Of a stretch of DNA of 64,000 nucleotides, positions 1-64,000 are shown in pieces (positions within the stretch are counted from its first letter, which is position 1; each line of letters starts with the position of its first letter). The translations under genes and the position numbers were made by a program. The DNA is from Seleniivibrio woodruffii (GTDB lineage Bacteria > Chrysiogenota > Deferribacteres > Deferribacterales > Geovibrionaceae). The stretch spans positions 372,001 through 436,000 of the forward strand of contig NZ_JAJUIS010000001.1 of the NCBI RefSeq assembly GCF_029267515.1. Reading direction: 5' to 3'. The notes below the pieces were generated by a model that searched no databases, had not been told where the DNA came from, and saw nothing but the letters and a program-made list of their open reading frames with translations.

Positions 1-124
1 GGGCAATGTCCAGCGCTTCCTGTCCGTTTTCCGCAAGGGAACACTCTGCTCCCAGCTTCTGCATCAGCTTTGAAAGCAGAATCCTGTTCATTTTGTCGTC
101 ATCGGCAATGAGCAGCTTTGACAT
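1..124 (-). CDS. Response regulator receiver domain (N-terminal part, cut by window edge)
   Basis: Reading the minus strand from an ATG at 122-124 gives 41 residues beginning MSKLLIADDDKMNRILLSKL. This is the first beta strand, acidic pocket (DDD) and first helix of a CheY-like receiver domain. The gene continues beyond position 1, so any output domain and the phospho-accepting aspartate are out of view. Its start overlaps the stop of the upstream gene in a TGATG arrangement, so it is translationally coupled to the chemosensory operon that ends in this window. Receiver identity is clear. The full domain architecture is unknown. Confidence 0.85.
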   Translation of the reverse strand, partial: MSKLLIADDDKMNRILLSKLMQKLGAECSLAENGQEALDIA

Positions 125-1596
125 CAGAAGAACTCAATACTCGACTGTTCGTCCTCAGAAGCGAGAATATCTTTAAGCTCGGAATCGTTCCGTCCTCTTG
201 TGAAGTCATCATCGGAAAGGATGCTGTCGGTGAGTCTGGCGTTGAATTTTTCAAATTCTTCCTGCACGTTGTCAATGAACTCGCCGAAGAGCTCTATAAG
301 TCTTTCCGTGTTGGAATCGAAAAACGTCATATATTTATCGCCGGTGAATATGGTTCTGAAATGGGTGAGATGTTCCTCCAGTTCGTAGGTGTTTTTCAGC
401 ATCTGGTCTCTGTCTGTAGACATTGTGGCGCTGCACACGGACCGGAGATGTGTTCCTGCTTCCTTAAAAGTCGAGCTGAAATCTTTCTGCAGGTTCTGCC
501 AGAGGGTTATGTTTGCGTGCAGTTTGAGTATAAGTGTCTGCAGTTCCTGCTCTGTGCTGAGCATTGACGAAACAACACTTCGGAGGTCTTCGTCGTTTAT
601 GCGTGCAACCTCTATGGCTGTCACCACAACAAGGTTTTTAAAGGTCTTGGATTGCTTTCCCAGCCCGTTGACCCGCATTGTCGCCTGATTAATTGCCGTC
701 TGGGATTGTGTGGTTTTAACCTGCAAATCGCGTATGGTGTTGCATATGGTGCTTGAAACCTCATGCACCCGCACGAGCTCTTCTCTGAGGATATTGGTCT
801 TTCCCACTATATTTTGCAGGTCTGTGTTGAAAGAATAGAGGAAATCTTTCATAACCTCTTTAATCATGTATAACTTATTCTGAAGTTCGGATTTGATGAA
901 ATCAAGTTTTGCCAGTGACTTTTCATATACTCCGAAAACCTTTCCCGCTTCGTATGCGTTCTGGAATTTGTTCTGTCCCATGGCTTCTTTGATTATCTCA
1001 AGCTCCTGCGAGAAGATATCGTGAAACTGGGAATGTTCTATAAGGACGGAAACGTCGGACGTTATGACAATGTTGTCTGTATCGTCCAGTTTAAGAAATT
1101 CGGCGCTGCTGTTAATGTCGCTGTTGAGGATATTTTCGGCTATGTAGCGGAATTTCTCATACACCTCTGCAAAATCCTTTGTTATTTCGTCCAGAAGGCT
1201 TTTGACGGTTGTGGAGTATTTTTTAATTTCCTTGCTGATGTGGGTGATGGTTGAACCTTTGTCGCCCAGCGCCATTGTGCGGCAGATGGTGTTGTACGAC
1301 AGAAGTTCAAGCTCGTCAGTAATGGACAGGAAAGTCCCGGTAGCTTCGTTGAGCTCCTCCCGCATTTTATCCATGTTCAGGTTTTCGATTTTCCTGTTTA
1401 TGTTCTCGGAAATGTGGCGGACTATCTCGTCCGTATTGCCGACAAAACTGTGGGAATCGCTCTGAATCTTCTCACCGACGCTGAGCATAGCGGCGAAACT
1501 CTCGCTGCGGTGCTCGATTATCTCGTTGATAATTCCGACGATTTGATAGAAACAGCCGTCAATTTCACCTTTCAGTTTGTCGTATGCGCTACTCAT
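124..1596 (-). CDS. Soluble MCP-like coiled-coil protein with degenerate signalling tips
   Basis: This 490-residue protein has no signal peptide or membrane segment and is almost entirely heptad-rich helix. Residues about 98-127 have the spacing of a chemoreceptor hairpin tip (compare LLSYNTICRTMALGDKG with the canonical [17 protein letters not shown]), but the conserved core residues are replaced. A second, weaker tip-like stretch lies at about 320-345 (LVVVTAIEVARIND). The C terminus is acidic and probably disordered. It sits between two receivers in the che operon and overlaps the preceding gene by 8 bp. I infer an array component or adaptor that kept the coiled-coil form while losing canonical CheA/CheW contacts. 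An alternative is a CheZ-like or purely structural coiled coil. The function is not established. Confidence 0.6.
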   Translation of the reverse strand: MSSAYDKLKGEIDGCFYQIVGIINEIIEHRSESFAAMLSVGEKIQSDSHSFVGNTDEIVRHISENINRKIENLNMDKMREELNEATGTFLSITDELELLSYNTICRTMALGDKGSTITHISKEIKKYSTTVKSLLDEITKDFAEVYEKFRYIAENILNSDINSSAEFLKLDDTDNIVITSDVSVLIEHSQFHDIFSQELEIIKEAMGQNKFQNAYEAGKVFGVYEKSLAKLDFIKSELQNKLYMIKEVMKDFLYSFNTDLQNIVGKTNILREELVRVHEVSSTICNTIRDLQVKTTQSQTAINQATMRVNGLGKQSKTFKNLVVVTAIEVARINDEDLRSVVSSMLSTEQELQTLILKLHANITLWQNLQKDFSSTFKEAGTHLRSVCSATMSTDRDQMLKNTYELEEHLTHFRTIFTGDKYMTFFDSNTERLIELFGEFIDNVQEEFEKFNARLTDSILSDDDFTRGRNDSELKDILASEDEQSSIEFF

Positions 1597-1957
1597 ATTT
1601 TTTCAGTGTCTCCGCCAGAAGGGTTTCTGTTACCGGTTTAAAAATAATTCCGTCGAAACCCGCTCCGTCAAGATGGCTCTTTTCCGCAACATCCGCTGTC
1701 AGCGCTATGTATTTTGTACGCGTCCATTTATTTTCATCTTTCAGCATTTTCAGGATATCGACCCCTGTCACTCCAGGTTCAAGCCTGAAATCCACAAAAG
1801 CCACGTCCGGTTCTTTCATGCTGCGCAGTCCGCTTTTGAGACTGGCAACCGATTCCGCCGTCTGCACGGTGTGCTTCAGCTTCTCAAGTAATATTCTGCA
1901 CATTTTAAGGTGCAGAGTATTGTCGTCCACAATAAGTACGTTCATAAGACCCGCCAT
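1589..1957 (-). CDS. Single-domain response regulator (CheY-like)
   Basis: A 122-residue receiver with no output domain. The acidic pair (LIVDDN, residues 8-13), the phospho-acceptor aspartate in FVDFRLEPG, the ALTA threonine region and the FKP lysine near residue 107 are all visible. The ATG overlaps the cheA stop codon as TAATG; a second ATG four codons later is also possible. Lying directly after cheA and before the decayed MCP-like gene, it is probably a phosphotransfer target or phosphate sink of that kinase. The loop after the aspartate (RLEPGVTG) differs from the usual NMPxMDG, so it may not bind the standard CheY partner surface. Confidence 0.88.
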   Translation of the reverse strand: MAGLMNVLIVDDNTLHLKMCRILLEKLKHTVQTAESVASLKSGLRSMKEPDVAFVDFRLEPGVTGVDILKMLKDENKWTRTKYIALTADVAEKSHLDGAGFDGIIFKPVTETLLAETLKKYE

Positions 1958-4893
1958 TATAATAATTTATTGACGTTCAGAACCAGAACAGCCTGCCCGT
2001 CGCCTAGTATGGTCACTCCGCCTATGTAGTTGAGGTGTGCAAAGTATTCAGGAACGGGTTTTATGGCGATGTCCATCCTGTTCAGCAGTTCGTCAACAAT
2101 TATACCCGTTTTGCCGTCGTCTGTAACCGTTATAACAATATTTACTTCATCCGCAAGGGCTTTTTCCCCATCACCAAGTAGTTTTGAAAGATGCACAAGG
2201 GGGAGTACGTTGCCTCTGTAGTAGATTCCGTTGCCGAAATGGAGGTCTTTAACCTGTTCTTTGGCAACCTTTATGGTTTCTGCCACATTTTCGATTGGGA
2301 AAGCATAGTGCTCGTCCGGGTGCATCCTCACCAGAAGCGATGTTGACATGCCTATGGTTACGGGTATTTTCATTACAACCCTTGAACCGTCACCCACGGA
2401 TGATTGCACGTCAATAGTACCGCCGACGCTGGTTATGGAGCTTTTAACAACGTCCATGCCCACGCCGCGCCCTGATATATCTGTCACCTGTTCTGCTGTG
2501 GAGAAACCGGGGGCAAGGATAAACTGGATTATCTCGTTATCGGTGAGCACCGCGTCTTCGGAAGTAAGCCCTTTCTGTATAGCTTTTGCCATTATTTTTT
2601 TCGGATCGATACCGCGTCCGTCGTCGATTACCTCTATGTAAACAAAACTGCCCTCGTTATAGGCTTTAAGAATCAGGTGTCCCTCTTCCGGCTTGGAGGC
2701 TCTCGCTCTGTCCTCCGGCGGCTCAATGCCGTGGTCGCATGAATTGCGCACAAGGTGCACAAGCGGGTCGGAAAGGATATCGGCTATTTTTTTGTCAATT
2801 TCCGTGTCCTCGCCGATTATGCGAAGGTCTATCTGTTTGTTCTGTTTTCTTGCGATGTCTCTGACAACTCGCGGAAACTTGTTGAAAATCTGCTTGATGG
2901 GCACCATGCGCAGGGACATGATATCCCTCTGGAGATCCTGTGAAATACGGGAGATAAGATTCGAGTTGTCCTTGAAGTCTTTTATAAGACTTGTGGGCAG
3001 GTCAAATTCGCGTATGAGCCGCTGCATCATGTATTCGTATGCGTTCTTTGCCACCACAAGCTCGCCTATGGTGTTGGTGAATTTATCTATCTTTTCCTGA
3101 TCCACTTTCATGGACTGGGAATATTTCTCTTTGGATGAATCGCCCTTTTCCTCCTGCTCCTCTTTTGTGAGAGCGGATGCAAGGGAGATGCTGTCGCTGT
3201 CTGCTGCCGCGCCTGTGGCTTTCATGATAACCTGTTTTTTCAGGGCTATCTCAAGGTCTTTCTGTTCCAGTTTCCCCTGATCGACGAGTATCTCGCCTAT
3301 CTTTTTCTGCTGCGCCTTCGCCTCTTCAATCTCTTTTGCTGTGACCTTGCCTGATTCCACTAAAAGTTCGCCCAGTTTTTTTGCGGGTGATTTCAGAACC
3401 TTGATGTAACTCTCTATGTTCGCAAGTTCTGCGGAGAAATCCGCACCGGAACCCGCTTTGTTTGCAAATTTCTGAGCCATTTCCATAAGGTCTGTGAAGC
3501 CTATGAATTTTGCCGCGTTTGAGAATCCCATAGCGGCTCTTTTAAGCATACCGGCATTGTTGCCGTCAGCCTTAGCAAGCCCTATTATCTCAAAGAACTG
3601 ATCCACCTGAGAAAGAAATATTTTGATGTCGCCTGTAACGGCAGGCACCTTCTCCTCAAGGGTTAGCATGGATTCCTGAAGGTTCTGGAGCTGTCTGTAT
3701 GTTTTCGGGAGTTCAGGTGTGACCTTGTTCAGCAGTGCCTTTACCAGCGCCTTTACGTCGGAAATAACGTTGAGGATAAATTCGGCGGCCTTTCTGTCGA
3801 ACACTATTGCACCGGAACGTACTTTGTCCAGCATGTTTTCAACTAGGTGGGCATATTTTTCAAGGAAGGAAAAGCCGACGTATCCGCAGTCTCCCTTGAT
3901 ATTGTGGAAAACACGGAAGATGTTGTCCACCGCATCTTTTGTGCCCTCTCCGGTTTTTTCTATCTCTATCAGGAAGTTTTCTATCGATTCGAAATAGTCC
4001 TCTATACCGCTGGCAAGCTCCGCCAGCATCTCGTATTGTATGCCCGCCGTATCAACGGTTTCGACGTCCAGCTCCTCTTCCGTGAACTCTTCGTCTGAAA
4101 AGGGTGCCGACGCTGCTGTCTCTTGCTTTTCTGGTTCTTTCAGAGAAATCTCGGTGACAGTCATCAGTTCAGGGTCGAAAGCCAGATCGGCTATCTCCTC
4201 CGGAGAAGCGTCGCTTATTATATATATATCAGGATGCAGATAGAGTTTATAAGGCTCAATAGACGAAAGTTCAGGCACGGAGGTATCGGTTACAGCAAGG
4301 TAATATTCGGAAATTTCTTTGAGGTTTGAGAGCAGCGTCTGGGGGTCATACCCGTTCTCAAGCATGTCGTCGGTGAAATTCATCTTGATCTGGTAGGCTT
4401 TTCCGAAACCGGGGTCGTGTTGTTTAAGAATCTCTGAAATGTCTTTTCCGGCAAACGGCAGTCCGGCAGCGGGCGCTTTGTCCGCAGCTGTTGCAGGGGC
4501 GTCCTGCTTCATGTTGTTTGCCGCACCGAAAAGTGTGATTATATCTGTCAGGTCGCGGTCATATTCTCTTTTTTGCCGTGCGTAATCGATCATTTCGAAG
4601 AGGATGTCAACGCCTTTCAGCAGCAGATCGGTGATATCCGCGTCAATGGTGACGTCACCGTTTCTCAGCTTGTCCAGAAGTGATTCGAGGTGGTGGGAAA
4701 ATTCCGACATATTGTCGAACCCGAACCCGCCTGCGCTCCCCTTTATAGTGTGGATATTGCGGAAAACCGCGTTAAACAGTTCCGCGTCTCCTTCCGATTC
4801 CGCTTTAAGGATGCTCTCATTGGCGTTCTCAAGCAGGTCTGCCGCCTCCTCAAGAAATTCCATCCTGAATTTTTCCATATCGATCTGAGTCAT
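1957..4893 (-). CDS. cheA: Chemotaxis histidine kinase CheA with two Hpt domains
   Basis: CheA is the cytoplasmic kinase that phosphorylates CheY and CheB under receptor control. This copy has 978 residues against about 650 in the E. coli protein. Visible domains are Hpt1 (about 5-110, His48 in HTIKGSAGG), a linker, Hpt2 (about 285-400, His330 in HNIKGDCG), and a third helical region near 425-500 without the histidine. A duplicated LGELLV/IGEILV repeat follows at 507-553. Then come the dimerisation helices (about 595-670), the HATPase domain (Asn717 in LVRNSCDHG, DDGRGI, GRGVGMDVV) and a C-terminal CheW-like domain. The start is preceded by GGAG. Both phosphorylation sites look intact, so it may feed several of the operon's receivers. 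Confidence 0.96.
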   Translation of the reverse strand: MTQIDMEKFRMEFLEEAADLLENANESILKAESEGDAELFNAVFRNIHTIKGSAGGFGFDNMSEFSHHLESLLDKLRNGDVTIDADITDLLLKGVDILFEMIDYARQKREYDRDLTDIITLFGAANNMKQDAPATAADKAPAAGLPFAGKDISEILKQHDPGFGKAYQIKMNFTDDMLENGYDPQTLLSNLKEISEYYLAVTDTSVPELSSIEPYKLYLHPDIYIISDASPEEIADLAFDPELMTVTEISLKEPEKQETAASAPFSDEEFTEEELDVETVDTAGIQYEMLAELASGIEDYFESIENFLIEIEKTGEGTKDAVDNIFRVFHNIKGDCGYVGFSFLEKYAHLVENMLDKVRSGAIVFDRKAAEFILNVISDVKALVKALLNKVTPELPKTYRQLQNLQESMLTLEEKVPAVTGDIKIFLSQVDQFFEIIGLAKADGNNAGMLKRAAMGFSNAAKFIGFTDLMEMAQKFANKAGSGADFSAELANIESYIKVLKSPAKKLGELLVESGKVTAKEIEEAKAQQKKIGEILVDQGKLEQKDLEIALKKQVIMKATGAAADSDSISLASALTKEEQEEKGDSSKEKYSQSMKVDQEKIDKFTNTIGELVVAKNAYEYMMQRLIREFDLPTSLIKDFKDNSNLISRISQDLQRDIMSLRMVPIKQIFNKFPRVVRDIARKQNKQIDLRIIGEDTEIDKKIADILSDPLVHLVRNSCDHGIEPPEDRARASKPEEGHLILKAYNEGSFVYIEVIDDGRGIDPKKIMAKAIQKGLTSEDAVLTDNEIIQFILAPGFSTAEQVTDISGRGVGMDVVKSSITSVGGTIDVQSSVGDGSRVVMKIPVTIGMSTSLLVRMHPDEHYAFPIENVAETIKVAKEQVKDLHFGNGIYYRGNVLPLVHLSKLLGDGEKALADEVNIVITVTDDGKTGIIVDELLNRMDIAIKPVPEYFAHLNYIGGVTILGDGQAVLVLNVNKLL

Positions 4894-4909
4894 ATTTCCG
4901 CTCCGGTAA

Positions 4910-5275
4910 TCAACTGATGCCCAGCAGCATCTTGATGTTAAGTATCAGGTCGTCGGGCTTAACGGGTTTTGTTATGTACAGGTTTGCGCCGGATTCATAT
5001 CCCTTCTTGCGGTTTTCCAGCTCTTCCTGAGTCGTTATTATGATTATCGGGGTCTCTTTTCCCGTTTTTCTGTATTCTTTTATAAAGGTTATACCGTCCA
5101 TGCGCGGCATGTTCAGGTCGCAGAGCATAAGGGCATAGTTGGTCTGCATGGACTTTTCGAGAGCATCCATGCCGTCGATGGCACCGTCAGCCTCAAATCC
5201 CGAAGATTTCAGGATGTTGCTGTGGAAATGCCTTACCATGTCCGAGTCATCGATAACCAATACCTTAATAGCCAT
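4910..5275 (-). CDS. CheY-like response regulator
   Basis: A 121-residue single-domain receiver with VLVIDDSDMVR at the start, the phospho-acceptor aspartate in LCDLNMPRMDG (near residue 53), the ITT threonine and TKPVKP lysine. All residues needed for phosphorylation are present. It lies between cheR (2 bp upstream) and cheA (16 bp downstream), so it is a likely direct target of this CheA. Because the operon encodes several receivers, which one acts on the cell's output cannot be read from sequence. Confidence 0.93.
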   Translation of the reverse strand: MAIKVLVIDDSDMVRHFHSNILKSSGFEADGAIDGMDALEKSMQTNYALMLCDLNMPRMDGITFIKEYRKTGKETPIIIITTQEELENRKKGYESGANLYITKPVKPDDLILNIKMLLGIS

Positions 5276-5277
5276 AA

Positions 5278-6105
5278 TTACCCCTTGTAATATACAACGC
5301 CTGAACCCATGCGTTTCATGCTGAACGCGGTGGTTATCCTGCCAACCGATTCACTGTGTCCGAGAAAGATATACCCGCCCCTGTTCATGGAGATATAATA
5401 GTGATCGACAACCTGTTTCCGCGACAGTTCATCGAAATATATCAGAACGTTGCGGCAGAATATGAAGTCGAACCCGCGTTTTTTGCGCATGGCTTCTCTG
5501 TCCATCAGGTTGAGATGTTCAAATGTGACCATGTTCCGCACCTCTTTGACCGGGGAGTGGAAACCACCGGAGGTTGTGAAATATTTCCTGAAATATTCCT
5601 CCGGAACGTCTTTCAGGCTGCGGTCGTCATATTTTGCCTCTTCGGCTTTTGCCAGAACGTTTTCGTCGATATCGCTTGCTAGGATTCGCACGTCCCAGCC
5701 TGTCAGGTTTTCCAGCATCTCCCTTACGATTATCGCCAGCGTATACGGTTCCTCGCCAGTGGAGCAACCTGCCGACCATATGCGTATGTTCCTGTCGTTT
5801 GCCGCAGCTTTTTTCTCTGCGATCTCCTGAAGACAGTGCTCCGCAAAGGTTTCAAGAGTTGCGAACTCGCGGAAGAAATAGGTCTCGTTCACCGTCAGCA
5901 GGTTCATGAGAGCCTGAAATTCCTCTCCGGTATCTTTGAACTTCAGATAGCGCAGGTATTCCCGCACGCTGTCCGTTCCCATCTCAAGGAGTCTTTTTTC
6001 AACCCTTTTGTTGATGAAATACCTTTTTTTCTCTTCAAACTTTATTCCTGACTTTTTATAAATAAAAGCGGTCAGGTCTGTGTAGTCATCGTTGTTGATG
6101 AACAT
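5278..6105 (-). CDS. cheR: Chemoreceptor glutamate methyltransferase CheR
   Basis: CheR transfers methyl groups from S-adenosylmethionine to receptor glutamates for adaptation. The 275 residues comprise the N-terminal helical domain (1-70), the NETYFFRE motif (73-80), the SAM-binding SAGCSTGEEPYTLAI (111-125) and FCRNVLIYFD (216-225). The length is typical. It has no fused TPR or PAS domain. It is paired in the operon with cheB, so methylation-based adaptation is probably functional here even though the receptor is soluble. The start lies 18 bp after the HEAT-repeat gene, with only a weak ribosome binding site. Confidence 0.96.
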   Translation of the reverse strand: MFINNDDYTDLTAFIYKKSGIKFEEKKRYFINKRVEKRLLEMGTDSVREYLRYLKFKDTGEEFQALMNLLTVNETYFFREFATLETFAEHCLQEIAEKKAAANDRNIRIWSAGCSTGEEPYTLAIIVREMLENLTGWDVRILASDIDENVLAKAEEAKYDDRSLKDVPEEYFRKYFTTSGGFHSPVKEVRNMVTFEHLNLMDREAMRKKRGFDFIFCRNVLIYFDELSRKQVVDHYYISMNRGGYIFLGHSESVGRITTAFSMKRMGSGVVYYKG

Positions 6106-6123
6106 AAGCCGGTTGTGACGCTC

Positions 6124-7179
6124 CTATAATGTTTCCAGAAGTCCCTGCAGCATCCTTCTGAACTCGCCTTTTGCTCCGGCGAGTTTCATTTCCGTTATCC
6201 TGATAGCTTTGTCCCTGTCTGTCACAGCCAGATGCTCAAGAGCAGTTAAGCAGATGTTCTCGTTGCTGTCTGACGCCAGTTCCTCGTAAAGAGCGGCCTT
6301 GTCCGGGATATCAAGGTGCGACACAATGTAAAGAAAAGTAAGTCTCTCCTCCGGATAACCGTCGAGATTGCGGAGGTTGTTAAGCATGAATTTTGTATGT
6401 TGCTCGTCCAGCTTGTGTATGTCGTGTCTGGACACTATTTTCAGTACTGCGTTGGCAATCTCCTTGAAATACATCGTGTTCTTGTTGTTAAGAAACGAAA
6501 GGAGAAAATCCAGATGTCGGGTTGAACCTTTTTCGCCAACCAGCCTTAAAACCGTAGGTTTATAGATACTGTCCATGACCTTTCCGCCCACAACGGCGAG
6601 AACTCGGTCCACTGTAGCAGGTTTACCCATTATTGTTAGCGTTTCGAGACACGACATCCGCACCATCGGCTCTGTCGTCTGCTCGAAAATCTTCATGATA
6701 TCCTCTAGGGAATCATCGTCGTAAATCTTACCGAGATATTCCACAGCGGTCATCATGACGTTTGGCGCTTTGTCATTAAGCGCCGCCCGCAAAGCGGGAA
6801 TGGAGTATTTTGAGCTGGTCGCCACAAGGCTGTCCAGCACCAGCTTGCGCACTTCGCGGTTCTGGTGATCCATGATGGAAGTGAGAAACGCCACCGCGTC
6901 CTCTCCCTTTGCGCCGAAAATCTCGATGGCGCAGTTTCTGACGTATGCGTCGGAAGACTCGAAATATTTCGCTATATCGGCGAAGAAAGGTGTTATGTCG
7001 AGCACTTTGAACGCCTCGACTATCAGCTCGCGGACAAGACGGCTCTTTTCCGAATACATATGGCAGATGAGAACCTGATAGAGGTCTTCGTTCTTTTCGG
7101 AAAGAACATCCTCAACAGTATATATTCTCTCCGCCTCGTCAGTATTTTTCAGCTTTTCAATGAGCGTCTGTCTGTCCAC
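6124..7179 (-). CDS. HEAT-repeat protein of the chemosensory operon
   Basis: The 351 residues form a run of about 35-residue helical pairs (for example residues 70-105, 106-140 and 141-175, with patterns such as VRNCAIEIFG, VRKLVLDSL and VMMTAVEYLGKI), which is a HEAT/armadillo solenoid. It has no catalytic motif, signal peptide or membrane segment. The likely start is GTG behind GGAGC. It sits between cheY and cheR, so I infer a protein-protein scaffold for the array or its outputs. The specific partner is unknown. Confidence 0.85.
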   Translation of the reverse strand: MDRQTLIEKLKNTDEAERIYTVEDVLSEKNEDLYQVLICHMYSEKSRLVRELIVEAFKVLDITPFFADIAKYFESSDAYVRNCAIEIFGAKGEDAVAFLTSIMDHQNREVRKLVLDSLVATSSKYSIPALRAALNDKAPNVMMTAVEYLGKIYDDDSLEDIMKIFEQTTEPMVRMSCLETLTIMGKPATVDRVLAVVGGKVMDSIYKPTVLRLVGEKGSTRHLDFLLSFLNNKNTMYFKEIANAVLKIVSRHDIHKLDEQHTKFMLNNLRNLDGYPEERLTFLYIVSHLDIPDKAALYEELASDSNENICLTALEHLAVTDRDKAIRITEMKLAGAKGEFRRMLQGLLETL

Positions 7180-7195
7180 GTTAAAGCTCCCGCCG

Positions 7196-7558
7196 TCAGC
7201 CGATTATCTTTTTTATAACTGCGAGAAGATCGTTGGGTTTGAAAGGCTTGACTATCCATGCCTTTGCTCCCGCCTGTCTGCCCTCTTCCTTTATCCCCGC
7301 CTGAGACTCTGTTGTAAGCATTATCACAGGGGTGAATTTATGTGTGGGGTTCTTTTTCATCTCTTTAAGAAAGGTTATGCCGTCCATGTTTGGCATGTTG
7401 ACATCGGAAACCACAAGGTTGAACCTTCCTGTGTCCAGCTTTTTGAGTGCATCCACCCCGTCTCTGGCATCAACAACTTCATATCCTGCTGATTTCAGTG
7501 TCGCCGCAACCAGTTGGCGCATAGTTATGGCGTCATCTACAATAAGAATACGCTTCAT
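7196..7558 (-). CDS. CheY-like response regulator
   Basis: A 120-residue receiver: ILIVDDAITMRQL at the N terminus, phospho-acceptor Asp in VVSDVNMPNMDG, LTTES, and VKPFKP. The motif DVNMPNMDGITFL is close to classical chemotaxis CheY. The ATG overlaps the stop of the STAS gene as TAATG, which suggests translational coupling. The adjacency of STAS and CheY is common in delta-proteobacterial-type che operons. It is probably phosphorylated by the operon's CheA, but whether the target is a flagellar motor, pili or something else is not visible. Confidence 0.94.
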   Translation of the reverse strand: MKRILIVDDAITMRQLVAATLKSAGYEVVDARDGVDALKKLDTGRFNLVVSDVNMPNMDGITFLKEMKKNPTHKFTPVIMLTTESQAGIKEEGRQAGAKAWIVKPFKPNDLLAVIKKIIG

Positions 7559-7854
7559 TAATTCCCTCCGACCGCATCTTGTATATGCAGTCCGTACAGA
7601 CTGAGTAATTTATCGAATGATTCACATGATTTTACTGATATTTTCGAACCCGCGTCCTTTGCCGTTTTAAACAGAGAAAGGGCTATCTGCAGGAAAACGG
7701 TGTCCATGGACGAAACATTGCCCATGTCGGTCTCAAGCTCTTTTCCCGCAAAGGTGACGCCGCCGAACAGGGACAGAAACTCCTCCGCCATGAAAATTTC
7801 GGATTCGTCGGGGAAAGTTACTTTAACTTTGGTTTTAAGTTCCTTAACTTCCAT
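7558..7854 (-). CDS. STAS-domain protein (anti-sigma-antagonist-like)
   Basis: A 98-residue protein matching the STAS fold: N-terminal strands, then NVSSMDTVFLQIALSLF (central motif and helix), an alternating strand/helix region, and a C-terminal FDKLLSLYGL like the LLxxLGL end of the MlaB/SpoIIAA group. The position normally holding the phosphorylatable serine of SpoIIAA-like proteins reads SSMD, so a serine is available. Small STAS proteins are frequent in che clusters, where their role is poorly defined. It lies 2 bp after cheB and overlaps the following cheY. Confidence 0.75.
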   Translation of the reverse strand: MEVKELKTKVKVTFPDESEIFMAEEFLSLFGGVTFAGKELETDMGNVSSMDTVFLQIALSLFKTAKDAGSKISVKSCESFDKLLSLYGLHIQDAVGGN

Positions 7855-7855
7855 A

Positions 7856-8929
7856 TTACCAACCTCTTTCCACTTTTCTGCATATTTCGGCAGCTATCTT
7901 ATAGCTTGGAAGCACTGCATCCGCGCAGCCTTTCAGGACAGCCTCTTTCGGCATACCGTAGACCACCGCTGTTTCTTCCGATTCGGCTATGGTATATCCG
8001 CCCGCCTGCTTTATTTTGCACATGGACGCGGCACCGTCGTTGCCCATTCCTGTCATGAGCACGCCGATAGCTTTGTCTGCGAAAACCCCGGCTACGGATT
8101 CCATCATTATGTCAACGCTGGGGATGAACGCATGGTCGGGTGTTTTGCCCAGCCGCATGGTAATCTCGCCGTTCATCTTTTTGTAAAGGGTCATATGGTT
8201 GCCCGCTTTGCCGACATAGCAAACGCCCGGTGTGACTATATCTCCCGGAGCAGCTTCTTTAACGGTTATGCGGCACGATTCGTTCAGCCTTTTCGCATAG
8301 GATTCTGTAAACCCCACAGGCATATGCTGAACCATGAAGATTGCCGCGTTGAGGTTCTGCGGTATGTGGGGCAGAACGTCGAATATTGTTTTCGGTCCGC
8401 CTGTGGATATACCTATGCACACCGCTTTGAAATTATCTGGGATGGTATGCGGAGTGGTATATACAGGTTCCTGCACTTCGTATTTTTCAATTTTTGCCGG
8501 TTCCGTTCTGCGGGTCAGCTTGGCAAGTCCCATCCCTGCTGCCGCCTTAACTTTAACGGCGAGTTCACGCTTCACGGTTTCTATATCGCGGGAGACAGTT
8601 CCGCTGGGTTTTGCCACAAAATCGAACGCGCCCAGTTCCAGCGCCTGAAAAGTCGTGGATGCCCCCTCCTGAGTGAGCGAACTGAGCATTATGACTGGGC
8701 ACACTTTCTTTTCATTTATTATCTTCAGAGCGGTAAGACCGTCCATCACCGGCATGTTGACGTCAAGCGTCACCACGTCCGGCTTCAGCGCCAGCGCTTT
8801 TGCAACTCCGTCCTCTCCGTTTCTTGCGGTGTCGATGACCTCAATGCCGAAAGATTCGTCCAGCATCTCTTTGATTTTCTTCCGCATCAGTGCAGAATCA
8901 TCGACAACCAGTACCCTTATTTTTTTCAT
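7856..8929 (-). CDS. cheB: Chemotaxis methylesterase/deamidase CheB
   Basis: CheB removes receptor methyl groups when phosphorylated by CheA. The 357 residues hold a receiver (Asp56 in LDVNMPVMDG, lysine in VAKPSG), a linker, and the esterase domain with Ser175 in IGISTGGPK, His202 in VQHMP and the aspartate in TGMGNDGA near residue 298, the full catalytic triad. The start overlaps the triple-CheW stop by 4 bp (ATGA). With cheR in the same operon, a complete adaptation system is encoded. Confidence 0.97.
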   Translation of the reverse strand: MKKIRVLVVDDSALMRKKIKEMLDESFGIEVIDTARNGEDGVAKALALKPDVVTLDVNMPVMDGLTALKIINEKKVCPVIMLSSLTQEGASTTFQALELGAFDFVAKPSGTVSRDIETVKRELAVKVKAAAGMGLAKLTRRTEPAKIEKYEVQEPVYTTPHTIPDNFKAVCIGISTGGPKTIFDVLPHIPQNLNAAIFMVQHMPVGFTESYAKRLNESCRITVKEAAPGDIVTPGVCYVGKAGNHMTLYKKMNGEITMRLGKTPDHAFIPSVDIMMESVAGVFADKAIGVLMTGMGNDGAASMCKIKQAGGYTIAESEETAVVYGMPKEAVLKGCADAVLPSYKIAAEICRKVERGW

Positions 8930-10437
8930 TCCTGTTTCATTTTCTCCAGTTTGCTCATTTCGGAATGGGAGAACAGGTCTTCAATGTTCAGAAGAAGTAT
9001 CATCTTCTGTTTGCTGACCACGTTGACAACCCCGCCGATAAATTCCGAGCTTACGGTTGCTGAAAGAACAGGCGGCACCACATCAATATCATCGGTTTTG
9101 ATGCGCAGAACCTCGTCAACCCCGTCAACAACGAAACCGACTTTCATATTCTTTAAATTAACTATTATTACGCGTGTAAATTCGTCCCTTTCTTTTGCTT
9201 TAAGGTCAAAACGGGTGCGCAGGTCGATAAGGGGGATAACCTCGCCCCGGAGATTTATTATGCCCTCGACAAACTTAGGAGTTTTGGGCACCTTCGTAAC
9301 GTTCGTATAGCGGTTTATCTCCTGCACTTTTTCAATGAGGATACCGTACTGTTCGTTTTCTATCTGGAATGTGACAATCTGTTTTTCGTCGTCTTTAGAG
9401 TGGGTGTTAGCCTCAGCCATGGTCAGATCCCCTGCGGACTGTGCGGCAACTCTGGAAAGTGCCTCCAGCTCCGTTTTATTCACAATATTCTTAGGCTCAA
9501 GAGCCATAACCAGTCTTTCGCCCTTTTCAAGTTTCAAAACAGCGGCTATCTCTTCCGTATCCTCGGTAAATGCTTTCGGCGGCTCTTCGATGAGGTTTTC
9601 CTCAACGCTGAGAACGGCATTCACCTTGTCTGCGGCAAATGCTACCATCACATTGTTTATGTCAACTATGATGACCCTGCTGTTTTCGTTTATACCGCTG
9701 TGTTTCCTGCCGAACTTGTCGTGCAGGGAGATAAGGGGTATAACGCGTCCCCTGAGTGAAAAAATCCCCAGCACATAGTCCGGAAGCCCCGGAATAGCAG
9801 TTACTTCGGGCATCCAGATGATCTCGTTTATGCGGTGTATTTCAACTGCATATTCCAACTGCCCTATATTGAAGCTGATGAAGCGTTTTTCATGAAGAAC
9901 TGCCGCCGCTGCCTCTTCTGACCTTGCTGCGGAGGTTTTGCGGAATCCCTGTTTCTCTATCTGTGCCTTCAGAGCGGTTATATCGATAATCTCGTCAGTG
10001 TTAAGTATCTGGATGAGCAGGACGTTTCCGCCCTGATTTATCTTCATTATTCCGCTGATGTATCTTTTGTCCACTTCCGCATTGAGCATTTCGGGGAAAG
10101 CGTCAAGCTGGTGTATCTCGGTGGATTTCACCTCGCTGACCGATTCAACTACAAAGCCGTTCAGCGTGCCCTCTTTTTCAACCACGATAACGCGGGTGTC
10201 GTCCGTATTTTCGCAAGGCTTTTGATAGCCGAGACGCAGGGACAGGTCTGTCAGAGGCATGACCTCTCCGCGCAGATTGCTCATTCCCAGCACATGGGAA
10301 GGCATTTTCGGCACACGGGTGATGTGGGGCAGACGGATTATCTGCTTAACATCGTCGATACCTATGCCGTATGTTTCCTGACCCAGCCGGAACGAAACGT
10401 ATATGCTGTCCTGCGGACTTTCAACTGCTGATGACAT
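8926..10437 (-). CDS. Protein with three tandem CheW domains
   Basis: CheW couples receptors to CheA. Here 503 residues carry three CheW folds in series, each with its own NLRGEV/SLRGRV-type signature: about 10-160 (GMSNLRGEVMPLTDL), 190-335 (GIFSLRGRVIPLISL) and 350-490 (GIINLRGEVIPLIDL). The linkers are short. A good Shine-Dalgarno (AAGGAGAG) precedes the ATG. No other cheW is in the operon, so this protein probably supplies all coupling and could crosslink receptors and kinases in a soluble array. CheA's own CheW-like domain makes a fourth such module. Confidence 0.94.
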   Translation of the reverse strand: MSSAVESPQDSIYVSFRLGQETYGIGIDDVKQIIRLPHITRVPKMPSHVLGMSNLRGEVMPLTDLSLRLGYQKPCENTDDTRVIVVEKEGTLNGFVVESVSEVKSTEIHQLDAFPEMLNAEVDKRYISGIMKINQGGNVLLIQILNTDEIIDITALKAQIEKQGFRKTSAARSEEAAAAVLHEKRFISFNIGQLEYAVEIHRINEIIWMPEVTAIPGLPDYVLGIFSLRGRVIPLISLHDKFGRKHSGINENSRVIIVDINNVMVAFAADKVNAVLSVEENLIEEPPKAFTEDTEEIAAVLKLEKGERLVMALEPKNIVNKTELEALSRVAAQSAGDLTMAEANTHSKDDEKQIVTFQIENEQYGILIEKVQEINRYTNVTKVPKTPKFVEGIINLRGEVIPLIDLRTRFDLKAKERDEFTRVIIVNLKNMKVGFVVDGVDEVLRIKTDDIDVVPPVLSATVSSEFIGGVVNVVSKQKMILLLNIEDLFSHSEMSKLEKMKQE

Positions 10438-10476
10438 TTAATTCTCTCCTTTGTCGGAATGCTGTAAGGAGCATTA

Positions 10477-12717
10477 TCAGAATGTCTGCATTTCATCTGC
10501 TAGGGATGCGACCTCTTCCGCCGCCGCCGCTATCTCGCGCAGACCTTTAACCTGCTCGTCCGCTGCGTTTTTCGCCTCTTCGGAAAGGGCTTTGAGGTTT
10601 TCCGCAGCCTCTCTTCCCTCTTCACAGGCTCCGTTGACCTGCTCAACCTTGTTTTCAGCTGCGTCAACGTGGTCTGAGCATTTTTTATAGAGTTCCACAA
10701 GGTGTTTGCGTATCTGACCGACCTCTGCGAGGTTGTCAACGGCGTATTGTGATTTCGTAATCTGAACGCGGATGAGGGAGGTTATCTCTGCCAGCTCATT
10801 CTGGAAGTTGATAACCTGTTCGTACATCTCGTCCAGAATATCTTTCATCTTGTCGGCATTGTCTGCGGATTCGTTTGCCAGTGCACGAATATCTGCGGCA
10901 ACGACGGAAAATCCTCTTCCGTATTCTCCGGAACGTGCTGCTTCGATATTGCCGTTAACTGCGAGCATGTTTGTCTGAATGGCAACGTTATTGATCGTAT
11001 CAACGATTTTTTTGATGTTGCCGAACGATTTGTTGAGAACGGTCACTTCGTCGTGAACGTCTTTAAGGTTGTTTATGGATGCGACGAAACCTTTGATGAT
11101 AAGCTCTATCCCGTGTTTGAAGTCCTTAAACTGGGTTTTGAACTCGCCGACGGACGGTTTGACCTTTTCGTCGTAGATGCGTCTTGCATCCTGCATCTTA
11201 CCCTCTTTCATGAGGTTGACAATCTCGCCCGCGCCTAGGTGGACGTGATTATGGGGTTCGCGGATGCACTCGTACGCTTTTTCCTCTTTGCCGGCGTCGG
11301 GTTTGTATGTGAGATACCACGCGCCGAATGCACATTTTGTGGGGTCGAGCTGTCCGTGGAATTCGTGATTATTGTTCATTGCGTCTTCGAGCTGGTCGAG
11401 GAAGACAAGGTGGTCGAGAGCTTTTATCTCATCCAGTGCGTTGTCAACCAGCTTTCCGTGGTCAGCCATCACAAGCCAGCTCTTTTTCACGTTGTTGATG
11501 TGTGTGCTGATTTTGTCGAACTCTTTTGTGATGCCTGTTATCTCGGTGAATATCTCTGAGGTTCCGGTGTCCATCTGGTCTATGGCTTTAAGAACTTCAT
11601 CTGCGGATGCGTCCAATTCCTCTATTGTGGAGGAAAGCTCTTCCGCTGCGGCTGCGACCTCTTCTGAGGATTTTGCGATGTCGGTGGACTGTTTAAGGTC
11701 GTCCGCCATTTCCGCCAGTTCCTGAGACGCTACGGTAAGTTCGGTGAAAGCCTTGGTCTGTTCCTCGGTGAATTTGCCCACTTCTTCCGCCGCTGCTGCG
11801 TTTTGTTCAGCGGAGGATGCAAGTCTGTTCACAAGATCCATTGAACGGGTGGATTCTTCGCTGACGGCTACCGCTCCGCTCTTTATCTTGCCGACCTCGA
11901 TGCCTATTTCATCCGTATGGCTGCCGACATATCCGCAATGTTTGGAGATGAAATCCGCTTTGAACAGGTTGGTTCTGGAGAGGATGAGGAAGCTGTCAAC
12001 CTTGCTGACAACATGCTGAACCTGTGTGAGTGACTGATCTATAACGTTTTTAATATTTTTTGCCGATTTTTCGGAAACTTCCGCCAATGTACGCACTTCG
12101 TCGGCGACAACCGCGAACCCTTTTCCGTGTTCGCCCGCTCTTGCGGCTTCGATTGCGGCGTTGAGTGCCAGAAGGTTTGTCTGGTCTGCAATTTTTGTTA
12201 CAACCTGAACTATCTGACCTATGGAGTCAGCCTTCTCTTTAAGCTGGTCAACAAGCTGGGTGGATTCCTCAACCTTTTCCGTTGCGTCCTTGACAGATTC
12301 TTTCAGTTCGTTTGCCGCTGTAACTGTGGATTTGACCTTTTTGATGAGTTCCGCCGTGGAGGTTTCATATTCTATGGTTGTGGCGAGAACGTTCTTTGCG
12401 TCGGATTCAAGAGCGGTCGTATCATTTTTGATGCCTTCCGCGCTGCGGCTCGCCTGTGCGGAGGCAATTGTAACCTGCTCCATGGAGGCGTTAAGCTGGT
12501 TTGCCGCGCTTGATGCCTGTTCGATGGCAGACGCCATCTCTTCGGATGCAGTGGCTAGTCTTTCAGCGTTTGACTGCTGCTTTGCCAGGGTTCTTGCCCG
12601 AGCTTTTTCAACAGCCTGCTTTTTGGATTCCTCCCTTGACGCCGCTGCGGATTCTGCATCTTTTTTCAAAATACCCGTCCTTCCGGTTAGGCTGGTGGGT
12701 TTCGCCAGCTTTTTCAT
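10477..12717 (-). CDS. Soluble chemoreceptor with two MCP signalling hairpins and a CZB zinc domain
   Basis: The 746 residues contain no membrane segment. The first MCP signalling region peaks at about 178-212 ([20 protein letters not shown]). A CZB domain lies at about 436-515, with the ligand pattern His436, Cys462 (KCAFGAWY) and His489/491/493 (PHNHVH). The second MCP hairpin lies at about 580-615 ([20 protein letters not shown]). Both tips keep the residues used for CheA/CheW contact. CZB domains bind zinc and in some receptors sense hypochlorous acid. The start is set by GGAGG 8 bases before the ATG at 12715-12717; an upstream in-frame TTG overlaps that site and is unlikely. It is the only canonical receptor of the operon. 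Confidence 0.93.
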
Positions 12718-12738
12718 AATGTATACCTCCAAATGAAC

Positions 12739-14238
12739 CTAATATATTATAATATCACTAATCTTATCAGAATCGAATGACGCTTTCAGTGTGAAATCGG
12801 TTTCCCTGCCGGAATTAACATCTCTGGCTGTGACGGTTACTATCCCGCTGTCGTCGATGATGAAGCATATATCAATAAGAGTTTCTTCTCCGCTATTCTC
12901 CACTGTAAAATCGAATTTTGCAAGGCTAATGAAGTAGTCGGGATCGTCTTCCGGGCTGTCGGAAACGTTAAGGCTTGAATGTGCTGTGTCCTGAAGTACG
13001 TGCACGGTTATATCCCTTATGTCGTCACTCGCTGTCGTGAACCTCTGGGTGAAGGATACGGGATATGGCTCGTTCTTGCGCATGATGATTTCAAACATTC
13101 CGTTGTCGTCTTCAAGCCCCATATTGTGGCTGGTGACATCGTAAAAAGTCCTGTCGCCGAGAAGTCCGAGACGCATTGCGGCATTGGTTGCAGCGCCGCA
13201 CACGACAGCCTCTTCGGGGTTCAGGTCTTTGCTGACGGATGCCCCGAACATGGTTTCAACAAAAGCCCGCACATTGCATATCCTGCTTGCGCCGCCGACG
13301 GGCAGCACACGGCTTATGTCTTCCGGTTTTATATTGTTTTCTCTCAGCAGTCCTTCCGTTATCTCTCGTATGCCCTGAATTATGGGTTCGGTTATCTTTC
13401 CGAAAAGCTGCTTGTTCAGCTCCATTTTGAAGTGCAGAGGACCTTTGGGGGTGATTGTTATGTAGGGTATTACAAGGTTGGTTTCGTTCAGGCTGGAAAG
13501 CTCCATCTTTGCCTTCTCCGCCTGAAAAAGAAGCTGCTGATATGCTATAGGGTCGGTTTTCAGGTCTATTCCGTGTGTTTTCCTGAATTCATCATTCAGG
13601 TAGTCCGCAACGGCAACATCGAAATCCAGACCGCCAATCTGCGTTGAGCCGCCGCTTGCTATCACTTTCAGGCAGTCTTTATTCAGTTCAATAAGGCTTA
13701 TGTCAAGCGTTCCGCCGCCAAGGTCGAAAACGAGGCAGAGTTCGTTCTCTTTTTTGCCTATGTTGTTGTAATATATCGCAGCCGCAGTGGGTTCGTTAAG
13801 CAGGGCGATAACATCGAAACCCGCCGCCTGTGCCGCCGCTCTCACAGCTTCTCTCTGGAGGTGGTCAAAATAAGCCGGAACGGTTATCACAGCCTCCGAC
13901 GTGTCGTCCCCCGTATAGTCCCTGTGCAGATTTTTCAGCTTTTTAAAGAAGAGCGTGGCAAGTTCAACCGCCGTATATTCCTGCCCGTAGACGGAGAATT
14001 TTTTATCTGAGCCCATGTATCTTTTTACGTTGGCTATAGTGTTTTCCGATTCCAGCATCTGCATACTTCGGGCATTGTCGCCCATAACCGCTTCTTTGCC
14101 GTTCTTGAAATATATCACAGACGGCAGAAAGCGTTTTCCGCTGTCGGATGAAATGACCTCGATGGTTCCCTTCTCCTTAAATATTGCTATCATGGAGTTT
14201 GTTGTACCGAAGTCTATTCCGGCGGGATATCTGCTCAT
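12739..14238 (-). CDS. Hsp70 (DnaK-like) chaperone lacking the C-terminal lid
   Basis: The N-terminal ATPase domain is intact: GIDFGTTNSM (about 7-16), the phosphate-2 loop VFDLGGGTLDISLIEL, and LPVGGASRI in the adenosine motif. A beta-type substrate domain follows (about 390-490, ending near ITVTARDVNSGRE). The protein stops at 499 residues, whereas DnaK has about 640, so the helical lid and EEVD-like tail are missing. It overlaps the parA-like stop by 4 bp and precedes the receptor gene. I infer a dedicated chaperone or ATP-driven assembly factor for the array. Such short Hsp70s are not general housekeeping DnaK. No DnaJ or GrpE gene is nearby. Confidence 0.88.
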   Translation of the reverse strand: MSRYPAGIDFGTTNSMIAIFKEKGTIEVISSDSGKRFLPSVIYFKNGKEAVMGDNARSMQMLESENTIANVKRYMGSDKKFSVYGQEYTAVELATLFFKKLKNLHRDYTGDDTSEAVITVPAYFDHLQREAVRAAAQAAGFDVIALLNEPTAAAIYYNNIGKKENELCLVFDLGGGTLDISLIELNKDCLKVIASGGSTQIGGLDFDVAVADYLNDEFRKTHGIDLKTDPIAYQQLLFQAEKAKMELSSLNETNLVIPYITITPKGPLHFKMELNKQLFGKITEPIIQGIREITEGLLRENNIKPEDISRVLPVGGASRICNVRAFVETMFGASVSKDLNPEEAVVCGAATNAAMRLGLLGDRTFYDVTSHNMGLEDDNGMFEIIMRKNEPYPVSFTQRFTTASDDIRDITVHVLQDTAHSSLNVSDSPEDDPDYFISLAKFDFTVENSGEETLIDICFIIDDSGIVTVTARDVNSGRETDFTLKASFDSDKISDIIIY

Positions 14239-15023
14239 TTGGACACTCCTTTAGCGACGGTTACTTTTTCCAGTATAAAATCGGCTAAAAGATTGAAATC
14301 CATACACCCTCTGCTGTGGGGAGCGAATAAATTTATGGGGATTCTGTATTCGGGAGCCTCGGCAACCCTGATATCGTTGCGTATTCGGGGTGATATCATT
14401 GCTTCACCGAAGTTTTCGTAAATCTCTTTCATGACCCGCTTGGAGTGGTTGCTGCGGATGTCGTACTGGTTCGGGATAATGCCGCACATGCGCAGGTCCG
14501 GATTGAAAGCGGCGTTTATTCGGTATATGGTCTGCGTGAGCTGAGCAAGCCCCTCTATGGCGAGGAAGTTCAGCAATATCGGTATGAAAACGGATTCCGC
14601 AGCCGCCAGCGCGTTCAGCGTCAGTGCCGCCACTGTGGGTGGGGTGTCTATGAGTATGCAGTCATAATCGTTCTGAAAATCCAGCAGCACTTTTTTAAGC
14701 TGACCTTCGGGGTTAGGTTTGTCCAGAAGCTGCTTTATGAAGGAAGATGAAAAGGCTGTGGATGCGGGAAGAACGTCGTAAAGCCCGTGCTCAGTGCGGA
14801 AAAGAGCGTCTTTCCCGCTGCATTTGCCAAGCAAGGCGTCATAGATGCTTAGATAAGTATCGTATGTGTTGACGCCTGACCAGAAAGAGAGGTGTGCCTG
14901 CGGGTCAAGATCCACTGTGAGTACCCTGTATCCGCGACCTCCGAGAACTCCCGCAACGTTAACCACCGTAGAGGTTTTTCCGCTTCCGCCTTTTTTGTTT
15001 GCAAATGTTATTACTGCTGACAT
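14235..15023 (-). CDS. ParA/MinD-family ATPase of the chemosensory operon
   Basis: A 262-residue P-loop ATPase: deviant Walker A KKGGSGKTST (about residues 9-18), Walker A' with VDLDPQAHLS, and Walker B ILIDTPPTV. No ParB gene is adjacent, so chromosome or plasmid partition is unlikely. Orphan ParA proteins such as PpfA of Rhodobacter and ParC of Vibrio position chemosensory arrays, and the first-gene position in this che operon suggests the same role. The ATG at 15021-15023 is preferred over an in-frame TTG four codons upstream. The start codon itself lies in a perfect palindrome (15022-15039). Confidence 0.9.
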   Translation of the reverse strand: MSAVITFANKKGGSGKTSTVVNVAGVLGGRGYRVLTVDLDPQAHLSFWSGVNTYDTYLSIYDALLGKCSGKDALFRTEHGLYDVLPASTAFSSSFIKQLLDKPNPEGQLKKVLLDFQNDYDCILIDTPPTVAALTLNALAAAESVFIPILLNFLAIEGLAQLTQTIYRINAAFNPDLRMCGIIPNQYDIRSNHSKRVMKEIYENFGEAMISPRIRNDIRVAEAPEYRIPINLFAPHSRGCMDFNLLADFILEKVTVAKGVSK

Positions 15024-15040
15024 AATTGTATACAATTATA
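15022..15040 (-). promoter_or_regulatory. Palindrome and -10 element over the start of the che operon
   Basis: An 18-bp perfect palindrome, ATAATTGTATACAATTAT (15022-15039), covers the first two bases of the parA-like ATG. On the minus strand a TATAAT (15035-15040) overlaps its outer end. The -35 is poor (TAGCAT at 15058-15063). If this -10 is used, transcription starts within about 10 bases of the ATG and the message is nearly leaderless, which fits the absence of a Shine-Dalgarno here. The palindrome could be a repressor operator. Which protein binds is unknown. Confidence 0.45.
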
Positions 15041-15097
15041 GTGTAAATTGAAAAATTATGCTACATTGATATTGATTAAAAAATACTCGGAGATGGT

Positions 15098-15631
15098 ATG
15101 GCGAAAGGACTTTTTCTGGACAGGGACGGCATAATCAATGTTGATAAAGGGTACCTTTTCAAGTCGGAAGACGTTGAGTTCATCGATGGCATCTTCGATC
15201 TGTGCCTTTATGCAAATTTCAAAGGATATAAAATATTTGTGGTCACCAATCAGGCAGGGGTGGACAGAGGATTTTATACCGAGGAGGACGTTGAGAACCT
15301 CCACAGGTGGATGCGGAGTCAGTTTGAATCGCGCGGGGTGGAGATAACCGATATGTTTTACTGTCCGCACCATCCCGATTTCACAGGGGAGTGCGGCTGC
15401 CGCAAGCCCAAGCCGGGTATGCTTTTGATGGCAATGACAATGTATGACATCGATGCCTCGCAGTCCGTTATGGTGGGGGATAAAGTCTCGGATATGCAGG
15501 CGGGCAAAGCCGCAGGCGTGGGGCTGAATATCATCGTCGCCAGTCAGTATACGGACACAAAGCCGGAAGAGGCGGATGTGATGTTTTCCACTGTCGGAGA
15601 GGTTAGCGAATACCTGAAAAACAGGTTATGA
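15098..15631 (+). CDS. gmhB: D-glycero-D-manno-heptose 1,7-bisphosphate 7-phosphatase
   Basis: A HAD-family phosphatase of 177 residues, the usual GmhB length. It shows the nucleophile motif FLDRDGIIN (about 6-14), the threonine motif VVTNQAG, the GmhB zinc-loop cysteines and histidine (CPHH and CGCRKPKPG, about 92-112) and the VGDKVSDM acid motif. It removes the C7 phosphate from heptose bisphosphate on the way to ADP-heptose for the LPS inner core, which supports a Gram-negative envelope. It stands alone on the plus strand, divergent from the che operon, with GGAG before the ATG. The catalytic core matches the family well. Confidence 0.92.
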   Translation: MAKGLFLDRDGIINVDKGYLFKSEDVEFIDGIFDLCLYANFKGYKIFVVTNQAGVDRGFYTEEDVENLHRWMRSQFESRGVEITDMFYCPHHPDFTGECGCRKPKPGMLLMAMTMYDIDASQSVMVGDKVSDMQAGKAAGVGLNIIVASQYTDTKPEEADVMFSTVGEVSEYLKNRL

Positions 15632-15649
15632 TCAGCGGGTATTGAGATT

Positions 15650-17398
15650 TTATACTGATGCGCCTTGCTTTCTTGCCATAGCGATACTGAAAACAACTCC
15701 GTTTGGTCTGTTTGCGACAGTAACGGAGCCGTTGAATTGTTGTTCAATAATCCGTTTTGTCATGTATAATCCCAGTCCCGTTCCCTTTCCTTCATCTTTC
15801 GTTGTAAAATAAGGTTCGAATATCCTGTCAATATATGCGTCATTGATTTGTGATCCTGTGTTGGATATAGCTATGAAGAACCATTTTTCATCGGTTGTGA
15901 TATCGATCATGATGTTTTTGGTTTCAGATTGCATTTCCAGTATGGCATCCCTTGCATTTAAAATTATGCTTGAGATAACCTGTTTGAAATCTTCCTTATA
16001 TCCTGAGATGATGTCTTTTCCTTCGTTGCAGTATTCGCCGAAATCCTCTAAAGAGCAGAAGTGATATTTGTTGGCGCATTGGCATTTGAGATTAATAGAA
16101 ATTCCGCTGGAGTTCAGAAGGGCTTTCATGTCCTTCATCGTCTCTCTGGTTTCGTGGACAAGTTTAAAGTCTTCTTTAACTGACAATTTTTTATCTAAGG
16201 CGAATATGTCTATGATGTTTGAAAGATAATGTATTCTGTTCAAAATGAGGGAATGCAGTTCTTTAACATCCTCCTCCGTTTCTTTCTTTTCTTCTTTCAA
16301 TTCGTCAAGAATCTGTATTATAAGACCGATTTCATTAAGAGGCTGCCTCCATCTGTGGGCAATTGAGCTTAAAATCTCACTTTTTGAGTCAGATATAGAG
16401 TTATTAGTTATGATTTTATGCTGAAGTTCAATTTTCTTGAAGAGTTTCAGAGGCAGTCGGGACATTATGTATGCGGCAATAAGCGAAAGAATTACTGCAG
16501 ATATTGCAATAATTATGATGCTGCCGAGAAGCTCGCCCGCAGTTCTTATATGAGTTTTGATCACTATGCCGAGTATATTGCCGTCGCTGAGCTTTATAAC
16601 GTTGTTAAATTTTTCAATGTCAAATCTGTCATTTTTTCGAAATACATTTGACCAGTTGTGAGCCTGAGCGTCGCCTGAAAAAATCACCCGCTTGTCGCCA
16701 TCTAAAAGGTATATATTATAAGAGATTGATCTTGTGAGATTTTCCAGAAAGGTCTGCATAAAATAATTTATTACTACCACGCCTTCCGCTTTTCCGTTTA
16801 TAAAAACCGGAATACCAATCCGTAGCATGGGCTTATGGGGTATCTCTATTTTGTTGTGCTCAATATTAAGGTCGATGTCTGAAATATAAACAGAACCTTC
16901 GGCTTTACTTACAGACTCGGTAAAATAGTATCTGCCTGATTTATTCTGCATGTCATTCTCTGCAACGATGAACGGTTCAGATTTGCTGTCTGCTTTATCG
17001 ACACGTATAAGTTCGTTACCGTCTTTACCTATAAGTCTGAGCTGGTTGATATCTGGATCCTGTGACACCAGCACAGAAAACAGACAGTTTAAATTGTCCT
17101 GCTCTGTTTTCGATTTATTAATCAGAAAGTCTTTTACCCTGCTGTTTGTACCTAAGGTTCTGACAAGTGAAAGTTTTGAAGCGATAAAATTTTCATATTT
17201 CTGTTGTCTTGCCTGAAGACTTGCTGCGGCATTTGCTTTTGCAACCTTTTCGTCTCTGCTTTTTTCAGAATAGTACATAGCTGCAACAATCATTAAACTG
17301 AAAATGAGCGATATTGTTATAAACAGCGCAGTTAGGTTGCGGAAATAGTGTGGCTGGATAAGGTCTTTCTGAGGCAGCAGCTTTTTTTCAATACGCAT
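15650..17398 (-). CDS. Membrane sensor histidine kinase (WRQP type)
   Basis: The 582 residues hold TM1 (about 20-42), an extracytoplasmic region of about 245 residues resembling a double-Cache sensor, TM2 (about 290-313), then directly the dimerisation helix with His348 in SSIAHRWRQPLN and a HATPase domain (NARDAI N-box, GTGLGLYMTKRI G2 box). There is no HAMP or PAS. CxC, CANKYHFCSLEDFGEYC-like cysteines (about 440-465) sit in the ATPase region and are unusual. It stands alone, preceded by 190 bp of AT-rich sequence (17399-17588) without a clear promoter; its partner regulator is not adjacent. It is convergent with gmhB, separated by 18 bp. Confidence 0.9.
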   Translation of the reverse strand: MRIEKKLLPQKDLIQPHYFRNLTALFITISLIFSLMIVAAMYYSEKSRDEKVAKANAAASLQARQQKYENFIASKLSLVRTLGTNSRVKDFLINKSKTEQDNLNCLFSVLVSQDPDINQLRLIGKDGNELIRVDKADSKSEPFIVAENDMQNKSGRYYFTESVSKAEGSVYISDIDLNIEHNKIEIPHKPMLRIGIPVFINGKAEGVVVINYFMQTFLENLTRSISYNIYLLDGDKRVIFSGDAQAHNWSNVFRKNDRFDIEKFNNVIKLSDGNILGIVIKTHIRTAGELLGSIIIIAISAVILSLIAAYIMSRLPLKLFKKIELQHKIITNNSISDSKSEILSSIAHRWRQPLNEIGLIIQILDELKEEKKETEEDVKELHSLILNRIHYLSNIIDIFALDKKLSVKEDFKLVHETRETMKDMKALLNSSGISINLKCQCANKYHFCSLEDFGEYCNEGKDIISGYKEDFKQVISSIILNARDAILEMQSETKNIMIDITTDEKWFFIAISNTGSQINDAYIDRIFEPYFTTKDEGKGTGLGLYMTKRIIEQQFNGSVTVANRPNGVVFSIAMARKQGASV

Positions 17399-17588
17399 TA
17401 TTTCGCCCTGAGTAAAATTATGTATGCTAAAAGAAAAGTCAGGCTAATCTGTAAAATATTTTGTGTATTTATTAAGTATGTTCCAATATACATTAATTTA
17501 CATATATTTGCACACTACAGATAGTGGTGGGTGAATAATTAAACGTTTTGATTTTGTTATGAAGTGAACTTTCGTTATTTGAACAAGG

Positions 17589-18539
17589 CTATTCCGCCAT
17601 AACGACTTTGTTTCGCCCTGTCTGTTTGCCTGTGTAGAGGGCGTCGTCAGCTTTTTTTATGCTGTGCTCAATACCCATTCCCTTGTCGTAGCCGGACACT
17701 CCGAAGGTCATGGTCACTCTGAAATTTTCTCCTGCAAACGACATTTCGGTGCTTTTTATCGCTTCGCGCAGCTTTTCCGCCACGGAAACCGCTTTTTCAA
17801 GTTCTGTCAACGGCAGCATAATGAGAAACTCCTCTCCGCCCCAGCGAGACACTATGTCCTGCTGGCGCAGGTTGGCACGCATGACATCCGCGACGTTTCT
17901 CAGAACGTAGTCTCCGGTGTCGTGCCCGTAGGTATCGTTAACTCTCTTGAAAAAATCGATGTCGCACATGATGAGCGAGAAAAACCCGCCGTTTCTGTCG
18001 CAGCGGGAAACCTCGACGGCCAGTTGGTTCATAATGCTTCTGCGGTTCGCGAGTCCCGTCAGCGAGTCGGTGAGCGCAAGTTTTTCTATGGTTTCGTATG
18101 CACCCTGAAGCTCCCTGTTCTTCTCTTCAAGCATATCTCTGGAAAGTTTCAGATCGAGATGTGTTCTGATGCGCATTAAAAGTTCTGTTTCATGAAATGG
18201 TTTTGAGATATAGTCTACGCCGCCGGCTTCAAATCCCAAAACGGCATCCTCAGCCTCTGTCTTTGCTGTGATGAAAATAACTGGGATGTTGGCGGTTTTT
18301 GGGTCTTTCTTTATCTGTCTGCAAACCTCGTATCCGTCCATATCCGGCATCATGACGTCCAGAAGCACCATGTCCGGTTTTGTTGTACTTATAAAATCCA
18401 GCGCTTCAAATCCGTTCATGGCGAATGCAAGCCCGTATTTTGTGTTCTCTCTCAGGATGTTGCCAAGAACTTTAAGGTTCTGCTGATTATCGTCCACAAT
18501 CAGTATGAGGGTTTTGTTGTATTCTGTCTCGTTGGTCAT
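17589..18539 (-). CDS. Response regulator-diguanylate cyclase (REC-GGDEF)
   Basis: This PleD-like protein of 316 residues makes c-di-GMP from two GTP when its receiver is phosphorylated. The receiver (about 10-125) has Asp61 in LLDVMMPDMDGYE and the ISKPF lysine. The GGDEF domain (about 155-315) has an intact GGEEF active site at 234-238 and an RQQD inhibitory I-site at 225-228, so it is probably active and product-inhibited. It overlaps the hybrid kinase stop by 4 bp (ATGA), so that kinase and the upstream kinase are likely inputs. It is the last gene of the HDOD-kinase operon. Confidence 0.96.
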   Translation of the reverse strand: MTNETEYNKTLILIVDDNQQNLKVLGNILRENTKYGLAFAMNGFEALDFISTTKPDMVLLDVMMPDMDGYEVCRQIKKDPKTANIPVIFITAKTEAEDAVLGFEAGGVDYISKPFHETELLMRIRTHLDLKLSRDMLEEKNRELQGAYETIEKLALTDSLTGLANRRSIMNQLAVEVSRCDRNGGFFSLIMCDIDFFKRVNDTYGHDTGDYVLRNVADVMRANLRQQDIVSRWGGEEFLIMLPLTELEKAVSVAEKLREAIKSTEMSFAGENFRVTMTFGVSGYDKGMGIEHSIKKADDALYTGKQTGRNKVVMAE

Positions 18540-21500
18540 CTGATGTCTTTCGTCCTTTCGTGAATTTGCCGGAACAGTTTTTTGATTTTGTCAATTTCCA
18601 TATTATCTATACAGGCTTTAAGATGTTCAGACAATGAAATTATATCTCTGTTTTGCAGTTTTTTCCCCTGAAAAAGGAGCATATCGGCTATTTTTTGTGA
18701 AAAACCGAGGTCAATAACGGTTATACTCTTTTTGAAAAGTTCCAGAATATCCTTTGTTTCATCTTTATTTACAAGCAGTTCTTCTACAGCATCCACTGAT
18801 TCCATATCGTGGAGCGGTTTTTCCTTCACAGATTTTCCCGCCTCAACGGGCAGGTATTTTGCGGAAACCTGCATAAGATGCGTAAAATCAGCCGGTTTCA
18901 TGAGAAAATCGTTAAACATACCCTCTTTGTTGGTTTCATCATGTGCGGCGGTCAGTGCTATTATAGGTATTTTTGCGGTAGCGGGATCGGCTCTAAGCCG
19001 TTTTGCCGTTTCAAAACCGTCCATGTCGGGCATCCTGATGTCCATAATGACAAGAGCCGGAACTATCTCCTCCGCTATCAGTGCCGCAGCGTTTCCGTTC
19101 TGCGCCTCAAGGACAGTCATACCGCATCTTTCGTACATCTCCCGCAGGATATTACGGCTCATCTCGTCGTCATCCACGATAAGAACCCTTGCCGGCTTGA
19201 AAGTGATTTCCGGTGCAGACCCTTTTTCAGAGAAAGCCGCTTCGGCGGTGAGCACGTCCGGCAGGTCAACAAAAAACTGTGACCCTATGTCCACCTCGCT
19301 GGTGACGGAGATTGTTCCGCCCATCATCTGCGCCAGTTTAAGGGAAATGGAAAGCCCCAGTCCGGTTCCGCCGTATCTGTTGATATTGTGGTCGTCACGC
19401 TGACGGAACGGTTCGAAAATTGTTTTGAAGTCACTTTCGGGTATGCCGATGCCGGAATCGGAAACCACTATGCGAAGGTTTGTTCTGCCGTCGTTGACAG
19501 GCGTGCATGTCACGTTTACCCGGACGAAGCCTTTTTCAGTAAATTTAACTGCGTTGCCAACAAGATTAAGCAGTATCTGGCGTATCCGCGGAGCGTCTAT
19601 CATGAGTGCTTCGGGCACCTGCCTGTCTATGCTGCTGGTGATGGTCACACCTTTGGTGACGGATTTAAGGGAAAAGATGCTCACGGTGTCAGCGACGAGA
19701 TGCCTTATGCTGGCGGGAGAAGTGCTTATCCGTGCGGCGTGGGCTTCCAGTTTAGATATGTCAAGGATGTCGTTTATCAGGTTCAGAAGGGCGCGCCCGC
19801 TGGTTTTGATTGATTTGATGTAAGATTTAGCCTTAACGTCTTTAACGCGTGCCTCCAGCAGTTCGCTGAAACCTATGACAGCGTTAAGAGGTGTACGTAT
19901 CTCGTGACTCATATTGGCAAGGAACTCACTTTTTGCCATGTCGGCTTTTTCAGCCTTTTCTTTCGACTGTTTAAGGGCGTCCTCGTATTTTTTTCTGTCT
20001 GTAATGTTTCGTGCTATGGCATAAATGAGCATGTTGTCTCTGTCGGCGGTGGCGTACCATGACAGCCACACCGGCTCTTTTCCTGCGGAGACGTGTCTGC
20101 TTTCATAATCGGTGATATCTGCGCCACCCGCCAGTCTGCTTATGAAGCTGGACGCTCTGCCTGCTTCGTCCCGCGAGAAAACGTCGAGAAACTTTCTGCC
20201 CGTGATACGCTCTGCGGGGATGCCTATGAGGTCTTCAAAGGCGCGGTTGACATAGCGGAAGTGACCGGAAAAGTCCGCGATGCAGATAATGTCGCGGCTG
20301 TGTTCGAAAATCCTGTCCCGTTCCGCCTTCGTCCTTTCGGCTTCGGTGATGTCCACAAGCTGGGCTATGAGATAAAGCGGGACTTCGTTCTCGTCGTGTG
20401 CCAGAGCGGCGCTTACGGAGACTATAATCAATCCTCCGTTTTTATGGATATATTTTTTAACTACAGAATAGTGACTTATTTTGCCTTTTATAAGGTCGTT
20501 CATCAGCGACATAGCGGTTTCTGCATAGTCAGCGTGGAGAAAGTCGGTGAAAGGTCTGCCGTTCATCTCCTGCTGTGTGTAGCCAAGCATAGCCGCCATT
20601 GCACGGTTCACCTGTATCAGTTCCCCGGTGAGCGAGATGATCGCCATACCGTTTGCCGACGATTCGAATGCCGCACGGAAACGGTTTTCGCTGGTGCGAA
20701 GCTGTGATGTCCTTTCCTCGACTTTTTTTTCCAGTTCGGCATTAAGACGGTTTATCTCCTCTTCCGCGTCTTTACGCTCTTTAAGCCTCCAGACGCCCTC
20801 CATGAAGTGCACAAGACCTATGGATTCGGTTACTGTGTAGGTTGTCTTTTTACCGCTGAGGCAAAGGATAAGGCTTACACCTCCCTGCGCCATGAGGGGA
20901 ACTATCATGGTGTTTTTGCCGTCCGAGCCGATATAGGGTTCATTGTCTGAAAGGACTGCTTCCAGTCCATGTATGTCTCCGGTTCTGATGAATACCGACT
21001 GCTGAAGAGGGTAAACGGCTTTTCCGTTTTCCGTGAGAGAAACCACAAGGCGCAGACCGCCTGCCTCTTTGTCCATTATGCTTATGGAACCTTCGGTACT
21101 TTCTGTCTGTTCAACGGCGCTGTCCAGAGCATAGTCCAGTATGTCTTCGAACTCCGCCTCATACATCTGTCCGAGAACGGCGAGTGATCTGTTGCGTTTT
21201 TCATTCATTCCGGCAAACATTTCAGCCTGTCTCTTTGCGGATGCTCCGCGCAGGGGCAGCATTTCGGAATAGATTACTGGAGCTATGGCAAAAATGGCAG
21301 GCGTGCTTCCGGCTAGCTCTGTTTTCTTTGCCGCGGTAAAAGTCTCCGAGGCAAACATAACTGCGGTGCCGCCGTGAAGCTGTGCGCAACTTTTTGCGGA
21401 AAGATATTTTCTGCCGTCACGGGCATCTATTAAAATGAGATCGAAAAGAGCGGGATCAAGAGAACCGGGATCATCCGGCGAAAAAAGGCTGAACTGCACG

Positions 21501-21565
21501 GCTTTCCCGTACAGAAGCCCGTCGGGGTTTTCTGAAATGACCGCCAGCTTTAGTTTATCGGGCAT
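18536..21565 (-). CDS. Soluble hybrid histidine kinase with GAF-like, two PAS, HisKA, HATPase and REC domains
   Basis: A 1009-residue protein without membrane segments. In order: a pseudo-receiver or variable N terminus (1-110), a GAF-like region (about 115-270), a coiled coil, PAS1 (near FESSANGMAII), PAS2 (near FEHSRDIICIADF), HisKA with SHEIRTPLN, HATPase (GIGIPE, GGTGLGLSIS), a REC domain (VLIVDDDEMSR, MDIRMPDMDGFE), and a 110-residue helical tail without an Hpt histidine. The phosphate probably moves on to a separate partner. It is followed at once by the REC-GGDEF gene, which suggests control of c-di-GMP. GGAG precedes the ATG. Confidence 0.95.
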   Translation of the reverse strand: MPDKLKLAVISENPDGLLYGKAVQFSLFSPDDPGSLDPALFDLILIDARDGRKYLSAKSCAQLHGGTAVMFASETFTAAKKTELAGSTPAIFAIAPVIYSEMLPLRGASAKRQAEMFAGMNEKRNRSLAVLGQMYEAEFEDILDYALDSAVEQTESTEGSISIMDKEAGGLRLVVSLTENGKAVYPLQQSVFIRTGDIHGLEAVLSDNEPYIGSDGKNTMIVPLMAQGGVSLILCLSGKKTTYTVTESIGLVHFMEGVWRLKERKDAEEEINRLNAELEKKVEERTSQLRTSENRFRAAFESSANGMAIISLTGELIQVNRAMAAMLGYTQQEMNGRPFTDFLHADYAETAMSLMNDLIKGKISHYSVVKKYIHKNGGLIIVSVSAALAHDENEVPLYLIAQLVDITEAERTKAERDRIFEHSRDIICIADFSGHFRYVNRAFEDLIGIPAERITGRKFLDVFSRDEAGRASSFISRLAGGADITDYESRHVSAGKEPVWLSWYATADRDNMLIYAIARNITDRKKYEDALKQSKEKAEKADMAKSEFLANMSHEIRTPLNAVIGFSELLEARVKDVKAKSYIKSIKTSGRALLNLINDILDISKLEAHAARISTSPASIRHLVADTVSIFSLKSVTKGVTITSSIDRQVPEALMIDAPRIRQILLNLVGNAVKFTEKGFVRVNVTCTPVNDGRTNLRIVVSDSGIGIPESDFKTIFEPFRQRDDHNINRYGGTGLGLSISLKLAQMMGGTISVTSEVDIGSQFFVDLPDVLTAEAAFSEKGSAPEITFKPARVLIVDDDEMSRNILREMYERCGMTVLEAQNGNAAALIAEEIVPALVIMDIRMPDMDGFETAKRLRADPATAKIPIIALTAAHDETNKEGMFNDFLMKPADFTHLMQVSAKYLPVEAGKSVKEKPLHDMESVDAVEELLVNKDETKDILELFKKSITVIDLGFSQKIADMLLFQGKKLQNRDIISLSEHLKACIDNMEIDKIKKLFRQIHERTKDIR

Positions 21566-21579
21566 AAAGCACTCCTTTC

Positions 21580-23130
21580 TCAGGAGGAAAGCGGGATCTT
21601 TAAGGTTATTACTGCGCCGTTCATGCTGTTTCCGGCGCTTATTTCGCCGCGCATATGTTCCTGCACGACCAGCCGTGAGATATAAAGCCCTATTCCGGTG
21701 CCTTTGTCGTGTTTTTTTGTGGTGAAATAGGGTTCGAAAACTCTGTCTATTATATCTTCCGGTATGCCCCCGCCGTTGTCTTCAATGTTTACAATGGCGG
21801 ATGTTTCGTCGCAGTCCAGAGATATTTTTATAAGTCCTTTTTCGGATTTTCCGTTTTCAAGCCGCGGCAGAATGGCGTCTTTCGAGTTCGCCAGCAGGTT
21901 CATGATTATTTGTTTGAACATGCCGCTGTCGCCGTGTACCATGATACGCGGCTGTCCTGTGCTTTGTGCGAACTGGTCGGAAATCTCCGGTTCAAGAAAT
22001 ATACCGAGTCTGTTGTACTGTACCTCCACAAGAGAAATCACCTCGTGTATGGCGGGTACAAGGCTGAAGGTGTCCTTGTCGGTGTCGCTGCGGACGAGAG
22101 AACTGAAATCATCTATGGTGGACGACATGTGCATGACCAGTTTCAGGCATTTGTTTACACTGTCGTTGAGATAGTCTCTCGATATCCCTTTTTCGTCGTG
22201 TTCGTCCAGCATATCCTGAATTATCATACCGAGGGCGTTGAGCGGCTGTCTCCATTGGTGGGAAATGGCTTTCATCATTTGTCCCATAGCGGCGAGTTTG
22301 CTCTGCTCATGGAGAATCCGTTCGCTTTTCCTGCGGTTTTCGGTTTCTATTGCAACACGGTTTTCAAGGGTTTCGTTAAGCTCCTGAAGAGCCTCTTTCT
22401 GCTGCATAAGCAGTTTTTCTATTTTCTTGCGTTCACTTACTTCATTCTCCAGAAGGTCGTTGGTTGCTTTAAGCTCTTTCGTGCGGTTATAGACTTCCGC
22501 CTCCAGCTTTTCGTTGAAGTTTTTAAGCTGCTGCTGTGAATCTTCCAGCTTTTTAACGCTTTCTGTGAGCATTCTGTTTGTTTCTTTGTTGCGGTTGTAC
22601 AGTTCGAAACTTTCAAGCTGGTGGGCTGTTTCATTCATAAGAATAGTTATGAGATAGAACACGGCGTCGGGTATGTCCTCTTTCGCAGTGCTCAACTGAC
22701 CGATGAATAGTCCCCTTGTGCGGGATACTGTAGACATAACATGCAGAAGAATATGTGATTTCAGGGATTTACTTTTTATTACGGTGGTTTTGCCGGTTTT
22801 GACAGCCATGGCAAAGGTTCCGTCGATTATCAGTTTGTCGGTTTCCGTAAGAAGAAGCTCTCTGTCCTCCTGCGGAAAGAATTTTGTAGGTGAGAAATTG
22901 CCTGAAAGCTCGTCAACAAGAAAAAATCCGCCGTTTTTCAGTCTGACCAGTGCCAGAAGTTTGTTGAAAGCGTTTTCAAGGATGATATCGTGGGTATCCA
23001 GCTTATTGAGGCTGGTATTAAGATTGCGCACGGAGCAGATGGCTTCGAGCACCTTCATTGTGTTGTTCTTTTCGTTCTGCAGGTGTTCGGCTTTGGCTTC
23101 TATAAAGTCCATATGATCTTTTTCTGTCAT
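21580..23130 (-). CDS. Soluble GAF-type histidine kinase (WRQP type)
   Basis: The 516 residues comprise a GAF-like sensory domain (about 25-185), a long coiled coil (about 185-280), a HisKA-type helix with SHQWRQPLN near residue 290 and a HATPase domain ending with DNGGGIPE and GTGIGLYISRLV. No membrane segment is present, so the signal is cytoplasmic. It lies 3 bp after the HDOD gene and 14 bp before the hybrid kinase, all on the minus strand, and is probably part of one signalling unit that ends in the diguanylate cyclase. The ligand of the GAF-like domain is unknown. Confidence 0.92.
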   Translation of the reverse strand: MTEKDHMDFIEAKAEHLQNEKNNTMKVLEAICSVRNLNTSLNKLDTHDIILENAFNKLLALVRLKNGGFFLVDELSGNFSPTKFFPQEDRELLLTETDKLIIDGTFAMAVKTGKTTVIKSKSLKSHILLHVMSTVSRTRGLFIGQLSTAKEDIPDAVFYLITILMNETAHQLESFELYNRNKETNRMLTESVKKLEDSQQQLKNFNEKLEAEVYNRTKELKATNDLLENEVSERKKIEKLLMQQKEALQELNETLENRVAIETENRRKSERILHEQSKLAAMGQMMKAISHQWRQPLNALGMIIQDMLDEHDEKGISRDYLNDSVNKCLKLVMHMSSTIDDFSSLVRSDTDKDTFSLVPAIHEVISLVEVQYNRLGIFLEPEISDQFAQSTGQPRIMVHGDSGMFKQIIMNLLANSKDAILPRLENGKSEKGLIKISLDCDETSAIVNIEDNGGGIPEDIIDRVFEPYFTTKKHDKGTGIGLYISRLVVQEHMRGEISAGNSMNGAVITLKIPLSS

Positions 23131-23133
23131 ATA

Positions 23134-24372
23134 TCACCCGAAGAACGCGTCTTCAATTTCATCTATCTGCCGTTCAGACTGCGTGACCACATTCGCTATG
23201 ACGGATGTGGATATCCCCAGTGCGTCCCAGACCTCTTTCGAGATGGAGGGAATTATGAATGAACTGGTTACCGGGGAGCCGAATGCCACCGCCATGCAGT
23301 CGGCGGCAGCAATAATTGATGATTCTATATGAATGTTTTTTACGCTGTGGTGAAACCGAACGTTTTTGACAAGCTGGGTCGGGAACTTCCATTTCTCAAG
23401 AAGTGCCCCGCCAACGTCCGCATGGTCGAATCCAAGCACTTCGTATTCTATATCCGCCAGCGGCTTTTGAAGTTTGCATGACATGAAAAGGGTATATGCC
23501 GATTCCTCCGGCAGAGCACGAAAAATAACCAGTCTGCCTATGTCGTGCATCAGACCGGAAACAAACAGTCTCTCCGTGGAAACATCGTCTATATGGACTC
23601 CCAGAAGTCTGGCAAAAACGCCGCACGCTATTGAGTGTCTCCAGAATTTGCGCATGTTGGTGAACTCCGTGGGAATGCCTTTAAAAGCCTCGATGGCGGA
23701 GATGCCCACGGCGAGTGTGCCCAGTTCCTTCGTGCCGATAATGGTGATTGCGCGGCGGATGGAATCTATTCTTGAAGGAAAGCTGTAAAAAGCGCTGTTA
23801 ACTATTTTAAGAAGTTTTGCGGAAAGGCTGGTGTCCTTTTCAACCACGTCCGCCATGTGCGAAGCGGAGCTTGTCGGGTTTGAAAGAACGTCTTTTATTT
23901 TATAATATACGTCGGGGAACGAAGCCAGACCGACCTCTTTTTCCACCATTGAATCGGCTGTCACTGAACCTTTGGTGAATCCTTTCGGGAGTCTCGCCTC
24001 TGTTACGGCGGGTGCTTTCGGGAGTGCGTCCGCCCCTTTATTTTCGACTCTGTTGCAGAGTATCAGCTTATTTATCCGGTGAATTTCTCCCATGGCGGGA
24101 ACTGTCAGATCTGCGAAACGGTAAAGCTGTTCCATATACGCGTCCACAGACGCCATGGTTTCGGGACTGAATCCTGCCTGTGCTTCCAGATTCAGCGTTT
24201 CCCTGTCCATGCCGACGACATGAGCCTCGGTGATCCCCCACGAGCGGGCGATCCTGATATGTTTTTCTTCCAGTATGGAACCTGAGCTGAGCAAGAAACG
24301 ACCGTTAGGACAAATCAGATCATGTTCCAGCTTCATACCGGGTCTTAAATCATCAATATAGATCAGTCCCAT
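23134..24372 (-). CDS. HDOD domain signalling protein
   Basis: The 412 residues consist of an N-terminal beta-rich segment (MGLIYIDDLRPGMKLEHDL onward, of the kind found before HD-GYP/HDOD domains), a linker, and an HDOD domain (about 165-365). The HDOD domain has LASFPDVYYKI, LSAKLLKIVNSAFY, RAITIIGTKEL and MHDIGRLV. HDOD domains resemble HD phosphohydrolases but usually lack the metal-binding set, so catalysis is not expected; they act in c-di-GMP and motility circuits through protein contacts. It is the first gene of the four-gene kinase/diguanylate cyclase operon, with an inverted repeat about 30 bp upstream. Confidence 0.92.
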   Translation of the reverse strand: MGLIYIDDLRPGMKLEHDLICPNGRFLLSSGSILEEKHIRIARSWGITEAHVVGMDRETLNLEAQAGFSPETMASVDAYMEQLYRFADLTVPAMGEIHRINKLILCNRVENKGADALPKAPAVTEARLPKGFTKGSVTADSMVEKEVGLASFPDVYYKIKDVLSNPTSSASHMADVVEKDTSLSAKLLKIVNSAFYSFPSRIDSIRRAITIIGTKELGTLAVGISAIEAFKGIPTEFTNMRKFWRHSIACGVFARLLGVHIDDVSTERLFVSGLMHDIGRLVIFRALPEESAYTLFMSCKLQKPLADIEYEVLGFDHADVGGALLEKWKFPTQLVKNVRFHHSVKNIHIESSIIAAADCMAVAFGSPVTSSFIIPSISKEVWDALGISTSVIANVVTQSERQIDEIEDAFFG

Positions 24373-24402
24373 AATCTGCCTTTCTTATCCGTATGTTATG
24401 AA

Positions 24403-24425
24403 GTTATCACAAATATTGAGATAAC
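24403..24425. promoter_or_regulatory. Inverted repeat upstream of the HDOD operon
   Basis: GTTATC (24403-24408) and GATAAC (24420-24425) form an inverted repeat with an 11-bp spacer in the 69-bp gap between the Cache kinase stop and the HDOD start. The size and placement suit a dimeric repressor or activator site. No convincing -35/-10 pair could be fixed, and no adjacent DNA-binding regulator gene points to a binder. Confidence 0.35.
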
Positions 24426-24441
24426 ACAAGCTGAGGTATTG

Positions 24442-27120
24442 TCAATTGTCATATGTCAGCGTGATGGAGAACAGCGCGCCGTATCCGGTGTTTTGCGCCA
24501 CAAGCAGTCCGTCCATGTGGTCTTCAATAATGATTTTTGACATATAAAGACCGATTCCGGTGCCTTCTCCTTCCGGCTTTGTTGTGAAATAAGGGTCGAA
24601 TATCCGCCCGAGTGTTTCTTCTGGGATATTGCCCCCGTCGTTTTCGATATCTATTTTCAGCCTGTCGGTTTTATACACTACTGTGGTTATTATGTTGCCA
24701 ATCTTTTCACCCGTGTTCTTTCTGTAGTCGATGATGGCGTCTTTGGCATTCTGGTATATGTTAAGCAGCACCTGTTTCAACTCGCTTGGGAAGATAGTGA
24801 GCTCTATGTCGTTTATGGGTTTATAGTCTTCAGGTATCTTGTTTTCGAAGATAACTTCGCTTTCATTATCTCTGATTATTACTTTGTAATTTATCATCTG
24901 GCTGCGGAACTGAGTTGTGACCAGAGACAGAGATTCAAGGATTACTGCGGCAACGTCAACTTTTTCAGTTGAGTTTGCGGAATGGAAGAAGTTCCTGAAA
25001 TCGTCTATAGTCGCTGACATATGGTCTATGAGGCGCATTGCGTTGGACGCGAAGTTCATGAGATACTGTCTGTCAACCTCGCCCATTTCGTGGGCATCCT
25101 CTATATCCTGCACATAGAGGGCAAGAGCATTAAGCGGCTGTCTCCACTGGTGGGCGATAGCGCTTATCATCTGTCCCATGGCTGCAAATTTTGCCTGTTC
25201 GAAAAGCATCTGCTCATTCTTTCTTCGCTTTTCGGTCTCAATCTGTACCCTCTTTTCAAGACTCCTGTTCACGTCCTCAAGCATTTTCTTCCGGTTGATA
25301 AGCTCCTGTTCCATCTTCATACGGTCGGTGATATCCCTGAAAACGTAGACGGAACCGATTATCTCGCCCTTGTTGTTCGTCATTGCGGAGGAGGTTATGA
25401 AAACGGTGATAACACCTGCATCTTTTGTAACCATGTTTGCGCGGTAGGTACGGTTTGATTTCGGTGACAGATCGGTTATCTTTTCTGTAAGAGATTTTCC
25501 GGTCTCATAGTCGTAAACCTGGATTACCTCGTTTATGTTGTGACCGAGGATAAACCTGTATTTCTGCCCAAGAATATTTTCCGCACTGCTGTTTACAAGG
25601 GTTATGCGACCGAACCTGTCTGCGGCGACGACACCCTCGCCGATACTCCTGAGTGTAACGTCCAGCCGTTCTTTTTCACTTTCAAGCTCGTTCTGCACGC
25701 GGGTTATCTCTGTTATGTCGATACATACGCAAATGAAACCCATTATGTTCCCGTTGGAACCGAAAAGAGGATATACGGAGCAGAGAACGGGGAAGACCAT
25801 GCCGTTCTTTTTGACCATTTCAAGCTGCTTTGTGACCATTGCGTCGGTTCTGCGGCTCTCCATACACATGTCTGAAAGTTCGTCGCCTAACGCCTTTATA
25901 AGTCCTGCGGGCGGCAGACCGAGCAGTTCCGACAGCTTGTATCCGAAGATTATCTGTGCGCCGACGTTTGCATCCATTATGATGGGTTCCGAGTCAGTGG
26001 AAATTATGAGAATACCTGTGGTTGTTGTCGAATCGAAGACGGAACGCAGATATTCCTCTTTGTCCCGCAGTTCCTTTTCCCGGCGGTCAATGGTTATCAT
26101 CATCTTTTCAAAGCTGTCGTAAAGGGTTCTAAGCTCTTTGAAAACTCCCTTCTCAGAGTCCTTGAACTCAAGGAAGGTTCCCTGGGCTATCATTTCGCTG
26201 CGTTCTGTCAGAAGACGCATGGGAACGATCACTTTTGCCCTGATGAAGAACAGGACAAAAATAGAGAAGCCCACAAGAACAACGGCGGAACCGACGTTCA
26301 TAAGCAGTATCTGTGTGAAATAGACGTAAGCGGAGGACGCGGACTGTTCGTAAAGGAGGAACCAGCCGGGTGTGCGGACTGTTTTTATGGTTCCGACACG
26401 TTCCTCTTTTCCGAAATGATAGTTAAGCACAACAGGTTCATAGCTGCCGGCGAGCGACATAAGCGGATGTTTTGAAAGGCTGCCCGCCATGTTTTTTACA
26501 GACGACGCAATGATTGTTCCGTCTGCGGCGGCCAGAGTTATAACTGTGCTGCTGTCCTGTACAGCCTCTGAAAGAAGTTCGCTTATGAATCCGGTACTGA
26601 TGTCGCCGACAACGTACCCTCCGTCAAACTCCACAACCGCCCTTACCACCATATTGTTTGAAAGCGGCGACGTTACGGCTCTGCTCCACTTATTCTCCAT
26701 TCCGGTTTTATAAGAGATATCCGGCAGAGGGATGCCTATAAAGTCGTCACGGTCGTAACTTTTGTAGTAAGAAGAGTCAAAAAGCGATATTCTTGCTTTA
26801 TCGTCAAGGACATATATTGCTTCAAATATCTTAAAGCTCTTTATGCCGGAAGAGAGCATCGTGTCCAGATGCTCGTTCTTCTGTCCGTATTTTTCCGTCA
26901 CTTCAGCGATTGTCTCAAGGAATCTGTAAGGGTTGTCCAGTCTGTCGTTTATCCTGTCGTTCAGTGAGGAGGCGACGATATTAAGCCTGTTCTTAACGTT
27001 TTCATCCTGCGAATCGTAGGAACTTAGGAGGAATACTGTCAGCACCGCAGCCAGCGGGAGCATGAGGAAAAGAAGAAAGGAGACCACGAACATTCTGCTC
27101 AGGGCGGGGTTCTTTTTCAT
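24442..27120 (-). CDS. Membrane Cache-HAMP-PAS-PAS histidine kinase (WRQP type)
   Basis: The 892 residues hold TM1 (about 10-32), a double-Cache extracytoplasmic sensor (about 35-280), TM2 (about 285-308), HAMP (310-365), PAS1 (near FDSTTTTGILII), PAS2 (near LRSIGEGVVAAD), a coiled coil, AIAHQWRQPLN near residue 680 and a HATPase domain (NDGGNIPE, GTGIGLYMSKII). The ATG overlaps the stop of the binding-lipoprotein gene by 4 bp. I infer that the lipoprotein presents or modulates the signal read by the Cache domain, as periplasmic binding proteins do with LuxQ-type and related kinases. No dedicated response regulator follows directly. Confidence 0.94.
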   Translation of the reverse strand: MKKNPALSRMFVVSFLLFLMLPLAAVLTVFLLSSYDSQDENVKNRLNIVASSLNDRINDRLDNPYRFLETIAEVTEKYGQKNEHLDTMLSSGIKSFKIFEAIYVLDDKARISLFDSSYYKSYDRDDFIGIPLPDISYKTGMENKWSRAVTSPLSNNMVVRAVVEFDGGYVVGDISTGFISELLSEAVQDSSTVITLAAADGTIIASSVKNMAGSLSKHPLMSLAGSYEPVVLNYHFGKEERVGTIKTVRTPGWFLLYEQSASSAYVYFTQILLMNVGSAVVLVGFSIFVLFFIRAKVIVPMRLLTERSEMIAQGTFLEFKDSEKGVFKELRTLYDSFEKMMITIDRREKELRDKEEYLRSVFDSTTTTGILIISTDSEPIIMDANVGAQIIFGYKLSELLGLPPAGLIKALGDELSDMCMESRRTDAMVTKQLEMVKKNGMVFPVLCSVYPLFGSNGNIMGFICVCIDITEITRVQNELESEKERLDVTLRSIGEGVVAADRFGRITLVNSSAENILGQKYRFILGHNINEVIQVYDYETGKSLTEKITDLSPKSNRTYRANMVTKDAGVITVFITSSAMTNNKGEIIGSVYVFRDITDRMKMEQELINRKKMLEDVNRSLEKRVQIETEKRRKNEQMLFEQAKFAAMGQMISAIAHQWRQPLNALALYVQDIEDAHEMGEVDRQYLMNFASNAMRLIDHMSATIDDFRNFFHSANSTEKVDVAAVILESLSLVTTQFRSQMINYKVIIRDNESEVIFENKIPEDYKPINDIELTIFPSELKQVLLNIYQNAKDAIIDYRKNTGEKIGNIITTVVYKTDRLKIDIENDGGNIPEETLGRIFDPYFTTKPEGEGTGIGLYMSKIIIEDHMDGLLVAQNTGYGALFSITLTYDN

Positions 27121-28220
27121 TCGGCACTCCCGATACGTTCGACTTTTCCGTTTCTGATTATAAAGGCGCTGAGAGGGAGGCTCGCATCGCAGTAATTATC
27201 CAGCGTAAGTCCTTTGAGCAGAGTTATTGTCTTTGCGCTCTCCCTGACAGCTTCACAGAAGGGTGTTCCGCTTTTTATACTGCCCAGCGCATTAAAAAGT
27301 ATATAGCCCGATTCGTACCCGTGGACACTCATCCACGACGGTTCTTCATTGAACATTGCCTTATATTTTTTACTGAACTCTTTGTATGATTCAGAATATT
27401 TATCTATGTAAAAATCGAAAAGGTATACTCCGTTAACTGCATCCCCGCCGAATTTCATAAATTCGTTGCCCGCTGCCCATGCCCGGATGGCTATCTTTGA
27501 AGCATATCCGGCTTTGCGTATCTGCCAGATTATAAGCGCAGTGTCCAGAGGAGAGCCAACTATGTAATACATATCTGGCGGGTTTGCTTTGTCCTCTTCA
27601 ATGAGTTTCTGCATACTTTCGCCTGATTCCGGATTGAAAGCGCGGATGTCCCGCACGCTGCACCCGCGCATCATGAACGACGCGGTGATGTTGCGAACAA
27701 TATCCGTTGAATATGAACTGTTTCTGGTGTCATAGATGATAACGGTCTCTTTAACGCCAAGTTCCCGAACGATGTAGCCCGTTATGCGCATTGCCTGATC
27801 TTTGCTGTTGTACGGGATTATTCTGACAAAATTATCATTGATGCCGGCGAGCTCGGAGGTGCTGACAGTCGGGCTGAACATATACATACCGCGGCTTTTA
27901 AGGAGAGGAACCGTGGATTTGGCTACGTTGCTCAGTCCCGGACCTATTATATATTTCACTCCCTTGTCAGAAAGACGGGAGAGTGCAGATGCTCCGCCCT
28001 GCGGCGTGCCTGTATCATCTTGAATATCAAGGGAAATTTTGTCTTCCAGTCCGGAGTCGGAAAGAGCCAGAAGTACCCCCTTCATGGAATCCTGCCCCAT
28101 GTCGGAGTATCTTCCGGTAAGAGTGTTTATAAAACCGACAGTTGTTTTGCCGGAATCGGTACTGCATCCGGACAGAAAAAGCGCGGTTGAAATAATGAAT
28201 ATCAGAAAATATCTGTACAT
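27117..28220 (-). CDS. Branched-chain amino-acid-type (LivJ-like) substrate-binding lipoprotein
   Basis: The 367 residues begin with a lipoprotein signal (FLSGCSTDSG, lipidated Cys19). The mature type I periplasmic binding fold shows VGFINTLTGRYSDMGQ, QDDTGTPQGGASALSRL, YIIGPGLSN and the typical second lobe. No ABC permease or ATPase genes are adjacent; instead it overlaps the Cache kinase gene by 4 bp. A sensing role is therefore more likely than transport. Residue +2 of the mature protein is serine, which in E. coli logic suits outer-membrane sorting. The ligand (amino acid, amide or short aliphatic acid) cannot be read from sequence. Confidence 0.9.
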   Translation of the reverse strand: MYRYFLIFIISTALFLSGCSTDSGKTTVGFINTLTGRYSDMGQDSMKGVLLALSDSGLEDKISLDIQDDTGTPQGGASALSRLSDKGVKYIIGPGLSNVAKSTVPLLKSRGMYMFSPTVSTSELAGINDNFVRIIPYNSKDQAMRITGYIVRELGVKETVIIYDTRNSSYSTDIVRNITASFMMRGCSVRDIRAFNPESGESMQKLIEEDKANPPDMYYIVGSPLDTALIIWQIRKAGYASKIAIRAWAAGNEFMKFGGDAVNGVYLFDFYIDKYSESYKEFSKKYKAMFNEEPSWMSVHGYESGYILFNALGSIKSGTPFCEAVRESAKTITLLKGLTLDNYCDASLPLSAFIIRNGKVERIGSAE

Positions 28221-28276
28221 TGTATCTCCGCCGTAATCATATCACAGAGCGGATTTATGTACAATTATATTGTGTT

Positions 28277-28296
28277 GTATGCAGAATTATGCATAC
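28277..28296. repeat. Inverted repeat between two minus-strand genes
   Basis: GTATGCA (28277-28283) and TGCATAC (28290-28296) flank a 6-bp spacer, overlapping the stop of the small hypothetical gene and about 60 bp upstream of the binding-lipoprotein start. There is no T-run, so a terminator is unlikely. It could be an operator for the lipoprotein/kinase operon. Confidence 0.35.
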
Positions 28297-28535
28297 ACAT
28301 CAAGATTGTAGCCCGGATGTCCGAATCTGCGTTCTTTCCTTGAGCTGTCCTGATGCTGACTTTCCATAGTGTCCGTGCGTACCGACTGGCGATATGTCGC
28401 ATCGTCATTATACGAACGAATACGTTCACTGTGGTGATATTGCTGATACATTTTTTCGGTGTTTTTCTGTCTCTGTTCTTCCAGCATACGAGTGTATGCT
28501 TCATTTGAGGCGGAACCGCCTATAACTCTGGACAT
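28287..28535 (-). CDS. Small polar hypothetical protein
   Basis: An 82-residue open frame rich in Gln, Arg, Ser, Tyr and Asp, starting MSRVIGGSASNEAYTRMLEE, with no signal peptide, membrane segment or recognised domain. Residues 8-30 could form an amphipathic helix. It lies in the gap between the ClC gene and the lipoprotein gene, in the same direction, with only a weak AGGTG before the ATG. A second frame overlaps the same DNA, but this one has the more protein-like composition. It may be a real small gene; no function is proposed. Confidence 0.45.
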   Translation of the reverse strand: MSRVIGGSASNEAYTRMLEEQRQKNTEKMYQQYHHSERIRSYNDDATYRQSVRTDTMESQHQDSSRKERRFGHPGYNLDVYA

Positions 28536-28683
28536 GGACGCACCTGACGGAACATCCCTGTATAAAATTACGCATCCGTGCTTTTATCGTATCGGCATAA
28601 TAAGCCATTACTTTAGAAAAAAGAAGAGGAAATTTTTCTGTTGTTTTATGCGGGCGGCAGGAAGTCATTTTATGTATATCTAA

Positions 28684-30477
28684 TCAGAAATCATCCTTCT
28701 CCCGCTCCGCAAGCTGTCTGCGGCGTATCATTTTGTTATATGTCGTGATTATATCTCTGCGGGTGATTATCCCCAGAAGTTTCTGGCTGTTTTCGGGATC
28801 GAGAACCGCAAGCAGTTCAACATTTTTGAAACCGATGCTGTCGATTGCATCGGCAAGTGTAGTGTCAGGATAAACGTATGGGAGGTCTTTTTCGCAGACC
28901 TCACCAGCAACGACGATATCTTCAAGACCTTCGTCGAAAACAAATTCGCGGAGTTCCTCAAAAAGCAGAACGCCGACAAACGAACCATCCTCTTTAAGAA
29001 CGGGGAAGTTGTTGTGCTTTGTTTTTGATATTAAATGAACCACGTCGCTGAACTTCATGGTTTCAGGAATCGTTATCGGGTCGGGACGCATAATGTTTTT
29101 GACTTTAATATCCTGAAGAACCTGAAGAAAGAACTCTCCTTTGTGTGCGGGCGAGTCGCTGCGCTGGGGCACCTGATTGTAATAAAGGTTGGTTTTGCGC
29201 AGAAGCAGGAATGAAAGCGTCGTCACCCACATGGATGGAACCAGAAGATGATAATTTCCGGTCATTTCGCTCACCATGATTATGGAGGACAGAGGAGTGT
29301 TCGCAATCCCGCTGAAAAATCCCGCCATGCCGACAACGGCGAATGCACCAGGCTCCGGTGCGATTATGGGGAGCAATTCATTGAGACTCACGCCGACCAT
29401 GCCGCCGACGCAGGCACCGATTACCATTGAGGGACCGAAAGAACCTGCGGAACCGCCGGAACCGATGGTGAAAGCGGTAGCAAATATTTTTGCGAAGATA
29501 AAAAGGACAAGGAAAAGCAGTCCGAGATTATTTGACATCGCGTGGTCTATCTGGGCATAGCCGCCTGACAGAACTTCCGGGATGATAATTGCAACGCAGC
29601 CTGTAAGAAACCCGCCTATCATTGGCTTAATATATGGTTTAACGGGTATTTTTTTAAAAGTTTCGGCAGATTTTTTATATACCGTGACAAAGAACCAGCC
29701 GAAAACCGCACACGCGAAACCGAGAATGGTATAGCCTATCAGTTCCGCAGGGTTTCGGAACGTAAAGTCATGGGCTGCAAACAGTGGCTCCCAGCCGAAA
29801 ACGCTGCAAAAAACAGAATATGCGATTATGGATGTTATGGCAGAGGGTAAAAGCGCTTCATATTCCATATCGGAGGACGAATAGAGCACTTCTGCTGCGA
29901 ATATTGCACCTGCCAGCGGCGAACGGAAGATAGCCCCGACGCCTGCGCCCATTCCTGCGGCTGTAAGTATTCTCTTCTCCCTGTCGGTGAGACTCAGCAG
30001 ATTGCCGAGAAAGGACGCGAAGCCCGCGCCTATGTGGGAGATCGGACCCTCCCGACCGCCTGAACCGCCGGTACCGATGGTTATTGCGCTGGTAAAGATT
30101 TTGACTATAGGCACCTGCCAGCGGATGTTGCCTTTTTTCTGATGGATTGCTTCAATGGCGGTGTTTGTGCCTGCGCCCTGCGCTTCCGGCGCGAATCTGT
30201 AGACGATGTATCCGCTCACCAGACCGCCGAGGGCGGGAACGATGAGCAGAAGCCACCTGTTGAACTCTTTCCCTGAGTGACCGAAAAGTGAAGGTTCGCC
30301 GGATGTTTCGCCCACGGGCCAGCCGACAGCAACATCAAGGAAATAGTATTCGCAGACCTGAATCATAAAAAAGAGGGCTATGGAGGCGAGACCCGCCACA
30401 ATACCCACAATGGAACCGAGTATGAACCATCTGCCGATTACAGGCAGTGTCAATTTTTTAAACTTAAAACGTTTCAT
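28684..30477 (-). CDS. ClC-family chloride channel/antiporter with CBS pair
   Basis: The 597 residues contain about ten membrane helices of the ClC fold (about 15-445) and two CBS domains at the C terminus (about 470-590; KNIMRPDPITIP and GIITRRDIITTY). The gate motif reads GSGGREGP with the conserved glutamate, which in ClC proteins favours proton-coupled exchange over a pure channel. The helix D motif is GAGTN instead of GSGIP, so anion selectivity may differ. GSFGP is the third signature. The ATG at 30475-30477 is preferred over a TTG 19 codons upstream. The CBS pair probably responds to nucleotides. Confidence 0.92.
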   Translation of the reverse strand: MKRFKFKKLTLPVIGRWFILGSIVGIVAGLASIALFFMIQVCEYYFLDVAVGWPVGETSGEPSLFGHSGKEFNRWLLLIVPALGGLVSGYIVYRFAPEAQGAGTNTAIEAIHQKKGNIRWQVPIVKIFTSAITIGTGGSGGREGPISHIGAGFASFLGNLLSLTDREKRILTAAGMGAGVGAIFRSPLAGAIFAAEVLYSSSDMEYEALLPSAITSIIAYSVFCSVFGWEPLFAAHDFTFRNPAELIGYTILGFACAVFGWFFVTVYKKSAETFKKIPVKPYIKPMIGGFLTGCVAIIIPEVLSGGYAQIDHAMSNNLGLLFLVLFIFAKIFATAFTIGSGGSAGSFGPSMVIGACVGGMVGVSLNELLPIIAPEPGAFAVVGMAGFFSGIANTPLSSIIMVSEMTGNYHLLVPSMWVTTLSFLLLRKTNLYYNQVPQRSDSPAHKGEFFLQVLQDIKVKNIMRPDPITIPETMKFSDVVHLISKTKHNNFPVLKEDGSFVGVLLFEELREFVFDEGLEDIVVAGEVCEKDLPYVYPDTTLADAIDSIGFKNVELLAVLDPENSQKLLGIITRRDIITTYNKMIRRRQLAEREKDDF

Positions 30478-30530
30478 TATATATATCTTACCAGTAGGAA
30501 CCGCTACAGTAAACACCCGCGGCGGTGAAG

Positions 30531-31247
30531 TCAAGGTTTTTGGAAAATAAATAAGCCTTTTTTGTCTGTATATGCCTTTATGCGCCCGTTCTCTGTTTCA
30601 ACGCGGTATCTCTGTTTATATTCCGCAGGCAGGTCAAAGAATGCTTTTTCTATTTCGGCGAAAAGTTCCGTCGACGGGTTAAGTCTGTTTGCCCATTCTG
30701 AAAAATCGTGCCGCTTGTGCAGTATGACAGCCTCTTTCGCCTCCAGCCTTTCGCACTCTGCCATGGCAATTATATTTTCCACCGTGTGGCTTTTTTTGTG
30801 GGTTTCGTCCCGCAGAAGCTCGATGCGGTTCAGGTGTCCGTCGTCTGCGTCAACTACGGAATCTATCAGCACAAAGATACCGTCCTGTTTCATGATGCGG
30901 AAAACCTCGCCCATGAACATGCACGGATTGCGGAAATGGTGCATGGCAATGCGGCATCCGACAAAATTGAACGAATCATTCTGAAACGGCAGAAACTCTG
31001 CTGCGGAAACGGCGCCAAGGGAAAGCCCGAAAGCCTCGTCCGCTTTTTTCAGCATGTTCAGGCTCAGGTCGGTGACTATCTTTATGTCCGCAGGTACGGC
31101 GTTTGCGAAGTGTCCCGCTGCGCAGGCGACATCCAGCATCCTCCCGAACCTTACCTCTGCAAATCTTTCCGCCAGAAACTCCAGATCGGAACCTGTGCGG
31201 TGGTCGCTGCTGTTCAGGTAATTTGCGGCGCTGGAATCGAAACTCAT
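30531..31247 (-). CDS. Class I SAM-dependent methyltransferase (UbiE/MenG-like)
   Basis: The 238 residues show SAM motif I as MLDVACAAGHFANAV (about 37-51), post-I IVTDLSLNMLKKA, and FVGCRIAMHHFRNP for motif II/III. It is the last gene of the metY-metX operon and starts one base after the metX stop. In many proteobacteria that position is held by metW, but this sequence looks like a UbiE/Methyltransf_11 member and lacks the typical MetW start. The substrate is unknown. Control by the SAM-I riboswitch upstream of metY fits a SAM-consuming enzyme. Confidence 0.85.
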   Translation of the reverse strand: MSFDSSAANYLNSSDHRTGSDLEFLAERFAEVRFGRMLDVACAAGHFANAVPADIKIVTDLSLNMLKKADEAFGLSLGAVSAAEFLPFQNDSFNFVGCRIAMHHFRNPCMFMGEVFRIMKQDGIFVLIDSVVDADDGHLNRIELLRDETHKKSHTVENIIAMAECERLEAKEAVILHKRHDFSEWANRLNPSTELFAEIEKAFFDLPAEYKQRYRVETENGRIKAYTDKKGLFIFQKP

Positions 31248-31248
31248 A

Positions 31249-32364
31249 TCATACTCTGCCGAGAAAATCTTTTATCAGGTCTGTCTGCACCTCGAACTCA
31301 AGGAGAAACGCGTCGTGTCCGTAGTCGGATGTGATGTTCTCCCAGTGAGTCTCTTTGCCCTGTTTTTTAAGTATTCCGACTATCTCTTCTGTCTGATATG
31401 AGGGGAAGAGGAAATCGGAAGTGAATGTCATAAAAAGAGATTTAGCTTTTATAAGCGACAGCGCTTCTTCAAGGTTGCCCCTGCCGTATGACAGATCGAA
31501 GATGTCCATTGTTTTAAGCACGTAAAGGTATGTATTCGCGTCGAATGTCTCTGTGAACTTATATCCGTTGTATCGCAGATAGTTCTCCACCTCAAACATG
31601 CCTTTGAAGTCGTAAATACCCTCAAAGTTGGCATATCGTCTGCCGAACTTGTTGTGGAACGCCGGGTCGGACAGATAGGTTATATGTCCCGCCATCCTTG
31701 CTATGGCAAGCCCGTCAACGGGTATCTCGCTGTCGTAGTAGTCTCCGCCGTTCCAGCGGGGGTCTTTCATAATGGCGAATTTCGCAATAGCGTTAAATGC
31801 AATGGACATGGGGATAATATATGCGCCTGTTGCTATAGGTATTATGCTTTTAACGCTGTCCGGATAGGTTGCACCCCACTCCAGAGCCTGCATCCCGCCC
31901 ATGGAGCCGCCCGCCACGCAGAGCAGTTTTTCTATGCCGAGATGGTCGGTGAGCCTTTTCTGCAGGCGCACCATATCGCGCACTGTTACGACGGGAAAGC
32001 GCAGTGCGTAGCGTTTTCCCGTGGACGGGTCTATGGAACTGGGACCTGTGGTGCCGAAGCAGGAGCCCAGGAAGTTTGAGCAGATGACGAAATATTTATC
32101 CGTGTCAAACGCCTTGCCGGGACCTATCATGGAATCCCACCATCCGGGGCGCTGTTCGTCCGCACGGTTAAAGCCCGCCGCATGGGCGGAACCTGTGAGC
32201 GCGTGGCAGACGAGGATGGCATTGTCCTTCGCCTCGTTCAGCTTTCCGTATGTTTCATAGGCGACAGTGACAGACGAAACGACCCTGCCGCTTTCGAAAA
32301 AGAAATCGTCTTTAAATGTAACGTATCGGGTCTTTACAATCCCGACAGAACCGTTGTTCGTCAT
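31249..32364 (-). CDS. metX: Homoserine O-acetyltransferase
   Basis: An alpha/beta hydrolase-fold acyltransferase of 371 residues. Nucleophile Ser154 sits in AGGSMGGMQALEW, CHALTGSAH near residue 53 forms the oxyanion region, and the histidine sits in SDYGHDAFLLEF near the C terminus. It makes O-acetyl-homoserine (or O-succinyl, since substrate choice varies in the family) for direct sulfhydrylation by the adjacent MetY. It overlaps metY by 4 bp. The operon sits behind a SAM-I riboswitch, as expected for methionine biosynthesis. Confidence 0.95.
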   Translation of the reverse strand: MTNNGSVGIVKTRYVTFKDDFFFESGRVVSSVTVAYETYGKLNEAKDNAILVCHALTGSAHAAGFNRADEQRPGWWDSMIGPGKAFDTDKYFVICSNFLGSCFGTTGPSSIDPSTGKRYALRFPVVTVRDMVRLQKRLTDHLGIEKLLCVAGGSMGGMQALEWGATYPDSVKSIIPIATGAYIIPMSIAFNAIAKFAIMKDPRWNGGDYYDSEIPVDGLAIARMAGHITYLSDPAFHNKFGRRYANFEGIYDFKGMFEVENYLRYNGYKFTETFDANTYLYVLKTMDIFDLSYGRGNLEEALSLIKAKSLFMTFTSDFLFPSYQTEEIVGILKKQGKETHWENITSDYGHDAFLLEFEVQTDLIKDFLGRV

Positions 32365-33641
32365 TTAACCGCCTTCATAGCCTGTTCGAAATCCTCGATT
32401 ATGTCGTCAATATTCTCGATGCCCACAGCAACGCGGATAAGCTCGTCCGGAATACCGCCTCTCTTTCTCTGCTCTGTGGAGAGCTGACGGTGTGTTGTGC
32501 TCGCCGGGTGCGTAACGATGGTTCTGGCATCGCCGAGGTTTGTTGCGTGGATGGCTATCTTCACGTTCTCAATGAAGTTTCTGCCGGCTTCCAGCCCGCC
32601 TTTCAGTCCGAAGGACATCATTGCGCCGGAGCCTTTTGGCAGATATTTTTTAACAGCCTGATAGTTCCTGTTGTCGGGCAGGTCGGGGTAGTTTACCCAT
32701 GCCACCTTATCGTTGCTGAGGAGCCAGCCCGCCAGCCTTTTTGCATTTTCGCAGTGGCGGGGCATACGCAGGTGAAGCGTTTCAAGCCCGTTCATTATCA
32801 TGAACGCGTTCATAGGGGAGAGGCATCCGCCCACGTCGCGCAGTATCTGTGCGCGCATTTTTACGGCGAGCGCCATATTGCCGAATTTTTCCGCATAAAC
32901 AGCGCCGTGGTAGCTTGGGTCGGGTTCAGTGAACGAAGGGAATCTGCCGCTGGCGAACCAGTCGAAGTTTCCGCCGTCAACGGCTATGCCGCCCATTGCC
33001 GCGCCGTGCCCGCCGATGAACTTTGTCATCGAGTGCAGAACGATGTTGGCGCCGTGCTCCAGCGGTCTGAAAAGATAGGGCGTCGTGTATGTGTTGTCCA
33101 CTATTAGGGGTACTCTGTGTTTCTGCGCAACTTCGGCTATTTTTTCAATGTCGGGGATATCACTGCCGGGGTTGCTGACGGATTCGATGTAGATGCCTTT
33201 GGTGTTCTCGTCAACGGCCGCATCGAAAGCATTCACATCATCCTGATCCACAAGACGGATTTCTATGCCGAGTTTCTTGAATGTCTGTGTAAAAAGATTG
33301 TAGGTTCCTCCGTAGAGTTTTGCGGAAGCCACTATGTTGTCACCGTTTTCGGCGAGAGTTGTTATCACCATATATGTTGCGAACTGTCCGGCGGACGTTG
33401 CAACGGCGGCTGAACCGCCTTCAAGCATTGCAATACGGTTTTCAAGAACTTCAACTGTCGGGTTTGAAAGACGGGTATATATGTGCCCGCCGACGTTCAG
33501 GTCGAAGAGGTCTGCTGCGTGCTGTGCATCTTTAAACTGGTAGGCGTTTGAATAGTATATGGGAACCTGTGTCGCCCCGGTTTTTTCATCGGGTCTGTAC
33601 CCGCCGTGGATTGCAATGGTTTCAAATCTCTGCTTGCTCAT
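32361..33641 (-). CDS. metY: O-acetylhomoserine sulfhydrylase (aminocarboxypropyltransferase)
   Basis: A PLP-dependent Cys/Met metabolism enzyme of 426 residues, slightly longer than cystathionine lyases, as usual for this group. The PLP lysine is Lys207 in LHSMTKFIGGHG. VSNPGSDIPD and VDNTYTTPYL are family signatures. It converts O-acetylhomoserine plus sulfide to homocysteine. The start is the ATG at 33639-33641 with GGAGG just upstream; a TTG six codons earlier lies inside that ribosome binding site. It is the first gene after the SAM-I riboswitch terminator. Confidence 0.95.
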   Translation of the reverse strand: MSKQRFETIAIHGGYRPDEKTGATQVPIYYSNAYQFKDAQHAADLFDLNVGGHIYTRLSNPTVEVLENRIAMLEGGSAAVATSAGQFATYMVITTLAENGDNIVASAKLYGGTYNLFTQTFKKLGIEIRLVDQDDVNAFDAAVDENTKGIYIESVSNPGSDIPDIEKIAEVAQKHRVPLIVDNTYTTPYLFRPLEHGANIVLHSMTKFIGGHGAAMGGIAVDGGNFDWFASGRFPSFTEPDPSYHGAVYAEKFGNMALAVKMRAQILRDVGGCLSPMNAFMIMNGLETLHLRMPRHCENAKRLAGWLLSNDKVAWVNYPDLPDNRNYQAVKKYLPKGSGAMMSFGLKGGLEAGRNFIENVKIAIHATNLGDARTIVTHPASTTHRQLSTEQRKRGGIPDELIRVAVGIENIDDIIEDFEQAMKAVK

Positions 33642-33657
33642 ATTTCCTCCGGATATC

Positions 33658-33693
33658 AAAAAAAGCCTCTGTTCCCGTATGGGAAAGAGGCTT
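33658..33693 (-). terminator. Intrinsic terminator of the SAM-I riboswitch expression platform
   Basis: On the minus strand AAGCCTCT pairs with AGAGGCTT (33686-33693 with 33663-33670), the inner CCC/GGG extends the stem, and a run of U follows (33658-33664). It lies between the aptamer and the metY ribosome binding site. Premature termination when SAM is abundant is the expected behaviour. Confidence 0.93.
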
Positions 33694-33713
33694 ATGCTTG
33701 TTATACATATAGG

Positions 33714-33818
33714 CTTATCTTTCCTTCATCGGCAGGAATTAGCACCAGACATCGGATTATATTGCCGACCGGCTGCTGTAGCTTCACAGGGCCCTTTCCC
33801 TCCGCTACTCTGGATAAG
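33714..33818 (-). promoter_or_regulatory. SAM-I (S-box) riboswitch aptamer
   Basis: The minus strand contains the S-box core in order: P1 5' arm CTTATC (33818-33813), CAGAG, then GCGGAGGGAAAGGGCCC, GTGAAGC, GGTGCTAATTCC, and the closing P1 arm GATAAG (33719-33714). The conserved GGTGCTAAATCC-type junction reads GGTGCTAATTCC. The element binds S-adenosylmethionine and controls metY-metX-methyltransferase through the downstream terminator. Promoter, aptamer, terminator and start codon are in the correct order within 220 bp. Confidence 0.97.
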
Positions 33819-33827
33819 TTCTGACAG

Positions 33828-33854
33828 GTTATACGGAAAAAAGGAGTTTGTCAA
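33828..33854 (-). promoter_or_regulatory. Promoter of the metY operon
   Basis: Minus strand: TTGACA (33854-33849) and TATAAC (33833-33828), with a 15-bp spacer, which is shorter than ideal. The predicted start falls about three bases before the riboswitch P1 stem. The -35 overlaps the last codons of the co-directional O-antigen ligase gene. Confidence 0.6.
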
Positions 33855-34978
33855 AGGTTTTTATAAAGTGCGGCGGGGGCTGTTAGCACGGCTATCAGAA
33901 GCATTGTGAGCATGACCACCTCTGAGTCGCCGAAATTGTTTTCGGTTAGCCCCTCCATGAGGAATACGATGAAAACGAAAAGAGCAGCCTTTGCAGGAGG
34001 ATATTCTTTTGAGCGCCTGTGGATAAAGCGGAAAAGACTGATAAGGAAACCAAGCAGAAACACAAGTCCGAGGAGTCCGTTGTTGAATGTGTAGTGCAGG
34101 TATGAGTTATGGGCATGTGCCGTGCTTGAAAGTGGTACCTTTACGTTATCTTTGACATACTGGGTGAAGTTGCCCTTGCCGAAACCAAGGACAGGACGTT
34201 CGGCTATGGCTTTGATGGCTGTTTCCCAGAGAACCATGCGGGTGCCCACGGAGGAAGCCGTGTCTTTCCCGCCCCTGTCGGTAAATATTCTTTCACGCAG
34301 TGGATCGTCAAAATATATAATCACTGCGATGATCATTGCGATGCAGGTCACCGCTGCAGCCGCTTTCATCTTATACTGATAGATGAACATCAGCGCAGCC
34401 GTGGCAGAGGCATACAGCATGGGACCTCTGCTGACGGAGAGAAGCAGGGCAAAACCGGACATTAAGACCGCCGCTGCGGTGAGAATACGCAGTTTCGGAG
34501 GCTGAGTTTTAACGAATATCAGAAGTCCGAGCGCACAGATGAAAACCACCGCCGCCGCATTGCCGTATGTAAGCGCGTGGGTATAAAAGCCTATTGCACG
34601 GTCGAAGCCAGCCGCGAATACGTCATAAACGCCGGATATGGCATTCAGTATGCTTCCGGCAAAAAAAGCGTAAAGCACTCTGTTAAGGTTTGCACCGTTA
34701 AAGAGTATAAGGCAGGAGTACAGATACATGTATGTCCATATGGAAGGCACTTCGCTTAGTGATTTCTGAATATTTGTTCCGGCAAATGCCGAAATTGTCT
34801 CTGTTATGACCATCAGGATGAAAAATTTTGTATGCCATGATGTTATGGGTGAGAAATCTTTAGTTTTATAAAGTTTCACCGCCGAAAAAATTATCAGCAG
34901 AGCCAGAAACAACTGTGCTGCCGATATGGAGACGTTAACAGAGAAAGCGCCAAGCTGAATCAGAATTGTTTCAAACAA
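33851..34978 (-). CDS. O-antigen ligase-family membrane protein (Wzy_C)
   Basis: The 375 residues contain about ten to twelve hydrophobic segments and the Wzy_C signature: RMVLWETAIKAIAERPVLGF followed by HAHNSYLHY (about 285-293), where the arginine and histidine are typical of O-antigen ligases and polymerases. It would join or polymerise surface glycans at the periplasmic face of the inner membrane. The likely start is TTG at 34978 with GAGG upstream. It is the last gene of the fmt operon; sequence alone does not separate ligase (WaaL) from polymerase (Wzy) or a protein O-glycosyltransferase. Confidence 0.85.
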   Translation of the reverse strand: MFETILIQLGAFSVNVSISAAQLFLALLIIFSAVKLYKTKDFSPITSWHTKFFILMVITETISAFAGTNIQKSLSEVPSIWTYMYLYSCLILFNGANLNRVLYAFFAGSILNAISGVYDVFAAGFDRAIGFYTHALTYGNAAAVVFICALGLLIFVKTQPPKLRILTAAAVLMSGFALLLSVSRGPMLYASATAALMFIYQYKMKAAAAVTCIAMIIAVIIYFDDPLRERIFTDRGGKDTASSVGTRMVLWETAIKAIAERPVLGFGKGNFTQYVKDNVKVPLSSTAHAHNSYLHYTFNNGLLGLVFLLGFLISLFRFIHRRSKEYPPAKAALFVFIVFLMEGLTENNFGDSEVVMLTMLLIAVLTAPAALYKNL

Positions 34979-34988
34979 GCAGAGCCTC

Positions 34989-36119
34989 TTATTTCTTTTT
35001 CAGAACGGCGGCAAAAAAACCGTCCGCATCGCTTTTGTAGGGCAGCGAGACGAAATAACCTTCGTCAAGAAACTGCTCTGCACAAACTGGTTTAACAATT
35101 TTAAACTCCGGATGCTCTTTCAGAAAGCACTCGACAACGTCTGTTGTCTCTTCTGGTTCCAGCGAGCAGACCGAATAGATTATTGTACTGCCTTTTCCTG
35201 TAAATTTCACTGCTTTTTCAAGCATTTCTTTTTGTCTTCGTGAACAATCGTCAATATCCGTTGTTGTGCGAAGCCAGCGCACTTCGGGGTGTCGTTTTAT
35301 GGTGCCCAGAGCGGTGCAGGGTGCATCCAGCAGAACAAGGTCAAACTCCGCTTCCGTATCAAGCTCCAGAATATCCGCACAGATGCAGTCTACGTTGGCA
35401 TACTGCACCATTGAGGCTTTAAGCTGTTCGTATCTTTTTTTATTTTTTTCAACTGCAAACACGCGGGATTGGGGGTAGGTCTGCGAAAGAACGAACGTTT
35501 TACCGCCGGGTGCCGCACAGCAGTCCAGAATGGAGAGCGGGTCTGCGTCTCCGGCAAGGCGTGCCACGCTGAATGACGCGAGGTCCATAATGTGTCCTTC
35601 GGATTCGCCTTCGGTTTTTTCGATGGTCATGGAGGCGGGATCGACGCTGTAAAACGACGGCTTGGTGTTCAAATCCGCCAGAAAAGCGTCAAGTTCCGCC
35701 CCCAGACGTTTTTCCCATCTTTTAACGAACCAGTCAGGGAAATCCTGACGGATGGAGTAATCTTTCATCAGCGTTTCTTTCTGCCTTGCCAGATTTCGCA
35801 GCACTGCGTTGACAAAGCTGCGTTTCTGTTTCGGCACGAGGGAGACGCTTTCGTTCACGGCGGCGTATTCGGGTATGTCGTCCATGAACATTATCTGACA
35901 GGCGCCAAGAGCCAGTGCGGCGCGAATCTCGGCTTCCGGCGGGCGGGAATAGAGCTTGCCCAGTGCCTTTTCTATGAAGCCGAGATGACGGAACGTTTCG
36001 AAATATATTTTGCGATACAGTCTTTTTTCACTGGAATCCTGAAAATAGTCCTCTTTCAGACTGCCAAGATAATAGGATTTCAGGATGTCGTAAAGTCTGT
36101 AACGGAACCTGTCCGCCAT
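34989..36119 (-). CDS. rsmB: 16S rRNA (cytosine-5) methyltransferase RsmB-like
   Basis: The 376 residues consist of a NusB-like RNA-binding N terminus (about 1-130) and a SAM methyltransferase domain with LDCCAAPGGKT (about 229-239), DAPCTALGT (catalytic-type cysteine) and the second cysteine in SVCSLEPEE. RsmB methylates C967 of 16S rRNA. The protein is shorter than E. coli RsmB (429 residues), mostly at the N terminus and linker. It overlaps htpX by one base. The gene order fmt/rsmB close together is common in bacteria. Confidence 0.9.
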   Translation of the reverse strand: MADRFRYRLYDILKSYYLGSLKEDYFQDSSEKRLYRKIYFETFRHLGFIEKALGKLYSRPPEAEIRAALALGACQIMFMDDIPEYAAVNESVSLVPKQKRSFVNAVLRNLARQKETLMKDYSIRQDFPDWFVKRWEKRLGAELDAFLADLNTKPSFYSVDPASMTIEKTEGESEGHIMDLASFSVARLAGDADPLSILDCCAAPGGKTFVLSQTYPQSRVFAVEKNKKRYEQLKASMVQYANVDCICADILELDTEAEFDLVLLDAPCTALGTIKRHPEVRWLRTTTDIDDCSRRQKEMLEKAVKFTGKGSTIIYSVCSLEPEETTDVVECFLKEHPEFKIVKPVCAEQFLDEGYFVSLPYKSDADGFFAAVLKKK

Positions 36120-36985
36120 TAACGCATTCCCCTTGCCTGTTCGCGGAGTCTTTTAACGCGCTCCTCAACAGGCGGGTGGGTGGAGAAAAGGTTAAGCATA
36201 CCGCTTGCGGAGAAGGGGTTCATTATCATCATGTGAGCTGTTGCGGGTTTTGCCTCCTCCATGGGGTGATATGCCACGCCCTTGGATATTTTTTCCAGCG
36301 CGGATGCCAGCGAAAGCGGTCTTCCGCAGAGGCGCCCTCCCTCTTCGTCGGCTCTGTATTCCCTTGAGCGGGATATCGCCATCTGAATAAGGGTTGCCGC
36401 CAGAGGTGCGAGTATGGATACGACTATCATGCCCACCATGCCGAGCGGGTTGTTGTTTCCCTCTTCATCGTTGCTGTGTCCGCCGCCGAAGATGGCAGCC
36501 CAGCGTGCCATGTCGGCAAGCATCATGATGGCTCCCGCCATGGTTGCCGCAACGGTTCCTATGAGGATGTCGCGTCCGTTTATATGTGCAAGCTCGTGGG
36601 CGAGAACGCCTTCAAGCTCGTCTTCGGAGAGTATTCCCATTATTGCTGTGGTGACAGCCACTACCGCGTGCTGGGGGTTTCTGCCGGTTGCGAACGCGTT
36701 GGGTGTTGCGCTCTGCATAACGCAGACCTTAGGCATGGGTATATTTGCTCTTGTGGCGAGGTTTCGCACAAGACGGTGCAGCGCGGGGTATTCCGCCTCT
36801 GTAACCTCTTTGGCTCCGTACATTTTAAGCACGATGGAACTGCTGAACCAGTATGAGAAGATGTTCATTGCAAAAGCGATACCGAATGCGATGTACATTC
36901 CGTTCCTGCCGCCGATGAGTCCTCCCACAAACACGAAGAAGACCATCAGCACAGTCATGAGCAGAACAGTCTTTAAGGTGTTCAT
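36119..36985 (-). CDS. htpX: Membrane zinc metalloprotease HtpX
   Basis: The 288-residue M48 protease has two N-terminal membrane helices (about 8-28 and 33-53), the zinc motif HELAH (about 129-133) with the third ligand glutamate in [12 protein letters not shown], and two further hydrophobic segments. It degrades damaged inner-membrane proteins together with FtsH. It overlaps the DUF116 stop by 4 bp and the rsmB start by one base. Length and motifs are standard. Confidence 0.96.
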
Positions 36986-37743
36986 ATTGCCTCCTTGATA
37001 TTATATATATTATTTATTTCATCCTCTATCATGCGGGTGTCTATGCGGGTGCTGACACATTCTCCGTTTGGTCTCCTGTTGCAGAAGCCGATCACGGGAA
37101 GGGGATATGTGTCCTGAATACCGCTTAAAAGATCCCGCTCGCACGCCACAGCCAGAATCAGATCGGGGCGTGTTTCCTTAACGATTTTTCTTGCCACGGT
37201 GCCCCCTGTGGCAATGTTTATAGAAATATTATGCCTGTCGGCTATCTTAACAAGTTCTTTTACATCGCAGCGTCCGCAGCCTGTGCATTTTGTGATGTCC
37301 TTTGTCAGTTTCAGTTCGCATCCTTCAAGCTGTATGCAGTGTGGCAGCAGGATGAGCAGCTTATCCGGTTTTTTCCGTTTTATGATGCCGCGAACCATGT
37401 CGTTGTTTATGTTAACGAACGCACGCACCAGCATGTCTCTGTCGATATGCGCGTGTTTTGCGACCCTGAGCATGAAAGGCAGCGTAAGCCTTGTCGCCAC
37501 TCTTCGGGGACCCTTCACCATGTTCAGGTCTCTGCCTGTCAGCGCTGTATATGCGAAAATCAGGGTGAAAACTGTCACTGATAATGAGAAGATGACGAAC
37601 AGCGCAGTGATTATCTCCGCCGCCAGCGGTGAAACAGTAGCGGCGCCAAGCATCATCAGGAACCAGACCACCAGTCCGGCGCCGAATATCACACATCCGC
37701 AGAGGAAGAACAGCGCCATGAATATGGCTCTGTCTTTGGACAT
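36982..37743 (-). CDS. DUF116 membrane-anchored cysteine-rich protein
   Basis: A 253-residue protein with two membrane helices at the N terminus (about 5-30 and 40-65) and a cytoplasmic DUF116 domain. The domain has [23 protein letters not shown] (C-x2-C-x2-C), [13 protein letters not shown] and [11 protein letters not shown], which suggests metal or Fe-S binding. The function of the family is not known. It sits between fmt and htpX, a recurring neighbourhood for DUF116 in several phyla. The ATG at 37741-37743, four bases after the fmt stop, is preferred over a TTG inside fmt. Confidence 0.88.
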
Positions 37744-37747
37744 CCGT

Positions 37748-38674
37748 TTATTCAAATTTTTCCCCGCCCGCCAGCTTTGCTCCGGCAAGAAAACTCACGG
37801 CAGGCATCCTTTTTTTGCCTTCCGGCTGAAGCTCGGTTATCATCAGCGCGTCTTTTGCACATCTGACACAGAAGCTCTTCTTAGTGACATCGAATATTGT
37901 GCCGGGTTCAGTGTTATTTTCTATAGTGACAATTTCCGCAGCAAAAAGTTTAAACATTTTGCCGTCGAGGAAGGTGTAGGCGGCAGGCCACGGCACAAAA
38001 CCGCGTATCATGCACTCTATCTCTTTTGCGGATTTTTCCGCCCATTTTATGTGCCCGTCCTCTTTTTTCATCATAGGGGCATAGGTCATATCCGCATCGT
38101 TCTGTTTAACGGGAGTGATGCTTTCGAACTCCGTCAAAGTTTTGATAAGGAGTTTCGCACCTGTTTCAGAGAGTTCCTCGGCTATCATCACAGCGTCTTT
38201 TCTGCCTATGGGTGTCTTTTCAACCAGCAGAATGTCGCCTGTGTCCAGTCCCGCGTCCATAAGCATAGTGGCGACTCCGGTCTCCTCTTCGCCGTTTATA
38301 ACAGCCCAGTTCACGGGTGCCGCTCCTCTGTATTTGGGGAGTAAAGAGAAATGTACGTTTACAGGCGCTTTCTCAGGCACATCAAGAACAGCCTGCGGGA
38401 GTATCTTTCCGTATGCGGCGACAACGATGAAATCCGGCGCGATGCTTTTCAGTTTTTCAAGCACCTCTTCGTTGTTTTTCAGGCTTTTTGGCTGGATAAC
38501 TTCTATGCCGACGGACTCAGCATATTCTTTAACAGGCGGGGACTGCATCTGGTTTCCCCTGCCTTTCGGCTTGTCTGTCTGTGTTATGACCAGACAAACC
38601 TCTATGTTGTTTTCCACCAGTGCTTTAAGTGTCGGCACAGCCATTTCCGGCGTACCCATGAATACGGTTCGCAT
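37748..38674 (-). CDS. fmt: Methionyl-tRNA formyltransferase
   Basis: A 308-residue enzyme that formylates initiator Met-tRNA using 10-formyl-THF. MRTVFMGTPEMAVPTL is the start, the catalytic Asn/His/Asp set is in NVHFSLLPKYRGAAP and DAGLDTGDI, and the C-terminal tRNA-binding domain is at about 205-305. The ATG at 38672-38674 has GGAG six bases upstream; a GTG nine codons earlier is unlikely. No def gene is adjacent. It heads the fmt-DUF116-htpX-rsmB-ligase operon. Confidence 0.95.
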   Translation of the reverse strand: MRTVFMGTPEMAVPTLKALVENNIEVCLVITQTDKPKGRGNQMQSPPVKEYAESVGIEVIQPKSLKNNEEVLEKLKSIAPDFIVVAAYGKILPQAVLDVPEKAPVNVHFSLLPKYRGAAPVNWAVINGEEETGVATMLMDAGLDTGDILLVEKTPIGRKDAVMIAEELSETGAKLLIKTLTEFESITPVKQNDADMTYAPMMKKEDGHIKWAEKSAKEIECMIRGFVPWPAAYTFLDGKMFKLFAAEIVTIENNTEPGTIFDVTKKSFCVRCAKDALMITELQPEGKKRMPAVSFLAGAKLAGGEKFE

Positions 38675-38725
38675 AACTACTCCATGTACCTTAGTATGCA
38701 CAGTTTATATTATAGCGGGATAAAA

Positions 38726-39631
38726 TCAAGGCGTTTGAACAGATTTCAGCGTTTCTTCGTAAACGGAAAGATTATTTCCGCCGATTGATACCGCTTTTTC
38801 CGCGGCATACAGTGCGAGCTTTTTAAGTCCCGTTTCGTTGAGAACGTGGGCAAGATTGTTCCAGCCGTCGCCGTCGTCAGGATATTTTTCAGTAATTGAG
38901 CGGAATATATCCATTGATTCGGTTTTTTTGCCGGCGGCATAAAGTGCGTTCGCATATGCAAACATCACTGGTTTGCTGTCGAACTCATCATAGGCGTTTT
39001 TAAGTGTTTCTATCGCTCCGTCGGCGTCGGTGAGAGAATATGCGAACGCTGCATCAGCAAGTTTCACAGGATCAGCATCGTTCAGTATCTCGCCGGGACG
39101 AAGGAGTATGAATCCCCAGTAGCCTCCCCTTGCCCAGACCTTGTCGAAGGTTGCAGTTCTGAATTTTTCGTTGGGGGTCACCCCTGAATGGAGAAGAAGG
39201 TATCCGTCGCCTATGCCTGTGACAACTGCGTAGTGCCACACGGGATAGAAATCCAGTCCCATGTTCATGAACACAAGGACGGGCTTGTCTTCCCGCAGTG
39301 AAGAGTAAAGGTCAGCGGGAGAAGTTACCGGATACGGTATGCGTCCGCTCCTGCGTGCTCCGGTGAGCATATCCTCTTTGAAAGATCCTTTTTTGGATGG
39401 GGTGAAGACCTTTTTCGCAAGTTCGTCGGGGTCAGCCTTAATACCGCTCTGTTCAAGCATCATGGCGAGAGATGACGGACCGCAGTAATAGTCTTTCTGG
39501 GCGTAAAAAGGGACGGACAGCGCTATATCCTGCTGTTTTGATATCACGCTGTCCCATCTTGATGAAACCTTTGCCGCGCACCCTGTCATGATCAGAAACA
39601 GACAAAGGGGCAGTAAAAGCTGTTTTATCAT
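38726..39631 (-). CDS. PA2778-type C39-like cysteine peptidase lipoprotein with TPR
   Basis: The 301 residues have a lipoprotein signal (LIMTGCAAK, Cys18, Ala at +2 pointing to the outer membrane), a C39-like papain fold with Cys50 in YYCGPSSLAMML and His133 in VWHYAVVTGI, and a C-terminal TPR region (about 200-290, with GWNNLAHVLNETG). It matches the PA2778 family, which is normally linked to PA2779 proteins, and two of those lie directly upstream in the operon. It overlaps the nearer one by 4 bp. C39 enzymes cleave after double-glycine motifs, and both partners carry glycine-rich PAG motifs before a membrane helix. The substrate role is an inference. Confidence 0.88.
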   Translation of the reverse strand: MIKQLLLPLCLFLIMTGCAAKVSSRWDSVISKQQDIALSVPFYAQKDYYCGPSSLAMMLEQSGIKADPDELAKKVFTPSKKGSFKEDMLTGARRSGRIPYPVTSPADLYSSLREDKPVLVFMNMGLDFYPVWHYAVVTGIGDGYLLLHSGVTPNEKFRTATFDKVWARGGYWGFILLRPGEILNDADPVKLADAAFAYSLTDADGAIETLKNAYDEFDSKPVMFAYANALYAAGKKTESMDIFRSITEKYPDDGDGWNNLAHVLNETGLKKLALYAAEKAVSIGGNNLSVYEETLKSVQTP

Positions 39632-40041
39632 CTTACCGCTTTGGTGAACTTGAACACCTTCGTAAAGCCGAGTATGTCGGTTATCAGAAGCACAATAAAC
39701 ACGAACAGAGCCGCGCCTACAACAAGTCCGAGACCGTCGCCGCCCGCGGGAGCGTTCTCCATGCTGTCTGCAAAGGCTATCGCTTCACTGTCGGAAAGGG
39801 ACTGCGCCCTTTTGACTGCTTCGTCAGGTGAAATGCCCATGGATGTAAGTGTGTTCTGTACGTCCTCGCGGGCGAGAAAAGCGTTTATCTGTGTCTTCGC
39901 CTGCTCCGCTCTTGCGGAGTCGATGACCGTCTGTGTGCCTATCATTGCCGCCTGTGCATTGTGAACAGGACCTGCGAGGAACATAAGGCTGAATATCAGC
40001 AGAAGTCCGATGGTTCTGCTCTGTTTCCTTAACATATTCAT
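39628..40041 (-). CDS. PA2779-family small membrane protein
   Basis: The 137 residues comprise a signal peptide (about 1-31, ending HNAQAA), a helical domain (33-95: FLAREDVQNTLTSMGISPDE, ALSDSEAI-like), the motif NAPAGGDGLG (96-105), a single membrane helix (about 106-124) and a basic tail (FTKVFKFTKAVR). The motif-helix-basic order resembles C-terminal sorting signals. The ATG at 40039-40041, with GGAG upstream, is chosen over an ATG that lies within that site. It is paired with the cysteine peptidase and with a paralogue 63 bp upstream. The function of the family is unknown. Confidence 0.85.
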   Translation of the reverse strand: MNMLRKQSRTIGLLLIFSLMFLAGPVHNAQAAMIGTQTVIDSARAEQAKTQINAFLAREDVQNTLTSMGISPDEAVKRAQSLSDSEAIAFADSMENAPAGGDGLGLVVGAALFVFIVLLITDILGFTKVFKFTKAVR

Positions 40042-40104
40042 AGGTCTCTCCTTCATATTGATGAATATATTATAGGAGTTATCGGAAACAATTGAAGTGA
40101 ATAT

Positions 40105-40482
40105 TCACGACAGTATTACTTTGGTAAGATCCAGTATCGCAGCGATTATCAGAACCAGAAGCCCCGCGATGACGGTTATGAATCCTCCCGCACCGGCAGG
40201 CGCATTATCGATATTCTGCGCCGCAGCAATGGCTTCGCTGTCTGAAAGAGCTTTTATTCTGCCAGACGCTTCTTCAGGATTAACACCCATGCCGATGAGG
40301 GCGTTTTTAACATCCTCTCTCGCCATGAACGTATTTACGGTTTGTCTCGCTGTCTGTGCGGCTGTGTCAATGTTTTCCGTATGATAGGTTATCATCGCTG
40401 CACGGGCGGAACCGGACATGAACATGATAAAAAAAACAAGAACAAGACTCGTGTACTGTCTGAAATATCCGGCAGATATCAT
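40105..40482 (-). CDS. PA2779-family small membrane protein (paralogue)
   Basis: A 125-residue paralogue of the next gene: signal peptide (about 1-29), the shared helical block TFMAREDVKNALIGMGVNPE and ALSDSEAIAAAQNIDNAPAG (about 51-97), a glycine-rich motif PAGAGG (95-100), and a final hydrophobic helix with only a short tail (LDLTKVILS). The basic tail is weaker than in its partner. The start is the ATG behind AAGGAG. It heads the operon, divergent from the EF-hand gene at 40738, and the 255-bp intergenic region should hold promoters for both directions. I could not fix a convincing -35/-10 pair. Confidence 0.82.
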   Translation of the reverse strand: MISAGYFRQYTSLVLVFFIMFMSGSARAAMITYHTENIDTAAQTARQTVNTFMAREDVKNALIGMGVNPEEASGRIKALSDSEAIAAAQNIDNAPAGAGGFITVIAGLLVLIIAAILDLTKVILS

Positions 40483-40737
40483 AATTATTCTCCTTATATT
40501 GCGCACTTTCGTACCATATTAATACAACAGAGAATTATGTTTGTTTCATGTTTCAATTGCGTATAAATGCTGGGTTTTTTATCCGTCCGGTTATGCGGTA
40601 TTATAAAGACTTGTTAATCAAGATAAAAAAAAGATCCTTCGTGCTATGGTTTTGTTTAAATGATTGTTTAGTTAAAACTTGTGAATATCGGAATTTGTGC
40701 GATTAGAAGGTCAGAAAAGATGATACGGAGGTAACTC

Positions 40738-41070
40738 ATGATAATCACACCTGCAAACTCACCCGAATATTATAACACGGTCGGCAGAGCGGATACTTCC
40801 GGTGCACAAAGCAGAAACCAGTCCGCAGCTCAGATACAGACGGCTCCGGCACAGAACACTCAGGCAGCATCAGTCTCGCAGATTCCTGCGTATAAATCTT
40901 CTGTGAGCGCGGAAACTATGGCGAAATTTAATGCTTATGACAGCAACGGCGACGGCGTTATGAGCGTGTCGGAGTTTTCTTCATATACACCCGCCTCCGG
41001 CTGCTGCTGTATGCCTTCTGCCCCAGCAGGGTATATGCCTTACGGAAATTATTATAATGCTTATGCGTAA
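40738..41070 (+). CDS. Small EF-hand protein
   Basis: A 110-residue protein with a disordered Gln/Ala/Ser-rich N terminus (1-50), one canonical calcium loop DSNGDGVMSVSEF (about 68-80) and a Cys-Met-Pro-Gly-Tyr-rich tail (CCCMPSAPAGYMPYG). There is no signal peptide; the N terminus is of the unstructured kind seen in substrates of flagellar or other type III exporters. It has a strong ribosome binding site (GGAGGTAACTC). It is divergent from the PA2779/peptidase operon and similar in plan to the EF-hand protein at 41358. The role is unknown; calcium binding is likely from the loop. Confidence 0.85.
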   Translation: MIITPANSPEYYNTVGRADTSGAQSRNQSAAQIQTAPAQNTQAASVSQIPAYKSSVSAETMAKFNAYDSNGDGVMSVSEFSSYTPASGCCCMPSAPAGYMPYGNYYNAYA

Positions 41071-41357
41071 GTAGCTTTAGCCGAATGATAATATGGCACA
41101 AATGATTTATGGAGACGTTTAATACGCATCTGTTTCGTCTGCACATATTTGTGTGGAAAATGTGTTTTATTGAGGCGTCATATGCGGTTTTATGTGTGCC
41201 AATTGTGTGCGCCTCTCCTTTATTCAGTATTTTTCAATGGTTTACAGACGCATTTTGCACATATTCGGAACACAATATGTATTTTTAAGGAATTTATATT
41301 TTTCCTCCTTGCGGCGATATAAGGGACATCGAACATCTATCCACCAAGGAGGAAGTC

Positions 41358-41762
41358 ATGAGCATCTCTACGAACTATTCCGTTTCATATTCCGAACTGA
41401 CAGCGGGCACCATGAGCATAAAAGGTCAGGGGCAGACCGCACAGAAGCAGAACAACGAAGACACTTCGGTTAAGAAAACTGATATGGATACGGTTTCCAT
41501 CTCAACATCGTCCTATAAGATAGGAAATAACAGTGTCAGCCAGTCTGAATTTGAAAAATACGATTCAAACGGAGACGGACAGATAAGTCAGGACGAACTG
41601 GCGGCATACGAAGCCGACCAGCAGGCGGAAACAGAAGAGACGGAGGAAACGGACGAGACGGCAGCGGCTTCGTCGTCCGCGATAGAGAAACTCAAAATAT
41701 CAGGAACAAGTACGGAGGAGGCGCTTCTTCAGGGGCTTTCTTCCGTTGATATGTACGCATAA
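41358..41762 (+). CDS. Small EF-hand protein (second copy type)
   Basis: A 134-residue protein with a Ser/Thr-rich N terminus (MSISTNYSVSYSEL), the phrase DTVSISTSSYKI (about 44-55), one calcium loop DSNGDGQISQDEL (about 70-82), a very acidic stretch (TEETEETDE) and a C-terminal helix. DxVxIS phrases occur in flagellum-associated proteins. The ribosome binding site AAGGAGG is strong. About 40 bases upstream, TATATTTT (41295-41302) and GGCGATAT (41313-41320) resemble a sigma-28 promoter at 6/8 matches each but with a 10-bp spacer. A hairpin follows the stop codon. Confidence 0.85.
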   Translation: MSISTNYSVSYSELTAGTMSIKGQGQTAQKQNNEDTSVKKTDMDTVSISTSSYKIGNNSVSQSEFEKYDSNGDGQISQDELAAYEADQQAETEETEETDETAAASSSAIEKLKISGTSTEEALLQGLSSVDMYA

Positions 41763-41765
41763 AAA

Positions 41766-41798
41766 TATGACCGGCAGAGGATACCTCTGCCGGTCATA
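41766..41798. terminator. Perfect 15-bp stem hairpin after the EF-hand gene
   Basis: TATGACCGGCAGAGG (41766-41780) and CCTCTGCCGGTCATA (41784-41798) pair perfectly around a 3-base loop, four bases after the stop. No U-run follows on the plus strand; on the minus strand the preceding A-run (41761-41765) would give U5. It is probably a terminator, or a 3' stabiliser of the EF-hand mRNA. Confidence 0.6.
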
Positions 41799-41901
41799 AA
41801 CGGTTCACGGTCTGTCTGAAAATATCCTGAAAATATGGTAAATTGTGTTATTTATGTTATCATAAAAGCATAGACAATGATTATCCGCAGCGGGGTATAC
41901 G

Positions 41902-44448
41902 ATGGACAGATTACGGTCTCTGACCGGATTCATTCCTACAGCAGTTTTTATCTTCGCCATCGCCCTGTCAATAATGCTCTATGAATCAGCCGCCGACTCT
42001 CTGAATAAAAATATAAACAACACTTTCGATATCTATGTAAATGAGATGAGCAACGCCATATCCGTGCGTATGGGTACATATGAACAGGTGCTTCGCGGCG
42101 GAGAAGGGCTTTTCATGGCAAACGGTGACAGGGTTACCAGAAAGATGTGGATGGAGTATGCCCGGTCTCTTGAACTGGACAGGCTTTATCCCGGTATTCA
42201 GGCGATCGGTTTTGCCAGAGTTGTCGCCAGAGAAGGGCTGGAACAGCATATCAGAGAGGGCAGGACTTCCGGTCTGGCTGGTTATACTGTTCATCCGGTA
42301 AATGACAAGTCCGAGTATATTGTCGTAACGATGATGTATCCTGAAAATGTCCAGAACATGCGTGTGATGGGGTACGACCTTTCCAGTGAGTCTGTGCGGG
42401 AATCTATGCTTAAAAGGGCAGCAGAAACAGGCAAAACAGCCGTTTCCGGAAAAATGGTGCTCCGTCAGGAGACTGTCACGGAGAAGGCGCCTGCGGGGAT
42501 ACTTATGTCCATGCCCGTTTTCCGCAACGGAAAACTCTACGGCTACGTTTCGGCTCCGTTCCGCGTGAACGATCTCATGCGCGGCATTTTCGGCAGCTAT
42601 GCAAAAGGTGTTTCACTTAAAATATACGATAACGCAGTTGCGGACGAAAACCTGATGTTCGAAACCAGGACGCCTGTCAAAGCAGGCCTTTCCAAAACCG
42701 TTCCTCTGAATATCTACGGCAGAACTTGGTATCTGCAGTTTCAGGCAGGAGAAGCGTTCTTTGAAAAGTTCGATATGAACAAACCTCTTCTTCTGCTTAT
42801 CGGAGGCGTTGTTACGGGCGTTCTTTTGTCTCTTCTGATATATATACTGCTGAAAACCAGAAGCAAAGCGTTCGAAATGGCAGAGCAGATGGCGCAGAAG
42901 TTTTATGAGAGTGAGGAGCGGTACCGCAGAACTTTCGAACAGGCTGCCGTGGGAATTGTTATGACCACCCTTGATGGCAGGTTTATAAAGGTTAATTCGT
43001 GTTTCAGCAGGATATCTGGCTACAGCAAGGATGAACTGCGCAAAAAAACGATGCTGGACATAACCTATCCTGACGACTTATACACAGGCGACGGATGTGC
43101 GTCGGGACTTCTCAGCGGATCGATAGACACCTATGTCTCAGAAAGGCGCATTGTGCGTAAAGATTCGGGCATTATCTGGGTCGAGATAACCGCATCGGTT
43201 CTGACAGACAAAAGTAATACGCCTATGTTCATCATTATGATCGTTGAGGACATCACCCGCAGAAAACAGGCGGAGGAGGCGCTTCTGGCGCTTAACCTGC
43301 GTCAGTCGGCAATAATAGAGAACTCCCTCGTCGCCATTATTCAGGTTAAAGACAGAAAATTTGAATGGGTAAACAACGCCTTTCTTGATATGTTCGGCTA
43401 TAAGGCGGATGAAATAATCGGGCAGTCCACAATAGTGATCCATCCTGATGAAAAGCATTATGCGGATTTCGGCAGGTTTGTTGATTCAGAAGCGCTTATG
43501 AAGATCAGTGGCTATGCGCAGGCGCGCGTGCAGTTCCGCAAAAGGGACGGATGCCTCGCATGGGTGGATATTGCAGGAAAACTGATCGAAGAGAAGGACG
43601 CGCAGCCATATTCAATATGGGTTATAACCGATGTCACCGAACAGAAACAGGCGGAAGACAGACTGCGGGAACTTAACGTTGATCTGGAAACGAAGGTTGT
43701 GGAGGAGACAAAACGCCGCATGGAGCAGGAGAGGCTTTTCATGCAGCAGGGCAGACTTGCCGCCATGGGTGAGATGATCGGCGCCATAGCCCATCAATGG
43801 AGACAGCCTCTCAACGTTATGTCACTCATGGTTCAGAACATTCAGGAAGAATACGAACTGGGTACGCTGAACAGCGAGATAATGGATGAATTCGTTGATA
43901 TAGGCATGAAACAGATATTGTTCATGTCCAGCACCATAGACGATTTCCGCAACTTTTTCCGCACAGACAAGGAACGGGCTGAGTTTTCAGCTGCTGAACA
44001 GGTGGATGTTGTCATCGGACTGGTTAACCAGCAGCTCCTTGCCCACGGCATAAACGTTTCAGTTGAAAAAGAGTGCGATGCGAAGGTTTACGGTGTCGCC
44101 AATGAGTTTGCACAGGTGATGCTGAACCTGCTTACAAACAGCAAGGATGCTTTTCTCAGCGCGAATGTCGTGCACCCGCGGATAAATATAAGGTTAACCT
44201 GTTCAGACTGCACCCTGAGAGTTTATGTCGCCGACAATGCGGGAGGAATAGCGGACCATATAAAAGACAGAATATTCGATCCTTATTTCACCACAAAAGG
44301 ACCGGAACAGGGAACTGGTATCGGTTTGTATATGAGTAAGCTGATAGTAAACGATCACTTTAAGGGTAAGCTGACCTTCAGAAATTTTGAAGGCGGTGTC
44401 GAATTTTTAATAGAGATGCCAGCTTTGAACTGCGGAGCGTGCAGATAG
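41902..44448 (+). CDS. CHASE-PAS-PAS histidine kinase (WRQP type)
   Basis: The 848 residues hold TM1 (about 10-28), a CHASE extracytoplasmic sensor (about 60-285; YPGIQAIGFARVV, MRVMGYDLSSE), TM2 (about 296-318), PAS1 (near FEQAAVGIVMTT) and PAS2 (near IENSLVAIIQVKD). A coiled coil follows, then AIAHQWRQPLN near residue 632 and a HATPase domain (NLLTNSKDAF, GTGIGLYMSKLI). CHASE domains bind small ligands such as cytokinins in plants; the bacterial ligand here is unknown. It has no adjacent response regulator. It is convergent with the aldo/keto reductase gene. Confidence 0.94.
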   Translation: MDRLRSLTGFIPTAVFIFAIALSIMLYESAADSLNKNINNTFDIYVNEMSNAISVRMGTYEQVLRGGEGLFMANGDRVTRKMWMEYARSLELDRLYPGIQAIGFARVVAREGLEQHIREGRTSGLAGYTVHPVNDKSEYIVVTMMYPENVQNMRVMGYDLSSESVRESMLKRAAETGKTAVSGKMVLRQETVTEKAPAGILMSMPVFRNGKLYGYVSAPFRVNDLMRGIFGSYAKGVSLKIYDNAVADENLMFETRTPVKAGLSKTVPLNIYGRTWYLQFQAGEAFFEKFDMNKPLLLLIGGVVTGVLLSLLIYILLKTRSKAFEMAEQMAQKFYESEERYRRTFEQAAVGIVMTTLDGRFIKVNSCFSRISGYSKDELRKKTMLDITYPDDLYTGDGCASGLLSGSIDTYVSERRIVRKDSGIIWVEITASVLTDKSNTPMFIIMIVEDITRRKQAEEALLALNLRQSAIIENSLVAIIQVKDRKFEWVNNAFLDMFGYKADEIIGQSTIVIHPDEKHYADFGRFVDSEALMKISGYAQARVQFRKRDGCLAWVDIAGKLIEEKDAQPYSIWVITDVTEQKQAEDRLRELNVDLETKVVEETKRRMEQERLFMQQGRLAAMGEMIGAIAHQWRQPLNVMSLMVQNIQEEYELGTLNSEIMDEFVDIGMKQILFMSSTIDDFRNFFRTDKERAEFSAAEQVDVVIGLVNQQLLAHGINVSVEKECDAKVYGVANEFAQVMLNLLTNSKDAFLSANVVHPRINIRLTCSDCTLRVYVADNAGGIADHIKDRIFDPYFTTKGPEQGTGIGLYMSKLIVNDHFKGKLTFRNFEGGVEFLIEMPALNCGACR

Positions 44449-44467
44449 GGCGGGCAGGCACCCGCCC
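44448..44467. terminator. GC-rich hairpin between convergent genes
   Basis: GGGCGGG (44448-44454) and CCCGCCC (44461-44467) surround a 6-base loop immediately after the CHASE kinase stop and just before the convergent reductase stop. There is no U-run on either strand, so if it terminates transcription it does so inefficiently or with other factors. Confidence 0.4.
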
Positions 44468-44475
44468 GACGATGT

Positions 44476-45456
44476 CTATCCGTTAAGCCCTTTCATGCCC
44501 TCTTCTGGGTATCTCGCCCCTTTTATCCTTTCCGGTGCTGCAATCCTTTCCATCTCTGCAAGATCATCCGCAGAGAGTTTTATATTGCAGGCATCCAGAT
44601 TGTCTTTCAGATATTTAATACGTTTCGTGCCTGGAATGGGCACTATGCCCTGACCTTTTGCAAGCACCCAAGCCAGCGCGAGCTGTGCGTTTGTGCAGCC
44701 AAGCCGTTCAGACACGGCTGAAAGCTCGTCAACCATCTTCGCGTTTTCGGCGATATTTTCGTCGCTGAACCGCGGACTGAGTCTGCGAAAGTCCTTTTCA
44801 TCAAGATTTTCTTTAGAAGATACCTCTCCGGTGAGAAACCCCCGTCCCAGCGGGCTGTAAGCCACGAGACCTATGCTAAGTTCACGGCATACGGGAAGTA
44901 TCTCTGCCTCTATGTCCCTTGTCCACAGGGAGAATTCAGTCTGAAGAGCTGTTATTGTGTGCACTTTGGATGCACGGCGCAGCGTTTCCGCACCGCACTC
45001 GGAGAGCCCCAGATATCTGACCTTGCCCTCTTTTACCAGTTCCGCCATTGCCCCCACAGTCTCCTCAATGGCTACGTCCGGATCTTTTCTGTGCTGATAG
45101 TAAAGGTCTATGGTATCCACGCCGAGTCTTTTCAGACTGGCTTCACAGGCGGAGCGGACGTATTCCGGCGTTCCGCATATGGAGCGCTCGTATCTGCCCT
45201 GCTGACGCACTATGCCGAATTTGGTGGCAATGACGACGCTCTCCCGTCGCCCCTTCACAGCTTTGCCAATAAGTTCTTCGTTGTGCCCTGTCCCGTACAT
45301 GTCCGCAGTGTCCAGCATTGTCACTCCGCTGTCCAGCGCCGCATGGATGACCTCAATGGACTGTGCGTCGTCCGCCTGTCCGTAAAACTCGCTCATCCCC
45401 ATGCACCCAAGCCCCATCGCCGAAACGGAAAGCTGACCGAGATTTCTCTTTTCCAT
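44476..45456 (-). CDS. Aldo/keto reductase
   Basis: A 326-residue NADPH-dependent (beta/alpha)8 reductase. The catalytic Asp and Tyr are in [13 protein letters not shown] (about 48-60), the Lys in VIATKFG and the His in [26 protein letters not shown] carries the cofactor-phosphate contacts. It is closest in style to AKR13/YakC-type enzymes, and the substrate is unknown. The ATG behind GGAGGAG is chosen over an ATG four codons earlier that lies in the ribosome binding site. Divergence from a TetR gene across a palindromic operator suggests induction by a reactive carbonyl or toxic compound. Confidence 0.93.
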
Positions 45457-45473
45457 ATTCTCCTCCATAAAAG

Positions 45474-45494
45474 TAAACTATACGGTGTAGTTTA
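45474..45494. promoter_or_regulatory. TetR-type operator
   Basis: TAAACTA (45474-45480) and TAGTTTA (45488-45494) are perfect inverted arms around a 7-bp centre, TACGGTG, that is itself nearly symmetric. Size and symmetry fit a TetR-dimer operator. It lies 18-38 bp upstream of the reductase start, where binding would block its transcription. Confidence 0.7.
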
Positions 45495-45531
45495 TGTTCC
45501 TTGCCGGAAAAGTCAACACAATTTATTGTAA

Positions 45532-45553
45532 TTATACACTCCGGTGGTTATAA
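45532..45553. promoter_or_regulatory. Imperfect palindrome at the tetR promoter
   Basis: TTATA (45532-45536) and TATAA (45549-45553) flank a symmetric CCGG centre, with 16 of 22 positions symmetric. TATAAT at 45549-45554 could be the -10 of the TetR gene, whose start is at 45575. It may be a second, weaker autoregulatory operator. Confidence 0.35.
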
Positions 45554-45574
45554 TCACCGCGGAAGGAGAGCAAA

Positions 45575-46168
45575 TTGGAAGAGAGTTTCACCCAGAAAAA
45601 GAGAAAAGCTGTCGTTTCTGCGGCGGCGGAGCTGTTTCTTGAACGGGGGTACGGCAGTGTCAGTATGGATGCCATAGCCGCCCTTGCCGGTGTATCAAAA
45701 CGTACAGTTTATAATCATTTTCCCTCGAAGGAACTGCTTTTTTCGGAGATAGTGAAGGATATCTGGACTGACTTCGGCGTTCCCGCGCTTATTTACCGCG
45801 AAGGGGCGGATATAAGGCGTGACCTTGAGGACTATGCGGCAAAATGTCTTGTGATGCTCCGCAGCGAACGTTTCACAAAGCTGCTGAGGCTGGTTCTGGG
45901 AGAATCGGGACGCTTTCCGGAGCTTAAAACTGTTTATTCGGAGAACGGCATCCGCTCACTTCTTGATTCATTGGGGGCGTATCTGAAAGCCGCGGGAAAG
46001 CCCATCGAGGATATTCCTCTGGCGGCGCAACAGTATCTTGGGATGATAAAGGAGGCGCTCTTCTGGCCTGTTCTTCTGGGTATCCTGCCCATGCCGTCGC
46101 CTGAGCGCGACAGGTATGTCATTGAGGACTGTACGGAGAAGTTCGGGCGGCTCTATAATCTTTTCTGA
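45575..46168 (+). CDS. TetR-family transcriptional repressor
   Basis: The 197 residues begin with the TetR helix-turn-helix: AAELFLERGYGSVSMDAIAA followed by LAGVSKRTVYNHFPSKELLF (about 20-60). The C-terminal ligand domain resembles the AefR/TetR_C_7 type (YLGMIKEALFWPVLLG). The start is TTG, with GGAG upstream. It is divergent from the aldo/keto reductase and very probably represses it through the palindrome at 45474-45494. Its 3' end overlaps the convergent PAP2 gene by 16 bp. The inducer is unknown. Confidence 0.92.
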   Translation: MEESFTQKKRKAVVSAAAELFLERGYGSVSMDAIAALAGVSKRTVYNHFPSKELLFSEIVKDIWTDFGVPALIYREGADIRRDLEDYAAKCLVMLRSERFTKLLRLVLGESGRFPELKTVYSENGIRSLLDSLGAYLKAAGKPIEDIPLAAQQYLGMIKEALFWPVLLGILPMPSPERDRYVIEDCTEKFGRLYNLF

Positions 46169-46752
46169 GGGAACATCTTTTTATATATCAGAAGACTGGT
46201 GCCTATTCCGAGCACCATCCCCGCCAGAGTGTCGCTTAAAAAATGATTCAGCGTCGCCAGCCTTGTAACAGCCATCAGTATTATGAAAACAGCCGCAGGA
46301 AAGGTCAGTTTCCGCCAGTGGAGCGCCAGCATTGAACCCAGCGCCGCCGCAACTGTGGTGTGACCGGACGGGAATGATGTTTTGTAGTATTTCGTGTGGA
46401 AGTATTCGAATCCGTATGTGTCGAAATCGTAAAGCATCACAGGTCTGTTACGCCCGAAAAAGAATTTGGAAAGGTTGGATGCAAGCCCCGCAATGACCAC
46501 CGTAAGAAATATTGAAAGTGCTATCTTTGCTATCAGCGGTTTGCGTTTTCTGAATATCAGCCAGACACCCAGCGAAACGGGAATATATACGTCGGATTTG
46601 CCAAGCTCAGTGATATCTGCACTGAAACGAAAAAAAACCTTGTTTTCGTGTGATTTGAAGAATCCGGCAACAGGTACGTCGAGAAAAATAATGGATACTG
46701 CACATGCTATACTCAGCAAAATGAGCAGACTTATAAGTTTTTTTGCGGGCAT
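46153..46752 (-). CDS. PAP2-family membrane phosphatase
   Basis: A 199-residue integral membrane protein with about five to six helices and the three PAP2 motifs: KFFFGRNRP (about 90-98), SFPSGHTTVAAA (about 118-129) and RLATLNHFLSDTLAG (about 163-177). Such enzymes dephosphorylate lipid phosphates such as undecaprenyl pyrophosphate, phosphatidate or lipid A precursors, on the periplasmic side. The start is one base from the stop of the PAS kinase gene, so it may be the last gene of the CheC/kinase operon. The exact substrate is not determinable. Confidence 0.9.
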   Translation of the reverse strand: MPAKKLISLLILLSIACAVSIIFLDVPVAGFFKSHENKVFFRFSADITELGKSDVYIPVSLGVWLIFRKRKPLIAKIALSIFLTVVIAGLASNLSKFFFGRNRPVMLYDFDTYGFEYFHTKYYKTSFPSGHTTVAAALGSMLALHWRKLTFPAAVFIILMAVTRLATLNHFLSDTLAGMVLGIGTSLLIYKKMFPQKRL

Positions 46753-49106
46753 CAGTTCCTCTTAGGCTGTATTCTGGGGAGGGTGATGGTGAGGCAGGCG
46801 CCTCCGTTGATATTGTTTGCGGTTATGTCGCCGTTCATTTTTTTAATGATGAGCCGTACCATATACATACCGATGCCTGTGCCTTTTTCGCCCTTTGTGG
46901 TGAAGTAGGGGTCGAAGATATGTTCTATAACGTTCTGGGGTATACCGCCTCCGTTATCGGATATTTTGACTGATATTCTGTCGCTGTTTCCTGAAATATC
47001 TATGTTGACATGCCCTTTAAAGCTGCTGTTTCCGTTGGATTTCTGCTGAATAGCATCCTTTGAGTTGGACAGTATGTTCATGATGCAGTGGCGGAACTCG
47101 TTTGCAACACCGTAAACAGCCTCCCTTGCGGAAAGGTTGTTGGTTATGTCTATTTTTGTGCCGCGCACGCCGAAAAGGGGCGAAAGCAGCCGCACAGTGT
47201 TGTTCAGTGTGCCTATCAGGTCGAAGGGGCGCGGATTCTTGTCATGGCTGAAGAAGTTCCTGAAATCCTCTATGGTTTCCGCCATAAATTTAACCTGTTC
47301 TGTGCAGGTCTCTGTCATTCTGTTTATCTCGTTCAGTTCGGCATGTCCGCTGTCAATGCTCTCTTTTATGTTTTCCAGAACAAGGTTAAGGACGTTCAAA
47401 GGCTGTTTCCACTGGTGCCCGATAACGCCTATCATTTCGCCCATGGCAGCCATTCGGGACTGCTGTATGAGGAGCTGTTCCTGATCTTTCTGCTCTGAAA
47501 GAATTGATATCCGGTCGGTGATATCCGTAAAGGCGTAAACGCTGTAGGACGTTTTTTCGTCAACGGGATACACTGTGACGTTCATATATGCGTAGCGTGT
47601 TTCACCGTTTCTGTTTCTGAACATCACTTCCGCTATTGCGCCGGAAGAGGTGCGGACGTATTTTTCATAGTCGCTTTTATGGGAAGAGATATTGAAATAG
47701 TCTAGTTTTCTGCCGAGTATCTCCTGTTCGCCGTAGCCTGTTATATCGGCAAATTCTTTGTTTACGCGGATAATATTTCCATCCGCGTCGAGAATCACGA
47801 AGCCGATGTCTGCAATGTCAAACAGCGACGCCAGCAGCCTTTCTTTGTCTTTGACCTGTTTTTCCAGCTCGCGGATATCTGTGAGATCCTGCATGGTCAC
47901 AAGGAGGCGTTTGCCCTCCCTCTCGTTTCCGAAGACTCTGCCGTATATGCCCACCGGTTTTTTCCGGCCGCTCATGCTGACAATCTCTGAAAAGACGGAG
48001 AAGTTTCCCGTATCCGTTTCCAGTGTCCTCTTGCACAGTTGCTTTATCCCTTCCGCGTGTGAGCCGTGGAAAAATTTATGTATGTCGTCAACTGATTCGG
48101 GTTTAAAATTCGGATCACCGAGGATGTTCTTCATTCCCTGGCTGACCTTTATGCTTCCGTCGGAGCAGAAATATTCAAAGCTGCCGGATCTGGCAACCTC
48201 CTGCGCAAGCTGGAGCTGGTCGCGGCTGCGGCTCAGTTCGAAGTTCAGCTTTTTAAGCTCAAGGTTCTTCTCGTCATATTTCCGGCTCAGTTCGTTGTTA
48301 ATGTCCTGAAGCAGGCGTTCCTTGTTTTTCAGCCTTGTGATGTCCGTCATGGATACGATAATGTAGTTTTCACGTTCGGGCATTTTTCTGGCGCTGAATA
48401 TGAAAGAACGTTCTTTGCCGCTGCGGTCGAAAACGTTTATGCGGTTGGTGATGTCCGATTCCAGACTGGTGCGTATGAAGTTATAGAAGCTGGTCTCTTT
48501 TGTCATGAGATAACTGTCGTGGGTGACAAAGCTCATAAGGTCGGCGGAACCGGAATTTATCCTGTCGACTATGTCGTATCCGAAAAGCTCAAGAAAGCTG
48601 TAGTTCCAGTTGATTATGCGGCTTTCGTCCATAACGAAGATGATGTTCGTCTGGAAATCCATGGTGTTTTGCAGCAGGACGTGCTGTTCGGCGAGCTTGG
48701 ACGCGCTTATCTCCAGATTCGCCCTTGTCTCGAAAAGTGACGTCTGATCGTATATCATGCAGAGAACCTGTTTTTTGGGTTTGTCGTAAATGGTGATTAC
48801 GGCATTCTGGAGCATAAAAGGGAACAGGCTGCCTGTCAGCTTTTTGCTGGGCACTTTGATGAGGTACTTTTCAGCCTCCGCGCTTATGAAAGCGGGTGAG
48901 TTGAGGGTAAAAACCTGCCGGAGCTTGCGTTTAAGCATGTTTGCATTGACATCGGGAAACTGTTCGGTGATTTTCTGCCCCTCTATCTCGCTCTTTTTGA
49001 TGCCCGTCTGAAGTTCAAGCCAGTGGTTGAAATAGAGAACGGTCAGATTTTCATCCAGAACCATAGCGCCGTTCAGGATGTGATCAAGATAGTTTAGGGA
49101 TGTCAT
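46752..49106 (-). CDS. Soluble multi-PAS histidine kinase (WKQP variant)
   Basis: The 784 residues have no membrane segment. Four PAS-type modules are visible: near 5-110 (LNGAMVLDENLTVLYFNHW), 145-260 (NTMDFQTNIIFVMDESRI), 300-405 (ARSGSFEYFCSDGSIKV) and 425-540 (FDIADIGFVILDADGNII). Then come the phospho-acceptor GHQWKQPLN near residue 566 and a HATPase domain (NILSNSKDAI, DNGGGIPQ, GTGIGMYMVRLI). The usual WRQP reads WKQP here. It follows the CheC gene by 3 bp, so kinase, CheC and receiver form one operon. A cytoplasmic redox or ligand signal is likely, though no haem or flavin ligands are evident. Confidence 0.93.
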   Translation of the reverse strand: MTSLNYLDHILNGAMVLDENLTVLYFNHWLELQTGIKKSEIEGQKITEQFPDVNANMLKRKLRQVFTLNSPAFISAEAEKYLIKVPSKKLTGSLFPFMLQNAVITIYDKPKKQVLCMIYDQTSLFETRANLEISASKLAEQHVLLQNTMDFQTNIIFVMDESRIINWNYSFLELFGYDIVDRINSGSADLMSFVTHDSYLMTKETSFYNFIRTSLESDITNRINVFDRSGKERSFIFSARKMPERENYIIVSMTDITRLKNKERLLQDINNELSRKYDEKNLELKKLNFELSRSRDQLQLAQEVARSGSFEYFCSDGSIKVSQGMKNILGDPNFKPESVDDIHKFFHGSHAEGIKQLCKRTLETDTGNFSVFSEIVSMSGRKKPVGIYGRVFGNEREGKRLLVTMQDLTDIRELEKQVKDKERLLASLFDIADIGFVILDADGNIIRVNKEFADITGYGEQEILGRKLDYFNISSHKSDYEKYVRTSSGAIAEVMFRNRNGETRYAYMNVTVYPVDEKTSYSVYAFTDITDRISILSEQKDQEQLLIQQSRMAAMGEMIGVIGHQWKQPLNVLNLVLENIKESIDSGHAELNEINRMTETCTEQVKFMAETIEDFRNFFSHDKNPRPFDLIGTLNNTVRLLSPLFGVRGTKIDITNNLSAREAVYGVANEFRHCIMNILSNSKDAIQQKSNGNSSFKGHVNIDISGNSDRISVKISDNGGGIPQNVIEHIFDPYFTTKGEKGTGIGMYMVRLIIKKMNGDITANNINGGACLTITLPRIQPKRN

Positions 49107-49109
49107 ATA

Positions 49110-49733
49110 TTATCCGGAGTAGCTTTCAATAAAATAGTCGAGAGCCAGCTTGAACTTTTCAAATGAGTCCTCTTTCAGAAGGATATACATGTTTCCTTTA
49201 ACTTCGGTGGTGTCCACATCAATTATGATCTTTATGACGATAACCTGAGTAAACTCCTGATTGCGGTTCATTTCGCTCAGTTTCGTATGGTCAAAAATGC
49301 GTATTTCCGGAGGCTGGAAATAGATTTCAGTGTTTGTAAGGTCGCCTATCCTGCCCAGAAGAGCGGATGAAACGATGTTGGTTATTTCCAGAGTGCAGCT
49401 TTTAACATCATCCGGATCGTCTGGGTTAAGGCTGTCGTCCATCTTAGCGTAGCACTCAGTGAGAGCTTTCGCGGAGCGGGTGCTCATCAGCATAACTGTT
49501 TCGCCCTCCAGATAGTTCAGAAACACCTGCGAAACGATGAAGTATCCTTTGTTTTTATCTATGGAGTTGTATGCAACGTTGGTGAACTCGTCAATACTGA
49601 CAATCTCCATTTCCGGCACATACATAGTTGAGTGCATCCCGATGGAATCGGATATGAGGGAAGTCGCCATGCCGTATGCGATGTTGAAAAGCTCAATCAT
49701 CGCTTCCGTTTGAATTTCTGAGAGATGATTCAT
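49110..49733 (-). CDS. cheC: CheC-type phosphatase
   Basis: The 207 residues contain two CheC signatures. The first, EAMIELFN (Glu, Asn) followed after exactly 22 residues by Pro in MYVPEM, lies at about 10-40. The second, SCTLEITN followed after 22 residues by Pro in FQPPEIR, lies at about 111-142 and matches the full [DS]-x3-E-x2-N-x22-P pattern. CheC dephosphorylates CheY-P. It sits between a receiver gene (upstream) and a PAS kinase (downstream), away from the main che operon, so it probably resets that receiver. A CheX-like identity is less likely because of the doubled motif. Confidence 0.85.
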   Translation of the reverse strand: MNHLSEIQTEAMIELFNIAYGMATSLISDSIGMHSTMYVPEMEIVSIDEFTNVAYNSIDKNKGYFIVSQVFLNYLEGETVMLMSTRSAKALTECYAKMDDSLNPDDPDDVKSCTLEITNIVSSALLGRIGDLTNTEIYFQPPEIRIFDHTKLSEMNRNQEFTQVIVIKIIIDVDTTEVKGNMYILLKEDSFEKFKLALDYFIESYSG

Positions 49734-49755
49734 TTTTACTGAAACCCCTTGTGCA

Positions 49756-50115
49756 TCAGCACATAACGGCAGTCAGAGCCTGGGCGATCTTTTCGGCGTT
49801 AATGGGTTTGTTCACCATGTAATCCGCTCCCAAAGCGATGACGTTTTCCCGCGTTTTAAGCTGGATATCCGCAGAAACGACGATTATCTTGGATTCCCTG
49901 TCAAAAGTACGTATCTCTTCGAGGATATCCTCTCCGCGCACTTCCGGCATTGTCAGATCCAGAAAAGTAAGATCCGGTTTATGCTGTCTGAAAAGCGGAA
50001 CAGCTTCTTTTCCGTCTCCTGTATCAACAATCTCCCAGCCTTCAAGCTGTTCGTTAAGAAGTTTTATGAGCGCTCTGCGGGCAAATCCTGAATCGTCTAC
50101 CACAAGTATTTTCAC
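49756..50115 (-). CDS. Single-domain response regulator
   Basis: A 119-residue receiver, ILVVDDSGFARRAL to the NKPINAEKIA end, with the phospho-acceptor Asp in FLDLTMPEVRG. The start is taken as the GTG at 50113-50115, six bases after GGAGC. A longer open frame reaches 50172 but lacks a ribosome binding site. It heads the receiver-CheC-PAS kinase operon. The kinase two genes on is the likely phosphodonor and CheC the phosphatase, giving a complete small circuit without its own MCP. Confidence 0.9.
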   Translation of the reverse strand: MKILVVDDSGFARRALIKLLNEQLEGWEIVDTGDGKEAVPLFRQHKPDLTFLDLTMPEVRGEDILEEIRTFDRESKIIVVSADIQLKTRENVIALGADYMVNKPINAEKIAQALTAVMC

Positions 50116-50311
50116 GTTAAAGCTCCGATAATGAAGTTGCCCCAATATATCAAAAAAAGTTTCGTCTGTCATTTGAATAAAGGATGTTTTAACACCGAAA
50201 TCGATATAAAAAAGGTCTTTTTACCATTTATGTTAAACAGTTGTAACCTTTTTCCATCCGGTAAAATAATTTTAATAACAAAAATTTTCTCAAGCATTTT
50301 ACTACAATCTG

Positions 50312-50340
50312 TTGCCAGTGGAAAAAAGTTGTCTTAAAAT
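50312..50340 (+). promoter_or_regulatory. Likely promoter of katA
   Basis: TTGCCA (50312-50317), a 17-bp spacer and TAAAAT (50335-50340) form a good vegetative promoter, leaving a leader of about 55 bases before the katA ATG. No convincing PerR or OxyR box is visible in the 288-bp gap (50116-50403), although the region is A+T-rich. Confidence 0.6.
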
Positions 50341-50403
50341 ATCTTATGTCGGTTTTTCACAGCGGCAGGTTCCGTTGCGTAAACCGGCTTTCAGGAGGCA
50401 AAA

Positions 50404-51867
50404 ATGAGTAAGAAAGAGGAAAAGCATCTCACCACTGCGGCGGGGGTTCCCGTTGCGGACAACCAGAACGTCGCCACAGCAGGGAAAAGAGGTCCCATGC
50501 TCCTTCAGGACATATGGTTTCTTGAAAAACTGGCGCATTTCGACAGAGAGGTCATCCCGGAAAGAAGGATGCACGCGAAAGGCTCCGGTGCGTTCGGAAC
50601 GTTCACCGTTACAAACGATGTAACTAAGTATACGAAAGCAAAGATATTCTCTGCCATCGGCAAAAAGACGGACATGTTCGTCCGCTTTTCAACCGTTGCA
50701 GGGGAACGCGGCGCGGCAGATGCGGAGAGGGACATCCGCGGATTTGCCATGAAGTTTTACACTGACGAGGGCAACTGGGATCTTGTGGGCAACAACACCC
50801 CTGTTTTCTTCCTGCGCGACCCGCTGAAATTTCCGGATCTTAATCACGCAGTCAAACGCGACCCCCGCACAAACCTGCGCAGCGCACAGAACAACTGGGA
50901 CTTCTGGACTTCGCTGCCGGAGGCGCTCCATCAGGTTACGATAACTATGAGCGACAGAGGAATACCGAAATCCTACAGGAACATGCACGGTTTCGGCAGC
51001 CATACCTACAGCTTTATCAGTGCGGACAATGTGCGCACGTGGGTGAAGTTTCATTTCGTTTCACAGCAGGGCATCGCAAACCTCACCGACGAAGAGGCTG
51101 AAAAGGTCATAGGCAAATGTCGGGAAAGCCATCAGCGAGACCTTTACGACAGCATAGAAAAGGGTGATTTCCCCAGATGGAAAATGTACATTCAGCTTAT
51201 GACAGAGGAGCAGGCCCGGAAAATGCCGTATAACCCGTTCGACCTTACAAAGGTATGGTATAAAAAAGACTTTCCTCTTATGGAGGTCGGATATTTCGAG
51301 CTGAACAAAAACCCGGAAAACTACTTTCAGGACGTTGAGCAGGCGGCTTTCAATCCTGCGAATATTGTTCCCGGCATCAGCTTTTCCCCCGACAGGATGC
51401 TTCAGGGCAGGCTGTTCTCATACGGCGACACCCAGCGTTACAGACTCGGCGTGAACCATCACCAGATACCCGTTAACAGACCCCGCTGCCCTTTCCACAG
51501 CTACCACAGGGACGGACAGATGCGAGTTGACGGAAATCATGGTTCAACTCTGGCGTATGAACCGAACAGCTACGGCGAGTGGAAAGATCAGTGGCAGATA
51601 AAGGAACCTCCGCTGGCGCTGGAGGGAGACGCTTATCAGTATGACTTCCGCGAGGATGACGACGATTACTACACACAGCCGGGACTCCTTTTCCGCCTTA
51701 TGTCCCCGGCACAGCAGAAAGTTCTCTGTGAAAACACGGCGAGAGCCATGGGCGACGCTCCTGAGATGATAAAAGTCAGACATATCGGCAACTGTCTGAA
51801 AGCCGACCCTGCATACGGTAAAGGCGTTGCAGACGCCATGGGGATTTCACTTGATAAAGTGAAGTGA
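50404..51867 (+). CDS. katA: Monofunctional haem catalase (small-subunit type)
   Basis: A 487-residue cytoplasmic catalase that turns hydrogen peroxide into water and oxygen. The distal His57 is in [26 protein letters not shown] follows, the active-site Asn is in VGNNTPVFF, and the proximal haem Tyr is in [13 protein letters not shown] (near 340). Length and motifs are standard for clade 3. The ribosome binding site is AGGAGG. A promoter and a strong terminator isolate it as a single transcription unit. In an otherwise anaerobic-looking genome it indicates oxygen exposure. Confidence 0.97.
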
Positions 51868-51890
51868 TGTTCCTATGATATAATTTTCAG

Positions 51891-51916
51891 AGGGGGCGCA
51901 CCCCGCCCCCTTTTAT
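51891..51916 (+). terminator. Intrinsic terminator after katA
   Basis: AGGGGGCG (51891-51898) pairs with CGCCCCCT (51904-51911) across a 5-base loop, followed by TTTTATTT. It lies 24 bp after the katA stop. Confidence 0.92.
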
Positions 51917-51935
51917 TTGTTCTGCGGAGTTTCGT

Positions 51936-52325
51936 TTGAAAAAAGGTCTGCTTATTTTCTCAGGTTCACTGTTCACGCTTCTTGGGCTGGTCGGTGTTTT
52001 CGTTCCGGTTCTGCCCACCACGCCTTTTCTGCTTCTCGCCTCAGTCTGCTATGCAAAAAGCTCCGAAAGACTTAATAACTGGCTTGTAAATCACAGAATA
52101 TTCGGCGCATATATCGGTTCCTACATGAAATACCGCGCTGTCCGGAAGGATATGAAGATACGCGCGGTGCTGTTTCTCTGGGGTTCGCTCATCCTGTCGG
52201 CGCTGATTGTTCAGAAGATACATGTGGCGGGCGTTCTTTTCGCTGTCGGTATCGGGGTAACGGTATATATCGTTTCACTGAAAACCATGACCGATGAGAT
52301 GGAAGCCGCCGCCGAAACAGAATAA
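51936..52325 (+). CDS. YbaN/DUF454 small membrane protein
   Basis: The 129 residues contain three to four hydrophobic segments (about 5-22, 25-42, 75-92 and 98-115) and the family phrase GVFVPVLPTTPFLLLA followed by CYAKSSERLNNWLVNH. This identifies DUF454 (YbaN), whose biochemical function is unknown. The start is TTG, with GGAG six bases upstream. It is followed after 12 bp by tag, so the two are co-transcribed; no functional link is known. Confidence 0.88.
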   Translation: MKKGLLIFSGSLFTLLGLVGVFVPVLPTTPFLLLASVCYAKSSERLNNWLVNHRIFGAYIGSYMKYRAVRKDMKIRAVLFLWGSLILSALIVQKIHVAGVLFAVGIGVTVYIVSLKTMTDEMEAAAETE

Positions 52326-52337
52326 AGGGAGTGCATT

Positions 52338-52907
52338 ATGGACGGAAAAACACGCTGCGGCTGGTGTGCCGAAAAGGATTATTACGAGAAATACCACGAC
52401 GAGGAATGGGGAGTACCTGTTCACGACGACAGAAGACATTTCGAGTTTCTCATCCTTGAAGGTGCACAGGCAGGATTAAGCTGGGACACCATCCTGAAAA
52501 AACGGGACGGCTACCGCAGGGCGTTCAGAAACTTTGACCCTTCCGCCGTCGCCTCCATGACAGACGAAGAGCTTGAGGCTCTTCTGCATAATCCCGAAAT
52601 AATACGCAACCGCCTGAAAGTGTTCGGTGCGCGTAAGAACGCAGTTGCTTTTCTGAAAATACAGGAGGAGTTCGGCAGCTTTGACGCTTACGTCTGGCGT
52701 TTTGTCGGCGGGAAACCGATTCAGAACAGACGCAGAACCCTTTCAGAAGTTCCGGCATCCACACCAGAATCCGACGCTCTTTCCAAAGACCTGAAAAAAC
52801 GCGGAATGACGTTCGTCGGCACGACGATTATCTATGCCCATATGCAGGCGACAGGACTTGTCAATGACCACGTTGTCGGCTGTTTCAGACACGATGAGCT
52901 TTCCTGA
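52338..52907 (+). CDS. tag: DNA-3-methyladenine glycosylase I
   Basis: The 189-residue base-excision repair enzyme removes 3-methyladenine from DNA. The N-terminal zinc cysteine region is CGWCAEKD (about 7-14), followed by YHDEEWGVPVHDD, FEFLILEGAQAGLSW and a C-terminal GMTFVGTTIIYAHMQATG. All are standard Tag signatures. A ribosome binding site GGGAG precedes the ATG. It is the second gene after the DUF454 gene. Confidence 0.96.
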   Translation: MDGKTRCGWCAEKDYYEKYHDEEWGVPVHDDRRHFEFLILEGAQAGLSWDTILKKRDGYRRAFRNFDPSAVASMTDEELEALLHNPEIIRNRLKVFGARKNAVAFLKIQEEFGSFDAYVWRFVGGKPIQNRRRTLSEVPASTPESDALSKDLKKRGMTFVGTTIIYAHMQATGLVNDHVVGCFRHDELS

Positions 52908-53119
52908 CATCTGTTCCGCGGCTGATTCAATTATGTACATTTGACATCCAAAATGCCTCATGCTATTATAACTTACTGTTATATATGATATTTATCAAAA
53001 TATTGTAATATATCGTTTGTATTCTTAATTACTTTTTTTATCGGGAATTTTGTCTTTTGTTTTAAACGGAATGATTTATATCGGGCGGCTTTGTCTGCGC
53101 GCCCGCACCGGAGAGGTTT

Positions 53120-55030
53120 ATGAGCTTGAAATTTAAAATTATTGTCACGGCTCTGGCGGTATTCCTCGCCATCGTGACGACACTTGTGGTTCGTTCCTAT
53201 TTCTACACGGAATCCATAGCGACCCGTATGATTGAGAATGAACAGATCGACAGGAGCCGACAGGTTGCATCGCTTATCGGTCTCTGGGCAGACGGAAAGA
53301 AGAACGCCATTGCCGCGGAGGCGAGAAGACTGGAGGCGAAGGGTGCAGGGTTTAATGACGATGCGGAGGCAAACACAGTGGACTATGCGCTGGTTGCCGA
53401 TGCAAACGCCTTTGACCTTGTGTATTTTGCACAGGACTCCGACGGTAATTTCACAACATCCAAACCCGTACAGCTTCCGGAGGATTACGACCCACGCGGA
53501 AGACCATGGTACCAGCTTGGAAGAGACCGCAAAGGCGTACAGTTCACTGAACCGTATGTGGATGCCATCACCGGAGCGCTGGTGGTTTCCATTGTTTCAC
53601 AGGTCAACGCCGGCGGCGGTTTCGCCGGAGTGCTCGGCTCTGACATCCCCCTTACGTCGATAATCGAAAAGGTTATGAATGAAGGTGCGGGCAGTGCGGG
53701 CAGACCGTTCGTTACCGACAACACCGGCAAGATACTGATTCACGACGACAAAGAATCCGTGCTTAAAAAGAACGTATCCGAACTTGACCCGTCCCTGTCC
53801 GGTGTCATGGACAGAATATCGGCTGAGGAGAGCGGCATAGTACCCTGTTCCGTTGACGGAAAGGATATGCTTCTTGCGTTTTCAAAGGTACCGGAACTGG
53901 GCTGGGTGTCTTATATGATGGTGGACGAGGATGCAGTCTTCGCACCTGTCAGAAAACAGGCGTACAGCCTTATCCTGATATCACTGATACCCGTTCTGAT
54001 AGGCATAGCGCTTTTTTATGTGCTTGTGAACAGACAGCTCAGACCCATAGATAATCTCATCGACAGGCTAAGGCATATTGCCGAGGGCGAGGCTGACCTC
54101 ACGAAAACTCTCGACCAGTCGAGAAAGGACGAACTTGGCGAGGTAGCCAGACTCTTTAACAAATTCATCGGACGGATGAAGAACATTGTTGAATCCGTCT
54201 CTCAGCTTTCCCACGGTATGGCGGGCAGCATCTCGGAACTCTCTGCGACGGTCGGCAAGATATCCTCAGGGATGCACAGCCAGACCGACGAGACCAACAG
54301 CCTTGCCACTGCTGTTGAGGAGATGAACCAGACCATAGGGCAGATAGCCGAAAGCGCAAACGAAACCTCCGTTCAGGCTAACGCCACAATAAACAGTGCG
54401 CAGGGCAGCAAGGCTTCCGTTATGGATACGGTTGCCAAGATGCAGCAGATTGCCGAGAACGTTAAGGAATCTTCAGAGGTTATCTCAAGACTTGGGGCGT
54501 CTTCCGCTCAGATTGGAGATATAATCAATGTTATCAATGATATTGCAGATCAAACAAACCTTCTGGCACTGAACGCCGCCATTGAGGCTGCGAGAGCGGG
54601 CGAGGCAGGACGCGGGTTCGCCGTTGTTGCCGATGAAGTGCGCAAACTTGCTGAGCGCACACAGTCCGCCACGAAAGAGATATCGGACATGATAACCATG
54701 CTCCAGAACGAATCCAAAAACGCCGTTGTGAAGGTTGAAAGCGGCGTGGGTCAGGTCGAAGCGGGCACTCAGTCCGCCGATTCCGCAGGGAAATCCATTG
54801 TGCTCATCATGGAACAGACCTCTGTCACGACGGATATGATAAACCAGATAGCTTCCGCGGCGGAGGAACAGGCTGCCACCACAACGGAGATAGCCAGAAA
54901 CGTTGAGAAGATAAACCGTATAGCCGAGGAGAACAGCCGCGAGCTTGCGGAGGTTTCCGACTTTGCGGAACAGGTGCACAAAAACGCAGAAGAGCTTTTA
55001 AGCACCATAAATCAGTTTAAGATAAAATAA
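53120..55030 (+). CDS. Membrane chemoreceptor (double Cache-HAMP-MCP)
   Basis: The 636 residues hold TM1 (5-25), a double-Cache periplasmic sensor (about 35-275) with the ligand-pocket phrase [10 protein letters not shown] (123-132), TM2 (281-302), HAMP (303-355) and an MCP signalling domain with the hairpin [20 protein letters not shown] (481-500). The tail ends NQFKIK without a CheR-binding pentapeptide. It is transcribed alone behind 212 bp of AT-rich upstream DNA; a CGGGCG/CGCCCG hairpin (53082-53105) sits in the leader. Amino acids or organic acids are usual double-Cache ligands. It is not part of the soluble array operon. Confidence 0.96.
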
Positions 55031-55040
55031 TTTACAAAAA

Positions 55041-55092
55041 ACAGAACCGCCGCGTCAGCTTGCTTTTCAGCAGGTCGGCACGGCGGTTTTGC
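55041..55092. terminator. Bidirectional terminator between chemoreceptor and encapsulin genes
   Basis: AACCGCCG (55045-55052) pairs with CGGCGGTT (55081-55088), with TTTT after it on the plus strand and an A-rich flank (TTTACAAAAAACAG) before it, so it can serve both convergent genes. Confidence 0.8.
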
Positions 55093-55096
55093 GTTT

Positions 55097-55891
55097 CTAT
55101 TTAACCGTAAATCTTACGAACCCTTCGGGGTTGATTACCCTGAAAGTGAAAGATTCAGTCATGAACAGGTTGACGTTCTCCGAATCGTGGCTGGTGTAGC
55201 CTATGGCGAAATCCTGTCCGACCGTAAGTTCCGCATCGCCTCCGCGGGCTGAAACCAGCATGGCTCCGTCTACGGAATTGGAGTAGATTATTGATCCGCC
55301 TATCTGAGTCTTAACAGTGTCGCCGAGTGTGCCTCCGGGAACTACATGTGCAAGGAACTTCCAGATATCCTGATTGACCACAAGGTTTGCTCCGCCTGTG
55401 ACACCCTCTTTTCTCATCATAGCCACTGCTTCCGTAACCGCGTCTGTAACGCTGTCTTTGTCGAGGGTCATAGCTATCTTAGGAACGTTAAGCTGGTTCA
55501 GACCTGCTATTCCGCCCTCTTTAAATCCGTTGTAAACGGCTGTCTCTTCAAATGCCGCCGTTTGTTTTGCCGCTTCTGTCAGCGGGTCGAGATTTATGTC
55601 TTTCGCGCCTCTTTCAATGTTGTCAAGTTCCCAGAGACCGAGTGAGAACGGCGTTCTTATCTCGATAAGTGGCAGTATTGTGCTGATGCCGTATTTAACT
55701 GCTCCTTTCTGCGCTTTCGGCAGGAACAGCCTTCCGAGGCTTACCGCCGAGAAATCCAGTCCTTTGGGACCGTCAACGTCTACAAATTTTCTTGAAGACA
55801 GGTTAGCCATGAGTGTGTCTTTCGCCTGTCTGTTAATCTCTTTCCATGCTTCTTCGCTTATCGGAGCGAATTCCTTCCGTAAGAAATTCAT
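55097..55891 (-). CDS. Encapsulin shell protein (family 1)
   Basis: A 264-residue HK97-fold shell protein that self-assembles into a protein nanocompartment. It begins MNFLRKEFAPISEEAWKEI, the typical encapsulin N-terminal helix, and has FVDVDGPKGLDFSAVSLGR, PLIEIRTPFSLGLWELDNIE and a C-terminal ESFTFRVINPEGFV. The length is standard for the Thermotoga type. It is co-transcribed 10 bp after the ferritin-like cargo gene. No peroxidase cargo is adjacent, so iron storage or detoxification is the likely function. Confidence 0.96.
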   Translation of the reverse strand: MNFLRKEFAPISEEAWKEINRQAKDTLMANLSSRKFVDVDGPKGLDFSAVSLGRLFLPKAQKGAVKYGISTILPLIEIRTPFSLGLWELDNIERGAKDINLDPLTEAAKQTAAFEETAVYNGFKEGGIAGLNQLNVPKIAMTLDKDSVTDAVTEAVAMMRKEGVTGGANLVVNQDIWKFLAHVVPGGTLGDTVKTQIGGSIIYSNSVDGAMLVSARGGDAELTVGQDFAIGYTSHDSENVNLFMTESFTFRVINPEGFVRFTVK

Positions 55892-55901
55892 AAGTTTCTC
55901 C

Positions 55902-56255
55902 TTATTTCTTCAGGCTTCCTATGCCCAGACCACCGTCTTTGGGGTCTGTCTCTGCAGAGCCTGACAAAAATTCTTCTTCAACCTCTGCATAACCCTGCTG
56001 ATAAAAGCCCTCTTCATCCGGCGCCAGCTCTTTGAGAAGCCGCAGAAATTCACCTGCGTGAACCTTCTCCTCATCCGCGATATCCAGAAGCACCTGCTGA
56101 GCCAGTTTGTTGTCTGTGGATTCCGCAAGCTGTTCATAAAGCTGGATAGCTTCATATTCTGCGGCGACCATGAACCTTACCGCCCTGATAAGTTCTTTGT
56201 CTGTCAGCTTTCTGCCGTTTTGCAGCCCGCTGAACGAATTCCCGAAATCAGGCAT
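55902..56255 (-). CDS. Encapsulated ferritin-like cargo protein (EncFtn)
   Basis: The 117-residue ferroxidase has two helices with the EncFtn ligands Glu33 (AAEYEAIQLYEQ), Glu63 and His66 (DEEKVHAGEF), each one position later than Glu32/Glu62/His65 of the Rhodospirillum protein. The C terminus GGLGIGSLKK (108-117) is a canonical encapsulin-targeting peptide. Subunits form a ring of dimers whose metal site arises only at an interface. It oxidises Fe(II) and releases mineral into the shell encoded by the next gene. GGAGG precedes the ATG, and a Fur-like palindrome lies 14 bp upstream. Confidence 0.95.
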   Translation of the reverse strand: MPDFGNSFSGLQNGRKLTDKELIRAVRFMVAAEYEAIQLYEQLAESTDNKLAQQVLLDIADEEKVHAGEFLRLLKELAPDEEGFYQQGYAEVEEEFLSGSAETDPKDGGLGIGSLKK

Positions 56256-56269
56256 GTCTACCTCCTGTA

Positions 56270-56292
56270 ATGATTATCATAATCATATTATA
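56270..56292 (-). promoter_or_regulatory. Fur-like box and -10 of the encapsulin operon
   Basis: ATGATTATCATAATCAT (56270-56286) is an odd-centred palindrome containing the 7-1-7 form TGATTAT-C-ATAATCA, close to the Fur consensus. It abuts a minus-strand TATAAT (56292-56287), so a bound regulator would cover the transcription start. No good -35 is visible. Control by Fur or a relative (PerR) is an inference. Confidence 0.65.
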
Positions 56293-56341
56293 GGTCATTC
56301 GTTCCGGAAAAAAAGGAAAAGATAGCAGAAATGATATATTA

Positions 56342-57133
56342 TCAGATAATTTTTATTATGGCAGAGGAGAGCGCCAGAAGATCGGCACAGCCGCCCATGG
56401 TCAGATTCATTTTTTTATAGTATTCGTTGCGGGAGAAAAGCCAGTTCTCCGGGTTCTGTCCGTTTTCCAGCATGATTTTAAGCAGTTTGCCGTCGCTGCG
56501 CACTGTTTCGAGCCCCGCCTCACCGCACCTGTGTAGGCTGGTGGAATCCTCAGCCCGCTCCATTATGCAGGCGAGTGCGTAGTGGGGCTTATCCGGCATG
56601 GCTTTCAGAGCGGGGATACCCGCGTCAAACACCGATGGAAGCCCGTTCAGACATTCGCTTATGATGCCTCCCGTGCCGTAATCCCGCCTTGCCTGTGATC
56701 CGTTGGACTGCGGCAGGGAGGATGAGAAAAATTCTGCGGAGAGTTCTTTTATGCCGCTTCTGACGTCCGCGTACATGATATGTGAGAGCAGAGCAAGACC
56801 GCTGAGGAAGATATAGCCTTTGTGAGTGTTGCTCCCGCAGGCTTGAAGCATCCGCCGCTCAGCCGCAAGTCCCGCCGAGCGGAAATCTTTTATTCCGCCG
56901 CCTGCAAGACAGCAGTTGCCAAGCTCTTCAAAATAAGCGGGGAGCAGATTTACAGACGTCTCCATTATTCCGAAACTGAGGTCGGTGTGTGAACCGCTGT
57001 CGAAGCAGTCCACCAGACCGGGTTTCGGCGTGAGTGTCAGCTCAAGCATCGCCCCTTCAGTGAGCGCCTGTGCAAGCCCTCTGAAATCCTTTAAGAAGAC
57101 GTTCCGTTTCCGCGATAATGTCGCAATAGTCAT
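56342..57133 (-). CDS. citG: Triphosphoribosyl-dephospho-CoA synthase
   Basis: CitG makes the prosthetic-group precursor of citrate lyase from ATP and dephospho-CoA. The 263 residues show TPKPGLVDCFDSGSHTDL (about 36-53), a CGSNTHKGYIFLSG signature and a C-terminal MTMGGCADLL-like (LTMGGCADLLAL) motif. The open frame starts 77 bp inside citX, and an N-terminal helix matching other CitG proteins supports the long start; the only alternative ATG (57049) would remove it. It is the last gene of the citrate lyase operon. Confidence 0.93.
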   Translation of the reverse strand: MTIATLSRKRNVFLKDFRGLAQALTEGAMLELTLTPKPGLVDCFDSGSHTDLSFGIMETSVNLLPAYFEELGNCCLAGGGIKDFRSAGLAAERRMLQACGSNTHKGYIFLSGLALLSHIMYADVRSGIKELSAEFFSSSLPQSNGSQARRDYGTGGIISECLNGLPSVFDAGIPALKAMPDKPHYALACIMERAEDSTSLHRCGEAGLETVRSDGKLLKIMLENGQNPENWLFSRNEYYKKMNLTMGGCADLLALSSAIIKII

Positions 57134-57578
57134 GTCTCTGCGTCCTTATGCAGTCGGCTGCGGGTTCACCGCACAGAAGACACCTGCGCGGAGCAAGCCC
57201 CATTGCGCTTCTGTCGGCAGGCGAACCTTTTTTGCCGTAAATATCTATATCCAGCAGCCTGTTCCATTCGAATGAGGACTCTATGGCGACCGCCTTTTCC
57301 TTTGCCTGTGCCGTTTTCAGGGAGCTGCGCATAAAGACTATATATCCCGCAGCATCGCCGTATGAGCCGATGGTGAGGGCGTTTGCATCCTGTGCCATGT
57401 GCTTTTCGGCATGGGTTATCAGTTCCCGCAGGACGGGAGAGTCCTTAACAGCTCCTGCGCAGTTGCCCGCTATGGTGACTATGCACCCTTTTTCAAGGTT
57501 ATCCGCCATGTTCAGAAGAGTGTCCCACCTCTGCTGGCGGGCTTTGAGGATGCTATTCCTTAACTCTGCGTACTGCAT
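57057..57578 (-). CDS. citX: Holo-citrate lyase synthase (phosphoribosyl-dephospho-CoA transferase)
   Basis: The 173 residues carry NRLLDIDIYGKKG, then a PRRCLLCGEPAADC region and a final RTQRHDYCD, the CitX signature. It attaches the CitG product to the serine of the acyl carrier subunit CitD. It overlaps citF by 26 bp and citG by 77 bp in different frames, the densest overlap in the window. The presence of separate citX and citG (not a fused CitXG) matches the E. coli and Klebsiella arrangement. Confidence 0.93.
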   Translation of the reverse strand: MQYAELRNSILKARQQRWDTLLNMADNLEKGCIVTIAGNCAGAVKDSPVLRELITHAEKHMAQDANALTIGSYGDAAGYIVFMRSSLKTAQAKEKAVAIESSFEWNRLLDIDIYGKKGSPADRSAMGLAPRRCLLCGEPAADCIRTQRHDYCDIIAETERLLKGFQRACTGAH

Positions 57579-59091
57579 CTATTATGCTCCCGTCCCTGTA
57601 TTCGATAAGCGCGGCTATCTCGTCGGTGAACTGCACGGGTCTGGGGACTCCTGTGATGTCGGTGATCTCCTTTTTGATGTCGTGTATGTTTTTGACGGGC
57701 AGCTTAGCTTTCAGCAGTTCCTTTTTCAGTTCGGGGTGCTTGTCGTTAACGGCTATGCCCCGCTCGGTGACTATTATGTCTATGTTCTCGCCGGGCGTGG
57801 TGACGGTTATCACGTCATCCATGATTATGGGCAGTCTGCCGCGTATGGACGGTGCGACTATTATGGCGAGTTTGGCTCCTGCCGCCGTGTCTGTGTGCCC
57901 GCCTGTGTTGTGGAGCAGATATCCGTTGGACTCGGTGTTGACGTTCACGTTGAAGTTGACGTCTATCTCCGTTGCGCCGAGGATAACCACGTCCAGCATA
58001 TTCACTATGGAGCCCATGTTGAATGGGTTTGCATAAAGGTCTGCGCTTATCTCCTGATGGTTGAAGTTTTCGCCGATGGATTTTACTGCGTTCAGGTCAA
58101 AGCACTGCACGTCCATGAGTGTGTGAAAGAGCCCCTCTCTTAGCATCTCCACGAAATATCCGGTTATGCCGCCGGAACCGAACGAGCCTTTGATATTTTT
58201 CTCAAGCATCTTGCGGCGGACGTTTTCTGCCACGGCGAGGGATGTTCCGCCGGCACCCGTCTGGAATGAAAATCCGTCTTTCAGAAGACCTGAAGCATCT
58301 ATAACGTCGGCTGTGTTTTTCGCAATCATAAGCCCGATAGGGTCTTTGGTCACTTTTGTTGTTGTGGAGACTATCTTTGCGGGGTCGCCGAGGGATTCCA
58401 CCGCGACGACGTAGTCCACACAGGTCTGGGAAATAGCTATGGGGCTTACGGGGTGCGGGACAAGGTTATCGGTGACGGCTATCACTTTGTCGGCATATCG
58501 CGCATCCACATGGGAATAGCCGAGGCTGCCGCAGGCAGATTTTCCGTAATATCCGTTCATATTGCCGTATTCGTCGCAGCAGGGCGCGGCTATGAACGCC
58601 ACATCCACTTTCACTTCCCCTGTCATCATGGAGCGGGCGCGTCCGCCGTGGCTTCTGACGATTATGGGTATGTCCAGCTCGCCTTTGGTGGCAAGCTCGC
58701 CTATGAGTCCGTTGACTCCGCACTCAAGGCTTGTTATTACGCCTTTGCGGATATAGGGTATCAGTTCCGCGTGGACGGGATGTACGGAGCTTGATGCTAT
58801 GGTGATGTTTCCGATGCCCAGTTCGTCCAGCTCTTTCACGATGGCGTTCAGCAGAAAGTCGCCGTTGCGCAGGTGGTGGTGGGTGGATATTGTCATTCCG
58901 TCTTTCAGACCGGAAGCTATGATGGCTTCCCGCAGAGAGCCGAGAAGTTTTCTGTCGCCGGGTCGGAACGCCTTTACAGGGCGCGCGTATTCCCGCCCGA
59001 CGGGTATTATTGTGTTCGGTGTTTTATAAGGAATGCGTTTTTTGCCGTTATAAATTTCGGGGATGAAGCGCCCCAGACTATTTTGTACCAT
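57553..59091 (-). CDS. citF: Citrate lyase alpha subunit (acetyl-ACP:citrate ACP transferase)
   Basis: A 512-residue CoA-transferase-like subunit: FRPGDRKLLGSLREAI near the start, GMTISTHHHLRNGD (about 69-82), FQTGAGGTSLAV, and GSGGITGYFVEML with TVTTPGENIDIIVTERGIA near the C terminus. It swaps the acetyl group on the carrier protein for citrate before cleavage by CitE. It overlaps citE by 14 bp. The length is standard. Confidence 0.97.
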   Translation of the reverse strand: MVQNSLGRFIPEIYNGKKRIPYKTPNTIIPVGREYARPVKAFRPGDRKLLGSLREAIIASGLKDGMTISTHHHLRNGDFLLNAIVKELDELGIGNITIASSSVHPVHAELIPYIRKGVITSLECGVNGLIGELATKGELDIPIIVRSHGGRARSMMTGEVKVDVAFIAAPCCDEYGNMNGYYGKSACGSLGYSHVDARYADKVIAVTDNLVPHPVSPIAISQTCVDYVVAVESLGDPAKIVSTTTKVTKDPIGLMIAKNTADVIDASGLLKDGFSFQTGAGGTSLAVAENVRRKMLEKNIKGSFGSGGITGYFVEMLREGLFHTLMDVQCFDLNAVKSIGENFNHQEISADLYANPFNMGSIVNMLDVVILGATEIDVNFNVNVNTESNGYLLHNTGGHTDTAAGAKLAIIVAPSIRGRLPIIMDDVITVTTPGENIDIIVTERGIAVNDKHPELKKELLKAKLPVKNIHDIKKEITDITGVPRPVQFTDEIAALIEYRDGSIIDAVRRVKE

Positions 59092-60001
59092 GGATAACCT
59101 CGTCGCTTATCTCTATGTCTATCATACCGAGGGACGCAGCCGTGCGCAGTACCCTTGCGGCGCGTTTAACGATGGGCGCGTCAATCATTTTACCCCGCAG
59201 AGAGATAACGCCTGTTCCCATCTCGCGGGCAAGTTTTATTGCCTCTATGATTTCAAGGGCATATTCTATCTCGTCTTTTCCTGGTGCGAATATTTTATGA
59301 ACTATGTCTATCTGTCTGGGGTTGATGAGCGATTTGCCGGTAAAGCCCAGACCCTTTATGAGCCTGACCTCACGGGTGAAGCTCTCCTCGTCGGAAACGT
59401 CTGCAAAGATGGTGTCGATAGCCTGTATTCCCGCCGCTTTCGCCGCCCAGACTACGCGGTTGCGCGCCTGAAACAGCTCTTCGCCCGTTTTTGTTCGCTC
59501 AATCCCCATGCTGGTTGTATAGTCTTCCGCGCCGAACGCAAGGGCAATCACGCGGGATGAGCATCTTGCAGTTTTGATGCAGTTGATAACGCCCAGTGCG
59601 CTTTCGATGGACGGGATTATCTTGAATCTGCCTATTTCAAGACCGAGATTCTCTTCGCACTCTGTCAGAAAGGTGTCCAGCCGCTCCACAATCTCAGGCG
59701 TGTCCGCCTTCGGCAGGCGGACTCCGTCGGGCAGTGCCGGAAGCACGGTAAGCAGGTCGTCATAGCCCCACTCCGTGTCCAGTGCGTTCATACGGAAGAA
59801 GACCTCTTTGTTGCGGTTTTTGTACGATTGGATGAAAGATTTCACCAGCAGCCTCGCCGCGTCCTTCTCGTTCATGGGCACAGCGTCCTCAAGGTCTATG
59901 AAAACCGCGTCACAGTTGAATATCGGTATGTTCTGGAGCATTGAGGGCATGTTGCCCGGCACATAAAGCAGTGAGCGTCGTATGGATAATGTCTCTTCCA
60001 T
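59078..60001 (-). CDS. citE: Citrate lyase beta subunit (citryl-ACP lyase)
   Basis: A 307-residue CitE-type TIM barrel: RRSLLYVPGNMPSMLQN at the start, the metal-binding acidic motif FIDLEDAVPMNEK (about 34-46), and ALAFGAEDYTTSMG with GKSLINPRQIDIVH. It cleaves citryl-ACP to acetyl-ACP and oxaloacetate. It starts one base after the PPC-domain gene stop and overlaps citF. Identity as true CitE, and not a stand-alone CitE-like protein, is supported by the complete operon. Confidence 0.97.
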   Translation of the reverse strand: MEETLSIRRSLLYVPGNMPSMLQNIPIFNCDAVFIDLEDAVPMNEKDAARLLVKSFIQSYKNRNKEVFFRMNALDTEWGYDDLLTVLPALPDGVRLPKADTPEIVERLDTFLTECEENLGLEIGRFKIIPSIESALGVINCIKTARCSSRVIALAFGAEDYTTSMGIERTKTGEELFQARNRVVWAAKAAGIQAIDTIFADVSDEESFTREVRLIKGLGFTGKSLINPRQIDIVHKIFAPGKDEIEYALEIIEAIKLAREMGTGVISLRGKMIDAPIVKRAARVLRTAASLGMIDIEISDEVIHGTK

Positions 60002-60002
60002 G

Positions 60003-60470
60003 TTATTCCTCTATGAAGATGGTGGGCGTTCCGGCGGATTTTGAGACGTGGCGCTCAATACCCATGGCGGAAAGCTCAGTTATCATTATCTCGCATGATG
60101 CGAAGACCTTTGCGTTGAAAAGGTGTCCGCCCAGAACCTCGCCTGAGGATTTCGACATCTGGATGTGCAGGTGACAGTCCGGTTCGCCGTTTTCATCGGG
60201 GAAGATGTTGCCGTTAAGCCCCAGAAGCTCCATGGGATACTCTATCTCGTGTACTGTCATTCGGGGTCTGGTGATAGGCAGTTTCGCACCTGTTTTGATA
60301 CCGCGGAACTTCACGTCTGTTACGGAGCCGACGGCGGATACTATCACGCAGTATTGTACATCCAGTTCTTTGACAGCTTCCGTGAGCTTTTCAACTATGG
60401 ATTCGCCGGGCAGAATTTTCACCATGAAACTGCGGTCGGTTTTCGCCTCTTTATACCACAAGCCTTCCAT
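60003..60470 (-). CDS. PPC/DUF296-domain protein inside the citrate lyase operon
   Basis: A 155-residue protein matching the PPC (DUF296) fold: FMVKILPGESIVEKLTEAVK (about 14-33), CVIVSAVGSVTDVKFRGI, GLNGNIFP, DCHLHIQMSKSSGEVLGGHL (about 96-115) and a final strand-helix. The conserved HLH and GGHL histidines, which in bacterial members can coordinate metal, are present. It starts two bases after citD and ends one base before citE, so it is firmly part of the operon, yet it is not a known citrate lyase component. A regulator, metal-binding accessory or small-molecule sensor is possible. No AT-hook is present. Confidence 0.88.
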   Translation of the reverse strand: MEGLWYKEAKTDRSFMVKILPGESIVEKLTEAVKELDVQYCVIVSAVGSVTDVKFRGIKTGAKLPITRPRMTVHEIEYPMELLGLNGNIFPDENGEPDCHLHIQMSKSSGEVLGGHLFNAKVFASCEIMITELSAMGIERHVSKSAGTPTIFIEE

Positions 60471-60471
60471 A

Positions 60472-60735
60472 TTAAGCCCCCTGCGAGCGCAGAACAGCCG
60501 CCTGAACCCTTGCGTCAATGGCATAGTCCAGCGCGCCTCTGTCTTTGATGCGGATAGTTCCCTGTGTAACGCTCATTCTGTCCAGAACCTCTTCCACCTT
60601 TGCGCGGATAAGGTGTCCGTACTGTTTTGCCACCGTTGAGTCGATGATTATTTCAAGCCCGTCCGAAGGCTCTGTGAACACCATCAGGTCGCTGGACTGC
60701 ATTGTCCCCGCCTGCGCCTTTTTCAGTATTACCAT
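60472..60735 (-). CDS. citD: Citrate lyase acyl carrier (gamma) subunit
   Basis: The 87-residue carrier starts MVILKKAQAGTMQSSDLMV. The serine in QSSD (residues 14-15) is the attachment site for the 2'-(5''-phosphoribosyl)-3'-dephospho-CoA arm. RGALDYAIDARVQAA ends the protein. A longer open frame runs upstream inside citC, but the ATG at 60733-60735 gives the normal CitD length. It overlaps the end of citC slightly? No: the citC stop at 60743 lies 7 bp upstream, so the two are adjacent without overlap. Confidence 0.95.
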   Translation of the reverse strand: MVILKKAQAGTMQSSDLMVFTEPSDGLEIIIDSTVAKQYGHLIRAKVEEVLDRMSVTQGTIRIKDRGALDYAIDARVQAAVLRSQGA

Positions 60736-60742
60736 AAAGCAC

Positions 60743-61753
60743 CTATGAATTGAGAACCGGAGTTGCGTTCTTGCTCGCAAGAACCCCCGTGTTCTCGGTG
60801 AGATATTTGTATGTCGCTTCGGGAACCATCTCCCGCAGTTTTTCAGTTTCCCCGCAGAGGAGCATCTCCCGCACTGATGAAGCACTGATTATGCGCCCCC
60901 CCGCCGTCTTGCGTTCAATTTCAACAAATTCTATCCCGTTTTCCGGAAGTGATTTGCGCATGGCATCGTTGTACATGGCGGTGAGTCTGCAAACCGGTTC
61001 CTGTCCGGCGAAGCGTTTCTTTATGCCGAACGCGGGAGCTATGTATCTGCAGAAGATTGAAAGGTCGGTTTTAAGCTGTTCCTGTGTCACTTTGTCCGCA
61101 TCTTTCAGGAAATATGACGGAAATGTTATGCGGCTAACGGCATAGGGTCCCGTTGAAAGGATATGTACGTTGCAGAGGTCTTCAGTGCCCTTTCTGACCA
61201 GTTCCATGCGTTTACTGAATGGTATGAGCGAAGAGTCCTCTTCAACGACAAAAACATATACGTTGTCTGACTGCGAGGCGGCTGTCTCTATAAGGTAGCG
61301 GTGTCCGAAGGTGAACGGGTTGCAGTTCATTACGATGCCGCTGTTTGTACCCTGCCGGACGATACTTTTCCATTTGTTCAGATAGTCCTGAATGCTGTAG
61401 CCGTATTCAAGAACTGCCGTGCTGCCTGTCTGCGCCAGCGGGCGGAAGTTCAGATACTGAAAACTCTGCGAATATTCAGGTTTGGTGAAAACGAACGTGT
61501 GCTCGTATCCCGCCTGAAAAGCGTCTTTAACCAGAGCGCTGATTATTTCGGCAAAAATCCCCGTGTCCCTGTGTTCGGGCTCAACGGCAACCATCTTCAG
61601 GACGTTTTTGTGCCTCGCCCCCACGGCGATAAGGCATCCGCCCTCATAATAGCCTAGAAAGATGTCGAAATTTGGGTCAAAATCAAGACCTGAATCAATC
61701 AGCAGTTCTCTGGCTTCTCTTATCCGGCTGTCTGTCAGCAGATAACTAATCAT
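60743..61753 (-). CDS. citC: [Citrate (pro-3S)-lyase] ligase
   Basis: CitC acetylates the thiol of the lyase prosthetic group with ATP and acetate, switching the enzyme on. The 336 residues combine a GNAT-like N-terminal domain (about 20-115) with a nucleotidyltransferase domain holding GIVMNCNPFTFGHRYLIETA (about 145-164; HxGH-type FGHR) and ISASSVREML. The ATG at 61751-61753 gives the family length; the frame remains open upstream without a better start. It is the first gene of the operon, behind two hairpins and a 15-codon mini-frame. Confidence 0.94.
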   Translation of the reverse strand: MISYLLTDSRIREARELLIDSGLDFDPNFDIFLGYYEGGCLIAVGARHKNVLKMVAVEPEHRDTGIFAEIISALVKDAFQAGYEHTFVFTKPEYSQSFQYLNFRPLAQTGSTAVLEYGYSIQDYLNKWKSIVRQGTNSGIVMNCNPFTFGHRYLIETAASQSDNVYVFVVEEDSSLIPFSKRMELVRKGTEDLCNVHILSTGPYAVSRITFPSYFLKDADKVTQEQLKTDLSIFCRYIAPAFGIKKRFAGQEPVCRLTAMYNDAMRKSLPENGIEFVEIERKTAGGRIISASSVREMLLCGETEKLREMVPEATYKYLTENTGVLASKNATPVLNS

Positions 61754-61775
61754 TGTGCACCAGATTATTGCGGAA

Positions 61776-61836
61776 GGCACGAAATTCCGTGCCCGCCTAT
61801 GCGTATTTCCATAAAACCGGTGTTTCGCGGTTTTAT
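61776..61836 (-). promoter_or_regulatory. Two leader hairpins and a mini-ORF before citC
   Basis: GGCACG/CGTGCC (61776-61781 and 61788-61793) and ATAAAACCG/CGGTTTTAT (61811-61819 and 61828-61836) form two stems in the minus-strand leader. A 15-codon frame, MEIRIGGHGISCLPQ, runs from 61812 to 61765 and ends 12 bases before the citC ATG. A GGAGG lies just upstream of the second hairpin. A weak promoter, TTGAAG-17 bp-TAGCAT, can be drawn further upstream. Attenuation or translational control is possible; no known riboswitch motif is recognised. Confidence 0.45.
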
Positions 61837-62024
61837 GCCCTCCAATATATGCATAGCAGAGACGAATGCTAGCATTGTTTGGTTCCTGCTTCAACCGATA
61901 TGTGACATTTTACAGTATTTTTATGTTATTATGAACTTTCTATGCATAAATCAGGTCGGAGCATAAACCTGAAGGCTGCGGGTATCATTGTGCCCTGTCC
62001 GCCAATTTATTTATTCGGAGAGTT

Positions 62025-62423
62025 ATGATGAACAAAAAGATGATTCCGGTGTTTCTTGTATTTATTGTCGCCATGATACTTGTCAGCACATGGCCCTATG
62101 TTGTCGAATCCAGAATGCCCGTGAACCAGTTCATCTCGAAAGAGAAAAAATCGGGTATGATACCCGTTGTGCAGTTTGTTACAGACAATGCACAGGCGAA
62201 AGCGGCGGAGGATGCGGCAAGGATTTTCAATGAAAAAGCCCCAACTAAGGTCGTTCTTAAAACGTTCGATTTCAAAGAGAATGAAAAATCCGCTGCGGGA
62301 TATAACATGGAGCAGGCTGGTTTTGTTATCATCGATGCCGACGGCAAGGTTGCCGCACAGAACTACGGTGTTATAACCGCCGAAGCTCTGACAGAGATAA
62401 TATCCGGAGTCCATACACATTAA
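62025..62423 (+). CDS. Small membrane-anchored protein with thioredoxin-like C terminus
   Basis: A 132-residue protein with one N-terminal hydrophobic helix (about 5-25, signal anchor) and a periplasmic domain with a VVQFVTD strand, a helical region and AGFVIIDADGKVAAQNYGVI (about 98-117). The latter resembles the last strands of thioredoxin-fold proteins. There is no CxxC and no cysteine at all, so redox activity is not expected. GGAG precedes the ATG; a second ATG follows at once. It is monocistronic, with a terminator 10 bp downstream. I do not recognise a named family. Confidence 0.75.
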   Translation: MMNKKMIPVFLVFIVAMILVSTWPYVVESRMPVNQFISKEKKSGMIPVVQFVTDNAQAKAAEDAARIFNEKAPTKVVLKTFDFKENEKSAAGYNMEQAGFVIIDADGKVAAQNYGVITAEALTEIISGVHTH

Positions 62424-62432
62424 ATCGTAGCA

Positions 62433-62471
62433 AAACGGACAGGGGTTAACAATTCCTCTGTCCGTTTTTTT
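62433..62471 (+). terminator. Intrinsic terminator after the small anchored protein
   Basis: AAAACGGACAGG (62433-62444) pairs with CCTCTGTCCGTTTT, with one bulge, followed by a continued T-run to 62471. It is strong on the plus strand. Confidence 0.9.
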
Positions 62472-62569
62472 GTTATTCCGGCGCGATTCCTCAGCAAATT
62501 CTTTCGGTGATACGGTATGGTTTTGCGTTCATCTGCGTTATTCTTCCGCTTTCTTCATAAAAATATTGC

Positions 62570-62598
62570 TTGACCCTGTAGCTATTGTAAATTAAAAG
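62570..62598 (+). promoter_or_regulatory. Possible promoter of the candidate RNA
   Basis: TTGACC (62570-62575), a 17-bp spacer and TAAAAG (62593-62598) lie in the 404-bp gene-free stretch 62424-62827. The -35 matches 5/6 and the -10 matches 4/6. The predicted start near 62605 is six bases before the first hairpin of the candidate RNA. Confidence 0.4.
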
Positions 62599-62604
62599 AT
62601 TGTC

Positions 62605-62749
62605 AGAGATCGTTATATACGCAACAATATAACGCTTATAAAGACGGCCAGACATAAAGAACCAAAGACTAGGGACCTCTTGGTTATCGTTGGATGCGGG
62701 AGTTTTCTATGCAGTGTATGGGGTACATCTGCACGGCGAACTCCCTTTT
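62605..62749 (+). ncRNA. Candidate structured non-coding RNA with three hairpins
   Basis: Hairpin a: CGTTATAT (62611-62618) with ATATAACG (62627-62634). Hairpin b: AACCAA (62660-62665) with TTGGTT (62680-62685). Hairpin c: GGGAGTT (62698-62704) with AACTCCC (62739-62745), enclosing a second stem TGCAG-TGTA (62710-62718) with TACA-CTGCA (62724-62733, one bulge), then TTTT. Hairpin c followed by T4 looks like an intrinsic terminator. No coding frame is convincing here. It could be a small RNA of about 145 nt or the 5' leader of the sensor gene at 62828. It does not match riboswitch or 6S consensus motifs that I know. Confidence 0.45.
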
Positions 62750-62827
62750 CCATTTATCATGCTTATCTGTTATGTTCCTAAAATTATTATGTTATGATAT
62801 GTGAAGTTTAAACAGTTGCAGGTCTAT

Positions 62828-64000
62828 ATGAAAAAATATACCTTCACATTCAGTATTCTGTTGCTTTTTGCGGGACTCACCCTGATCCTTTCCCTGTTTC
62901 TTATGGGCAATTTTTTTCTCAGAGGGATTAAACAGGCTTACGAGATAACCGAAGATAAGATTAACGAATCAAACAGAAACATCACTCTTACGATGACTGA
63001 AAGTTTGCAGTCAATTTCAAGCGACCTTTCGGTATTGCTCACCGTCGGCTCGGAAAAACCTGTTACAGAGAACAGGGAAATACTTCTTAAAATTCTATGG
63101 GAACAGATGATGGACGGCAGCCACATCTCAAGTATCTTTATCGCTGACAAAGACGGCAGTTTTTTGCAGGCAAGACGCTCTCCTAAGCTCGCCGTGCGCG
63201 TAATTGACTGTGCCGGAGAAAAACCTCAGGATATCTATTATTATAAGGATACCGGATACGCGACTGTCTCTGAAGAAGCTGTTACGGCGGAATATGACCC
63301 CAGAAAAAGGAAGTGGTACGAAACCGCAGGAAAAACAATTACCTGGACGGATCCGTATATTTTTGCCTCGACAGGCAGACCTGGAATAACGCTCTCTGCT
63401 GCTTCATACGATGGAAACGGAAAAAAGATAAAGGTTGCGGCGGCGGATTTCTCTCTTGGCTCCCTTTCGGCGCTGCTTAAAGAGAAAGCAGGCAGTATCA
63501 ACGGGGATATCATTCTTTTTTCTAAAGATGCGGATGTTATTGCCGCGTCTTTTGATATTGCCGGAATGAGCGACAGAAAAGAGATAATTAAACTGAAAAG
63601 CCTGAACAACCCTGTGTATTCCGCTGCGTTCGGCTCGGTTGCCGAAGGCAGATTCAACGGAAGCAAAAAAGGCGGCGGGCAGACCTACGAATATTTCGTG
63701 GAAAAACTTCCGTCATACATAGGGAAAGAATGGTATATCGCATCGTTTGTTAAACGTAGTGTTATTCTTGACGAAATAAAGGCAACTATGCTTACGACTC
63801 TGCTGATTTCAATTTTTATTGTCGGAATAACGTATTTCCCCGTTCTGTACATTCTTAAAAAACTTTTCATAAATCCTATAAATAAATTAAAGCTGATGAC
63901 AGATGCCGTTGCGGGAAACAGGTATGACAGTGTTGAGAATATCGAGACAATTGTCAGTGAATTTCACAGCCTTTCAGATTCAATGGTCAATATGTCGGTT
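62828..64000 (+). CDS. Double-Cache membrane sensor protein (C terminus beyond window)
   Basis: The frame is open from the ATG at 62828 to the window end (391 residues). It has TM1 (about 8-32), a double-Cache sensor domain (about 40-315) with the family phrase YDPRKRKWYE (about 156-165) and DPYIFASTGRPG, TM2 (about 318-340) and the start of a HAMP-like linker (FINPINKLKLMTDAV). The output domain (MCP, kinase, GGDEF or HD-GYP) lies outside. AGG before the ATG is a weak ribosome binding site. The candidate RNA lies just upstream. Confidence 0.9.
   Translation, partial: MKKYTFTFSILLLFAGLTLILSLFLMGNFFLRGIKQAYEITEDKINESNRNITLTMTESLQSISSDLSVLLTVGSEKPVTENREILLKILWEQMMDGSHISSIFIADKDGSFLQARRSPKLAVRVIDCAGEKPQDIYYYKDTGYATVSEEAVTAEYDPRKRKWYETAGKTITWTDPYIFASTGRPGITLSAASYDGNGKKIKVAAADFSLGSLSALLKEKAGSINGDIILFSKDADVIAASFDIAGMSDRKEIIKLKSLNNPVYSAAFGSVAEGRFNGSKKGGGQTYEYFVEKLPSYIGKEWYIASFVKRSVILDEIKATMLTTLLISIFIVGITYFPVLYILKKLFINPINKLKLMTDAVAGNRYDSVENIETIVSEFHSLSDSMVNMSV

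Follow-up and report, generated by a model that had tools for sequence, protein, structure and literature searches.

Here we report that the PA2778-family cysteine peptidase and the PA2779 family form a tightly linked gene pair in Seleniivibrio woodruffii and many other Gram-negative genomes, and we propose, with a probability of roughly 0.6, that the PA2778-family protein is a dedicated C39-type peptidase cutting PA2779 on the periplasmic side after a conserved PAG[GAS] motif. Both families have already been named, and no published function was found for either in the open-access literature. The pair includes the family prototypes PA2778 and PA2779 of Pseudomonas aeruginosa, and in P. stutzeri, expression of the PA2779 gene ranks within the top 3% under all four conditions tested, as is the case for 39 genes in total (PMC10155442). 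Since a specific, conserved candidate cut site is combined with a single enzyme, the proposed system is directly testable.

A three-gene cassette and its phylogenetic distribution

The cassette lies in a 64,000-nucleotide stretch of DNA, hereafter the window, and comprises the following features.

38726..39631, minus strand: PA2778-family cysteine peptidase lipoprotein, 301 aa (NF033920, 232 bits; Peptidase_C39_2; AlphaFold2 model)
39628..40056, minus strand: PA2779/DUF6627 copy 1, 142 aa as listed (NF033919, 123.5 bits; PF20332, 93.9 bits)
39736..39750, minus strand: proposed cleavage motif PAGG in copy 1, codons P103-A104-G105-G106-D107
40105..40482, minus strand: PA2779/DUF6627 copy 2, 125 aa from the ATG at 40482 (NF033919, 85 bits; PF20332, 55.1 bits)

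The three genes form a compact unit on one strand in the order PA2779 copy 2, copy 1 and peptidase, with the peptidase gene directly downstream of both PA2779 genes and overlapping copy 1 by four bases. In a family-model search, all three proteins score above the curated cut-offs (150 bits for NF033920, 40 bits for NF033919 and 27 bits for PF20332). Copy 1 probably starts at the ATG at 40041 (MNMLRKQ...) rather than at 40056, because a Shine-Dalgarno-like AAGGAG stands six bases upstream of this ATG; the ATG at 40482 is favoured for copy 2, since it is also preceded by a Shine-Dalgarno-like AAGGAG. Downstream of the peptidase gene and closely spaced with it, genes for a methionyl-tRNA formyltransferase-like protein, a DUF116 protein and an M48-like (HtpX-like) protease occupy 36119-38701 of the window on the minus strand, and it is possible that in this genome only they share a transcript with the peptidase. 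Upstream of the cassette, two divergent plus-strand genes (40738-41070 and 41358-41762) each encode a short protein containing one EF-hand-like loop (YDSNGDGVMSVSEF and YDSNGDGQISQDEL), and the Pfam EF-hand matches of both are weak and below the cut-off.

The association between peptidase and PA2779 proposed in the sequence-only reading proved both tight and specific. The two families score over cut-off in an identical set of 7 of the 51 genomes of the phylum, and in a set of 274 genomes drawn from one proteobacterial class PA2779 is found in 66 and PA2778 in 65, all of them within the 66, these counts coming from related genomes and thus not representing independent events. In the one class-set genome with PA2779 but no PA2778, the PA2779 gene is a fragment lying at the edge of a contig. 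The pair is thereby carried by about a quarter of the sampled class, and scattered other carriers include Deferribacteraceae, Desulfobacterales and a Nitrospirota MAG. Of 80 peptidase loci sampled by means of peptidase patterns, 74 show PA2779 immediately upstream of the peptidase gene. The remaining six comprise two loci truncated by the end of a contig and four of the Desulfobacterales type, and each of these six genomes has PA2779 at another place. All 65 stretches of the class set with both genes share one arrangement, PA2779 preceding the peptidase gene on the same strand; the distance is mostly no more than 40 bases and exceeds about 105 bases in a single stretch. Several genomes combine multiple PA2779 copies with a single peptidase, one of them with six PA2779-like matches, as would be the case for one enzyme with several substrates. 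No third gene recurs beside the pair in the 80 loci beyond lineage synteny. A role in defence was also considered and rejected, there being no credible PADLOC match. In one genome (G255:C1:357626-358256), the PA2778 homologue is split between two frames with an internal stop, next to an intact-looking PA2779 gene; this is possibly a pseudogene or an assembly error.

The PAG motif of PA2779 and the C39-like domain of PA2778

Both PA2779 copies have the anatomy previously described for them, namely a Sec signal peptide (AxA signal-peptidase sites AQA-AM and ARA-AM), a helical domain, a PAG[G/A] motif and a single membrane helix. In copy 1, the helical domain covers approximately residues 42-101, the PAGG motif residues 103-106 and the membrane helix approximately residues 109-129, followed by the tail TDILGFTKVFKFTKAVR; copy 2 has a PAGA motif (APAGA) and a shorter membrane tail, AAILDLTKVILS, and the basic tail is limited to copy 1. 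The AlphaFold2 model of PA2779 is of modest confidence (pLDDT 70) and gave no significant match in Foldseek, and therefore we make no claim that the fold is new. In the main PA2779 type, strong conservation extends past the helix into the residues T-D-I-x-G-x-T-x-V-F-P-F. A second, short-tail type, often present as a second copy, ends right after the membrane helix (e.g., LPAGGSVTLLLVIILILLLR); it was seen at loci L216, L200, L190, L217 and L226, in one case (G089/L216) directly upstream of the peptidase gene. Given this type, the PAG motif and the helix are the common denominator of PA2779 proteins. Two PA2779-like proteins from Desulfobacterales (L107:2330-2887 and L108:2-925) possess an extra C-terminal domain beyond the membrane helix, which is consequently not C-terminal in these members, and the extra domain in L108 contains repeated WTGKWKV-like segments. 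An apparent larger protein with a PA2779 domain (a 604-aa match) was rejected as a read-through of masked N bases.

Conservation of the glycine motif next to the helix, on which the original proposal had been staked, is far above chance. Among 161 homologues (Neff 124), Pro, Ala and Gly are each present at 98%, and the residue after PAG is Gly, Ala or Ser at 61, 19 and 15% weighted, respectively, or 95% weighted for the three. At 3.42 bits per column, the motif is the most conserved part of PA2779, compared with 2.9 for residues 126-136, 2.1 for the membrane helix and approximately 2.0 for the helical domain. A GG, GA or GS pair fits 145 of the 158 located motifs, and the exceptions (LNAGG, LTAGA, LPQGA and LPAAG) are partly preserved. 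The substrates of C39 peptidases follow a rule that requires GG, GA or GS, usually with Ala at P3 and with hydrophobic residues at positions -4, -7 and -12 on a short helix (PMC6363468). A cut after PAG[GAS] would give PA2779 Ala at -3, Gly at -2, Gly, Ala or Ser at -1 and Pro at -4, and with the cut after the second small residue its hydrophobic residues would fall at -5, -8, -12 and -15, compared with -4, -7 and -12 in the rule. As judged from these positions, the predicted match to the C39 leader rule is close but offset by one extra residue, the Pro. None of the double-glycine leader models fits PA2779 among the best 25 of 64 weakly matching NCBIfam families.

The peptidase has a signal peptide, a lipobox (MTG before C18) and a C39-like domain at approximately residues 36-181, to which our analysis adds a C-terminal TPR domain (helices at approximately residues 188-299). 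The C39-like fold noted earlier is upheld by a confident AlphaFold2 model (pLDDT 93.1, 77 homologues), whose C39-like domain matches 3erv (Z 16.8) and the PeiR endoisopeptidase (Z 15.9), as well as the double-glycine-cutting peptidases 6mpz, a GG-motif protease with leader (Z 16.1 over 134 residues), and ComA (3k8u; Z 15.8 over 132 residues). Residues C50, H133 and Q45 are each present in 89 of 89 sequences of a sample whose selection was based in part on patterns covering the Gln and WHY positions; for this reason, a second sample chosen by the family model was compared, in which Cys is found in 65/65, His in 64/64 aligned and Gln in 63/65 sequences. The workable catalytic triad that had been considered necessary is only partly there. 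Cys and His, and also Gln, are conserved, whereas the position of the canonical triad Asp (His+16; D117 in LahT and D112 in ComA) is never Asp in either peptidase sample. This position, S149 here, is occupied by Ser or Thr in 89/89 and 62/64 aligned sequences, and a HMMER alignment to 3erv likewise sets Ser opposite the Asp of 3erv. The alteration would leave a Cys-His dyad, in which the nearly invariant Asn123 could orient His133, and catalytic activity of this C39-like protein is predicted to be plausible. The residue at lipobox position +2 is Ala in 67 of 89 sequences and Asp in none. By the Lol rule of E. coli, the lack of Asp here predicts an outer-membrane placement of the peptidase.

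Proposed cleavage of PA2779 and alternative explanations

We infer the following order of events, including the topology, the cleavage and the position of the cut. PA2779 would leave the cytoplasm through Sec and stay anchored in the inner membrane by its C-terminal helix, its helical N-terminal domain facing the periplasm and its basic end the inside of the cell; in this topology, the PAG[G/A/S] motif would lie where the inner membrane meets the periplasm. The C39 domain of PA2778 would then bind the helix just upstream of the motif, much as it would a double-glycine leader, and cut PA2779 after PAG[G/A/S], in copy 1 after G106, to release a helical domain of roughly 65-70 residues and a membrane fragment of roughly 32-36 residues. 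Two findings stand against cleavage: the replacement of the triad Asp by Ser or Thr, and the predicted outer-membrane location of PA2778, which would keep it at a distance from a motif at the inner membrane. Should the Lol rule apply here, PA2778 would need to act before its transport to the outer membrane, or PA2779 would need to leave the inner membrane. As to which product matters, conservation of the membrane fragment allows PA2779 to be read as a precursor, in which the helical domain would be a double-glycine-type leader and the C-terminal membrane peptide of 32-36 residues (the helix plus the TD-I-G-T-VFPF end) the product. We regard this reading as unlikely; if true, it would mean leader-type maturation after Sec export, without an ABC transporter, in many Gram-negative bacteria.

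The conserved PA2779 tail could alternatively reflect co-conservation within a stable envelope complex in which nothing is cut, PA2778 serving as a binding or chaperone module and PAG as a helix break between the domain and the membrane helix. Inactive C39-like domains are carried by some type I secretion ABC transporters, and the missing triad Asp, the attached TPR domain and a membrane helix and TD-I-G-T-VFPF end that are conserved like an interaction surface would all suit such a complex. However, an inactive domain would not need the Cys50, His133 and Gln45 that PA2778 keeps almost without exception, and a mere helix break does not call for the restriction to Gly, Ala or Ser after PAG. We consider this explanation doubtful. 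It is quite improbable that a different protease, either a rhomboid or a periplasmic enzyme, cuts PA2779 close to the membrane while PA2778 acts on something else. Rhomboids are suited by small residues directly in front of a membrane helix, and the genome encodes a rhomboid-like protein that is below the rhombosortase cut-off, but such a scheme leaves unexplained why PA2778 and PA2779 occur together almost without exception and are linked.

The sequence-only reading had likened the tails to the LPXTG, PEP-CTERM and GlyGly-CTERM signals, with PA2778 cutting proteins at a portable tail and transferring them to the surface. The order of motif, helix and basic end agrees with this, and so does the fact that enzyme and target are either both present or both absent. 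The arrangement in consecutive genes agrees as well, being also that of enzyme and target in genomes with a single-target rhombosortase (PMC3237569). The three known tails are, however, portable among unrelated proteins (PMC3237569), whereas a search with the PA2779 tail profile for other such proteins in 20 whole genomes gave significant matches to PA2779 homologues alone, the rest being fragments with E of 0.2-0.9. A general sorting signal was rejected on these grounds. In addition, conservation is higher in the C-terminus past the helix than in the helix itself, unlike in a disposable anchor, the basic cluster is missing from the end of some PA2779 members, and nothing supports transfer or surface attachment. 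Two enzymes of these systems, exosortase and rhombosortase, were likewise searched for: the genome has no match to exosortase (TIGR02602), its best match to rhombosortase (TIGR03902), the rhomboid-like gene mentioned above, scores 28.3 bits against a cut-off of 84, and PA2779 has PAG[G/A/S] in place of an LPXTG motif. A sorting system of this kind is hardly to be expected here. A tail that is found on no other protein, together with the conserved helix and end, instead points to a dedicated enzyme-substrate pair.

Comparison with known systems

The proteins described here are members of NF033920 (PA2778), NF033919 (PA2779) and PF20332 (DUF6627). The two NCBIfam entries have consecutive accessions, which suggests that the pair was noticed by curators, and their names give neither a function nor a cleavage site. 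Full-text searching of open-access papers turned up no functional work on the PA2778/PA2779 pair; the BswR paper deals with PA2780, the divergent neighbour, and not with the pair. Among the sorting systems, GlyGly-CTERM/rhombosortase, PEP-CTERM/exosortase and LPXTG/sortase resemble the pair in the C-terminal order of motif, helix and basic residues and in the joint presence of enzyme and target. They differ in the portability of their tails and in their enzymes, which are intramembrane proteases or sortases, whereas PA2778 is a soluble C39-like lipoprotein.

The double-glycine C39 domains (LahT 6mpz, ComA 3k8u and PCAT1) are similar to PA2778 in fold (Z of about 14-16 on the predicted model) and in the Cys, His and Gln residues, and the proposed substrate shares with theirs the GG, GA or GS pair preceded by an amphipathic helix. 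In contrast to these domains, PA2778 is an exported lipoprotein with a TPR domain that is not fused to an ABC transporter and has Ser or Thr for the triad Asp, while PA2779, the candidate substrate, is a Sec-exported membrane protein with Pro before AGG.

The nearest tested precedent for PA2778, by analogy, appears to be FapD of the Pseudomonas functional amyloid system, a Sec-exported periplasmic C39 peptidase with an essential Cys, which is a stand-alone enzyme whose operon also encodes its presumed substrates (PMC5557850). FapD shows that activity in the periplasm is possible for a C39 peptidase exported by Sec. PA2778 is also Sec-exported and stand-alone, lacks an ABC domain and has substrate-like genes adjacent to it, a likeness of kind. 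FapD works in amyloid secretion with FapF, whereas no conserved neighbour of this sort was seen around PA2778 in the 80 loci. With FapD as the sole tested example found, the proposed cleavage of PA2779 by PA2778, if true, would provide a second case of the barely studied periplasmic C39 peptidases.
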